The position numbers and the translations under genes were made by a program. Below the pieces are notes generated by a model that made no database searches, was not told where the DNA came from, and worked only from the letters and a program-made list of their open reading frames with translations. A stretch of DNA of 43,065 bases, from assembly GCA_025363775.1 (NCBI GenBank), contig JANYLG010000085.1, forward strand, positions 1 to 43,065, read 5' to 3'. Below are positions 1-43,065 of this stretch, in pieces; the first letter of the stretch is position 1, and each line of letters starts with the position of its first letter. This stretch comes from Acidobacteriota bacterium (GTDB lineage Bacteria; Acidobacteriota; Vicinamibacteria; Vicinamibacterales; Fen-181).

Positions 1-142
1 TCAGGAGACGCAGTTCCTTCTGACTGTTGACTTGAACGAGGAGACGCAGCCCAGTCTCGATGGCGGACCTCTTGGTGCGACACCCACTGGAGCGAAGGGC
101 TCGTGACATCAGCTTGTCGTCGATCACGACGTTCGTTCTCAC
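1..142 (-). CDS. vapB: VapB-type antitoxin, partial (cut by left edge)
   Basis: The minus-strand frame starting at GTG 142 encodes 47 residues before it runs off the window. It begins MRTNVVIDDKLMSRAL and continues with TKRSAIETGLRLLVQ, the typical N-terminal ribbon-helix-helix of VapB antitoxins that bind DNA and neutralise a PIN-domain VapC ribonuclease. A strong ribosome site (GGAGG) lies 6 bases before the GTG. A perfect palindrome sits just upstream at 164-174. The toxin gene is expected immediately to the left, outside the window. The family assignment is firm; the partner is inferred. Confidence 0.85.
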   Translation of the reverse strand, partial: MRTNVVIDDKLMSRALRSSGCRTKRSAIETGLRLLVQVNSQKELRLL

Positions 143-465
143 GCTACACCTCCATCGTGTGTCTGTATGATACACATTCAGGTGGCTGTTCATCAAGCCT
201 TGACTCGATCGCCGTCCTCGAGCCGCCGCTCACCTCGGCGCTCATGGACATCGCGGGCTTCGCGGACGATGACCATGGCGCGCAGGTGGTCCGCGCGCGA
301 TCCCCGGTCCCCTCCTCATGAGCACCGACAGAACCGGTCAGCTCAACGCCCCGCTCACCCGCGGCCGCGCGGCGCCAGCACCCGCCGGTTCGAGCGCGCA
401 GCGCGCACGTCGGCCACGATGGGGTCTTGCCACGCGCGATCCTGCCCGTGCTGAGCATTTCGGAC
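143..465. other. Intergenic stretch without a gene
   Basis: These 323 bases separate the leftward vapB gene from the 3' end of the PIN toxin at 466. Apart from the operator at 164-174, I see no credible coding frame: the open frames have Arg/Ser/Pro-rich shadow composition and no ribosome site. No clear terminator was found either. Confidence 0.6.
164..174. promoter_or_regulatory. Palindromic operator of the partial vapB gene
   Basis: TGTATGATACA is an 11-base perfect palindrome (5-base arms around one base), 22 bases upstream of the vapB start codon. VapB proteins typically autorepress at such short palindromes over their own promoter. The function is inferred from position and symmetry. 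Confidence 0.55.
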
Positions 466-900
466 TCAACGACGAACGCGCCGTTTCGACCAGTTCTCGA
501 CTCTCAGGCCGGCGAAGCGCGAAAAGTCCCTGGTGTTGACCGTGACGAGCACGAGCTGGCTGGCGTGGGCAATCGCGGCGATTTGCCCGTCGATGTACGG
601 GACCGGACGGCCACGTGCTTCCAGTCGTGCCCGCTCGTGACCATGCCACGCAGCCGCCACGTCATCGTAGGGCAAGATCGGAAATGACGCGCGTACGACA
701 TCCTTCAAGTAGGTCTCCAGGGCCGCTCGGCGCCGACCCCGCGGAAGGCGGCTGCATCCGTACGTCAATTCGTGCCACACCGGCGCCGCGATGGCGCATT
801 CGTGTCCGTGCTCGTCGAGTTGCTCGACGATGCCTGGGTCGGGAATCTTGGAGATCGGTGAGGACACGGTGCTCGTGTCCAGCAGATACCGCAACGTCAC
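466..900 (-). CDS. vapC: PIN-domain toxin, VapC family
   Basis: This 144-residue protein starts with YLLDTSTVSSPI, the first acidic position of a PIN nuclease. Later acidic residues follow in PVWHELTYG, in the YIDGQIAAIA helix and in VTVNTRDFSRF, giving the usual four-acid, magnesium-dependent ribonuclease site. It starts at GTG 900, overlapping the stop of the upstream Phd-type antitoxin by 4 bases (GTGA), which indicates translational coupling. The pair should be a type II toxin-antitoxin module in which the toxin cleaves RNA when the antitoxin is degraded. Family is confident; the RNA target is unknown. Confidence 0.9.
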   Translation of the reverse strand: MTLRYLLDTSTVSSPISKIPDPGIVEQLDEHGHECAIAAPVWHELTYGCSRLPRGRRRAALETYLKDVVRASFPILPYDDVAAAWHGHERARLEARGRPVPYIDGQIAAIAHASQLVLVTVNTRDFSRFAGLRVENWSKRRVRR

Positions 901-1175
901 AGGGAGACCTTGCGCCCAGCGCTCTTGTCCCGGGACGGCGCGACGAGGTCATCATCGAGTCCAACGTCGGCGAGCGAGTACCGCTTCAGGAACTCCTGGT
1001 AGGCCGTGCGGAACCGGGGTCGGTCGCCTCGCAGCCGTTCAAGGACTCGGAGAGCGACAAGAGCAGCGGCGGGCTTACCTCGGCGAGTCAGTTGGATCTG
1101 GACTCCGGCTTCGGCTTCGTCGACGATCCTGGGGAGGCTCCTTCGGGCCTCTGCGATGGAATACTGGCGGCACAT
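897..1175 (-). CDS. Phd/YefM-type antitoxin
   Basis: The 92-residue protein begins MCRQYSIAEARRSLPRIVDE and has TRRGKPAAALV, the pattern of Phd/YefM antitoxins (N-terminal DNA-binding fold, C-terminal toxin-neutralising tail). I chose ATG 1175 because the Phd signature starts there and because a TGTACA pair, a likely operator, lies 10-27 bases upstream; longer in-frame starts would place that operator inside the gene. The gene overlaps its PIN toxin partner by 4 bases. A Phd antitoxin with a PIN toxin is a common mixed pairing. Confidence 0.88.
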   Translation of the reverse strand: MCRQYSIAEARRSLPRIVDEAEAGVQIQLTRRGKPAAALVALRVLERLRGDRPRFRTAYQEFLKRYSLADVGLDDDLVAPSRDKSAGRKVSL

Positions 1176-1184
1176 GCTCTGGAT

Positions 1185-1202
1185 TGTACATCTACGTGTA
1201 CA
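1185..1202. promoter_or_regulatory. Operator-like TGTACA pair before the Phd antitoxin
   Basis: Two copies of the self-complementary hexamer TGTACA (1185-1190 and 1197-1202) lie 12 bases apart, 10 bases upstream of the antitoxin start. Paired short palindromes of this spacing suit cooperative binding of Phd dimers. Inferred, not demonstrated. Confidence 0.45.
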
Positions 1203-1376
1203 TCGACGCAATGTGTGTCCGGCCGCCCGACAAGGCGATGCACCCGACCGGCGCCGTCTGGCGCAGCCCCGCCAAGCCCGCCGCACCCGGACTTTCACCT
1301 CCACGCGCGACCCGAGCCGGTTGAGGTTCGACATGAGGCGATCGGCCCCCTATCACGCCGACATCGCTCAGCTTGT

Positions 1377-1392
1377 CAGATGTTGACATCTG
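1377..1392. promoter_or_regulatory. Palindromic operator of the second TA pair
   Basis: CAGATGTTGACATCTG has perfect 7-base arms around a 2-base centre and ends 7 bases before the ATG of the following antitoxin. Its position argues that translation starts at 1400 and not further upstream. Probably the autoregulatory site of the ribbon-helix-helix protein. Confidence 0.6.
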
Positions 1393-1399
1393 GTGCGTG

Positions 1400-1645
1400 A
1401 TGCGAGATGATCCGACCGTGCGCACGACGCTTGATATCGCGGACGATGTGCTGCAGGCCGCCAAGGAGATCGCAGCCGCCCGAGGCCGGACGGCCGGCGA
1501 GGTCATCTCCGAACTGGCGCGTCGCGCGCTCACGCCGTCCCACCCGGCGCGGCTGCGAAACGGTGTGCCTGTGCTGCCGCGGCGCGCGCCCGAAGCGACG
1601 CGTCCGACCATGAAGCTCGTGGAGCAACTGCGGGACGAAGGATGA
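1400..1645 (+). CDS. Ribbon-helix-helix antitoxin (CopG-like)
   Basis: An 81-residue protein. The segment VRTTLDIADDVLQAAKEIAA followed by RTAGEVISELARRAL is a short beta strand plus two helices, the ribbon-helix-helix DNA-binding fold of many VapB antitoxins; the C-terminal part (RPTMKLVEQLRDEG) would contact the toxin. ATG 1400 is preferred over an upstream TTG at 1373 because a 16-base palindrome fills 1377-1392; GTG 1418 is an alternative start. The stop overlaps the start of the PIN toxin by 4 bases (ATGA). Confidence 0.85.
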   Translation: MRDDPTVRTTLDIADDVLQAAKEIAAARGRTAGEVISELARRALTPSHPARLRNGVPVLPRRAPEATRPTMKLVEQLRDEG

Positions 1646-2095
1646 AGGGGCCGGCGCTGCTCGACATCAACGTGCTGGTGGCGTTGTTCGATCCGGACCA
1701 CGTGCACCACGAACTGGCTCACCACTGGTTTGCCGACAACCGCACGCGGGGGTGGGCCACGTGTCCTATCACCGAGAACGGGTTCGTGCGGGTGCTGTCA
1801 AATCCCGCCTATGGCGGTTCCGTCACGCGGGTGATCGAGCTGGTCGGGCGTTTGCGGCGCTTCTGCGCCACCGGCCATCACACGTTCTGGTCAGATGATG
1901 TGTCGATCCACGACGCCGCGATCTTTCATCCCGGGCTCATCGCCGGTCACCGCCAGTTGACCGACATCTACCTTCTTGGTCTCGCGTGGCATCACGAAGG
2001 CACGCTGGCCACCTTCGATCGCAGGATTTCCGAAAAGGCAATCGCGGGGCAGGCGCGGTCAGCACTCGAGGTGATTGCCCCGGCCGAGTCGCCCC

Positions 2096-2112
<17 letters not shown>
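1642..2112 (+). CDS. vapC: PIN-domain toxin, VapC family
   Basis: A 156-residue PIN protein. Acidic active-site candidates lie in ALLDINVLVALFDPDH near the N-terminus, in CPITENGFVRVL, in QLTDIYLLGLA and in GTLATFDRRI. It belongs to the longer VapC subgroup with a TENGFVR helix. It is translationally coupled to the ribbon-helix-helix antitoxin. Its 3' end overlaps the 3' end of the convergent sigma-54 activator gene by 17 bases, so the two transcription units collide here with no terminator between them. Confidence 0.9.
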
Positions 2113-3163
<1,051 letters not shown>

Positions 3164-3186
3164 CGCTTGATCGCCTCTGCGAGATC

Positions 3187-3528
3187 CTACTGGATGTCGC
3201 CGGAGAGGAAGCGGTTCACGCTGCGGCCGGACGCCTCGTCCAGCGTGGTGAACACGGCACCGATCCGATGGCGGCCGCGACCGTTGCTCTCGAGGCTGCC
3301 GGCGGCCAGGCGCCGCACTTCCATCTCCACGTTGAAGGGGTCGGCGCCGAGGGTGGTGTGCAGGCGAGCCCGCTGGCCGACGGCCATCTTCTGCGACGAT
3401 GACAGGAGCACGCCGCCGGCGCTGATATCCACGAGCCGGACCGTGAGCGCCATCGGGAGGCCGATCGACTGGTCGTCCGACATCGGGACCCTCGGTTCGC
3501 GGCGCCGTTCGAGAAAGGCCTGTGACAT
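3187..3528 (-). CDS. PilZ-domain protein
   Basis: A 113-residue single-domain PilZ protein. The two halves of the c-di-GMP-binding signature are visible: the arginine motif ERRREPRVPM near residue 8 and DISAGGVLLSSS near residue 34, matching RxxxR plus D/NxSxxG. Such proteins bind cyclic di-GMP and relay it to a partner, often in motility, pili or polysaccharide production. It lies 3 bases after another PilZ gene and 23 bases before the sigma-54 activator. I infer it is co-transcribed with them and could be the signal input for the activator. Confidence 0.88.
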   Translation of the reverse strand: MSQAFLERRREPRVPMSDDQSIGLPMALTVRLVDISAGGVLLSSSQKMAVGQRARLHTTLGADPFNVEMEVRRLAAGSLESNGRGRHRIGAVFTTLDEASGRSVNRFLSGDIQ

Positions 3529-3531
3529 CTC

Positions 3532-3897
3532 TTACGCCTCCACACCCGGCTTCGAGTCGGCCAGGCGGGCCGCCATGATCCGATCAATCTGATCGAGTGC
3601 TGCCGCGCTTGGTTCGACAAATTCCAGACCCACCAGGTAGCGCTCACCGCCCGCCACTTGCTCGGACGTCACGTGCCGCACCTTCACCTGGATGTCACTG
3701 GTCTGGTCCCCGAACGCCAGCCGTACCGCCCGGACCATTTCCTGGTTCAGCGGCATCCGCGACTCGACGAGCGCCCCGCCGCGCGCGAGGTTGCGCAGCG
3801 ACAGGTGCTCGACGGTTTCCAGTGATCCCCACAACTGCCCGATGATCTCGAAGCGCAGGTCTGTGCGCCGGTCCCCAAGCCGTTCCTTCAAGGTCAT
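3532..3897 (-). CDS. PilZ-domain protein, second copy with altered motif
   Basis: A 121-residue PilZ-like protein. The N-terminal GDRRTDLRFEI supplies the arginine motif, while the second motif reads LRNLARGGALVES, so the usual Ser of N/DxSxxG is Ala here. Binding of c-di-GMP may be weaker or changed. The C-terminal helix (AALDQIDRIMAARL) is typical of PilZ proteins. The start ATG 3897 has GAGG about 9 bases upstream. It is separated from the next PilZ gene by only 3 bases, which indicates one transcript. Confidence 0.82.
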   Translation of the reverse strand: MTLKERLGDRRTDLRFEIIGQLWGSLETVEHLSLRNLARGGALVESRMPLNQEMVRAVRLAFGDQTSDIQVKVRHVTSEQVAGGERYLVGLEFVEPSAAALDQIDRIMAARLADSKPGVEA

Positions 3898-3991
3898 CCG
3901 TCCATCCTCGCCAGCCCTGAGCTCAGTATCGCTGAGCCGAAGGCCGTCAGCGCCGCCCGAGGCGCGTTACCATCCGCTTATCGGCCCGGTT

Positions 3992-5296
3992 CTAGCTGAA
4001 CACCAGCCCGGCTTCCTTTCGCGCCCGGGCCACGAGCACCAGGGGCGATTCGCCCGGCCCCGCCGGGTAAAGCGCGTGCCCCACCACGACCGGGGGAAGC
4101 TGACGCTCCCGCGCCAGCGCGTCCAGGCGTTCGCGGACGCGCACGGCCGCCCTGGCCACGCCGTCCGCGTTGGTCCGCACCAGCACCGCGGCGATGTCGC
4201 CGCTCGCCAGCTGCCCAAGGAGATCCGCAGACCTCAACTCGGCGCGCACGGTGCGAATGACGATCGAGATCACCCGCGGATCGGGAACGGCCGATCCGGG
4301 AACGCTCGCGACCAAGACCCCTCCGCTCAGGCTCAGGCGCCTGGCCTTTGTCAGCTCCTCGCGCATGGCCTCTTCGAAGGGCGGCGTTGCAGGAACCGCC
4401 GGGACGCGATCGGCGGACAGCTGCGATGCCCCGAGGGCGAGACCCGCCAGCCAGACGCTCAGGACGTCCGCCCCAATGCGCGCGGCCTGCGCGCGCTCGA
4501 TGGTGAACGGCCTCTCGGGCGATGCGAGCAGCTCGATGACCGCGTTCGCGCCGTTGCCGATGGCGAAGCCGAGGGCAATCCGCCTCGTGCTCACTTCCAC
4601 CGCGCCGGGCGCCAGCGCGGGCACCGGCTCGGTCATCCACACGTCGCCGCCCGTCGAATACAGCGTCACGGTCGGCTGCGCGGGACGGGTCACCGCCACG
4701 CGGCCGGCCGCAGCTTCCACGGCGCCAAGATATTCTCCGACGACAGCCCGGACGCACGACTGGAACGATCCGGTCGAAGCCGACAGGCGCCGCACCAGCC
4801 GATCGCGGACGTCGCGCCCGCGGCGCTCCGCCAGGTGGTCCAGCACGGCACCGGCCGACCGGCACACCATCTGCAGCGTCGCTTCGATCTCGCCTTCCAC
4901 CGGACCGATCACGACCAGGAGACGGCGCACCAAGTCGGCGGACACGATCGGCATCAGCAGCACTTCGCCCTGGACCGACTGCCACCCGTACTGCTCCATC
5001 TCGATGATCGACGAGATGTGCGTCGGGCTGTCGAGCGCCAGGACCTGGTCCACGTCCAGCTCGTGCGGGTCGTGAGTCAGGTCGGCCCCTGGCAGCCACG
5101 CCTCGAGGACGAACCGGCCGTCGAGCTCGCGGCGGTAGCCGCGGACGTCAAGGTCGTACCAGACGGCGCCGGCCTGGATCAGGGACAAGATCAGCTCGCG
5201 CTCGTCGGCGCTTTCTCGAATGTGACCAAGAAAGCGCATCACGGCGGACAGGCGGCGGAGCCGGTCCCCTTCGTCTTTTTCGAGCAGCGCGTGCAC
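3992..5296 (-). CDS. Degenerate GGDEF-like signalling protein
   Basis: About 434 residues if started at GTG 5296, which has a GGGGG ribosome site; TTG 5380 would add 28 residues but overlaps the transcription-start area of a sigma-54 promoter candidate. The N-terminal and middle parts look like a GAF-type sensor (DERELILSLIQAGAVWYDLD; HISSIIEMEQYGWQSV). The C-terminal 110 residues follow a GGDEF fold (SADLLGQLASGDIAAVLVRT, then VVVGHALYPAG), but the signature is ASGDI, so no diguanylate cyclase activity is expected. It heads a probable operon with two PilZ proteins and a sigma-54 activator. No transmembrane segment is seen, so it acts in the cytoplasm. The domain reading is from pattern only. 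Confidence 0.7.
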   Translation of the reverse strand: MHALLEKDEGDRLRRLSAVMRFLGHIRESADERELILSLIQAGAVWYDLDVRGYRRELDGRFVLEAWLPGADLTHDPHELDVDQVLALDSPTHISSIIEMEQYGWQSVQGEVLLMPIVSADLVRRLLVVIGPVEGEIEATLQMVCRSAGAVLDHLAERRGRDVRDRLVRRLSASTGSFQSCVRAVVGEYLGAVEAAAGRVAVTRPAQPTVTLYSTGGDVWMTEPVPALAPGAVEVSTRRIALGFAIGNGANAVIELLASPERPFTIERAQAARIGADVLSVWLAGLALGASQLSADRVPAVPATPPFEEAMREELTKARRLSLSGGVLVASVPGSAVPDPRVISIVIRTVRAELRSADLLGQLASGDIAAVLVRTNADGVARAAVRVRERLDALARERQLPPVVVGHALYPAGPGESPLVLVARARKEAGLVFS

Positions 5297-5383
5297 ACGT
5301 CCCCCAGGGGGCCAGTTGCCCGAACCCCCTGTCTCCCGTCCATCCTGATGACACACGAGCAGGGTCGAGTTCAAACTCAACCG

Positions 5384-5399
5384 TGCAAAGACACGGCCA
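5384..5399 (-). promoter_or_regulatory. Sigma-54 (-24/-12) promoter candidate
   Basis: Read on the minus strand the site is TGGCCGTGTCTTTGCA: TGGC and TTGC at the exact spacing, with the invariant GG and GC ten bases apart. It points into the degenerate GGDEF/PilZ/sigma-54-activator operon, whose last gene encodes a sigma-54 activator. This suggests autoregulation. Confidence 0.55.
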
Positions 5400-5633
5400 C
5401 GGGCCGAATAGATTAACCTATGGGGCTAAATGTTACTAAGCTATTGCTTAACAATGACTTGCATGACGTTGGCGCCTTGGATTGGCGTTTACAAATAACC
5501 TCGAACTCTCGCTTGGGGCAGACAAAAGTCTACAACAGTCCGCTCCCGAGGAAAAGTGAGTCGGTTGCGTCTTGACGCAATTCCTCGATTCAGCAGATGA
5601 TCCGGCTCGCGGCTAGCGCGGTCGCAGGTGTAG

Positions 5634-5653
5634 CGCGGGGCTTCAGCCCCGCG
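5634..5653. repeat. REP-like hairpin CGCGGGGCTTCAGCCCCGCG, copy 1
   Basis: A perfect inverted repeat with 9-base arms and a TC loop. The identical 20-mer occurs again at 10255-10274. This copy ends 15 bases before the start codon of the ABC ATPase and could fold in its mRNA leader. Confidence 0.8.
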
Positions 5654-5668
5654 GTCCAGGAGTCTCAC

Positions 5669-6361
5669 GTGTCCAACGATTTCCTCGTCCGCGCCACCAA
5701 CCTCCACAAAGAGTTCCGACGCGGCGGCGAACGGATTGACGTCCTGCAGGGCGTGAACCTCGACATTCCGTCCGGCGATTTCCTGGCCCTGATGGGCCCG
5801 TCCGGTTCGGGCAAGACGACGCTGCTGAACCTGCTCGGCGGCCTCGACACGCCGACCAACGGCACGATCACCATCGCCGGGCAGCGGATCGACGAGATGT
5901 CGTCGGGGCAACTGGCCCGCTGGCGTGCCTCGAACGTCGGCTTCGTCTTCCAGCTCTACAACCTGCTGCCGGTGCTGACCGCCGAGCGAAACGTGGAACT
6001 GCCGCTGTTGCTCACGAGGCTCTCGAGCAAGGAGCGCAAGCGCCACGTCGAGATCGCCCTGCGCGTGGTCGGCCTGAGCGACCGCGCGCGGCACTATCCC
6101 AGGCAACTGTCCGGCGGGCAGGAGCAGCGGGTGGGCATCGCTCGCGCGATCGTGATCGATCCGACGCTGCTGCTGTGCGACGAGCCGACCGGCGACCTCG
6201 ACCGGAAGGCGGGCGACGAGATTCTCGACCTGCTGCAGGCGCTCAGTCGCGAGAACGGCAAGACGATCGTGATGGTGACGCACGACCCGCATGCGGCGGC
6301 GCGCGCCACGCGCGTGCTCTACCTCGATAAGGGCGTCCTCGCCGCGGAGTCGGTTGCATGA
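5669..6361 (+). CDS. ABC transporter ATPase, MacB/LolD type
   Basis: A 230-residue nucleotide-binding subunit with Walker [11 protein letters not shown]-loop [12 protein letters not shown], signature [14 protein letters not shown] (consensus LSGGQQQRV), Walker [13 protein letters not shown] and H-switch VMVTHD. This is the subfamily that powers MacB- and Lol-type export of lipoproteins, peptides or drugs across the cell envelope without moving substrate through the inner membrane. I chose GTG 5669 because CAGGAG lies 8 bases upstream; an in-frame ATG at 5597 would place the REP hairpin inside the gene. It overlaps the first permease by 4 bases (ATGA). Confidence 0.93.
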
Positions 6362-7509
6362 AGTACCTGCCACTGCTCTGGCGAAGCCTGTTCCGCCGCA
6401 AGGTGCGCACGATCTTCACGCTCCTCGCAGTGCTGGTGGCGTTCACGCTCTTCGGCTTCCTCGTGGCCATCGAGGCGGCCTTCGGCATGGGCGTGGAACT
6501 CGCCGGCAACGAGCGCCTGGTGCTGATCCACAAGGTCTCGCTCATTCAGTTGCTGCCCGAAAGCTACCTGGAGCGCATCCGCGCGACGCCGGGGGTCACC
6601 GACGTGTGCCACCAGACGTGGTTCGGCGGGATCTACCAGGACCCCAAGAACTTCTTCATGCAGACGCCGGTCGATCCGGACTGCCTGCTCCGGATGTACC
6701 CCGAGTACACGCTTCCGGCGGCCCAGAAGAAGGCGTGGATCGCCGACCGCCAGGGCGCGATCGCCGGCCGGACGACCGCCGAAAAGTACGGGTGGAAGAT
6801 CGGCGACCGGATCCCGATCCAGGCGACCATCTGGCGGAAGAAGGACAACTCCGCGAACTGGGAGTTCAACCTCGTCGGTATCTACGACGGGGCCGAGCAG
6901 GGCACCGACACGACGCAGTTCTTCTTCCAGTACAAGTACTTCGACGAATCTCGCCTGTTCGGCGAGGGCCAGGTCGGGTGGTACGTGGTGCGGATTGCCA
7001 ACGCCTCCAGGGCGCCGCAGGTTGCCAGCCAGCTCGACAGCCTCTTCGCAAACTCTCCAGCGGAGACGAAGACGACGACGGAAAAGGCGTTTGTGCAGGC
7101 GTTCGCGAACCAGGTCGGGAACATCGCACTGATCGTCCGCAGCATCATCGCGATGGCCTTCTTCATCATCCTGCTCGTCACCGCGAACACGATGGCCGAG
7201 TCGGTTCGCGAACGGACGAGCGAGCTGGCGGTGCTCAAGACGCTTGGCTTCACCGATGGGCGTGTGCTCGCGCTCGTGCTGGTGGAGTCGTGCCTGATTG
7301 CGGGCGTGGGCGGCTTCCTGGGGCTCGGCCTTGCCGGCGTGTTGGTGCCGAAGATCCCCACCGGCAACCTGCTGCCCAATCTCTTCGTGCCGACCGCATC
7401 GCTTGGCCTCGGCATCGCCCTGGTGTTCGGCCTGGGCCTGGTGGCCGGCATCTTCCCCGCACTCCGCGCGATGCGGTTGCGCATCGTGGACGCACTCCGG
7501 AGGGTGTGA
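6358..7509 (+). CDS. FtsX/MacB-type ABC permease, first subunit
   Basis: A 383-residue membrane protein. One N-terminal transmembrane segment follows RRKVRTIFTLLAVLVAF; a periplasmic domain of about 220 residues comes next; three C-terminal membrane helices include the hallmark RERTSELAVLKTLGFTDGRV and finish with PALRAMRLRIVDALRRV. This is the MacB/FtsX permease plan. It is translationally coupled to the ATPase and is followed 5 bases later by a second permease, so the exporter is probably a heterodimer of permeases on an ATPase dimer. The substrate cannot be read from sequence. Confidence 0.92.
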   Translation: MKYLPLLWRSLFRRKVRTIFTLLAVLVAFTLFGFLVAIEAAFGMGVELAGNERLVLIHKVSLIQLLPESYLERIRATPGVTDVCHQTWFGGIYQDPKNFFMQTPVDPDCLLRMYPEYTLPAAQKKAWIADRQGAIAGRTTAEKYGWKIGDRIPIQATIWRKKDNSANWEFNLVGIYDGAEQGTDTTQFFFQYKYFDESRLFGEGQVGWYVVRIANASRAPQVASQLDSLFANSPAETKTTTEKAFVQAFANQVGNIALIVRSIIAMAFFIILLVTANTMAESVRERTSELAVLKTLGFTDGRVLALVLVESCLIAGVGGFLGLGLAGVLVPKIPTGNLLPNLFVPTASLGLGIALVFGLGLVAGIFPALRAMRLRIVDALRRV

Positions 7510-7514
7510 GCGCC

Positions 7515-8711
7515 ATGTGGATCTTCTCAGGATTGTTCCAGGCTGCGGTCGTCACTGCGCTCAACCTCCGCACGCTCAGTGGTCGGTTGGCGTCCTCCGC
7601 GGTGGCCGTCGTCGGGATGGCGGGCGTCGTCGCCGTCCTCGTCTCGGTGTTGTCGATCGCGGAGGGCATCAAGGCGACCATGGCCAATACGGGAGCGCCG
7701 GATACCGCGTTCGTGCTGCGCTCGGGCTCGGACACCGAGATGACCAGCATCCTGATGCACGAGGACGTCGTGGCCGTGAAGGACGCGCCGGAGATTACAC
7801 GCTCGTCTGCCGACGGTTCGCTGGCCTCCGCCGAGCTGTTCGTCGTGGTGGACCTGGTCAAGGCGAGCACGGGAACCACGGCGAACGCGCCGCTCCGGGG
7901 GGTGGAGCCGGCGGCGTTCAAGGTGCGCCCGGTTAAGTTGATCAAGGGCCGACGGTTCGAGCCCGGTCGAAACGAAGTGATGATTGGCCGCGCGGCAACT
8001 GCCGAATACCGCGGCCTCGACGTCGGCGACCAGCTGAAACTCGGCCAGAACGTCTGGAACATCGTGGGCGTTTTCGACGCGGGCGGCACCGTGCCCGACT
8101 CCGAGCTGTGGTGCGACGCGGGCGTCCTCGCCCCGCTCTACCGCCGCGGGAACAGCCGCCAGGCGGTGTACGTCAAACTCACCTCTCCCGAGGCCTTCAC
8201 CCCGTTCAAGGACCGCCTGACGACCGACCCACGGGTGAAGCTGAAGGTGATGCGCGAGCAGGAGTACTACGCCGGCCAGTCGAAACTGCTCTCGGGCACC
8301 ATCGTCTTCATCGGCGGAATCATCGGCGTGCTGATGGGCGTCGGGGCGCTGTTTGTGGCGATCATCACCATGTACTCGGCGGTGGCGAGCCGCACGCGCG
8401 AGATCGCCACGCTGCGCGCCCTCGGGTTTCGGGGCGGACCGGTCGTGATCTCGGTTCTCGTCGAATCGATGATCCTGGCGCTGGTCGGGGGCGCCGTCGG
8501 TGCCGCCATTGCCTACTTCGGCTTCAACGGCTACCAGGCCGCGACGATGAACTGGCAGAACATGAGCAGCATCGGGTTTGCGTTCCGCGTGACGCCGGCG
8601 CTGCTCGTGCTCGGAGTGGGATGGGCGCTGGTGCTCGGCCTGCTCGGCGGCCTGTTTCCGGCGATCCGCGCCATGCGGCTGCCGATTGTCACGGCGTTGC
8701 GAGAATTGTAG
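7515..8711 (+). CDS. FtsX/MacB-type ABC permease, second subunit
   Basis: A 398-residue protein with the same plan as its neighbour: an N-terminal membrane segment (SSAVAVVGMAGVVAVLVSVL), a periplasmic domain carrying a short MacB-like core (NEVMIGRAATAEYRGLDVGD), then three helices with ASRTREIATLRALGFRGG and the ending PAIRAMRLPIVTALREL. The ATG at 7515 lies 5 bases after the first permease stop. The two permeases are clearly related but divergent, as expected of paralogous partners. The gene converges with the DsbI-like gene. Confidence 0.92.
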   Translation: MWIFSGLFQAAVVTALNLRTLSGRLASSAVAVVGMAGVVAVLVSVLSIAEGIKATMANTGAPDTAFVLRSGSDTEMTSILMHEDVVAVKDAPEITRSSADGSLASAELFVVVDLVKASTGTTANAPLRGVEPAAFKVRPVKLIKGRRFEPGRNEVMIGRAATAEYRGLDVGDQLKLGQNVWNIVGVFDAGGTVPDSELWCDAGVLAPLYRRGNSRQAVYVKLTSPEAFTPFKDRLTTDPRVKLKVMREQEYYAGQSKLLSGTIVFIGGIIGVLMGVGALFVAIITMYSAVASRTREIATLRALGFRGGPVVISVLVESMILALVGGAVGAAIAYFGFNGYQAATMNWQNMSSIGFAFRVTPALLVLGVGWALVLGLLGGLFPAIRAMRLPIVTALREL

Positions 8712-8737
8712 GGGTGGACCGCCTGCCGCCTGTCCGC

Positions 8738-8757
8738 GGGCGACCGGCCGGGCGCCC
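8738..8757. terminator. Palindrome in convergent gap, possible bidirectional terminator
   Basis: GGGCGACCGGCCGGGCGCCC has 10-base arms with one mismatch and lies in the 54-base gap between two convergent genes (ABC permease and DsbI-like). There is no T-run on either side, so termination is inferred from position only; it may also be a repeat remnant. Confidence 0.35.
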
Positions 8758-8765
8758 CTACGGTG

Positions 8766-10235
8766 TCAGTTTGGCGGCCGCGCGACGACCCACAACGCGC
8801 CGCTCTCGCCGACAATGTAGAGGTCCTCTCCCTTGAGGGCGATGCCCGTTGGCCGAACGAGGCCCGGGATCGCGTGCGCGGCAACGACGGCGCGAGCGTG
8901 GAGGTCAATCGTCAGCAGCGTGTTGTAGGCCGCGCTGATCGCGTACATCCGCCCATCGACAATCGCGGTGCCCGTCACGTAAAACTCGTCCAGCGTGCGC
9001 TTGCCTGTCAGCTTCAAACCGGACTCGGCTGCGATCGTCGGCAGGAATTCCTCCGATAGCGTCAGGTCGGGCCCGAAGCGCGAGATGACCAGCCGCTTCA
9101 CCTTGTTGTTCGGCACGGTCACGGTGTAGACCGATTTCGTCGCTGGGTCGTACGCCGCGGACATCGCGTACATCATCCGGGCGCGCACCGTGCCGAAACG
9201 CGAGCGAGACACCTCGTTGAACTTGTCGAACGACTCCAGGAAGTAGCGGAAATTCGCGTCGGCGTCGGTCTTGTCGTTCGGCTCGAGCACCACGTAGCTC
9301 TTGTTCTCGCCGACGGCGATCAGCGCACCCTTGTCGAGGAACGCCGCGCCGCCGAACTGTCCGAGGTCCACCGCGAAGCCGACGTCGATTACGGTGTAGC
9401 GGTTGACTTTCCCCAGGGTCTCGTCCGCCAGGTAGATTCCCTGCTGGGTGGTCACCAGGAACTGCGAGGTGGCCGGATCGTAGGCCAGGTCGGTCGGCGT
9501 GCCAGCCAGCGGGAGCGTCAGCTTCGACTGCGTCTTCACCGACAGGACCGGCAGGTCCGCGAGCGGCCCTGCGCCAGGCTCGCTCGGCACGGCCGCGACG
9601 TCAGGCTTGTCAATCGACCACCGGCCGCGCAGAGAGATTGGCGCGCGTGACCATTCCTCGAGCGACCAGACCCAGTGCGTCGGGTTGAAGGAGAATCGGA
9701 CCGGGTCGCTCTGTCCCATGAACGGCGGCGGTCCCGTGCTGGCAAACGCCTGGACGATGTTGCCGGCGATCACGACGAGGAACACGACGCCGGCGAGCCA
9801 CTCGAGCGGCCGAAGCGTACGCGGTTGGTCCTCGATGTCTTCCTTCTTCGTCATCAGCAGGAGCACGCCCATCGTCGCCACCGACACCCAGTAGATGAAG
9901 AGCGCCCAGGTGTAGGTGTGCGCACCGAGGATTTCGGCGCTGAAACCCTGGCCGACATCGCGCGCCGCGTGCATGCCGGTGTGGCGGATGCCCATGAACA
10001 CGCCCCAAATCGCCACGAGCACAGCCATGCCGAGGTATTTCGGCTTCGGCCCGTAGCGGAGGACGAACAGGCCGACGAGCGCTACGAGCGCCATGCCGAT
10101 GCGCTGTTCCCAGCACATGACGCACGGCGAGTCGCCGTAGACGAAGCCGAGCACGAAGACGGCGACGCCGACCGGGATGACGGCCAGCGCGAGCACCGCC
10201 AGCGCGAGGATGGTGTAAAGCACGTCTCGTCTCAC
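8766..10235 (-). CDS. dsbI: DsbI-like DsbB/beta-propeller fusion protein
   Basis: A 489-residue inner-membrane protein. The first 165 residues contain about five hydrophobic helices with the DsbB motif SPCVMCWEQR (C38, C41), the quinone-linked disulfide pair. The second DsbB cysteine pair, which exchanges with DsbA, is absent: no other Cys is present. Residues beyond about 200 form an extracytoplasmic domain with repeated strand patterns (DLAYDPATSQFLVTTQQG; MSAAYDPATKSVYTVTV; GIALKGEDLYIVGESG) that look like beta-propeller blades. This architecture matches DsbI of Campylobacter and Helicobacter. The start GTG 10235 has AGGAG 8-9 bases upstream. The gene follows a 55-residue membrane protein gene, as dsbI follows dba in Campylobacter. 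Confidence 0.82.
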   Translation of the reverse strand: MRRDVLYTILALAVLALAVIPVGVAVFVLGFVYGDSPCVMCWEQRIGMALVALVGLFVLRYGPKPKYLGMAVLVAIWGVFMGIRHTGMHAARDVGQGFSAEILGAHTYTWALFIYWVSVATMGVLLLMTKKEDIEDQPRTLRPLEWLAGVVFLVVIAGNIVQAFASTGPPPFMGQSDPVRFSFNPTHWVWSLEEWSRAPISLRGRWSIDKPDVAAVPSEPGAGPLADLPVLSVKTQSKLTLPLAGTPTDLAYDPATSQFLVTTQQGIYLADETLGKVNRYTVIDVGFAVDLGQFGGAAFLDKGALIAVGENKSYVVLEPNDKTDADANFRYFLESFDKFNEVSRSRFGTVRARMMYAMSAAYDPATKSVYTVTVPNNKVKRLVISRFGPDLTLSEEFLPTIAAESGLKLTGKRTLDEFYVTGTAIVDGRMYAISAAYNTLLTIDLHARAVVAAHAIPGLVRPTGIALKGEDLYIVGESGALWVVARPPN

Positions 10236-10254
10236 AAGCGGCTCTCCTGTAAGG

Positions 10255-10274
10255 CGCGGGGCTTCAGCCCCGCG
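10255..10274. repeat. REP-like hairpin, copy 2
   Basis: Identical to the 20-mer at 5634-5653 (9-base arms, 2-base loop). It sits 19 bases upstream of the dsbI-like start, between that gene and the small dba-like gene, so it would form a hairpin within the shared transcript. Confidence 0.8.
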
Positions 10275-10296
10275 AACGGCGCTGAGCAATCCCGCG

Positions 10297-10464
10297 TCAG
10301 TAGTTCACCCCGGGCAACAACCCCGTTCGGGTGGCGAACGAGAAGAGGAACACCATCAGCAGCACGCTGACGACGAGCAGGCCGAAGGCGAGCCGCTCCT
10401 TGTGCGGCTTGCGCAGGACGAGCCAGGCAGCGATGAAGATGATGACGAGATTGAGGAACTCCAC
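10297..10464 (-). CDS. Small membrane protein, Dba-like
   Basis: A 55-residue protein starting at GTG 10464 with an excellent AGGAGG ribosome site. It reads MEFLNLVIIFIAAWLVLRK, then a basic turn PHKERL, then a second hydrophobic helix (AFGLLVVSVLLMVFLFSF) and a short tail ending PGVNY. Two membrane helices with a cytoplasmic basic loop are likely. In Campylobacter jejuni the small gene dba precedes dsbI and is co-expressed with it; the same order, strand and size range here suggest a functional counterpart. No Cys is present. The gene is real by ribosome site and composition; the Dba equivalence is inferred from context. Confidence 0.7.
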   Translation of the reverse strand: MEFLNLVIIFIAAWLVLRKPHKERLAFGLLVVSVLLMVFLFSFATRTGLLPGVNY

Positions 10465-10494
10465 AGGTCGACCTCCTGAGCAAGGACGATAGCA

Positions 10495-10536
10495 GGGGTC
10501 AGGTCGTGAATCTTCACTTTTTTCACGTCTGACCCC
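10495..10536. repeat. Long imperfect inverted repeat between ctaA and dba-like gene
   Basis: GGGGTCAG at 10495-10502 pairs with CTGACCCC at 10529-10536, and an inner CGTGAA pairs with TTCACG, giving a 14-pair stem with a small bulge and a T/A-rich loop. Read on the minus strand it follows the ctaA-side unit's opposite border and precedes the small gene, so it could also act as a processing site. GGGGTCAG...CTGACCCC hairpins resemble dispersed REP-type elements. Confidence 0.55.
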
Positions 10537-10592
10537 AGAGGAGTGAAGCTTCAGCCGTCAGGCAACCCTGGGGGGCTGCCTGTGCCCGGACC

Positions 10593-11516
10593 CTACCGGC
10601 TGGCGAGCTCGGGGGGTTCGCCTTTCTCTAGAAGAGAGACGCCGAGCAGGATGAAGCCGATCCAGAGGACGTCGGCAATCCCCAGGTGCACCATCTGCAT
10701 CCATACCGGCGCGAGCAGGAGGACGTTGGTGAAGCCGGCCAGCACCTGCAGGAGGGCGACGATGGCGACGCCGATACCCAGCCGACGCGACAGCCCGCGC
10801 CCCTCGTAGCCATAGCGGATGCCCGCCAGCGCCAGCCCGACCGCCACGAGCACCGTGATCGCGGGATGCAGCAGGCGGAGGCGAACCAGGAGGTGGGATG
10901 TCGCTGACAGATCGGCGCCCAGCGACTCGGCCAGGGAGCCTGCGGGGTAGAGCGTGTCCCCGAGCGCCGCCACCGCCCCGCTCACGCCGGCCAGCAGCAT
11001 CGCCACCGCGCCGACGGCGAACCGCCCCGCGAGGCCACCTCGCCCCGCCACTCGCACCGCTTCCCCGCCCGACAACCAGTAGGCGGTCAGCGCCAGGCAC
11101 GCCAGCAGCAGGAACGTGTTGGTGAGATGGACCGACATGAAGAGCGCGCGCGCCATGCTCGGGTTGTCGGCGACGAGGCGGAAGAGGACGAGGGCCGCCC
11201 CGACGCCCGCCTCGACGATCATGAAGAGCATCGACCAGGCCGCGCCCCGGCGCGCCGGATGCCCCGCCGCACACGCGCGCCACGTCCAGAACAGCAGCGC
11301 GACAACGGAGAGAATCGCCAGGCCGCTGGTGAGGCGGTGCGAGAACTCCACGAGCATTTCGACGCTCGGCGCCTGCGGGATCACCTCGCCGTTGCAGAGC
11401 GGCCAGTGCGCGCCGCACCCGGCTCCAGACCGTGTCGCGCGGACGTAGGCGCCCCACGCGATCACCGCCATGTTGTAGAACAGCACTCCCCAACTGAACC
11501 GTGCGAGCCTTGTCAT
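10593..11516 (-). CDS. ctaA: Heme A synthase (COX15/CtaA family)
   Basis: A 307-residue polytopic membrane protein with eight hydrophobic helices. It oxidises heme O to heme A for aa3-type cytochrome oxidases. Diagnostic features are the first-loop motif SGAGCGAHWPLCNG (C34 and C41, the conserved cysteine pair), EFSHRLTSG with a heme-ligand His near residue 60, SVHLTNTFLLL in the middle, and LLHPAITVLVA and QMVHLGIADVLW in the second half as further heme-ligand histidines. Length is typical. It lies 9 bases upstream of the minus-strand hydrolase stop, i.e. the hydrolase gene is transcribed first and ctaA follows in the same direction. No oxidase subunit I gene is in the window. Confidence 0.93.
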   Translation of the reverse strand: MTRLARFSWGVLFYNMAVIAWGAYVRATRSGAGCGAHWPLCNGEVIPQAPSVEMLVEFSHRLTSGLAILSVVALLFWTWRACAAGHPARRGAAWSMLFMIVEAGVGAALVLFRLVADNPSMARALFMSVHLTNTFLLLACLALTAYWLSGGEAVRVAGRGGLAGRFAVGAVAMLLAGVSGAVAALGDTLYPAGSLAESLGADLSATSHLLVRLRLLHPAITVLVAVGLALAGIRYGYEGRGLSRRLGIGVAIVALLQVLAGFTNVLLLAPVWMQMVHLGIADVLWIGFILLGVSLLEKGEPPELASR

Positions 11517-11525
11517 ATCGGCATC

Positions 11526-12353
11526 CTATGTCGTCTGCCGCGGTCCGGAGCCCCGGCGCCGAACGGTGTCGAGGAACCCGAGGACGGCGCGATTGAACGC
11601 TGCGGGCGATTCCATGCACACCGCGTGGCCTGCGCCCGGCAGAACCCGCAGTTCGCTGCCGCGAATGGCCCGATGGATGATCTCGGCGTACCCCGTCCCC
11701 TTCAGCTGATCCTGCTGCCCGACGATGACGCAGGTCGGGGCGGAGATGTCGTGAAGACGCGTGGTGAAATCCAGATCGAGAAACGAGTCGCACAGGCGCG
11801 CAACCGACGAGAAGTCCAGGTCGCGATACCGCGCGCGCGCCGCCTGCAGAATCGCGGCGCGGGCCGCGATGAAGTTGGGCGAGAAGTTCCAGGCGACGGT
11901 GACGAGAAAGAACAGGTCCGGATCGTTCGTCAACGCCGCCGCCTTCCACCCTTCGACGATCAAGCGCAGCTCGGGGCCGACCTCGCTGACCGTGTCCGCC
12001 AGGATAAGGCTCTCGACTCGCGCCGGGTACCCCAGCGCGAACGCCTGGGCCACTTCCCCGCCGTACGAGATCCCGAGGATATGGGCCCGCTCGATCTCGA
12101 GCGCGGTCATCAACGCGGCGAGGTCGTCCGCGTGCAGGGCCATCGAATACGGCCCGTCCGGATGGTCCGACTGCCCCTGCCCGCGATAGTCGTACTGCAG
12201 GACGCGGTACTCTGCCGAAAACGCGGGTGACTGGAGCGCCCAACTGGCCGTCGCGTTCATGAGGATGCCGTTGTTCAGGACGAGGACGGGCGCCCCCTCG
12301 GGGCCGTGCAGTTCGTAATACAGGCACACGCCGTTGCACGCGATGAATGGCAT
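11526..12353 (-). CDS. Alpha/beta hydrolase
   Basis: A 275-residue cytoplasmic hydrolase. The nucleophile elbow is GISYGGE (Ser96); Asp215 in VGQQDQLKG and His243 in GAGHAVCMESP complete the triad. YDYRGQGQSDHPDG is the conserved strand-4/turn segment of the family, close to 3-oxoadipate enol-lactonase/esterase types. I chose ATG 12353 because the domain begins MPFIACNGVCLYYEL there; upstream in-frame codons overlap the divergent PPK2 promoter region. The substrate is unknown. It is divergent from the PPK2 gene and upstream of ctaA on the same strand. Confidence 0.88.
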   Translation of the reverse strand: MPFIACNGVCLYYELHGPEGAPVLVLNNGILMNATASWALQSPAFSAEYRVLQYDYRGQGQSDHPDGPYSMALHADDLAALMTALEIERAHILGISYGGEVAQAFALGYPARVESLILADTVSEVGPELRLIVEGWKAAALTNDPDLFFLVTVAWNFSPNFIAARAAILQAARARYRDLDFSSVARLCDSFLDLDFTTRLHDISAPTCVIVGQQDQLKGTGYAEIIHRAIRGSELRVLPGAGHAVCMESPAAFNRAVLGFLDTVRRRGSGPRQTT

Positions 12354-12469
12354 ACGCCGAGATTGTAGAACAGATTTCGAGATGGGCCCCTCGGAGGTTG
12401 TGCAGCCGACGAAACAGACCACGACACCTGGTCTGGGCTGAAGGGTGGTAAGATCCCGAAATCCACCGC

Positions 12470-13417
12470 GTGAGCACACGAACGACCACCGAGAAAGCGA
12501 GCACCGACGTGGCCCTGAAGTACAAGGACATCGAACAGCTGTTCTGCGTTCGGTCCAACCGCCGGGTGCGGCTCGAGGATCACAAGCCCGGATGGAAGGG
12601 CGAAGCCAACCTGCGCGACCTCGCCAGGGACGACCTGAAGACCGGGGCCCGGGAGTACCTCCAGCAGAATCTCGCCGCCCTGGCCGATGCGCAGGAGCGC
12701 TTGTACGCGTCGGGCCGTCACTCGCTGCTGATCGTGCTGCAGGCCATGGATGCGGCCGGCAAGGACGGCATCATCAAGCACGTGATGTCGGGGATCAACC
12801 CGCAGGGGTGCCAGGTCTTCAGCTTCAAGCGGCCGTCTGACGAGGACCTGGCGCACGACTTCCTGTGGCGCTACACCAAGTGCCTCCCGGAGCGGGGCCA
12901 CATCGGGATTTTCAACCGCTCCTACTACGAGGAAGTGCTCGTCGTCCGGGTCCACGACGAGGTCCTCGAGCGGCAACGCCTCCCGCTGGGCAAGCGCAAC
13001 GGCGCGTTCTGGGACGCGCGGTATGACGACATCAACCAGCTCGAACGGCACCTCACCCGCAACGGCACCGTGATCCTGAAGTTCTTCCTCCACATGTCGA
13101 AGGGCGAGCAGAAGAAGCGCCTGCTCGACCGGCTCGACGACCCCTCGAAGCACTGGAAGTTCTCGGTCGCCGATCTCGCCGAGCGCGCCTGCTGGAAGAG
13201 CTACCAGAAGGCGTTCGAAGAGATGCTGAACCAGACGAGCACGAAGTGGGCTCCGTGGTGGATCATCCCGGCCGACAACCAGTGGGTGTCGCGGGCGCTG
13301 GTCGCCACGATCGTGACGCGCACGGTCGAAGGCCTCGGCCTGAAGACGCCGACCGCGGACGCGCAGCAACAGCGCGATCTCGCCAAGGCGAAGCGACAAC
13401 TGCTGGGCGAACGCTAG
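12470..13417 (+). CDS. ppk2: Polyphosphate kinase 2 (PPK2 family)
   Basis: A 315-residue PPK2-type polyphosphate:nucleotide phosphotransferase, which moves phosphate between polyphosphate and AMP, ADP or GDP. The Walker A-like loop AMDAAGKDG (92-100) is followed by PQGCQVFSFKRPSDED, FNRSYYEEVLVVRVH (lid/Walker B region), KFFLHMSKGEQKKRLLDR and WAPWWIIPADNQWVSR. The single-domain length and the YYEEVLVVRVH segment resemble class III enzymes, which act on AMP and ADP. GTG 12470 is the start used; GTG at residue 14 is an alternative. A perfect hairpin follows 23 bases after the stop. Confidence 0.93.
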   Translation: MSTRTTTEKASTDVALKYKDIEQLFCVRSNRRVRLEDHKPGWKGEANLRDLARDDLKTGAREYLQQNLAALADAQERLYASGRHSLLIVLQAMDAAGKDGIIKHVMSGINPQGCQVFSFKRPSDEDLAHDFLWRYTKCLPERGHIGIFNRSYYEEVLVVRVHDEVLERQRLPLGKRNGAFWDARYDDINQLERHLTRNGTVILKFFLHMSKGEQKKRLLDRLDDPSKHWKFSVADLAERACWKSYQKAFEEMLNQTSTKWAPWWIIPADNQWVSRALVATIVTRTVEGLGLKTPTADAQQQRDLAKAKRQLLGER

Positions 13418-13440
13418 ACATCTTCCAGGGCTGGAATCTG

Positions 13441-13470
13441 TCTCAGGGACACACGACGCCGTCCCTGAGA
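13441..13470 (+). terminator. Perfect hairpin after PPK2 gene
   Basis: TCTCAGGGAC and GTCCCTGAGA form a perfect 10-base-pair stem around a 10-base loop, 23 bases after the ppk2 stop codon. No T-run follows, so it may stabilise the 3' end or be a factor-assisted terminator. Confidence 0.45.
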
Positions 13471-13647
13471 GCCGAGTCGCGGGGCGGATACTCGATCGCG
13501 CCCCGCATGCTCGCCTTGCGCTCCCCGCTCCCGCCACGCCCGCACCGCGTCAACCGCCTCACGGGCACACCTTGGAAAAAGCTGAGGACCGCGGGACACG
13601 GACCGGCAAAAGCATCGTTCGGCCGAGCGTCCGGCCGGGCGCTCGCG

Positions 13648-13653
13648 TATAAT
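13648..13653 (+). promoter_or_regulatory. -10 box TATAAT
   Basis: A consensus TATAAT lies 22 bases before the ATG at 13676, giving a very short leader. No good -35 box is seen at 17 bases. No clear ribosome site precedes the ATG, which fits a short-leader transcript. Confidence 0.5.
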
Positions 13654-13675
13654 TGGCGGCGCAGCCTGTATTCCA

Positions 13676-14224
13676 ATGACATACAAACCGCTGAGCGACG
13701 CCCGGCATCGGCCTCTTGGAGCGACGGTCAGGGCGGTCACCGCCGCCGCCGATGATGTCGCCGACCTTCCGGGAGGTGTCTTTTTCAGCGCGCTCGACGA
13801 GGAGGAGCCGGCGGACGGATTGCAGGGCCTCTACTACAAGGACGGTACCGACACGGTCCGTCGCGTGAGGCTGGCGCGGAACGGCCAGTTCCAGTTCGCC
13901 TCGCTGCCCGAGCCCACCGCGTTTCGCAGCGTGGGCGAAATCCTCCTCGTCCCGGAGGTCGATCCTCGCGCCTGGGCGGCCGCGAAGGACACCGCCATCC
14001 GCCCGTTACCGGAGTTGGCGTCCCTCCGCTCCGGCTCGTGCTTCACCGCGCTCGGAGCCAACGAGAACCCGGCGTCGCAGCGCCGCGGCGTCTACCGGCT
14101 TGGCAGTGACGGCATGTTCCGCCGCCTGCTCAAGGACCCCGGTCGAGGCCTGAACTGGTCCGACACAATCCCCATCAATCGTTTCGGGCACTTCAGCCAG
14201 ATCCTCGCCATGCACGAAGACTGA
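13676..14224 (+). CDS. Unrecognised protein with internal duplication
   Basis: A 182-residue soluble protein that I do not recognise. It contains two related segments: residues 31-77 (GGVFFSALDEEEPAD, then GLYYKDGTDTVRRV, then NGQFQF) and 117-176 (GSCFTALGANENPAS, then GVYRLGSDGMFRRL, then FGHFSQI). The shared pattern is GxxFxAL, an acidic residue before PA, G-x-Y, and RR. Between them a linker contains LVPEVDPRAWAAAK. There is no signal peptide or membrane helix. A consensus TATAAT lies 22 bases upstream. It stands alone between PPK2 and the convergent EF-P gene. A duplicated small beta-rich module, possibly ligand-binding, is inferred. Confidence 0.75.
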   Translation: MTYKPLSDARHRPLGATVRAVTAAADDVADLPGGVFFSALDEEEPADGLQGLYYKDGTDTVRRVRLARNGQFQFASLPEPTAFRSVGEILLVPEVDPRAWAAAKDTAIRPLPELASLRSGSCFTALGANENPASQRRGVYRLGSDGMFRRLLKDPGRGLNWSDTIPINRFGHFSQILAMHED

Positions 14225-14307
14225 CCAGCGGCCAGGATAGCCGCACGAGCGTCCGCGACATCGTGGATCTCACCCGACTGCGGCTTGACGAGGACGGCGG
14301 GTGCGCC

Positions 14308-14883
14308 TCAGGCGCGGCCCATGAACTCCCGGGTTTCGGTGTTCACGCGGACCTTCTCACCCTGCTTGATGTACAGCGGCACGCGGATCTCGATGCCCGT
14401 CTCGAGCGTGGCCGGCTTGGTCACGTTGCCGCTCGCCGTGTCGCCGCGAACGCCAGGCTCCGTGTAGGTCACGGTCAACTCCACCTGCTGCGGCATCTGC
14501 AGGCCGATGACGTTTCCATTGAACAGCAGGATCTGCACCACCTGCCCGTCGAGCAGGCAGTCGAGCGCGTTGCCCAGCATCTCTTCCCGGAGGGTGAGCG
14601 TTTCAAAGCTCTCCTGGTCCATGAAGTGAGAGCCTGCGCTGTCACTATAGAGGTAGCTTGCCGGCACCTGGGTGAGATCCGGCTCCTTGAACTTGTCACC
14701 CGCCTTGAATGTCTTGTCGAACACCGCCTGCGTCCTCAAGTTCCGCATCTTGACGCGGACGAGCGTCTGGCCGCCCCGCGCGGTCGGCGTGGAGATCTCG
14801 ACGTCAAGGCAGACGAAAGGGTTGTCGTCGAACTCGAAGCACGTCTTGCGCTTGATGTCGATCGCTTCAATCAGGGCGGCCAT
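14308..14883 (-). CDS. Elongation factor P family protein with EfpL-like Arg loop
   Basis: A 191-residue EF-P family factor, which enters the ribosomal E-site and relieves stalling at polyproline. The C-terminal domains are typical (GVRGDTASGNVTKPATLETG; YIKQGEKVRVNTETREFMGRA). The functional loop reads STPTARGGQTLVRV, with Arg36 and one more residue than the KPGKG loop of canonical EF-P. It resembles the SPTARGAATL loop of EfpL (YeiP), as does the ending REFMGRA. No modification enzyme (EpmA or EarP type) lies nearby. It is followed on the same strand, upstream, by a cupredoxin gene 16 bases away. EF-P family is certain; EfpL versus an Arg-type EF-P is open. Confidence 0.9.
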   Translation of the reverse strand: MAALIEAIDIKRKTCFEFDDNPFVCLDVEISTPTARGGQTLVRVKMRNLRTQAVFDKTFKAGDKFKEPDLTQVPASYLYSDSAGSHFMDQESFETLTLREEMLGNALDCLLDGQVVQILLFNGNVIGLQMPQQVELTVTYTEPGVRGDTASGNVTKPATLETGIEIRVPLYIKQGEKVRVNTETREFMGRA

Positions 14884-14899
14884 GCGTTACCTCACCGTG

Positions 14900-15274
14900 C
14901 TATTTCGATTCGACGACCGTGAACGAGCCCTTGCCCATGTTCATGCCACAGATGATGTCGATCTTGCCCGACTTGGTCGGCGTGAACTCGATGGTGGTCT
15001 CTCCCGCCCTGACGGTCTTCTTCACGTCGAACGCGTTGATCACCACCGTCCTCATGCACCCTTTCACCGTGTCCAGGTCCACTTCCATCTCCACGGGCAC
15101 GCCCTTGGTGACCGTCGCCGGGGTGACGACGTAGCCCTTGTCGTCGAACGTGAGCTTGACCGTCTGGACTGTCTTCCCTGCCGGCCTGGCCACCTGCGCG
15201 GTGAGCGCCTGGGCGCTCAACATGGCGATCACGGGCAGGGCGAGCAGCAACGCGACGAGTCGCCTCGTGTTCAT
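14900..15274 (-). CDS. Secreted cupredoxin-like copper protein
   Basis: A 124-residue protein with a signal peptide (RRLVALLLALPVIAMLSAQALTA) and one cupredoxin-like domain. VTKGVPVEMEVD is the early strand, GCMRTVVI (Cys73) the middle, and IICGMNMGKGSF near the C-terminus supplies Cys109, Met111 and Met113, a pattern common in small periplasmic copper proteins and copper ATPase-associated domains. The start ATG 15274 is preceded by AGGAGA. It is 16 bases upstream of the EF-P gene on the same strand. Role: probably copper binding or transfer in the periplasm. Confidence 0.85.
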   Translation of the reverse strand: MNTRRLVALLLALPVIAMLSAQALTAQVARPAGKTVQTVKLTFDDKGYVVTPATVTKGVPVEMEVDLDTVKGCMRTVVINAFDVKKTVRAGETTIEFTPTKSGKIDIICGMNMGKGSFTVVESK

Positions 15275-15583
15275 GTCCGTTCTCCTGTCTGCGGGGCCGG
15301 GCCGCGTGCCGGGATTTCGGGACTCGGGCGGGCGCCGAAGGACCAGGGTCGATTTTCGCTCGAAGCCGGCAATTGGGCAAGGCCGCAATCTCGGTGCATA
15401 GGCGAAAAACGTCGTTCTTGCGCTAGAATGTTCTCTTCACATCGGCACAGGCTCAGCGAGTGAGTCCCCGGCGACAAAGACGGCTGGTCGTCACGATTGT
15501 GGTGCCGACAGATTTCGTTGTCGTCGGGAGACGCGCACCTGCGGGGCCGCAGAGGGTGACATGACGCACGAGAACGGACGGCG
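15275..15583. other. Divergent promoter region before the fatty-acid operon
   Basis: A 309-base gap between the leftward cupredoxin gene and the rightward enoyl reductase gene. TAGAAT at 15424-15429 is a plausible -10 box for the rightward operon, without a good -35 box. No gene or strong hairpin was seen. Confidence 0.4.
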
Positions 15584-16513
15584 ATGACTCGATTTGCTCA
15601 GGGAGACTGGGCGCTGATCCTCGGCGGATCCAGCGGGTTCGGCTTGGCCTCGGCACGCAAGCTCAGCGTCGAGGGGATGAACGTCTGCGTCGTGCACCGC
15701 GACCGCCGCGGCGCGATGGAACGGATCAACCGCGAGTTCGACGAGATTCGCGCGAACGGCCGCGGGTTCTTCAGCCTCAACCTCGACGCACTCACGCCGG
15801 AGGGGATGGCCTCGGTCCTCGAGGGGCTGGAGAGTCGCCTCGGCTCGGACGGCAAGGTCCGGGTCCTTCTCCATTCGATCGCGTTCGGCAACCTCAAGCC
15901 GGTGGCGGCCGCGAAGCCGCCGGCCAGCGCGCCGGCTCTCGACCGATTGGCGGACGCGCTCGGCGTGTCGAAGGCCGACTTCGATCGCGCGGTCGATCGG
16001 CTCGCCGAAGCGGGTGAACCGCTGTTCCAGGCCCTGAGGCCGGTGGACTGCGGCGAGGCGATCCTGGACGACGAGGACATGGCACGCACCATCTACTCGA
16101 TGGGCACAAGCCTCCTCACCTGGGTACAGCGGATTCACGGCGCGGGCCTGTTCGCCGCCGACGCGCGCGTCATTGGGCTCACCAGCGAAGGGAACGAGGT
16201 TGCGTGGCGTGGCTACGCCGCGGTGGCGGCGGCCAAGTCGGCGCTCGAGTCGGTCTCGCGAGCCATCGCTGTCGAATTTGCGCCGCACGGGATCCGCTCC
16301 AACATTCTGCAGGCGGGCGTGACCGACACGCCGGCGCTCCGCGTCATCCCGGGCAGCGCGCGCATGAAGGCTGGCGCGCGCCTGCGCAACCCGTTCGGCC
16401 GCCTGACGACCCCCGAGGACGTGGCAAACGTCGTGTTCTTGTTGAGCCTGGACGAGGCCCGCTGGGTGAACGGCGCCCTCATCCGCGTGGACGGGGGGGA
16501 ACACGTTGCCTAA
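15584..16513 (+). CDS. FabI-like enoyl-ACP reductase (SDR fold)
   Basis: A 309-residue short-chain dehydrogenase-fold protein. The nucleotide-binding glycine motif is GGSSGFG (14-20). The catalytic pair is Tyr211-x6-Lys218 (YAAVAAAK), the spacing of FabI-type enoyl-ACP reductases rather than the Tyr-x3-Lys of FabG. The C-terminus (DVANVVFLLSLDEARWVNGALIRVDGG) is typical SDR. An insertion of about 60 residues (110-170) is longer than in E. coli FabI. It would carry out the last reduction of each acyl elongation round using NADH or NADPH. It heads the operon and overlaps the KAS III gene by 8 bases. Confidence 0.85.
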   Translation: MTRFAQGDWALILGGSSGFGLASARKLSVEGMNVCVVHRDRRGAMERINREFDEIRANGRGFFSLNLDALTPEGMASVLEGLESRLGSDGKVRVLLHSIAFGNLKPVAAAKPPASAPALDRLADALGVSKADFDRAVDRLAEAGEPLFQALRPVDCGEAILDDEDMARTIYSMGTSLLTWVQRIHGAGLFAADARVIGLTSEGNEVAWRGYAAVAAAKSALESVSRAIAVEFAPHGIRSNILQAGVTDTPALRVIPGSARMKAGARLRNPFGRLTTPEDVANVVFLLSLDEARWVNGALIRVDGGEHVA

Positions 16514-17525
16514 ATACGAATCGCTTCCTGGCGACCTGTTCATTCACGGCGTCGGCCATTTCCACCCGGAAAACCGGATCGACAACGCGTTTCTGGAATC
16601 GCTGCACATCGGAACCGACGATGCGTGGATCATGGAACGGGTGGGCATCCGATCCCGTCGCACGGTGCTGGCGCTCGACTACATCGTCCGAACCAGGAAC
16701 GAGCATCCCTCGGAAGCCGCCCGCTGGTCGCTGCACACGAATGCAGAAACCGGAGCGTTCGCCGCGCGGATCGCACTCGAGCGCGCGGGGATCACGCCAT
16801 CGGAGATCGGCCTGGTCATCGCCGGCGGCTGTTCGCCGCAGTACTCGATCCCGGCCGAAGCCTGCCTGATCGCCGCCGAGCTCGGGATCAACGCGCCGGC
16901 CTACGACCTGAGCTCCGCGTGCTCCAGCTTTGCCGTGCAATTGCACCACCTCCGCGCGATGCGCCCCGAAGCCGTGCCCGACTACGTGCTGGTGGTCAAC
17001 GTCGAAAACACCACGCGCACGGTGGACTACCGCGACCGCCGAACCGCCGTGCTCTGGGGCGACGGGAGCTCGGCCGCGGTGGTCTCGGCTCGCCTGCCCG
17101 CGCCCGTCCGCGTCAGGCAGAGCGTCGTCCACTGCGACCCGTCGGGCTGGAACAAGGTGGTCATCCCCACCGGGGGCCACTTCACGCAGGACGGGTCGGC
17201 CGTGCAAGGCTTTGCGATTCGCAAGTCGGTGGCGACGGTGAACGAGCTGGCCGCCCACCTGGCCGGCGACCGCGCGGAGATGCTGTTCATCGGCCACCAG
17301 GCCAACCTGATGATGCTGAACGCCGTATGCGAGCGGGCGAAAGTCGACCCGGACCGGCACCTGCTCAACGTGGACGAGTTTGGCAACTGCGGCGCGGCCG
17401 GCGCGCCTGGCGTGCTGTCACAGAACTGGGACCGCCTGCCGCCGCGGTGCGAAATCGCGATGGTGGTCGTCGGATCGGGCCTGACCTGGGGCGGCCTGCT
17501 GATCGACGTCAGGAGGTCTTCGTGA
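16506..17525 (+). CDS. Beta-ketoacyl-ACP synthase III-like
   Basis: A 339-residue thiolase-fold condensing enzyme of the FabH type. The catalytic triad is readable: Cys139 in LSSACSSFAVQ, His264 in FIGHQANLMML and Asn294 in DEFGNCGAAGAPG. WGDGSSAAVVS is the conserved segment before the second half. FabH enzymes start chains by condensing an acyl-CoA with malonyl-ACP; the primer used here is unknown. Translation starts at TTG 16506, inside the last codons of the reductase gene, and the stop overlaps the FabA gene start (GTGA). Tight coupling argues for one pathway. Confidence 0.9.
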   Translation: MPKYESLPGDLFIHGVGHFHPENRIDNAFLESLHIGTDDAWIMERVGIRSRRTVLALDYIVRTRNEHPSEAARWSLHTNAETGAFAARIALERAGITPSEIGLVIAGGCSPQYSIPAEACLIAAELGINAPAYDLSSACSSFAVQLHHLRAMRPEAVPDYVLVVNVENTTRTVDYRDRRTAVLWGDGSSAAVVSARLPAPVRVRQSVVHCDPSGWNKVVIPTGGHFTQDGSAVQGFAIRKSVATVNELAAHLAGDRAEMLFIGHQANLMMLNAVCERAKVDPDRHLLNVDEFGNCGAAGAPGVLSQNWDRLPPRCEIAMVVVGSGLTWGGLLIDVRRSS

Positions 17526-18112
17526 AATACGCCGAGTTCCTGCAGAGAACACAGTTCTCGAAGGTCGAATTGCTTGCGTGCGCGAACGGCACGCTCGTTG
17601 ACGATCCACCAGCCGACGGGTTTGCCACGCTGCCTGGTCCGCCCATGCTCATGGTCGATCGTGTCGTCGAAATCAGCCACCGCGGCCCGCAGGGACGCAT
17701 CGTGGCCGAGTACGATGTCCAGATTGACGCCTGGTTCTTCCAGTGTCACTTCAGGTCCGATCCCGTACAGCCCGGGTGCCTGGGTGTGGATGCGATCTGG
17801 CAGTTGATCGGGTTCTACGGCGGCGTGCGCGGCGCGAAAGGCGCGGGGCGCGCGCTCGGCGCGAAGGAGATCGAATTCTCCGGCCAGATCCGGCCCTACA
17901 ACACGCTGGTGCGCTACGAGATCGACATCCGCCGCTACGCGGAACTCTCGGATACGGGCGCCGCCATCGCGATTGGCACAGGCCACGTCATCGTGGACGG
18001 CGAGCTGATCTACACGGTGAAGGACGCGAAGGTCGGGATGTTCAAGGGCATCCGGTACCCCGACTATCCGTTGCCGTCGGTGAATTCGGTCGGCGGGATC
18101 ATGAACAGATAG
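17522..18112 (+). CDS. fabA: FabA-type 3-hydroxyacyl-ACP dehydratase/isomerase
   Basis: A 196-residue hotdog-fold enzyme strikingly like E. coli FabA: LPGPPMLMVDRVVEI, WFFQCHFRSDPVQPGCLGVD with catalytic His76 and Asp90, AIWQLIGFY, and DGELIYTVKDAKVGMFK. FabA dehydrates 3-hydroxydecanoyl-ACP and isomerises trans-2 to cis-3 decenoyl-ACP, the branch point to unsaturated acids. The start GTG 17522 has AGGAGG 5-6 bases upstream and overlaps the KAS III stop. A second dehydratase of FabZ type follows after a 111-base repeat-bearing gap. FabA is usually proteobacterial; here it sits inside a dedicated operon. Confidence 0.92.
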   Translation: MKYAEFLQRTQFSKVELLACANGTLVDDPPADGFATLPGPPMLMVDRVVEISHRGPQGRIVAEYDVQIDAWFFQCHFRSDPVQPGCLGVDAIWQLIGFYGGVRGAKGAGRALGAKEIEFSGQIRPYNTLVRYEIDIRRYAELSDTGAAIAIGTGHVIVDGELIYTVKDAKVGMFKGIRYPDYPLPSVNSVGGIMNR

Positions 18113-18223
18113 TTGACAGTTGAGAGTGGCTGGCGGCCGGTGGCTCGTCAGTCACGCGTGACGCACTGACAACCGACAACTGACCGCCGACAACTGACAA
18201 CTGTTTTACTGCTTGGATCCACC
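18113..18223. repeat. Repeat-rich spacer between fabA and fabZ-like genes
   Basis: This 111-base spacer is the only sizeable gap in the operon. It contains a perfect 12-base palindrome GTCACGCGTGAC (18151-18162) and a direct repeat of CCGACAACTGAC (18173-18184 and 18187-18198, period 14), followed by a third partial copy ACAACTG. An inverted relative, GTTGACAGTTG, occurs at its left end. It could be a regulatory site or an inserted repeat. No -10/-35 pair is clear. Confidence 0.6.
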
Positions 18224-18688
18224 ATGGTTGGAGTTCGCCTCACCCCGGCGCAGGTGCTCGAGTTGATGCCGCAGCAGCGGCCGTTCCGCTTCGTGGACGA
18301 GATCCTCGACGTGGACGGGCAGCGCATTACCGGGCGCTACACGTTCCGCGAGGACGAGTGGTTCTACGCGGGCCATTTCCCGGGACGGCCGATCACGCCC
18401 GGCGTCATCCTGCTCGAGTCGATGTGCCAGGTGGGCGTGGTGGCCATGGGCATCTACCTGTTCGCGCTGGAACGCTCGGCGGAAGAGGCGCGCGCGTGGA
18501 CCACGCTGTTCGTCGAGGCGGAATCGGAGTTCCTCAAGTCGGTGCTCCCCGGGGAGACGGTGACGATTCGGGGCGAGAGGATCTTCTGGAGGCGGAACAA
18601 GCTGCGCGCGCGGATCGAGATGTTCGCGGCGGACGGCACGCTCGTGGCCCAGACCACGGCATCGGGATTGGGAGTCAGGAATGGCTGA
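18224..18688 (+). CDS. FabZ-like 3-hydroxyacyl-ACP dehydratase
   Basis: A 154-residue hotdog protein with the FabZ pattern LMPQQRPFRFVDEI, then FYAGHFPGRPITPGVILLES containing catalytic His51 and Glu65, and a later ETVTIRGERIFWRRNKLR strand. FabZ dehydrates 3-hydroxyacyl-ACP of many chain lengths without isomerising. Together with the upstream FabA it gives the operon both dehydratase types. The stop overlaps the start of the following KAS gene by 8 bases. Start ATG 18224 follows a T-rich stretch without a strong ribosome site. Confidence 0.9.
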   Translation: MVGVRLTPAQVLELMPQQRPFRFVDEILDVDGQRITGRYTFREDEWFYAGHFPGRPITPGVILLESMCQVGVVAMGIYLFALERSAEEARAWTTLFVEAESEFLKSVLPGETVTIRGERIFWRRNKLRARIEMFAADGTLVAQTTASGLGVRNG

Positions 18689-19961
18689 ACGAGTGGTGGT
18701 CACGGGAATGGGCGTCGTCGCGGCCAACGCCCACGGCCTGGAGGCGTTCGAGCAGGCGTTGCGGGCCGGCCGGTCGGGGATTCGCTTCCATCAGAAGCTT
18801 CGCGACCTCGCCTTCGCCTGCCAGGTCGGCGGCGTGCCCGAGGTGAGCGACGAGCTCAAGCAGCAGTACTTCTCGGCCGACACGCTTCGCGCGCTCAACA
18901 GCGGCATGGTGTACGCCAGTATCGCGGCGATCGACTGCTGGCGCGACGCCGGGTTTGTCGTGCCCGAGGCGGGCAGTGACGAGGTGGACTGGGACACCGG
19001 CGCGATCGTCGGCACCGGGATTGGCGGCGTGGACACCGTCGGCGAGTGGGTGGTCCCGCGCGTGAACGAGGGCAAGGTTCGGCGCCTCGGCAGCGCGGCC
19101 GTCGAGCAGACGATGGCCAGCTCGGTGAGCGCGTGCGTCGGCGGTTTCCTGGCGCTCGGCGGACAGGTCACGACCAACAGCAGCGCCTGCACGACCGGCA
19201 CCGAGGCCATCGTGGATGCCTTCCACAAGGTGCGGGCAGGCCGGGCCGTCCGAATCCTCGCGGGCGGGGCGGAAGGGTCGTCGCACTACATCTGGGCCGG
19301 CTTCGACGCCATGCGCGTGCTGGCCCGTCAGTCGAACGACCACCCCGAAGCGGCGTCGCGGCCGATGAGCGCGTCGGCCGGCGGGTTCGTCCCCTCGTCG
19401 GGAGCGGGCCTGCTCATGGTGGAAGGCCTGTCGTCGGCGCGCGCGCGCGGCGCGCGCATCTACGCCGAGATCCTCGGCGGGCACGTGAACTGCGGCGGCC
19501 AGCGGGGCGGCGGCAGCATGACGGCGCCGAACCCCGAGGGGGCGAAACGATGCGTGCTCGCGGCGCTGGCGATCGCCGGGATCGGACCCGATCAGGTCGA
19601 GGCGATCAACGGGCACCTGACGGCGACGATGGCCGATCCGATCGAGGTGGGGACGTGGCAACGGGCGCTGGGGCGGCGGCCCGAGGAGTTTCCCTGGATC
19701 AACTCCACCAAGTCGCTCGTCGGGCACGGCCTGGGCGCGGCTGGCGGAATCGAATCGGTGGCGTCGGTGCTGCAGGTCAGCCGCGGCTTCATCCACGGGT
19801 CGATCAACTGCGAGGATGTCCACCCCGACATCGCGCCGTTTGCCGCGCGCATCCCGCATCGGACCATCGACTTCGCGCCGCGCATCCTGGCCAAGGCCAG
19901 CTTCGGCTTCGGCGACGTGAACGGCTGCCTCATCTTCGGCAGGTGGGAAGACGGACGATAA
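18681..19961 (+). CDS. Beta-ketoacyl-ACP synthase I/II-like (FabF/FabB type)
   Basis: A 426-residue condensing enzyme. It begins RVVVTGMGVVAANA and keeps the Cys-His-His site: Cys170 in NSSACTTGTEA, His312 in INGHLTATMADPIE and His349 in KSLVGHGLGAAGG. The first His motif differs from the usual NAHGTST (Gly-His-Leu here), which may reflect substrate choice. SFGFGDVNGCLIF is the C-terminal gate region. The enzyme elongates acyl-ACP with malonyl-ACP. It is overlapped by the FabZ-like gene and is 11 bases upstream of the carrier protein gene with a GGAGA ribosome site between them. Confidence 0.92.
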   Translation: MAERVVVTGMGVVAANAHGLEAFEQALRAGRSGIRFHQKLRDLAFACQVGGVPEVSDELKQQYFSADTLRALNSGMVYASIAAIDCWRDAGFVVPEAGSDEVDWDTGAIVGTGIGGVDTVGEWVVPRVNEGKVRRLGSAAVEQTMASSVSACVGGFLALGGQVTTNSSACTTGTEAIVDAFHKVRAGRAVRILAGGAEGSSHYIWAGFDAMRVLARQSNDHPEAASRPMSASAGGFVPSSGAGLLMVEGLSSARARGARIYAEILGGHVNCGGQRGGGSMTAPNPEGAKRCVLAALAIAGIGPDQVEAINGHLTATMADPIEVGTWQRALGRRPEEFPWINSTKSLVGHGLGAAGGIESVASVLQVSRGFIHGSINCEDVHPDIAPFAARIPHRTIDFAPRILAKASFGFGDVNGCLIFGRWEDGR

Positions 19962-19972
19962 AGGAGACAGGC

Positions 19973-20230
19973 ATGGATACCACAACAGCATTCGGAAAGA
20001 TCGTCGGCATCATCAAGCCGTTCGTGAAGAACACGACGGCCTTTGGCACTGCGACCGACGGCACGCGGATCATCGAGGACCTTGGCGTGAACTCGGCACG
20101 CCTGGTGGACATCATTCTGGCGTTCGAGGACGAGTTCGGCATCGAGGTGGACGACGAGTCGGCGGACCGCGTGAGAACCCTGGGCGACGCCGTCCAGATG
20201 ATCCTGCAGAAGACGGCGCCGGCGCACTGA
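19973..20230 (+). CDS. Acyl carrier protein
   Basis: An 85-residue acidic carrier protein. The phosphopantetheine site is Ser41 in EDLGVNSARLVDI, where most ACPs have DSL; helix III (EDEFGIEVDDESADRVRT) and the final helix (LGDAVQMILQK) fit the four-helix bundle. AAGGAG precedes the ATG by 8 bases. The altered residues around the serine (NSAR) suggest a specialised carrier served by the phosphopantetheinyl transferase at the end of this operon. Confidence 0.92.
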   Translation: MDTTTAFGKIVGIIKPFVKNTTAFGTATDGTRIIEDLGVNSARLVDIILAFEDEFGIEVDDESADRVRTLGDAVQMILQKTAPAH

Positions 20231-20239
20231 CGACCCGCC

Positions 20240-20989
20240 GTGTTGTCATCAAAAGAGCGTCTCGGGCTGCGGGTGCAGGAGGCCGTGTCGCAGGCCCTCA
20301 TCCTCCTCACCTACTTCAGCCTCGAGGGGTGGTTGCGGTTCCGGCGCTACCGGATTTCCGCTCGGCGGCGGACCCGCGCCGAGTTCGCGGCGCTCGTCGG
20401 CGACGAGCGGGGACCGCTGCTGATCTGCGCGAACCACCTCACGCTGGTCGATTCGCTGCTGATTCAATGGGCGCTGGCCCCGGGCTGGCGCCTGTTCGTG
20501 CGCCCGGCCTGGTTCACCTGGAACCTGGCGGACAAGCACAACATCACGAAGAACGTGTTCGTGCGCATCCTCGGGTACCTCGGCAAGTGCGTTCCGGTCC
20601 TGCGCAAGGGGCCGCCCGAAGAAGCGCGCCGCACGCTCGACAAGGTGGCGTTCCTGCTGTCGCGCGGCCAGTCGGTGCTGGTGTTTCCCGAGGGCCGCCG
20701 CAGCCGCGTGGGCCGAGTGGATACAGAGAACTTCACGTATGGCATCGGCCGCATCGTGCAGGAGACGCCGTCGGCGCGGGTGCTGTGCGTCTTCGCGCGC
20801 GGCCTCGGGCAGCGGGAGTACGGCAACTACCCGCACCCGGGAGAGACGTTCTTCGTCCGGTTGAAGCGCTGCGCTCCGACGACGTCATTTCGGGGGATGC
20901 GGGGCGACCGCGACCTCGCGACGCAAATCGTCGGGCACCTGAGCGAGATGGAGCAGGAGTACTTTGAGAACGCGATCCTGGATCGGTAA
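20240..20989 (+). CDS. PlsC-like acyltransferase
   Basis: A 249-residue lysophospholipid-type acyltransferase. The catalytic block is NHLTLVD (NHx4D) and the acceptor-binding block is FPEGRRSR; GKCVPVLRK is a middle block. One hydrophobic N-terminal segment (SQALILLTYFSLEGWL) probably anchors it at the inner face of the membrane. In this operon it is the natural candidate for transferring the finished acyl chain from the dedicated ACP to a lipid or other acceptor. The start is GTG 20240, 9 bases after the ACP stop; the next gene overlaps its end by 26 bases. Confidence 0.88.
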   Translation: MLSSKERLGLRVQEAVSQALILLTYFSLEGWLRFRRYRISARRRTRAEFAALVGDERGPLLICANHLTLVDSLLIQWALAPGWRLFVRPAWFTWNLADKHNITKNVFVRILGYLGKCVPVLRKGPPEEARRTLDKVAFLLSRGQSVLVFPEGRRSRVGRVDTENFTYGIGRIVQETPSARVLCVFARGLGQREYGNYPHPGETFFVRLKRCAPTTSFRGMRGDRDLATQIVGHLSEMEQEYFENAILDR

Positions 20990-21698
20990 CGACATCGTCG
21001 ATCTCGCCGAGCCCGGCGTGGCGGGCAAGGAACACGATCGGCGGTTCATGGACCGGGTCTTCACGCCCGCGGAACGCGATCGGATCCTGGCGGCCGCCGC
21101 CCCGACGCTTGCGTTGTGGAAGGCGTGGACCGCGAAGGAGACCGCGTTCAAGATCGCCAGCAAGCTTCGCGAAGGCGTGATCTTCGCGCACAGGGCGTTC
21201 GAGGTCGGCCCGGAACCGGCCGCCGCGGCCGGGAGCAGCCTCACCACGGCAGGCAGCCTCGGCCAATGGGTCAGCGTGCAGTTCGAAGATCTCGACATCC
21301 GCGTCCGCTGGGAGATGGCGGTCGACTACATTCACTGCGTCGGACAGCTCGCGCGCGGTGACGCCGTGAGCGCCCAGGGCGCCTCCGAGCCGGCGGGTCG
21401 CCCGCGACGACTGCTGGCCGGAATCCTCCACGACAGAGAGGCGCTGGACGGCATCCTGAGCCTGGCGGAACAGGCCTCGGTCTACTCGATCGCATCCGAG
21501 CGCGCGCGCCTGCTGGCTCGCCGGTTGATGGATCGGTGGGACCTCCAAGGCGCCGAGATCGTGCGCATGTGGCGCGCGTGGGGATGGGGCCCGCCCGTCG
21601 TCGCCCAGGAAGGCCACCCGGTCGCCGGATTCGACGTCAGCCTCTCTCACGACGGCCGATTCGTGGCCGCCGCGCTGGCCGGGCCTGTCCTCACGTAA
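20964..21698 (+). CDS. 4'-phosphopantetheinyl transferase superfamily protein
   Basis: A 244-residue protein. The N-terminal half has the AcpS/Sfp motifs IGNDIVDL and LWKAWTAKETAFK (magnesium-binding Asp and Glu, CoA-binding Lys). The C-terminal half ends GFDVSLSHDGRFVAAAL, a second pseudo-repeat with the LSHD element, so the protein looks like two AcpS-type folds in tandem. It should attach the phosphopantetheine arm of CoA to the ACP encoded 0.7 kb upstream. The TTG start at 20964 has AGGAG 4 bases upstream and lies inside the acyltransferase gene. Its 3' end overlaps that of the convergent sucA gene by 8 bases. Confidence 0.85.
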   Translation: MRTRSWIGNDIVDLAEPGVAGKEHDRRFMDRVFTPAERDRILAAAAPTLALWKAWTAKETAFKIASKLREGVIFAHRAFEVGPEPAAAAGSSLTTAGSLGQWVSVQFEDLDIRVRWEMAVDYIHCVGQLARGDAVSAQGASEPAGRPRRLLAGILHDREALDGILSLAEQASVYSIASERARLLARRLMDRWDLQGAEIVRMWRAWGWGPPVVAQEGHPVAGFDVSLSHDGRFVAAALAGPVLT

Positions 21699-24165
21699 CG
21701 TCCTGAATCGAGGTCGCGAACGCCAGCGCGAGCAGCGCCTGCTGCTCCAACTGGTGCGCCTTGCCCGAGCCGGTCGCCGGACTCGCCGACGCGCGCCGCT
21801 TCACGGAGGTGACGCCGGGGTGGGCGAAGATCGTGCGGAGGCGCGGCATCACGTAGAAATGCGCCCCCATGTTCTTCGGCTCCTCCTGCACCCACACCAA
21901 CTCGCGCGCCTCAGGATACTCCGCGAGCGCCTGGGTCAGCGGCGTCGTCGGGAACGGATAGAGCTGCTCGAGGCCGAGGATCGCCGTGGTCGTGTCGCCC
22001 CGGCGTTTCCGTTCGGTGCCAAGCTCGTGCACGATCTTCCCGGTGCCGATCAGGATCCGTCGCACGCGAGACGACGCCTCCTCGTCGAGGAGCACGGTCT
22101 GGAACCGTCCCCGGGTCAGCTCGTCGATCGGCGATGACGAGCTGGCGTGCCGCAGCATGCTCTTCGGCGTGAACACGATCAGCGGCTTGCGCCAGCTGCG
22201 GAGCGCCTGTCGCCGCAGCAGGTGGAAGTACTGCGCGGAGGTGGATGGCTGGCAGACCTGCAGGTTGTCTTCACCGGCGAGCTGCAGGAAGCGCTCGATC
22301 CGGGCGCTCGAGTGTTCGGGGCCCTGGCCCTCGTAGCCGTGGGGCAGGAGCAGCACAAGGCCCGACAGCAACCCCCACTTGTCTTCGCCGGCGCTGAGGA
22401 ACTGGTCGATGACGACCTGCGCGCTGTTGACGAAGTCGCCGAACTGCGCTTCCCAGAGGACGAGCGCCTCGGGGTAGTCGCGGCTGAAGCCGTACTCGAA
22501 GGCCAGAACGGCCGCCTCGGACAGCGGCGAGTTGTAGATCTCGCATCGGGCCTGTCCCGGGGCGACGTGGCTGAGCGGCATGAACGTCCGCTCGTCCTCG
22601 GTATCGATCAGCACCGCGTGCCGCTGGTTGAACGTCCCGCGTTCGCTGTCTTGTCCGCTCAGGCGAATCGGCACACCGCGTGTGAGCAGGCTTCCCAACG
22701 CCAGCGCCTCCGCCATCCCGTAGTCCAGGCGCCGCGTGCCGGCCGCCATCTCGGCGCGCTGCTCCAGCAGCTTCTTCACCTTCGGGTGGATGTTGAACCC
22801 GTCGGGCCACGACGTGATCCCCGCCGCCACCGCGCGCAACTCCTCGAGTGCGGTGCCAGTGTCCACCTCGTACGACGCGTTGTGGCAGCCGCCCTGGTAG
22901 CGGGACCAGTAGGCCGGCAGCTGCGCCAGCGCCACGCGCTCCAAGATCTTCCTGGCGTCCTCTTGCGCCTGGCCGTACTCGGCACGCACACGCGCGGGGA
23001 GGTCGCCGACGTCGAGACCGGCCCGCGTCGCGAACACCTGCCACAGCGGCGGGTGGTTCTTGATCGCCTTGTACATCCGCGGCTGCGTGATCGTCGGGTC
23101 GTCCACCTCGCTGTGCCCGTGACGACGGTATCCGACCATGTCGATGAGGACGTCGCTGCTGAAGGTGTAGCGGAACTCGGCGGCGAGTCGGGCCACCCGG
23201 GCCATCGCGGGCAGGTCCTCGCCGTTGACGTGGAAGATCGGGATCGGGAGCCGGCGCGCCACGTCGGTCGAGAATGGCGACGCATGCAGTTCCCTGTCTG
23301 ACGTCGTGAATCCGAGTTGGTTGTTGACCACCACGTGGATGGTGCCGCCCACGGTGTAGCCGGGTAACCCTGAGAAGTTCAACGCCTCGGCGGTAATGCC
23401 CTGACCTGCGAACGCGGCATCGCCGTGGAGGACAATCGCCATGATCCGCTTCCAGGCGCCGTCACCCTCCCGCATCTGGCGCGCGCGCGTCCGCCCGACG
23501 GCGACGGGATAGACCGCCTCGAGATGGCTCGGATTCGAGACGAGCTTCACCCGAAGGTCCCGGCCGCGTCGAGTCCGATAGGCGCCGGTCGCTCCCATGT
23601 GGTACTTGACATCGCCGCTGCCGAGCACGCTCTTCGGGTCGGGATCCTCAAAGCCTGCGTAGACGTCGAGCACCGGGCGGCCGACAATCTGAACCATGAC
23701 GTTGAGCCGGCCGCGGTGGCTCATGCCGATCAACGCTTCCTCGAGCCCCCCGCCGGCTGCCTCGTCGAGGATGTCGTCGAGCAGGGGGATGAGTCCGGTG
23801 ACGCCTTCGAGCGAGAACCGCTTCGAGCCCGGGTATCGGCTGTGCAGCACCTCTTCGAACAGATCCGCGCGGACCAGGCGTTCGAGGGCCGCCTGGCCGT
23901 CGATCGCAGGAATCGGCTGCTCGATGCGCTCCTGCACCCATCGGCGACGTGCGGGGTCGGCGATGTGCATGAACTCAACGCCGATGGGGCCGCAATACCA
24001 GCCACGGGCCCGGGCGGCCACGTCCCCCTTCGCATCCAGTTCGGGGTGCGGCGCTGGCTGCGCCAACAGCAGCGGGTCGAGAGCCGCTTCGAGATAGCCC
24101 CACCGCCGGAACGCATCGAGGACGCGCTCGTCATCGACGAGCCTGACTTCGGGCTGTTGCGCCAT
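21691..24165 (-). CDS. sucA: 2-oxoglutarate dehydrogenase E1 component
   Basis: An 824-residue thiamine-diphosphate enzyme that decarboxylates 2-oxoglutarate in the citric acid cycle and passes the succinyl group to E2. Recognisable blocks: IGMSHRGRLNVMVQIVGRP, SNPSHLEAVYPVAVG, HGDAAFAGQGITAE with VNNQLGFTTS (cofactor-binding region), YRRHGHSEVDDPTITQP, RLSGQDSERGTFNQRH, and the C-terminal LVWVQEEPKNMGA. It is about 100 residues shorter than E. coli SucA at the N-terminus, where E2-binding usually lies. The ATG at 24165 is the chosen start; the frame stays open for 540 more codons upstream, but that part is antisense to the M16 peptidase. E2 and E3 genes are not in the window. Confidence 0.95.
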   Translation of the reverse strand: MAQQPEVRLVDDERVLDAFRRWGYLEAALDPLLLAQPAPHPELDAKGDVAARARGWYCGPIGVEFMHIADPARRRWVQERIEQPIPAIDGQAALERLVRADLFEEVLHSRYPGSKRFSLEGVTGLIPLLDDILDEAAGGGLEEALIGMSHRGRLNVMVQIVGRPVLDVYAGFEDPDPKSVLGSGDVKYHMGATGAYRTRRGRDLRVKLVSNPSHLEAVYPVAVGRTRARQMREGDGAWKRIMAIVLHGDAAFAGQGITAEALNFSGLPGYTVGGTIHVVVNNQLGFTTSDRELHASPFSTDVARRLPIPIFHVNGEDLPAMARVARLAAEFRYTFSSDVLIDMVGYRRHGHSEVDDPTITQPRMYKAIKNHPPLWQVFATRAGLDVGDLPARVRAEYGQAQEDARKILERVALAQLPAYWSRYQGGCHNASYEVDTGTALEELRAVAAGITSWPDGFNIHPKVKKLLEQRAEMAAGTRRLDYGMAEALALGSLLTRGVPIRLSGQDSERGTFNQRHAVLIDTEDERTFMPLSHVAPGQARCEIYNSPLSEAAVLAFEYGFSRDYPEALVLWEAQFGDFVNSAQVVIDQFLSAGEDKWGLLSGLVLLLPHGYEGQGPEHSSARIERFLQLAGEDNLQVCQPSTSAQYFHLLRRQALRSWRKPLIVFTPKSMLRHASSSSPIDELTRGRFQTVLLDEEASSRVRRILIGTGKIVHELGTERKRRGDTTTAILGLEQLYPFPTTPLTQALAEYPEARELVWVQEEPKNMGAHFYVMPRLRTIFAHPGVTSVKRRASASPATGSGKAHQLEQQALLALAFATSIQDVT

Positions 24166-24324
24166 CGTCTTCTGCCTCTGTGGTTCGAGAACACTCCCGA
24201 TGACCAGTGTTGCGCAACGCGGCAGATCTTGTCTACCGTGGCTGACGAGAAGGCGGATGTCGCACGCAATCGGTGGCCATCCGGGCGTGATTGCGGGTAA
24301 GCTCGTTGTGTGAGATCCCATTCC

Positions 24325-27177
24325 ATGACACGCAGGACGATCGCCCGGTTCTGGTGGTGCCTCGCCGTGGTCGTGGCGGCTGCTGCCGCCGCGAGCGCCC
24401 AGGACAAGCCGGCACCGGGCCCCGCGCAGACCGTGACGCTCGATCGACCCGTGGCCGTCGATCCGCGCATCACCATCGGCTACCTGTCGAACGGCCTCCG
24501 GTACTACATCCGGGCCAACGCCCGGCCCTCGCAGCGCGCTGAGCTCCGGCTCGTCGTGAACGCCGGGTCGGTGATGGAGGAGCCGGACCAGGTGGGCCTC
24601 GCCCACTTCATCGAGCACATGGCGTTCAACGGCAGCGAGAACTTCGCCAAGCAGGACCTCATCCGGTTCATGGAATCGATCGGGATGCGCCTCGGCCCCG
24701 GCGTGAACGCGAACACGTCGTTCGACGAGACGGTCTACATGCTGCACGTCCCCACCGACAACCCCGAGGCGATGCAGAAGGCGTTCCTGTTCTTTGCCGA
24801 CGTCGCCCATCGCCTGTCGTTCGACGCCGACGCGATCGACAAGGAACGCGGCGTCATCATCGAGGAATGGCGGCAGGGACGCGGCGCGGCGGCGCGCATG
24901 CAGGACCAGCAGTTCCCCGTGCTCCTGAAGGGCTCCCGCTACGCCGAGCGCGTGCCGATCGGCACCAAGGAGAACCTCGAGCGCTTCAAGCCAGAAGCGC
25001 TGAAACGCTTCTACACGACCTGGTATCGCCCTGACCTGATGGCCGTCATCGCGGTCGGCGATTTCAACAAGAACGACGTGGAGCGGCTCATCAGGGAGCA
25101 GTTCGGCCGAATCCCCGTGGCCGAGGAACGGAAGCCGCGACCCGCCTTCGACGTCCCGGACCACCCGGACACGCTCTACGCCATCGCCACCGACCCGGAA
25201 GCCACCATGACGACGGTGGCGCTCTACAACATGCTTCCCCTCCGCGAGCAGACGACGGTAGGGGCATACAGGCAGCGGCAGATCGAGCGGCTCCACGTCG
25301 GGATGCTGAACGCCAGGCTCGCGGAGCTGGCCATCAAGCCCGACGCTCCGTTCATGAGGGCGGGCATCCAGCGCGGTATCTTCGTGCGAACGAAGGAAAC
25401 GGCGTCGTTGATGGCGCTGGTCAAAGAGGACGGCATTGCCCGCGGCCTGACGGCGCTGGTCACCGAGTCGGCCAGAGCCGCGCGGTTCGGGTTCACGCCT
25501 GGCGAACTCGAGAGGGAGCGCGTCGAGGTGCTGCGCGGTTACGAGAGCGCGTTTGCCGAGCGCGACAAGGAAGAGTCGGCGGATCTGGCCGCCGAGTTCG
25601 TCCGGGCCTTTACCCAGCAGGAGCCGACACCGGGCATGCCGTATGAGTACGGCCTGGTCCAGCGCTTCCTGCCCGAAATCACCCTCGAAGAGGTCAACAA
25701 GGTGGCCCGGGACTGGACCAGCGGCAGCCGCGTCGTCCTGGTCAACGCGCCGAAGAAGGACGGGCTGGCGGTTCCCGACAGCACACAACTGGCCGCGGCC
25801 ATGAAAAGCGCCATGAGCGGCGACATCAAGCCGTATGTGGACGTCGCCACCACCCGGTCGCTGATGGAGCGCCTGCCCGAACCGGGCAGGGTCGTCAAGA
25901 CGACGACGCGGGATCGGTTCATGCTCACCGAGTGGGAGCTTTCAAACGGCGTGAAGGTTGTGCTGGTGCCGACCAGTTTCAGGCAGGACGAGGTGGTCTT
26001 GCGCGCCACCAGCCCTGGCGGCACCTCGCTCGCGGGCGACAAGGACTACGTGGCGGCCGTGACCGCCGCGCAGGTCGTTGGCGCGGGAGGCGTCGGCCCG
26101 TTCGACGTCATCCAGCTCCGGAACGCGTTGTCCGGCAAGGCCGCGTCGGTGACGCCGTTCATCAACGACACCGAAGAAGGGCTCGGCGGGATCGCCTCCC
26201 CCAAGGATCTCGAGACGCTCTTCCAGCTCGTGTACCTGAGTTTCACCCAGCCGCGGGCCGACGCGGCGGCCTTCGGCGTGATGACCGCGCAGGCGAAGGC
26301 GATGCTCGCCAACCAGCAGGCCAGTCCCGAATGGACGTTCAGGCAGACGCTGGAAACCGCCCTCACGCAGAACCACTACCGTGCGCGGCCCATGACGTCG
26401 CAGATGGTGGACGAGATGGACCTGCAGCGCTCGTTCGCGTTCTACAAGGACCGTTTCGCGGACGCAAGCGACTTCACCTTCGTGTTCACCGGGAGTTTCG
26501 ACCTCGCGACGATCAAGCCGCTGGTCGAGCGCTACCTGGGCGCGCTGCCCTCGCTGGGCAGGCGCGAGACCTGGAAGAACGACGGCGTCACCCCGCCGAA
26601 GGGCGTCGTGGAGAAAGTGGTTCGGAAAGGGATCGAGCCGAAGAGCCAGGCGGCCATCGTCTTCACCGGCCCGATCCAGTTCGACTCGGCGCACGAGGTC
26701 GCCCTCGACGCGCTGTCGCTGGTGCTCGAGGGGCGGTTGCGCCGCTCCCTGCGGGAAGCGCTGCGCGGCACCTACGGAGTCGAAGTCGGGGCCCGGGCGT
26801 CGAAGATCCCCGAGGCCCGGTACAGCGTCACCGTGGAATTCGGCTGCGACCCGGATCGCACCGAGGAACTCGTGGCGACGCTCTTCAAGGAAATCGAGCG
26901 GCTGAAGGCCCAGGGGCCGACCGAGGCCGAGGTGGGCGACGCGCGCGAGGCCATGATGGTGGCCCACCGCACGGACCTCGCGGAAAACGCCCGTCTCGCG
27001 GCGAAGATCGTGGACCGCTACGAGATGTCCGAGGACGTCGCGCAGTTCTTCGACCTGCCTGGCGAGTTCCTGAAGGTGAACGCGGGCGCCGTCCAGGACG
27101 CGGCGCGGCGTTACCTGAACACCGCCAACTACGTGCGAGTGACGATGTTCCCCGAGACCGGCGGCCAGAAGAAGTAG
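24325..27177 (+). CDS. Secreted M16-family zinc peptidase
   Basis: A 950-residue pitrilysin/insulinase-type peptidase. A signal peptide (RFWWCLAVVVAAAAAASAQ) leads into a first catalytic domain with HFIEH (His94, Glu97, His98) and the third ligand in the KERGVIIEEW helix near 174-181. LKGSRYAERVPIGTKEN and FYTTWYRPDLMAVI are conserved core segments. The second half (from about residue 535: TEWELSNGVKVVLVP) is an M16 domain without HxxEH, as usual for the non-catalytic half. It should degrade peptides in the periplasm. ATG 24325 gives the best signal peptide; GTG 24310 is an alternative. It is divergent from sucA. Confidence 0.93.
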   Translation: MTRRTIARFWWCLAVVVAAAAAASAQDKPAPGPAQTVTLDRPVAVDPRITIGYLSNGLRYYIRANARPSQRAELRLVVNAGSVMEEPDQVGLAHFIEHMAFNGSENFAKQDLIRFMESIGMRLGPGVNANTSFDETVYMLHVPTDNPEAMQKAFLFFADVAHRLSFDADAIDKERGVIIEEWRQGRGAAARMQDQQFPVLLKGSRYAERVPIGTKENLERFKPEALKRFYTTWYRPDLMAVIAVGDFNKNDVERLIREQFGRIPVAEERKPRPAFDVPDHPDTLYAIATDPEATMTTVALYNMLPLREQTTVGAYRQRQIERLHVGMLNARLAELAIKPDAPFMRAGIQRGIFVRTKETASLMALVKEDGIARGLTALVTESARAARFGFTPGELERERVEVLRGYESAFAERDKEESADLAAEFVRAFTQQEPTPGMPYEYGLVQRFLPEITLEEVNKVARDWTSGSRVVLVNAPKKDGLAVPDSTQLAAAMKSAMSGDIKPYVDVATTRSLMERLPEPGRVVKTTTRDRFMLTEWELSNGVKVVLVPTSFRQDEVVLRATSPGGTSLAGDKDYVAAVTAAQVVGAGGVGPFDVIQLRNALSGKAASVTPFINDTEEGLGGIASPKDLETLFQLVYLSFTQPRADAAAFGVMTAQAKAMLANQQASPEWTFRQTLETALTQNHYRARPMTSQMVDEMDLQRSFAFYKDRFADASDFTFVFTGSFDLATIKPLVERYLGALPSLGRRETWKNDGVTPPKGVVEKVVRKGIEPKSQAAIVFTGPIQFDSAHEVALDALSLVLEGRLRRSLREALRGTYGVEVGARASKIPEARYSVTVEFGCDPDRTEELVATLFKEIERLKAQGPTEAEVGDAREAMMVAHRTDLAENARLAAKIVDRYEMSEDVAQFFDLPGEFLKVNAGAVQDAARRYLNTANYVRVTMFPETGGQKK

Positions 27178-27562
27178 ACGAAGACGATGACGCCCGCCAC
27201 CAGCGCCCCCCGGCGGCCACGACCATCGCGATTCGCCGCCAGCCGACCTCGGCCACCGAGCCGACACTCGTAACACGTCCGGGCACGTGTGTCCTTTCGA
27301 GCGCGGTCCGCCCCCGACGTTCTTCGCCGCCGCTGTGATATACTCTCACAGTCAGGTTGGGTAAGAGCACTCCGCTCTGTCCGCGTTCGAGTCGAAGTGA
27401 GCCACACGGTCTCACTTCCCCGGCACACGGCATCAGTCAGGAAGAGCCTTTCTCCATCCCGCTCGAGGGCCGCATCCGGACCCTGGGCGATCGGTATCCC
27501 GATGAACGGACGTTGACGGTCCGCCATCACCATCCACCCCGCAAGCGGGTAGGAGATTAGGC
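27178..27562 (+). promoter_or_regulatory. Long structured leader of the RRM gene
   Basis: A 385-base stretch without a gene. TATACT at 27339-27344 is a good -10 box with a poor -35, implying a leader of about 210 bases before the RNA-binding protein. The leader contains a perfect hairpin GAAGTGAG (27394-27401) / CTCACTTC (27411-27418) with a 9-base loop, a smaller AGAGC/GCTCT hairpin at about 27364-27378, and a clear GGAGA ribosome site. Long leaders are typical of cold-inducible RNA-binding protein genes. The upstream 27178-27330 part shows nothing recognisable. Confidence 0.5.
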
Positions 27563-27874
27563 ATGGGTCGAAAACTCTACGTTGGAAATCTGCCGTACGA
27601 AGTCGGCGAAGCGGACCTTCAGCAGCTGTTCGGCGCGGCGGGGACCGTTGAATCGGTCAACGTCATGCGCGACATGGCCACAGGCCGGGCGCGCGGGTTC
27701 GCGTTCATCGAGATGAGCACGGACGAAGAAGCCCAGAAGGCAATCACCCAGTTCAACGAGCACTCGATGGGCGGGCGCAACCTCACAGTCAACGAGGCGC
27801 GTCCCAAGCCCGAGCGTTCGGGCGGCTTCGGCGGCGGCGGTGGCAACCGGCGCCGGTCCGAACCGCGCTGGTAG
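27563..27874 (+). CDS. RRM-domain RNA-binding protein
   Basis: A 103-residue protein with one RNA recognition motif: RNP2 KLYVGNLPYEV (4-14) and RNP1 ARGFAFIEM (43-51), followed by a glycine-rich, basic tail (SGGFGGGGGNRRRSEPRW). Bacterial proteins of this type (cyanobacterial Rbp-like) bind single-stranded RNA and are often induced by cold or stress. ATG 27563 follows TAGGAGA. A long leader and a strong terminator flank the gene, so it is monocistronic. Confidence 0.93.
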   Translation: MGRKLYVGNLPYEVGEADLQQLFGAAGTVESVNVMRDMATGRARGFAFIEMSTDEEAQKAITQFNEHSMGGRNLTVNEARPKPERSGGFGGGGGNRRRSEPRW

Positions 27875-27956
27875 CGATGGCGGCGGCGGGCGTCACAACC
27901 TGACGTCCCGCTGCGACGCCGGGCATCGGCCCGACGAGTCTCGCGCCAACTGACCC

Positions 27957-28017
27957 GGGGACGGTTCTTTCGAGGGTGCCGCATGTGCACCATCTCGAAA
28001 GGAACGTCCCCGTTTTT
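27957..28017 (+). terminator. Strong intrinsic terminator after RRM gene
   Basis: GGGGAC-GGTTC-TTTCGAG (27957-27974) pairs with CTCGAAA-GGAAC-GTCCCC (27994-28011), an 18-pair stem with one offset base, and is followed at once by TTTTT (28013-28017). It lies about 80 bases after the stop. The GGGGACGGTTC / GGAACGTCCCC arms also resemble dispersed REP-type repeats. Confidence 0.75.
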
Positions 28018-28110
28018 CGTTTCCCCCTCATCAATTGATTCCTTGCGGGGTTCTTTGCGAACGCGATTGAAGCGACGGCAGATCAACAACAAAGACTGGA
28101 GAAACAAGCG

Positions 28111-28839
28111 ATGACTCGGATCACCGAAATTGCTGCCGATCTCTATCAGATTTCTACGTTCATTCCCGAAGTGAATCTCCAATTCAATCAGTTTCTCGTA
28201 CGCGACGAACAGCCTTTGCTGTTTCACACGGGGATGAACAGGTTGTTTCCGGTCGTGCGGGACGCCGTGGCCACGTTGATCCCACCCTCACAGATCCGGT
28301 GGATCGGCTTCAGTCATTTCGAGGCCGATGAATGTGGCGCCCTCACCGCATGGCAGACTCTCGCGCCCTCCGCGACGGGCGTGTGCAGTCTGGTCGCCAA
28401 GTTGGTGAGTGTCGACGATGTGGTGGCTCTCCGCCCGGCGCAGGCCCTGGCAGATGGCGAACAGCTCTGTACCGGGACGTATCGTTTTCGCTTTCTTCAG
28501 ACGCCCCATGTCCCCCACTGCTGGGAGTCGGGGCTGCTGTTCGAGGAAACACAGGGCACCCTGTTGTGTTCCGACCTGTTCCATCAGAACGGGGACGGCG
28601 AGCCAAGCACGAGCGCGGACGTTGTGGGCCCTTTCAAACGGATGTTAGTCGACTATCAGCACGGGCCTTTTGCCAACTACTTGCCCTATACATCCCACAC
28701 AGAAGCGACGCTGCAACGGCTGGCAGCGCTCAAGCCCCGCACTCTGGCCACGATGCACGGGTCGACGTTTGTTGGGGATGGCGAACAGGCCTTTGCCGAC
28801 CTTGCACAGGCCATGAAAGACGTTCTTGCGGGACACTAA
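28111..28839 (+). CDS. Di-iron metallo-beta-lactamase-fold protein (flavodiiron/ODP-like)
   Basis: A 242-residue metallo-beta-lactamase-fold protein. The metal set is His69-x-Glu71-x-Asp73 (SHFEADECG), His133 or His136 (TPHVPHCW), Asp155 (LLCSDLFHQ) and His216 (ATMHGSTF). Glu in place of the second His, and the Asp155-to-His216 spacing, match the di-iron site of flavodiiron and oxygen-binding di-iron proteins. There is no flavodoxin domain, so an electron donor or a non-redox role is open. The codon choice is less GC-biased than in neighbours, which hints at transfer. The DapB-like gene begins 10 bases downstream; the two are surely co-transcribed. Confidence 0.82.
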
Positions 28840-28849
28840 GGCACATTCC

Positions 28850-29650
28850 ATGGTGCTCAAAGTATGTCTGGCGGGGGCAACCGGTTGGGCGGGTTCCGAG
28901 CTTGCACGCTCGATTGCGAACACTGCGGACCTCGTCCTTGTCGCTGCGGTCGCACGCACGCACGCCGGCCGTGTCCTGGGCGAGGTACTGGGCGAGCCGC
29001 GCCTCACCGGTCATATTTACGCCTCGGCCGCAGAGGCGCTCGCCAATCCCTGCGACGTCTTTGTCGAGTACACCAAACCGGATAGCGCCAAGACCCACAT
29101 CCTGACCGCGCTCGAGCACGGGGCGCACGTCGTGGTGGGAACCTCCGGACTCACGGAAAGCGATTTCGCGCAGATCGACGTCGTCGCGCGCCAACAGCAT
29201 CGTGGGGTACTCGCCTGTGGCAACTTTGCCTTGACGGTCGTGCTGCTCCAGAAGTTTGCCGAAGCCGCGGCCCGGCTCATCCCTCAATGGGAGATCATCG
29301 ACTATGCGCGCGACGACAAAGTCGACGCACCGAGCGGTACCGCTCGCGAGCTTGCGTTTCGCTTGTCGAAAGTGCGCAACCCTGAGCCCACGGTTCCTCT
29401 CGCGAGGACGGTCGGCCCCCGAGAGACCCGAGGCGCCACAGTGTCCGGCTCTCAGGTTCACTCCATTCGTCTGCCCGGTTACGTGATCAGCGCCGAGATC
29501 ATCTTCGGGATGCCGGATCAAACGCTGACGATCCGTCACGACTCGGGGAACAGCGCACGCCCGTACGCGGACGGGGCTCTGCTCGCCATTCGGAAGGTCT
29601 CTACGCTCGTTGGCGTCCATCGCGGTCTGGACTCCGTGCTCGATCTCTGA
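28850..29650 (+). CDS. DapB-like dehydrogenase lacking the catalytic His pair
   Basis: A 266-residue protein with the fold of 4-hydroxy-tetrahydrodipicolinate reductase. CLAGATGWAGSELARSI is the nucleotide-binding turn, GTSGLTESDF and CGNFALTVVLLQKFA are family blocks, KVDAPSGTA (157-165) is the substrate loop, and SIRLPGYVISAEIIFG and RHDSGNSARPYADG match the C-terminal half. Just before KVDAPSGTA, DapB enzymes have HH (catalytic); here the residues are Ala153-Arg154. It is therefore unlikely to be the lysine-pathway enzyme and may act on another substrate. ATG 28850 was chosen, 10 bases after the di-iron protein stop. No other lysine genes lie nearby. Confidence 0.82.
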   Translation: MVLKVCLAGATGWAGSELARSIANTADLVLVAAVARTHAGRVLGEVLGEPRLTGHIYASAAEALANPCDVFVEYTKPDSAKTHILTALEHGAHVVVGTSGLTESDFAQIDVVARQQHRGVLACGNFALTVVLLQKFAEAAARLIPQWEIIDYARDDKVDAPSGTARELAFRLSKVRNPEPTVPLARTVGPRETRGATVSGSQVHSIRLPGYVISAEIIFGMPDQTLTIRHDSGNSARPYADGALLAIRKVSTLVGVHRGLDSVLDL

Positions 29651-29791
29651 CCCAGGGTGGAACGGCGTGAATGGCGACGATGACACCCAACCGTCCGCGG
29701 CAGCGGACCCGCCGCAAGCGGCGCGCCGCTCTGCGGGCACGTTCGGCGGACATCCGGGGAGAGAACCGGATTGACACGACGGCCCGATAAC

Positions 29792-29807
29792 GTACGTGGT
29801 CACGTAC
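29792..29807. promoter_or_regulatory. Orphan operator-like palindrome
   Basis: GTACGTG-gt-CACGTAC is a perfect 16-base palindrome, with TTGACA (29771-29776) 15 bases to its left. It resembles toxin-antitoxin operators but no gene starts next to it on either strand; the closest rightward frame stops after a few codons. Confidence 0.4.
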
Positions 29808-29894
29808 CTACTGAGGATGTCCCGATGGCCGGGCGGAAGTAGCACGCCAGGGTTCGGCTTCAACGCTCGCGTTTCCTGGCAGGAATCGGTTGGG

Positions 29895-30329
29895 TTACCG
29901 AGCCGCAAACGGGTTGCGGACGTGAACGCCCCGAATCGTCTGGCCGTCGTTCAGGTCCTCGGTCCACAGTGTGTCGCAGCCCGATTCGGCGGCCGCCCGC
30001 AGCACCATCGCGTCCCAGAAACTCAGACGTGCCTGTCTCTGGAGATCGATCGCCGCGAGGACGTCATCGACCGTTGGCGAGAACACTCGCCAGGCGGCAA
30101 ACTCCCGAATCCGATCAGCCGCCTCGTCTACCGAGAGTGGACGAGCGACGCGGCGGGTGACGGTCACGAAGAACTCCTGCAGCACCTGCACGCTCAGGCA
30201 CCCAGTGCCGGTCTGCCAGACCCGTTCGAGCAGTGTCCTGGCCGCCGTCTGCTTGATGCCTGCCGAAGAGTCGAAGGCGTAGACGAGGACATTGGTGTCG
30301 ACGAACTCGCGCGACGCTTCACCGCTCAT
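29895..30329 (-). CDS. vapC: PIN-domain toxin, VapC family
   Basis: A 144-residue PIN protein. REFVDTNVLVYAFDSS carries the first acidic residue, LSVQVLQEFFVTVTRR the second, LSFWDAMVLRAA the third and TLWTEDLNDGQ the last, which is the classic VapC set. ATG 30329 or ATG 30338 could start it; both overlap the end of the antitoxin gene, by 11 or 20 bases. It is a type II toxin, an RNA-cleaving nuclease held by the antitoxin encoded upstream. Confidence 0.9.
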   Translation of the reverse strand: MSGEASREFVDTNVLVYAFDSSAGIKQTAARTLLERVWQTGTGCLSVQVLQEFFVTVTRRVARPLSVDEAADRIREFAAWRVFSPTVDDVLAAIDLQRQARLSFWDAMVLRAAAESGCDTLWTEDLNDGQTIRGVHVRNPFAAR

Positions 30330-30564
30330 GGAGATCATCGCGGGACCATGAGGGGCGCCCGCCGGTGCCGAGCGACCGAGGCGCACGCAAGGCGGCGAGC
30401 GATCGCCGCCGCGCCGTCGCATAGCGCCGATCCTCGTCCGTGAGGCGAGCGAGCGCCGCCGCCATCAGCGCCGACATTGAGGTGTCGCGTTCCGCAGCGA
30501 GCCGCTTCACCCGCTTCAGCAGTTCCGAGGGAAGACGCAGAGTGACGTTCTGGACCTCAGCCAC
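30319..30564 (-). CDS. Ribbon-helix-helix antitoxin
   Basis: An 81-residue protein starting at GTG 30564. VQNVTLRLPSELLKRVKRLA and RDTSMSALMAAALARL form the strand-helix-helix of CopG-type antitoxins; the remaining Arg-rich tail would contact the toxin. The start is supported by two direct GTTTTCGTG repeats around it. The toxin gene overlaps its end. Longer in-frame starts lie upstream of these repeats and look unlikely. Confidence 0.85.
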   Translation of the reverse strand: MAEVQNVTLRLPSELLKRVKRLAAERDTSMSALMAAALARLTDEDRRYATARRRSLAALRAPRSLGTGGRPSWSRDDLHER

Positions 30565-30587
30565 GAAAACGAGTGTAGCACGAAAAC
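30562..30587 (-). promoter_or_regulatory. Direct-repeat operator overlapping the antitoxin start
   Basis: CACGAAAAC occurs at 30562-30570 and 30579-30587 (GTTTTCGTG on the coding strand), 17 bases apart. The inner copy contains the GTG start codon. TACACT between them (30572-30577) could be the -10 box. Likely antitoxin-binding sites. Confidence 0.45.
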
Positions 30588-30752
30588 GCGTGCATCGTGG
30601 CGATCCGTGGGCCACGCTTGGGATGGCCGCTCCCAATGATGGGGCGATATGATCCAACAGGAACCGACAAGATGAGCCAACTGCACCGCATCACGACCCG
30701 ACCCGGGCAGTGAGGGGCGTTCCTCCAGCGGGTTGGAGGAGATGGCGCGCGG

Positions 30753-32117
30753 CTACGGTTGCCGCGAACCGGCCGCCGGCTGCTTGTAGATCTTGCCGTC
30801 CTTCATCACGAACGCGACCTTCTGGAGCGTCGTGATGTCGGCGGTCGGATCGCCGGAGACTGCGACGAGATCGGCGAGCAGCCCCGGCTTGATCGTGCCG
30901 ATCCGCTCCTCGAGCCGCATCACCTTGGCGTTCACGGCCGTGGCAGCGAGCAGAACCTGTGCGGGCGTCATCCCGTCGCGCACCATCCACTCGGCCTCGC
31001 GGTAGTCCTCGCCGTGTGAATACACGCCCACGTCGCCGCCGAGACCGATGACGACGTGGTTCTTCAGGGCGAGCTGGAACGCCTGCTTCGCCTGCTCCAT
31101 CGATCGCGTCGGGGGGCCGCCTCGCGTGTAGGCGCCCGAGTACTCGGCCGAAGCCTCCGCGGCGGTGAGCGTGGGAAAGAACGCCACGTTGCGTTCGGCC
31201 ATCATCCTGAAGACCTCGTCCGTGCCGCCGTAGCCGTGCTCGATCGTGTCCACGCCTGCCACGACCGCGCGCCGCATGCCCTCGGCGGTCGACGCGTGAG
31301 CCGAGACCGGCTTGCCGGCGCTCCGCGCCTCGTAGACCAGGGCCTTCAATTCGTCCTCGGTGAAGGTCGGGACCGACGGCCCGGTGCCGCGCCGATAGTC
31401 CGCGTAGACCTTCACCCAGTCGGCGCCGTGTCCCACCTGCTCTCGCACCGCCTTGAGCACCTCGGGGACTCCGCTCGCCTCCTGAGCGCCCTTCGGCGTG
31501 TCCACGTTGGGCGCGAAGCCGGAGGGGCCGGGGCCGTAGCTGGCGGTCGCGACGATCGCGCGGGTGGCGACGAACAGGCGCGGGCCGGGAATCAGCCCTT
31601 CGTTGATCGCGCGCTGCACGGAGACGTCGGCGTATCCCGCGCCCTCGGTGCCCAGGTCACGGATGGTCGTGAACCCGGCGAGCAACGTCCGCTCGCAGTG
31701 CCGCACCGCCTCGATCGTGCGATAGGCTTCCGGCTCCTTCAACACCTGGTCGTTCCACACCGTCTCGTTGTAGGCGTGCAGGAAGATGTGCGTGTGGGCC
31801 TCGATGAGGCCGGGCAGGAGCGTCATCCCGGGCAGGTCGATCGCGCGCGCATCGGGCGGCGCGTTCACCGTGGACGAGGGACCGACGGCGGCGATCATGT
31901 TGCCGGTGACAAGGACGACCCAGCCCGGGTGGGCCTGGTCGCTGGTCGCGTCGAACACCTGCTGCGGGCGAAGCAGCCAGCTGGCGGCTGGCGGCGGCGC
32001 CTGCACGGGCGGCGGCGCCTGCGGTCGCTGCGCACGCAGGTCGATGGCCGGCACGACGGCCCACAAGGTCACGGCAAGAAACAGGCTCGCAGACAACGCC
32101 CGGAATGTTCGCTTCAT
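30753..32117 (-). CDS. Secreted amidohydrolase (imidazolonepropionase-like)
   Basis: A 454-residue metal-dependent hydrolase. A signal peptide ([20 protein letters not shown]) and a proline-rich linker precede the domain. Metal ligands are visible: HTH in [10 protein letters not shown], Lys in [10 protein letters not shown], His in PVSAHAST, His in DTIEHGYGG, and Asp in [15 protein letters not shown]. The C-terminal beta-sandwich ends [15 protein letters not shown] and KDGKIYKQ. Members include secreted prolidase-like and dipeptide-cleaving enzymes; the substrate cannot be read. It is divergent from the barrel protein gene and appears to be a single-gene unit. Confidence 0.9.
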
Positions 32118-32255
32118 GAATAGGGATTATACGCGCCGATTCGACGCCGGCAAGAGCGAGATCGGAAAAGAACCTCTACCCGAAGGCGCCTGACATGCGG
32201 CAGGTGGCCACGCAGCTCTCGAGAGGATGAGGGTCGAGGGGATTCCGATCCCCGC

Positions 32256-32261
32256 TATACT
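32256..32261 (+). promoter_or_regulatory. -10 box TATACT of the sensor operon
   Basis: TATACT lies 13 bases before ATG 32275. It supports ATG 32275 over an in-frame ATG at 32227, which would be upstream of the promoter. The -35 region is weak. Confidence 0.45.
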
Positions 32262-32274
32262 GGACCCATCTCTA

Positions 32275-33510
32275 ATGCCTCGATCCCGACTCGTCCACGC
32301 GCTGTCATTCGCCGTCGGGCTGGTCATGGCCGGGCCGGTTTCGGCCCAGGTGCTGCCGTCGCAGCCGCTGACGTTTCTCGACGGCCGCCTGAACGTGTCC
32401 GGCGACGTCTCCGCGGCCTTCTCGACGAGTGACCACGGCACGTACTTCAACTACGGCGACTATCAGTACGACACGATGCGCCTGGTGCGTCTTGGCGCGG
32501 CGGCGTCGTTGCGCCTGGGGCCGCGCGTGACGGCGGGTGCCGACCTGAGGGCCGAGGGTGAGACGGAGGGCGGCCCCTGGCGGGTCTACCCGGTGTTGCT
32601 GTTCCTCCGCGTCAGGCCGTTTGCGGCCTCGTCGTTCGCCGTGGCGGCCGGCATCGTGCAGCCGGCGTTCGGCGCGTTCATGCAGCGCCGCTACGGTGTC
32701 GACAACCTGCTGATTGGGTATCCGCTCGCCTACCAGTACACGACAGGCGTTCGCGCCGACGCGCTGCCGGCAACAGCCAACGACGTGCTGAACAACCGTG
32801 CGCGCGGCTGGGCACCGAAATACAGCATCGGCGCGGGAGTCGGCGTCTCCGGGCTGCCGCTGGTCAACGCCACCGGGTGGAGCCCTGGCGTCACCGTGTC
32901 GGCTCACAGCGCGACGATGTCGGCGACGATGGCCGTCACAAGGGGGGGGCTGGCCTCGCCCGGCAGCGTGAGCTGGAACGCCGGCTGGGAGGTGACCGGA
33001 CGCGTCGAGCTTCGGCCGGCGACCGGGCTGGTGCTGGGTGTGTCGGGGGCACGCGGGAGTTTTGTCGACGAGCGGCTCTCGCCGATCGTTGCCACGGCGG
33101 TGTCGAACCGTGATCCCCGTGAAACGGCGGTCGGCCTGGACGCGGAGTACTCGTGGGGCTACTGGCTGGTACGGATGGAAACCGTGATCAGCCTGCGCAC
33201 TTATCCTGCCTTCCTCGCGCCCTACCTCCTGGATCCCTTGACCGCGGTGGGGATAGACGGGGAGGTGCGCTACAAGATCCGTCCTGGCCTGTATGCGGCG
33301 GCGCGCGTCGGCCACTTGGCGTTCGGCACCATCGACGGCTCGGCAGGGCCAGCGGGGTGGGATGCCGACGTGACGCGCGTCGAGGCCGGCCTGGGTTACT
33401 CGATCATCCGGAACGTGCTGGTGAAAGCGGTCTATCAGTACAATCGGCGCGACTCGACCCGCTTGCCGTCGCTGAGCCTGGGGGCGGCGCAACTGGTTGT
33501 GCGATTCTGA
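32275..33510 (+). CDS. Outer-membrane beta-barrel protein, function unknown
   Basis: A 411-residue protein with a signal peptide (LVHALSFAVGLVMAGPVSAQ). The mature part alternates polar and hydrophobic residues in many strands (LNVSGDVSAAFS; RVTAGADLRAEGE; YSIGAGVGVSGLP; VKAVYQYNRRDS), and it ends LVVRF with a C-terminal Phe, as do outer-membrane barrels. I recognise no specific porin family. Its stop overlaps the start of a cupredoxin gene by one base, so it is the first gene of the barrel-cupredoxin-kinase-regulator operon. It may supply substrate or signal to the periplasm for the sensor. Confidence 0.75.
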   Translation: MPRSRLVHALSFAVGLVMAGPVSAQVLPSQPLTFLDGRLNVSGDVSAAFSTSDHGTYFNYGDYQYDTMRLVRLGAAASLRLGPRVTAGADLRAEGETEGGPWRVYPVLLFLRVRPFAASSFAVAAGIVQPAFGAFMQRRYGVDNLLIGYPLAYQYTTGVRADALPATANDVLNNRARGWAPKYSIGAGVGVSGLPLVNATGWSPGVTVSAHSATMSATMAVTRGGLASPGSVSWNAGWEVTGRVELRPATGLVLGVSGARGSFVDERLSPIVATAVSNRDPRETAVGLDAEYSWGYWLVRMETVISLRTYPAFLAPYLLDPLTAVGIDGEVRYKIRPGLYAAARVGHLAFGTIDGSAGPAGWDADVTRVEAGLGYSIIRNVLVKAVYQYNRRDSTRLPSLSLGAAQLVVRF

Positions 33511-34178
33511 TGCGGCAACTGCTCAACGCCACCTGTTCGGCGGTTTTGCTCGTGATGCTGACGACCATCCCATCCGCCGGTCCTGAGGCGACTCCGGCGG
33601 TGGGCGCGCTCCGCGGCCGGGTCGAGGTGCTGCACCCGCTGTCGGCCTCCCACACGGTGCAAGGCGGCTCCGACGAGCGTACCGTCACCGACACTCGTCT
33701 TCAGTCGGTCGTGTACTTCGACGACGTCCCGCCAGATCCGGAGCCCGTGTTGCCCATGCGAGGGCGGCTGCACCAGGCCAACGAGACATTCGTGCCGCAC
33801 CTCCTGGCGCTGACGACCGGGAGCGTGGTGGACTTCCCCAACGACGACAAGACGTATCACAACGTCTTCTCGCTCTCGAAGGCGAAGCGGTTCGACCTTG
33901 GCCGCTACGCCGCCGGCCGATCGAAGTCGGTCACGTTCGACCAACCGGGGATCGTGCGCGTGTTCTGCGACATCCACTCGCACATGAACGCGTTCATCCT
34001 CGTCTTCGCCCACCGGTTCTTCACGGTGACCGACCAGGACGGACGCTACCTGATTGAGCAGATCCCCCCGGGAACCTACCGGGTCACCGCCTGGTACGAG
34101 GGGATTGCGCTGCAGACCGCGCCCGCGACGATCCCGGCCGGCGGAACCGCTGACCTCGACTTCCGCCTGCGGCAATGA
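33510..34178 (+). CDS. Periplasmic cupredoxin with carboxypeptidase-regulatory-like tail
   Basis: A 222-residue secreted protein: signal peptide (ATCSAVLLVMLTTIPSAG), then a cupredoxin domain with copper ligands His117 (TYHNVFS), Cys153, His156 and Met159 (VFCDIHSHM), then a small beta-sandwich (DQDGRYLIEQIPPGTYRVTA) like carboxypeptidase regulatory-like domains. It would bind one copper ion in the periplasm. It overlaps the barrel gene by one base and the kinase gene by 4 bases. The tight link to the kinase suggests that it either feeds the sensor or belongs to the redox system the sensor controls. Confidence 0.85.
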   Translation: MRQLLNATCSAVLLVMLTTIPSAGPEATPAVGALRGRVEVLHPLSASHTVQGGSDERTVTDTRLQSVVYFDDVPPDPEPVLPMRGRLHQANETFVPHLLALTTGSVVDFPNDDKTYHNVFSLSKAKRFDLGRYAAGRSKSVTFDQPGIVRVFCDIHSHMNAFILVFAHRFFTVTDQDGRYLIEQIPPGTYRVTAWYEGIALQTAPATIPAGGTADLDFRLRQ

Positions 34179-36001
34179 GAGTCCTCGCCTCGCTCACCAA
34201 CCGGATCTTCCTGGCCAGTTCGCTGCTGGCGGTCATCTCGATTGGCGCGGCGATTTTCGTCGTCAACGCCCGCGTGACCGCGGACGCCGAGACGGGCCTG
34301 CAGCGGGAACTGCAGGACGCGGCCGGGCTGGTGGTCGAGTGGCGAACGACGCTGTCGGAGAACTTCTTTCTGGCCGCCAGGCTGATCGCCGATGCACCCA
34401 AGCTGAAGGCCGCGGTTGACACGGGCGACGGGATGACCGTGCTGCCGCTGGCGCGCGAGTACCGCCGGCAGGTCCACTCCGACGCGTTCATCGTCACCGA
34501 TCGGCTGGGCCGGGTGCTGGCGGCGGCGGGCGAGGCCGGGTCCGTCGAGGAACCGCCCGCCGCGGCCGTGGAGCGGGCGCTGGCCGGCCACGAGTCGGTA
34601 TCCTATCGCCCGCACTCCAACGGTCTCCTCGAGATGGTCACCGTGCCGATCGCCCTCCAGCCGCAGGTGATCGGCAGCCTGAGCGTCGGGTTCCTGTTCG
34701 ACCGGCGGAGGGCCGAGCAGTTCAAGCGGGCGACCGATATCGAGATCGCGTTCGCCATCGGTGGCCGCGTCGTCGCCGGGACACTGCCCGCCAGGGACCT
34801 GCCGTCATTGACGCCGCTTCTCGCGTCGCCCGGCGGTGCGCGCCTCGCGCTTGGGGACAGCGAGTATCTGGGCCTCGTGCGGTCGCTGGCGACACCGGCC
34901 GGTTCAGACACCATCTCGGCGTCGTCGGCCATCGGCCATCAGGGGGCAGACCCGGTGCCGTTGGTGGTGGTCCTGCAGTCGCGGTCGGAGCGGCTGCGCT
35001 TCCTGCGCGACATCCACTCGGCTCTCGGCCTGACCGCGTTGATCGCCGTCCTCGTCGCGGTTCTGCTGAGCTACATGGTGGCGCGGACGGTGACGCGGCC
35101 CCTCGCGGCGATCACCAACGGCATGCGTGAGATTGCCGCGACGGGAGACCTGACGCGCAAGATCGACCTGCCGCCGGGCAACCGCGACGAGGACGCGCAA
35201 CTTCTGGCCAGCACGCTGAATCGGCTCACCGAGTCGGTGGCGCGCTTCCAGCGGGAGGCCCGCCAGCGAGAGCGGCTGTCGTCGCTCGGCCGGCTTTCCA
35301 CGGTCATCGCGCACGAGATCCGCAATCCGCTGATGATCATCAAGGCGGCCGCCCGCACGCTCCGACGCGAATCCAGCGACCAGGGCGAAGTGCGGCAGGC
35401 GGCCGCGGACATCGACGAAGAGGTGGGCCGCTTGAACCGGATCGTGACCGAGGTGCTCGATTTCGCGCGCCCGATTCACTTCGACTACGGCGAGGCCGAT
35501 CTGTCGGCCCTGTGCGCGCAGTCGGCGACCGCAGCGTCGGCGGGCGACGCCGACCCGGTGGTACGGGTGGTGTCGCCGGGGCCGATACCGGTCACGACCG
35601 ACGCCGAGCGGCTCCGCGGAGTGCTCGTCAATCTCATCACGAACGCCAGGCAGGCGGTGGCGTCCAGCCGGCCGGCGGAGGATCCGCCGGTGTCGCGGCC
35701 CGCGGGTGACACCGACGTCGAGGTCCGCGCGGGGGCGGTCGGCAGCGACCGCGTCGTGATCGAGATTGCGGACCGGGGGCCGGGGATCCCCGCCGACGTC
35801 CTACCGCGGGTCTTCGACCCGTACTTCAGCACCAGGCGCGAGGGGACTGGCCTCGGACTGGCTATTGCCCGGAACGTGATCGACGGCCTGGAAGGCACCA
35901 TTACGCTCACGAGCAGCGTCGGCGCCGGGACCCGCGTACGGATCGAGCTGCCGCGGATACCGGACGCCGCCCGTGACGCGCGCGACCCCATTCGAAGGTG
36001 A
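34175..36001 (+). CDS. Membrane sensor histidine kinase
   Basis: A 608-residue kinase: transmembrane helix at about 10-31, a large periplasmic sensor domain (33-280), a second helix at about 283-303, HAMP (304-355), phosphoacceptor helix LSTVIAHEIRNPLMI with His380, and a catalytic domain with NLITNARQAV (N-box), IADRGPGIP (G1) and GTGLGLAIARNVI (G2). The sensor domain is of the double-Cache kind by size (DAFIVTDRLGRVLAAAG is typical of the PAS-like fold). The ligand is unknown. It precedes its NtrC-type response regulator by 4 bases and follows the cupredoxin gene with ATGA overlap. Confidence 0.93.
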   Translation: MRVLASLTNRIFLASSLLAVISIGAAIFVVNARVTADAETGLQRELQDAAGLVVEWRTTLSENFFLAARLIADAPKLKAAVDTGDGMTVLPLAREYRRQVHSDAFIVTDRLGRVLAAAGEAGSVEEPPAAAVERALAGHESVSYRPHSNGLLEMVTVPIALQPQVIGSLSVGFLFDRRRAEQFKRATDIEIAFAIGGRVVAGTLPARDLPSLTPLLASPGGARLALGDSEYLGLVRSLATPAGSDTISASSAIGHQGADPVPLVVVLQSRSERLRFLRDIHSALGLTALIAVLVAVLLSYMVARTVTRPLAAITNGMREIAATGDLTRKIDLPPGNRDEDAQLLASTLNRLTESVARFQREARQRERLSSLGRLSTVIAHEIRNPLMIIKAAARTLRRESSDQGEVRQAAADIDEEVGRLNRIVTEVLDFARPIHFDYGEADLSALCAQSATAASAGDADPVVRVVSPGPIPVTTDAERLRGVLVNLITNARQAVASSRPAEDPPVSRPAGDTDVEVRAGAVGSDRVVIEIADRGPGIPADVLPRVFDPYFSTRREGTGLGLAIARNVIDGLEGTITLTSSVGAGTRVRIELPRIPDAARDARDPIRR

Positions 36002-36005
36002 AGTG

Positions 36006-37370
<1,365 letters not shown>

Positions 37371-37381
37371 TGTCTGCGTTG

Positions 37382-37396
37382 TTACGTGTTTCGTAA
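37382..37396. promoter_or_regulatory. Candidate activator-binding site (TTACG-N5-CGTAA)
   Basis: A perfect inverted repeat TTACG-tgttt-CGTAA about 85 bases upstream of the sigma-54 -24 element. A second half site, TCGTAACC, lies at 37413-37420. The distance is right for an upstream activating sequence of the NtrC-type protein encoded immediately to the left. Confidence 0.5.
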
Positions 37397-37478
37397 ACCA
37401 CCTATTCCCACCTCGTAACCGGCGCGTCCCTTCCGTTCGAACACTCCAGTCTTCCTGGCAATATCCAGACAGCTGGCC

Positions 37479-37494
37479 TGGCATCGTCGTTGCT
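37479..37494 (+). promoter_or_regulatory. Sigma-54 (-24/-12) promoter
   Basis: TGGCATCGTCGTTGCT matches TGGCA-N6-TTGCT with GG and GC exactly 10 bases apart. It is 120 bases before the CuA gene and directly follows the NtrC-type regulator gene. Transcription would start near 37505, giving a leader of about 110 bases. Confidence 0.7.
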
Positions 37495-37613
37495 GTCCTG
37501 TCAATTAGCCCAGCCGAGCGGGAACCAAAGGGACTCGGCCGGGTTATCGTCGAAGACTTCGCGCACAAGGGACTCAGGCGCGTCGCTGACGTGCAACATC
37601 GACAAGAGGACAA

Positions 37614-38027
37614 ATGAGATACGTCGAACTGCTATCCGGGCTCCTCGGGACACTGCTGGTCACATGGTCGATCGCCGACGGCCTGGATGCGCGGGCGATG
37701 TCCGAGCAGGCGGCGGCGCGACCGGTCAAGACGTTCGAGGTCGTGGCCCAGCGGTTTTCGTACACCCCTGACCGCCTCGAGGTGACGCGCGGCGACCACG
37801 TCCGCCTCACCGTGCGATCCGCCGACGGCAAGCACGGCCTGGCCATCAAGAAGCTGAAGCTGGACGTCGTGGTGCCCAAGGGCGGGCAGCCGGTCGTCCT
37901 GGAGTTCGACGCCGACCAGGCCGGCTCGTTCCCAATCACCTGTTCGGAGTATTGCGGCAGGGGGCATTCGCAGATGAAGGGCCTCCTGGTCGTCAACGAG
38001 TCCGGCGCAGCCGCAACCACACGGTAA
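37614..38027 (+). CDS. Stand-alone CuA domain protein (COX2-like)
   Basis: A 137-residue protein with one hydrophobic N-terminal segment (LLSGLLGTLLVTWSIADG) and a cupredoxin domain bearing all CuA ligands: His74 (GKHGLAI), Cys110, Glu112 and Cys114 (CSEYC), His118 and Met121 (GHSQM). In cytochrome oxidase subunit II this centre takes electrons from cytochrome c. Here the two transmembrane helices of subunit II are missing and no subunit I gene is nearby, so it is likely a periplasmic or membrane-anchored electron carrier or copper protein. It is first in the sigma-54-driven set; a cytochrome c gene follows 23 bases later. Confidence 0.88.
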   Translation: MRYVELLSGLLGTLLVTWSIADGLDARAMSEQAAARPVKTFEVVAQRFSYTPDRLEVTRGDHVRLTVRSADGKHGLAIKKLKLDVVVPKGGQPVVLEFDADQAGSFPITCSEYCGRGHSQMKGLLVVNESGAAATTR

Positions 38028-38050
38028 CCGACCGAAAGGACCATCAGCCC

Positions 38051-38512
38051 ATGCGTCCACGTGTCTCCCTGCTGTCGGCGGCGATCGTGCTCGCCGGCCT
38101 CGCGCTCGCGACGAGCGGCTGCGACGAAAAGCTCTCGAACCTGGCGGGGCCCTCGCCGAATCTGAAGCCGACATTCGCGAGCATCTCGATGGAGATCTTC
38201 GAAACCACCGACTCGGCTGGCCGCCAGTCGTGCATCTCGTGCCACACGAACGTCGGGCGCACACCGGCCGGGGGGTTGAACCTCCTTTCCGGCGCCGCTT
38301 ACGCCGCGCTCGTCGGTGTGGCGAGCGTCCAGAAGCCCGGGGCGACGCTGGTGATCCCGGGAAATCCGGACGCGAGCTACCTGGTGCAGAAGCTGGAAGG
38401 CGACCCGAGCATCACCGGCAAGCGGATGCCCCGAAACGGCCCCCCGTATCTCACGTCGGGACAGATGCTGGTCATCCGGCGCTGGATCGAACTGGGCGCC
38501 AAGAACGACTGA
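38051..38512 (+). CDS. Monoheme cytochrome c lipoprotein
   Basis: A 153-residue protein. The signal sequence LSAAIVLAGLALATSGC ends in a probable lipobox cysteine, and one heme c site CISCH lies in RQSCISCHTNVGR. Met in KRMPRNGPP near the C-terminus is the likely sixth ligand, followed by LVIRRWIELGAKND, the typical ending of planctomycete-type cytochrome c domains. It should be anchored to a membrane as an electron carrier. It lies between the CuA protein and a barrel protein, which suggests electron flow between periplasm and outer membrane. The start ATG 38051 has AAGGA 10 bases upstream. Confidence 0.88.
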   Translation: MRPRVSLLSAAIVLAGLALATSGCDEKLSNLAGPSPNLKPTFASISMEIFETTDSAGRQSCISCHTNVGRTPAGGLNLLSGAAYAALVGVASVQKPGATLVIPGNPDASYLVQKLEGDPSITGKRMPRNGPPYLTSGQMLVIRRWIELGAKND

Positions 38513-38546
38513 CCGCGGACAACCCTCTATCTATTAGGAGTTCGAC

Positions 38547-39509
38547 GTGAGACATGCTGACTCAGTATCGGTTTCCCTGGCCGTGGTTGCCGCGGTGATC
38601 ATCGCGAGCCTGGCGACGGTGCAACACGTGGCCGCCGCCTCGGACCCTCCTCCGTCAGCCGGTTCGGGGCAGGCGTCCGCGGCCGCGAAGCCTCCGGCGA
38701 TGCCGGCGGCGACCGCGCCCGTCGAAGACGACGACCTGTCGCCGTCGCCCATGCAGCCCGACTTCCTCCTGGTGAACCTGCCGACCACGCTGCGCCTGCC
38801 GCGCTACAAGCTGGCGTTCCTGGTGACCCACCGCTTCACGCGTCCGCTCGGGCAGGGGAGTTTCGCCGATTCGCTGGGCGACCTGTTCGGCCTCGATTCG
38901 GGCGCGCAGATCGGCCTCGAGCTTCGCTTCGCGCCGATCCGCGGTGCCCAGGTCGGGTTCTACCGCACCAATAACAAGACGATCGACTTCTTCGGTTCCT
39001 ATAACGTCCTGCCGTCGATCGGCCACCTGCCGGTGTCCGTCTCGGCGATCGCGTCCATCGAGGGAACGAACAACTTCAAGGACAGCTACTCGCCATCGCT
39101 CGGCGCCGTGATCTCGGCGACGGTCGCCGACCGCGCCGCGTTCTACGTGGTCCCGACCTGGGTGAACAACACGAACCCTTTGCCGAAGGAGCTCGTCAGC
39201 CACAATGACACCCTGTTCGTCGGAATTGGCGCCCGGATTCGGATGACCGGGAGTGCGTATGTCGTGGCCGAAGTGTCGCCGCGGCTGGCGGGCTTCAAGG
39301 GCGGAGATCCTACGCTGCTTGGGAGCGCCAAGTACCGGGAGGGCAGGCCGCTCGTCTCGTTCGGCATCGAGAAGCAGGTGGGCGGCCACCTCTTCCAGTT
39401 GAACGTGTCGAACGCGTTCGCGACGACGCCGGGGAACATCGCGCGCGGCGCCGCGAGCGGGACGACGAACTGGTACCTGGGATTCAATATCTCCAGGAAG
39501 TTCTACTGA
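38547..39509 (+). CDS. DUF5777-like outer-membrane beta-barrel protein
   Basis: A 320-residue secreted protein (signal VVAAVIIASLATVQHVAAA, then an Ala/Pro-rich linker). The mature part has the DUF5777 pattern: NLPTTLRLPRYKLAFLVTHRF, then SLGDLFGLDSGAQIGLELR, later FGIEKQVGGHLFQLN and NWYLGFNISRKFY, ending in an aromatic residue as outer-membrane barrels do. This family often travels with cytochrome c and copper proteins. The start is GTG 38547 with AGGAG 6 bases upstream. It is the last gene of the sigma-54-driven group. The molecular function of DUF5777 is not known to me. Confidence 0.82.
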   Translation: MRHADSVSVSLAVVAAVIIASLATVQHVAAASDPPPSAGSGQASAAAKPPAMPAATAPVEDDDLSPSPMQPDFLLVNLPTTLRLPRYKLAFLVTHRFTRPLGQGSFADSLGDLFGLDSGAQIGLELRFAPIRGAQVGFYRTNNKTIDFFGSYNVLPSIGHLPVSVSAIASIEGTNNFKDSYSPSLGAVISATVADRAAFYVVPTWVNNTNPLPKELVSHNDTLFVGIGARIRMTGSAYVVAEVSPRLAGFKGGDPTLLGSAKYREGRPLVSFGIEKQVGGHLFQLNVSNAFATTPGNIARGAASGTTNWYLGFNISRKFY

Positions 39510-39622
39510 TCTTCAGGCGACACTCGGCCTGCGGCTACCGGCCCGCCCACCCCTCTTGCTTGTCTGTCGTGCAACCCGGCGTACGGAAGGTGGCATGCCG
39601 AATAGTCAACCGCTGGAATATG

Positions 39623-39661
39623 CCATTGTGATGGTAAAATAATGGTGTGTTAACAACCATT
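39623..39661. promoter_or_regulatory. CCAT/ATGG inverted repeats over the AbrB antitoxin start
   Basis: CCATTGTGATGG (39623-39634) is a palindrome, and a second, larger near-palindrome AATGGTGTGTTAACAACCATT (39641-39661, one base offset) covers the GTG start. TAAAAT between them could be the -10 box. Probably autoregulatory sites of the AbrB-type antitoxin. Confidence 0.5.
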
Positions 39662-39901
39662 GACAAGGCAGGTCGTGTGGTCATCCCCGCAGCGGTGCGC
39701 CAGCGCCTTGGGCTTCGGGCCGGCACACCGCTGGAGGTCTCGATCGACGATGCGTCGGTTCGCCTCATGCCTGCGGCCCCTCCCCCGCAGTTGGTGCGGC
39801 GTCGAGGTCGGCTGATCGCTCGTCCCACGGTCGCGAAACGCGACCTTCCGACCATTGACGTTGCGGCCTTGATCGAAGAGGAGCGCAATCGATGGCCATA
39901 G
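39647..39901 (+). CDS. SpoVT/AbrB-type antitoxin
   Basis: An 84-residue protein starting at GTG 39647. TTIDKAGRVVIPAAVRQRLG and RAGTPLEVSIDD are the swapped-hairpin AbrB DNA-binding domain; the C-terminal half (DLPTIDVAALIEEERNRW) is the toxin-contacting region. Such antitoxins (VapB of the AbrB class) repress their own promoter. Its last 10 bases overlap the start of the PIN toxin gene. Confidence 0.9.
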   Translation: MLTTIDKAGRVVIPAAVRQRLGLRAGTPLEVSIDDASVRLMPAAPPPQLVRRRGRLIARPTVAKRDLPTIDVAALIEEERNRWP

Positions 39902-40365
39902 GCGGGCGCGTGTTTTTCGACACGTCCGTCCTGCTGGCGGGCCTGATTGAGATGGGGGACGCATCGGCGGCGTCCCGGCAGATTCTGGACGCGGTTGCGG
40001 CGGGGGACGTCAAGCGGCCGTTGACCGCCTGGAACTGCTGCCTGGAGTTCTATTCCGTTGCCACCCGGCTTCCGGCCGGGTGGCGACTGGAGCCGGAACA
40101 GGCGCGCCTCCTGTTGACCGCCGAGATCATGGACCTGTTCCAGGTGTGCGATCTGCCGGAAGCCGCCCGAACGCCGTTCCTCGCGTCAGCGGCGGCCGAG
40201 CGCGTGGCAGGCGGTCGGGTCTACGACGCGCACATCGCAGAGATTGCGAGGCTGGCGGGCGCGCGCCTGGTCGTCACCGATAACCGGCGGCACTTCGTGG
40301 GGTTGATCCGACACGGGATACGAGTGCTGACGGCGGCGGAGTTCGCCGACGAGCACGAATCGTAG
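39892..40365 (+). CDS. vapC: PIN-domain toxin, VapC family
   Basis: A 157-residue PIN protein: VFFDTSVLLAGL with the first Asp, AWNCCLEFYSVATRL with the conserved Glu, GRVYDAHIAEIARL and LVVTDNRRHF with the remaining acidic residues. It is translated with a 10-base overlap from the AbrB-type antitoxin gene. It is the fifth toxin-antitoxin locus of the window. Confidence 0.92.
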   Translation: MAIGGRVFFDTSVLLAGLIEMGDASAASRQILDAVAAGDVKRPLTAWNCCLEFYSVATRLPAGWRLEPEQARLLLTAEIMDLFQVCDLPEAARTPFLASAAAERVAGGRVYDAHIAEIARLAGARLVVTDNRRHFVGLIRHGIRVLTAAEFADEHES

Positions 40366-40472
40366 AACGCGTCAAAGGTCGCTGGCGGCGCGGACGGCGC
40401 TGGCGGCGCTCCCCGCACACCTTCGTAGCCTCTCTCAGCAGGCCGGCCACGCCATCGTGACGTGTACGTGGA

Positions 40473-40497
40473 ACGGGGCCACGCGGTGTGGCCCCGT
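40473..40497 (-). terminator. Hairpin after the PEP-CTERM gene
   Basis: ACGGGGCCAC and GTGGCCCCGT form a perfect 10-pair stem with a 5-base loop, 25 bases beyond the minus-strand stop codon at 40523. Only a short T pair follows on that strand, so it is a probable but not classical terminator. Confidence 0.55.
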
Positions 40498-40522
40498 GAT
40501 CGACGGTCGTGCGGATGCCGCG

Positions 40523-41209
40523 TTACCGCCGGCGTCGCCGGATGGTCCCGGCCAGACCAACCAAGCCGGTGCCGAGCAGCATCAAGGAGGCGGGCTCCGG
40601 CACCGGGCTCGCGCCAAGGGCGTCGAGCAGAACGTTATTCAAGTGGCTGTTGACGTCAGGGTGGACCGTCACCAGGTAGTACTGGTAGGTGCCCCACGAC
40701 GGCAGGGTCAGCCAGTCGTTGTCCACAGTTGATCCATTGACCAACAGGTTGGCAAAGCTCGTCGTGGTGTTCGCGCCGTACACGTCGAACTTCTCCCCGT
40801 TGGTCACGCTCTGCATCCGGATCATCCCCCCAAACAGACTGAGGTAAATGTTTCCCACGCTGATGGCCATGTAGTTGGCAGCGGACGAGCCCGCGGTATT
40901 GAGCGTGAGCTCGTTCTCGAGCGTGCCCACGAAGCCGAGGCCGTGTTCGTCGACACCGAGGTTCTTGTAGTAGAGGTTGTGAGCTGCCCCGCCAATGTCG
41001 AACCCCAACGCCGTGACGGTCTTGCCACTCGACGGCGTGGACCCCACCGTCAGGGTATTCGTGGCGAGCGCCGTGTTCTGTAACGGAACCGTCGGAGCTC
41101 CGAACTCCCAGACGTAAATGGGTGCCGCCAGAGCGGGTGCGGCGAGGAACAACGTAAACACACCGGCAGTGGCCCACCGGAGAACGAACTGGAATCTCCT
41201 TGAAGTCAT
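40523..41209 (-). CDS. PEP-CTERM sorting-signal surface protein
   Basis: A 228-residue exported protein with an N-terminal signal (WATAGVFTLFLAAPALAA) and a C-terminal sorting tail: the motif VPEPASLMLLG, a hydrophobic helix and RRRRR. PEP-CTERM proteins are cut by an exosortase and released to the surface or matrix. The body is beta-rich (GNIYLSLFGGMIRMQSV; FDVYGANTTTSFANLL) without a named domain. ATG 41209 is the start because AGGAG is 6 bases upstream; ATG 41215 directly abuts AGGAG. No exosortase gene is in the window. A hairpin follows the gene. Confidence 0.9.
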   Translation of the reverse strand: MTSRRFQFVLRWATAGVFTLFLAAPALAAPIYVWEFGAPTVPLQNTALATNTLTVGSTPSSGKTVTALGFDIGGAAHNLYYKNLGVDEHGLGFVGTLENELTLNTAGSSAANYMAISVGNIYLSLFGGMIRMQSVTNGEKFDVYGANTTTSFANLLVNGSTVDNDWLTLPSWGTYQYYLVTVHPDVNSHLNNVLLDALGASPVPEPASLMLLGTGLVGLAGTIRRRRR

Positions 41210-41623
41210 GCACATCTCCTTATCGCCAGGGGGCTGGCTGAATCACGAGAGCGTCGCTGCGAGAAACGTGCGGCGCTCGGCAACCTGATCGCCGTGTCCG
41301 AATGTCGGGAATCAGGGCGCGCGGAAACACGTGCGACCGGATCGCCGACGTGAGTTGTTGGAACGATTCGCACCCAACGCGTTGCAAAAATGGGGCCGAT
41401 CTCAAACTCGATCCAAATGTCTTCTTTTGCAGGAATCGGGACAGCCGTACCCTACAGAGTGTGTCGTGAAAACAGACGCATCTTCGACCTGGGCGTCTTG
41501 GATCGCGACGGACCGATATGGGTTGTGAGCAGGCCACGGACCAAATGACGGGTGAGCGATCTGGCATGGACCGGGGGCCACCGTAGCGGCGGCCCCCGAC
41601 GTCTGGCACAGGGCCGGCTGCTA
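41210..41623. other. Intergenic region upstream of the PEP-CTERM gene
   Basis: This 414-base gap has no convincing gene. On the minus strand CGGCGATCAGGTTGC (41280-41294) fits GG-N10-GC of a sigma-54 promoter with one mismatch (CGGC for TGGC), about 70 bases before the PEP-CTERM start. At its right end lies the hairpin that ends the first copy of the duplicated gene. Confidence 0.4.
41572..41598 (-). terminator. Hairpin after duplicated gene, copy A
   Basis: CGGGGGCC and GGCCCCCG form an 8-pair stem around an 11-base loop, 25 bases beyond the stop codon at 41624. The same hairpin follows copy B at 42202-42228. No T-run follows. Confidence 0.5.
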
Positions 41624-42055
41624 CTACTTGTGTGGCCGGGACCCGCCCAACACCCGATGTTCGTGGTCTCCAGGGGTATTCGCCAAGAGGTACCCGTCGG
41701 AGTTGGGGAGCCAGAGTTCCGACAGGACGAGCTTGCCGTCGACCTTGTCAAAGATCAACTCGGGGTCAGCGTCAGCGTCGTGCCTTCCAAGCCGAGTGAT
41801 CACCGGAAAGATGATCGAGGCCGCTTTTTGGTCCATTGGCTGCAGGACGACTCTGCCTGCCGCCGCCTTGAACTCGTACGCGCCGGCTGGCATCTCTTTC
41901 CCTGCCGCGACGAACGCGAAGTCGATTTTCACGCGCGTGGCACTTTGGGCGTATGCCGTTGTGCCGAACCCAGCGACGCCGATGACGAGCGCGGCAACAA
42001 CAGATCCGATGTGCGATACCCGACGACCTGCGCGAAGTCTCGATTCTGTTTGCAT
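41624..42055 (-). CDS. Small secreted protein, tandem copy A
   Basis: A 143-residue protein with a signal peptide (GSVVAALVIGVAGFGTTAYAQ). The mature domain starts VKIDFAFVAAGKEMPAGAYEF and ends GDHEHRVLGGSRPHK; in between FPVITRLGRHDADADPEL and LVLSELWLPNSDGYLLANTP are conserved with copy B. The FAFVAAGKEMPAGAYE element is familiar from small periplasmic proteins of acidobacteria whose function I do not know. ATG 42055 follows GAAGGAAGG. The gene, its terminator-like hairpin and its ribosome site are all duplicated at 42202-42690. Confidence 0.85.
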   Translation of the reverse strand: MQTESRLRAGRRVSHIGSVVAALVIGVAGFGTTAYAQSATRVKIDFAFVAAGKEMPAGAYEFKAAAGRVVLQPMDQKAASIIFPVITRLGRHDADADPELIFDKVDGKLVLSELWLPNSDGYLLANTPGDHEHRVLGGSRPHK

Positions 42056-42201
42056 GCAAAACCTTCCTTCGGGAGGCTCTTCTCGAGCACAAAGACCTGA
42101 ACGATTCCATACACCGATACCGATGCGCCATGCCTCGCCGATTCAGCGCGGTCACTCCACCGGAGCCACAGGCCAGATGACGGGAGATCTGGCAAATGGA
42201 C

Positions 42202-42228
42202 CGGGGGCCACCGTAGAGGCGGCCCCCG
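42202..42228 (-). terminator. Hairpin after duplicated gene, copy B
   Basis: CGGGGGCC/GGCCCCCG with an 11-base loop, 22 bases after the stop codon at 42251; the counterpart of 41572-41598. Confidence 0.5.
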
Positions 42229-42250
42229 ACGTCTGGCGCACGGGCCGGCC

Positions 42251-42682
42251 CTACCTGTGTGGCCGGGAACCGCCCAAGACCCGATGCTCGTGGTCTCCAG
42301 GGGTGTTCGCCAAGAGATACCCGTCGGAGTTGGGGATCCAGAGTTCCGACAGGACGAGCTTGCCGTCGACCTTGTCAAAGACCAACTCAGGGTCGGCGTC
42401 AGCGTCGTGCCTTCCAAGCCGAGTGATCACCGGAAACATGGTCGAGGTCGGCTTTCCGTCCTTTGACCGCAGGACGACTCTGTCTGACTCCACCGCCAAC
42501 TCGTACGCTCCGGCCGGCATCTCTTTCCCTGCCGCGACGAACGCGAAGTCGATATTCATGCGCGCGGTCTTCTGGGCGTATGCCGTTGTGCCGAACCCTA
42601 CGACGCCGATGACGAGCGCGGTCACAACAAAGCCGATGTGCAACAACCGACGACCTGCGCGAATTCTCGATTCTATTTGCAT
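42251..42682 (-). CDS. Small secreted protein, tandem copy B
   Basis: A 143-residue paralogue of copy A, the same length, with no gaps between the two. The signal peptide and the C-terminal 60 residues are nearly identical (FPVITRLGRHDADADPEL; LPNSDGYLLANTPGDHEHR with Ile for Leu). The stretch around residues 60-80 differs most (ELAVESDRVVLRSKDGKPTS here, EFKAAAGRVVLQPMDQKAAS in A), so this surface may be what diverged after duplication. ATG 42682 follows GAAGGAAGG. It is transcribed first, toward copy A. Confidence 0.85.
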   Translation of the reverse strand: MQIESRIRAGRRLLHIGFVVTALVIGVVGFGTTAYAQKTARMNIDFAFVAAGKEMPAGAYELAVESDRVVLRSKDGKPTSTMFPVITRLGRHDADADPELVFDKVDGKLVLSELWIPNSDGYLLANTPGDHEHRVLGGSRPHR

Positions 42683-43065
42683 GCAAACCTTCCTTCGGAG
42701 GCTTTTCCCGGAGCGGTAATGACGGGCACCCTCTTGACAGACAACGGCAAGATGCCGCGGGTGCAGCCGACAATTCATTGTGGTCAAGGTCCTAGATGAA
42801 GTCACGAATGCAAAATCATGCCCAGATCCGATCGAGCACAAAAAACCTGAGCTATTCTCGTTGGGTGGTTCGTGACAAGCGATCTGCACCGCATGGAATC
42901 GATGCAGCGCTGATCGATTTCATACACCGATGGGCCATGCCTCGCCGATTCAGGCAGGGACTGCTTTCCCCCTGGCGAACGAACGTCAGGGTTTCGCCGT
43001 CTATCAACGAAGAGCCGTTCGAGATAAACGCCTGACTGCGCGTGCCAACGTCCTGCATGGAGGTC
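42683..43065. other. Upstream region of copy B up to the window edge
   Basis: These 383 bases contain no convincing gene. They hold the long leader of copy B with a possible minus-strand sigma-54-like element (TGGGCATGATTTTGC at 42810-42824, one mismatch) and the upstream block shared with unit A at 42921-42952. Confidence 0.4.

What the first reader, a model, noticed from the sequence alone, without database searches (positions are those of the whole stretch)
37382..39509. Sigma-54-controlled CuA / cytochrome c / DUF5777 barrel module next to its own two-component system
Seen: a sigma-54 promoter (37479-37494) with a possible activator site (37382-37396) directly after an NtrC-type regulator gene, reading into a CuA protein with all six CuA ligands but no oxidase subunit, a cytochrome c lipoprotein and a DUF5777-like barrel. 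Inference: a periplasm-to-outer-membrane electron route or copper-handling system switched on by the adjacent kinase. A CuA centre detached from cytochrome oxidase or N2O reductase and placed under sigma-54 is unusual.
Basis: partly seen in the sequence, partly recalled or inferred. Interest (0 to 1): 0.68.

Follow-up and report, generated by a model that had tools for sequence, protein, structure and literature searches.

The report
Switchable copper-heme outer-membrane electron module
Next to a sensor kinase and its regulator lie three genes, for a copper electron carrier, a small cytochrome and an outer-membrane barrel; they keep the same switch sequence across dozens of related bacteria and are sometimes fused into one protein, so they probably move electrons to or from the outer membrane on demand, by a copper centre not previously reported at that site.

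Summary
The sigma-54 element (37479-37494) is the only strong one in the 43-kb window. It and the palindrome (37382-37396) recur at the same place in relatives: 23/24 and 22/24 gaps after the orthologous regulator, against about 10% and 8% of control intergenic regions. Where two palindromes occur they lie exactly 19 bp apart (21/21 loci). A combined palindrome-plus-promoter pattern gives 35 hits in 193 genomes of the class; the reversed control gives none. The unit is larger than reported: porin, plastocyanin-like protein, kinase and regulator form one operon without the motif; CuA, cytochrome and DUF5777 are its target. In the own genome the only other exact palindrome precedes a YceI gene, also with a sigma-54 element. 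New here: CuA and DUF5777 are one polypeptide in 11 relatives, with all CuA ligands kept in the three read in full; elsewhere in the phylum DUF5777 carries an N-terminal cytochrome c. The three genes are therefore probably parts of one outer-membrane redox device, working like heme-porin fusions (Cyc2) but with CuA. Direction, partner and signal are unknown. Copper tolerance is less likely: no copper pump, multicopper oxidase or copper-type sensor in the unit.

The parts
32275..33510 (+). outer-membrane porin-like protein (no Pfam family), first gene of the sensor operon
   Evidence: conserved upstream of the kinase in about 20 loci; aligned A3, 46% mean column identity; no Pfam match for the window protein
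33510..34178 (+). periplasmic plastocyanin-like/CarboxypepD_reg protein with signal peptide; start overlaps the porin stop (TGATG)
   Evidence: invariant His, Cys, His, His, Met of a type-1 copper site in 17 relatives; Pfam CarboxypepD_reg 44.9 bits, Copper-bind weak
34175..36001 (+). membrane histidine kinase with dCache_3-type periplasmic sensor, HAMP, HisKA, HATPase
   Evidence: start overlaps previous stop (ATGA)
36006..37370 (+). NtrC-type response regulator (receiver, sigma-54 AAA+ domain, Fis-type HTH)
   Evidence: orthologues 63-85% identical at the same place
37382..37396 (.). activator site TTACG-N5-CGTAA, presumed binding site of the regulator
   Evidence: conserved in 22 of 24 loci at up to 2 mismatches; tandem copies 19 bp apart in 21 loci; only two exact copies in the own genome
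37479..37494 (+). sigma-54 (-24/-12) promoter TGGCAT-N5-TTGCT
   Evidence: 23 of 24 orthologous gaps, 9.6% of controls; unique in the window at this score
37614..38027 (+). CuA-type cupredoxin, periplasmic, stand-alone
38051..38512 (+). monoheme cytochrome c lipoprotein (PSCyt1-like), CISCH and conserved RMP
38547..39509 (+). DUF5777 outer-membrane beta-barrel, GTG start, C-terminal aromatic residue
   Evidence: fused to CuA or cytochrome domains in relatives

Best explanation
The window carries a two-operon, signal-switched envelope redox system. One operon, without the motif, makes a porin, a plastocyanin-like protein, a dCache_3 kinase and an NtrC-type regulator. When the kinase perceives an unidentified small periplasmic ligand it phosphorylates the regulator, which binds one or two TTACG-N5-CGTAA palindromes about 50-90 bp upstream of a -24/-12 promoter and remodels sigma-54 polymerase. 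This turns on CuA, cytochrome c and the DUF5777 barrel (and a YceI lipocalin elsewhere in the genome). The CuA protein and the monoheme cytochrome act as periplasmic one-electron carriers that dock on, and in relatives are covalently part of, the periplasmic side of the DUF5777 outer-membrane barrel, so that electrons pass between the periplasm and the outer membrane or its outside. Shown by sequence comparison: gene order, promoter, binding site, ligands, fusions. Inferred: docking, electron flow, ligand and direction.
For: Synteny over the order; of the 49 best CuA loci in 193 genomes (listed hits with E < 1e-33), 45 adjoin or are fused to DUF5777 (my tally). Promoter and palindrome conserved after the regulator but the pair is absent upstream of porin, plastocyanin-like, kinase and regulator genes. 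Combined pattern 35 hits, reversed control 0; motif-bearing genomes are enriched for DUF5777 (21/98 against 5/95, p = 0.0012). CuA ligands invariant in 17 aligned relatives; confident CuA fold (pLDDT about 96 over the domain) closest to solved CuA domains. CuA-DUF5777 in one open frame in 11 genomes by matching frames and abutting hits, read in full in L031, L033, L034, with COX2 and DUF5777 both above Pfam cut-offs. Cytochrome-DUF5777 fusions in L093, L099, L100, L102, L106. Own second target is YceI with the same site pair; YceI proteins bind ubiquinone-8 (PMC9113575, PMC8981238).
Against: No experiment. The barrel model failed (pLDDT 31.6, single sequence), so strand number and pore are unknown. 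The cytochrome lipoprotein has Asp at +2 (CDE in 18 of 23 relatives), which in enterobacteria would favour the inner membrane. CuA and cytochrome are missing from several loci, where a cupredoxin lipoprotein or CHRD protein stands instead. No multiheme wire or extracellular reductase adjoins in the window.
Confidence: 0.6

Rival explanations
1. Copper tolerance or copper delivery system: the kinase senses copper (directly or through the plastocyanin-like protein) and the CuA and other cupredoxins buffer or deliver copper in the periplasm.
For: Precedent: Myxococcus CorSR, a sigma-54 two-component system that drives a copper-tolerance operon with a Cupredoxin_1 protein, a multicopper oxidase, CopA and a cbb3-III-like cytochrome (PMC3707914). 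Two copper proteins adjoin the two-component genes.
Against: No CopA, multicopper oxidase, DUF305 or chaperone in the unit; sensor is dCache_3-like with no column of Cys, His or Met kept in more than 12 of 19 kinases; DUF5777 is fused to hemes as well as to CuA.
Confidence: 0.15
2. Envelope antioxidant system: electrons are sent through CuA, cytochrome and YceI-bound quinone to repair oxidised outer-membrane lipids or remove peroxyl radicals rather than to respire an external substrate.
For: Co-regulated YceI gene in the own genome and YceI beside CuA or a heme-porin in G006 and G009; YceI/BcnA with cytochrome b561 protects against lipid peroxyl radicals in Burkholderia (PMC9113575).
Against: No cytochrome b561 or aldehyde reductase in the unit; the YceI link was seen in few genomes; does not explain why the redox domains are fused to a barrel.
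Confidence: 0.14
3. Electron donor for secreted oxidative enzymes (such as polysaccharide monooxygenases or quinoprotein dehydrogenases) at the cell surface.
For: Cytochrome/YceI proteins Cbp2D/E act with polysaccharide oxidation in Cellvibrio (PMC8981238); glucose/sorbosone dehydrogenase-like genes carry the same site in G009 and G424.
Against: No such enzyme in the window near the module; only two genomes show the dehydrogenase target.
Confidence: 0.08

Closest known systems
Cyc2/Cyc572 fused cytochrome-porins of Fe(II) oxidisers (PMC10654088)
   Same: N-terminal single redox domain on an outer-membrane barrel; soluble copper proteins as periplasmic partners
   Different: different barrel family (DUF5777); CuA or PSCyt1-like heme; split into genes in the window; under sigma-54 two-component control; iron oxidation not shown
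[quoted passage not shown]
   Same: fold and H-x35-C-x3-C-x3-H-x2-M ligands
   Different: stand-alone or fused to a barrel, no catalytic subunit adjoining
PmoD/AmoD CuA-like protein (PMC6189053)
   Same: CuA-type centre outside oxidase and N2O reductase
   Different: PmoD uses another ligand set at a dimer interface; here the canonical set in one domain
Myxococcus xanthus CorSR-curA copper operon (PMC3707914)
   Same: sigma-54 two-component system next to a cupredoxin and a cytochrome c
   Different: no CopA, multicopper oxidase or DUF305; barrel and CuA instead
Porin-cytochrome conduits MtrAB/PioAB/MtoAB
   Same: proposed electron passage across the outer membrane
   Different: no decaheme cytochrome; barrel domain of about 250 residues, unrelated by sequence search

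Membership tests
sigma-54-dependent two-component (NtrC-type) regulation | receiver + sigma-54 AAA+ + Fis HTH regulator with cognate kinase | tested here: met
sigma-54-dependent two-component (NtrC-type) regulation | -24/-12 promoter and upstream palindromic site conserved across relatives; RpoN present | tested here: met
sigma-54-dependent two-component (NtrC-type) regulation | regulator binds the site and activates transcription | not testable with these tools
   needs footprinting and mutants
CuA-type cupredoxin | cupredoxin fold with two Cys, two His, Met and a backbone carbonyl ligand | tested here: met
CuA-type cupredoxin | mixed-valence dinuclear copper spectrum | not testable with these tools
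   needs purified protein
cytochrome c oxidase / N2O reductase | oxidase subunit I or NosZ propeller in the same operon or protein | tested here: not met
   window neighbours; the CoxB-like gene is on another contig (L040)
DUF5777 (PF19089) | match above Pfam gathering score | tested here: met
   98.6 against 23.1 bits
DUF5777 (PF19089) | closed outer-membrane beta-barrel | tested here: inconclusive
   model of pLDDT 31.6; no solved relative by sequence profile
Cyc2-type fused cytochrome-porin | heme domain and barrel in one polypeptide | tested here: not met
   separate genes in the window; fusions only in relatives
MtrAB-type porin-cytochrome conduit | decaheme cytochrome plus large porin | tested here: not met
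   single CxxCH in the unit
CorSR-type copper tolerance operon | copper ATPase and multicopper oxidase in the operon | tested here: not met
   none among the seven genes
CorSR-type copper tolerance operon | induction by copper | not testable with these tools
   needs expression data

The most novel reading that the evidence does not exclude
DUF5777 proteins are a large, undescribed class of outer-membrane redox barrels in which a periplasmic CuA copper centre, not only heme, feeds electrons to the barrel; in this lineage the class is switched on by a dedicated sigma-54 two-component system. It would be the first outer-membrane electron conduit with CuA.
Probability: 0.35. Interest if true: 0.88.

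Novelty: new variant of a known kind. Interest (0 to 1): 0.7.

Why it matters
CuA is known as the electron entry of cytochrome oxidase and N2O reductase. A conserved CuA protein that belongs with, and is sometimes fused to, an outer-membrane barrel would add copper to the cofactors used at the outer membrane, give a function to DUF5777 (no paper in the searched library mentions it), and provide a compact inducible module, with defined binding site and promoter, for testing how soil bacteria of this group exchange electrons with their surroundings.

Tried and rejected
Chance occurrence of the promoter: rejected. CuA as a stray oxidase subunit II: rejected, no subunit I beside it and its own genome's CoxB-like gene is elsewhere. 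The paralogue on C204 lacks most of the ligand set, so it is not a CuA (L039). The idea that the first four genes are also targets: rejected, no site pair upstream of them. Barrel structure from a single sequence: failed, not used. Sequence-profile search of barrel and porin against the PDB: nothing useful. The one scan of named genomes with the CuA protein found only distant relatives (34-45% identity), so organism names are not available for the close relatives. Some trans hits of the motif (G423, G446, G121:C38, G121:C110, G424:C349) have no sensible target and may be chance or miscalled.

Full report
CHECK. The window is one whole contig (G000:C164) of an 83% complete genome. I read 34000-43065 directly. 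Among all GG-N10-GC sites of the window, on both strands, only this one reaches 20 of 22 on a weighted consensus; shuffles of the gap reach its score in 0.135% and give the exact palindrome in 0.005%. RpoN is encoded in the genome.

THE PROTEINS. The CuA protein matches COX2 and Cupredoxin_1 and keeps His74, Cys110, Cys114, His118, Met121 and the backbone position at Glu112. Its best solved relatives are CuA domains of the Thermus ba3 oxidase; a model from six sequences is confident over the domain and superposes on them at 0.9-1.0 A. The cytochrome is a predicted lipoprotein with one CxxCH and a conserved RMP that may supply the axial Met. The third protein is a DUF5777 barrel. The genes are 23 and 34 bases apart.

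THE UNIT IS LARGER. Upstream, four genes overlap or abut: porin 32275-33510, plastocyanin-like protein 33510-34178 (TGATG overlap, signal peptide), kinase 34175-36001 (ATGA overlap), regulator 36006-37370. The plastocyanin-like protein keeps an invariant His...Cys-x2-His-x-His-Met site in 17 relatives. The same order, porin - plastocyanin-like - kinase - regulator - [gap] - (CuA) - (cytochrome) - DUF5777 - (cupredoxin lipoprotein), recurs in more than twenty genomes of the same order and in others of the class. CuA and cytochrome are each missing in some; in L073 a cupredoxin lipoprotein takes the CuA place. In 193 genomes of the class DUF5777 occurs in 98. Of the 49 best CuA loci (E below 1e-33), 45 lie next to or inside a DUF5777 gene; three do not and one is at a contig end (my tally).

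THE SWITCH. In 24 loci (collected mainly by protein similarity), the gap after the regulator holds a sigma-54 element (at least 18.5) in 23 and a palindrome (up to 2 mismatches) in 22; 270 other intergenic regions from the same loci give 9.6% and 8.1%. Two palindromes occur in 21 of 33 loci and are always exactly 19 bp apart; their distance to the -24 GG clusters near 53, 73 and 93 bp, that is, on one face of the helix (the later loci in that list were found by the motif, but spacing was not selected). No site pair lies upstream of the porin, plastocyanin-like, kinase or regulator genes (0 of 23, 26, 30 and 34). The combined pattern gives 35 hits in 26 of 193 genomes and its reversed control none; most hits sit upstream of CuA, cytochrome, DUF5777 or cupredoxin genes of the module. 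In the own genome the palindrome occurs exactly twice: here, and upstream of a YceI lipocalin gene (Pfam 65 bits) with TGGCACACGTCTTGCG 49 bases from its ATG and a second, weaker palindrome 19 bp from the first. The palindrome-promoter distance there is 136 bp, longer than usual.

FUSIONS. The decisive new evidence is natural fusion. In L031 (G017), directly after the regulator and the sigma-54 site, CuA and DUF5777 are one 410-residue protein; L033 and L034 hold further cases; ligands are all kept and Pfam scores both domains above cut-off in one chain. Matching open frames and abutting hits show the same in eight more genomes (G465, G509, G449, G520, G530, G531, G535, G537), over several families. 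Elsewhere in the phylum DUF5777 carries an N-terminal PSCyt1-like cytochrome (L093, L099, L100, L102, L106; some with CX4CH) or another CxxCH domain (L095-L098, L101). In two genomes DUF5777 lies next to a 15-22-heme cytochrome (L107, L108). A barrel that recurrently acquires different one-electron domains on its periplasmic end is most simply a partner of electron transfer.

THE SENSOR. Fifteen of nineteen kinases match dCache_3 in the periplasmic part; the window's own match is below the Pfam cut-off. dCache domains usually bind small organic molecules (established knowledge). No Cys, His or Met column is kept in more than 12 of 19, so direct copper sensing is unlikely. The ligand is unknown.

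MECHANISM. Shown by comparison: operon structure, promoter, site, ligands, fusions. Inferred: phospho-regulator binding, electron flow CuA/cytochrome to or from the barrel, and membrane placement. Direction is open. The cytochrome's Asp at +2 could mean inner-membrane anchoring, which would fit a bridge across the periplasm but is not proof. Rivals are copper tolerance (precedent CorSR, PMC3707914), envelope antioxidant defence (YceI/BcnA, PMC9113575) and donation to secreted oxidases (Cbp2D, PMC8981238).

COMPARISON. It works like, but is not, a Cyc2-type heme-porin fusion (PMC10654088): the barrel family differs, the parts are split here, and copper is used. The text of PMC6189053 describes CuA sites of oxidase, N2O reductase, engineered azurin and PmoD; a barrel-associated CuA is not among them. 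No paper in the library mentions DUF5777, and searches for CuA with outer-membrane barrels gave nothing matching. The library lacks most subscription journals, so absence is not proof.

LIMITS. The barrel could not be modelled.

Noticed in passing
L037 9970-10200, L038 9920-10150, L035 9965-10195 (G009, G031, G021): A second sigma-54 element with two palindromes 20 bp apart lies just downstream of DUF5777 and precedes a conserved non-coding stretch of about 90 bases without a called ORF or a real Rfam match: candidate sigma-54-dependent small RNA, seen only in this genus.
   Followed up: partly
L138 4696-5835 (-) (G372) and L024 3884-4930 (+) (G006): A type III polyketide synthase - methyltransferase - FAD oxidoreductase operon carries the same palindrome and sigma-54 pair in G372; in G006 a type III polyketide synthase-like gene lies between a regulator remnant and CuA. 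Possible link to alkylquinone synthesis.
   Followed up: partly
L024 3429-3846 (G006): The N-terminal part of the porin and the C-terminal part of the regulator lie side by side, as if an internal deletion removed the two-component system, while the CuA-YceI genes keep a sigma-54 site.
   Followed up: no
L071 4894-5937 (-) (G009): A porin-sized protein with an N-terminal CQACH heme motif, followed by a YceI-like gene, carries the same promoter and palindrome; no Pfam family.
   Followed up: partly
L107 and L108: DUF5777 beside a 15-22-heme cytochrome, a monoheme cytochrome and a membrane protein with one heme motif.
   Followed up: no
window 41624-42055 and 42251-42719 (-): Tandem pair of closely similar small secreted proteins without Pfam family, with repeated flanking DNA.
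   Followed up: no
window 39647-40365 (+): MazE-type antitoxin and PIN-domain toxin pair directly after the module.
   Followed up: no
window 2096-3139 (-): A second sigma-54 activator domain protein in the window, without receiver domain in the called frame.
   Followed up: no
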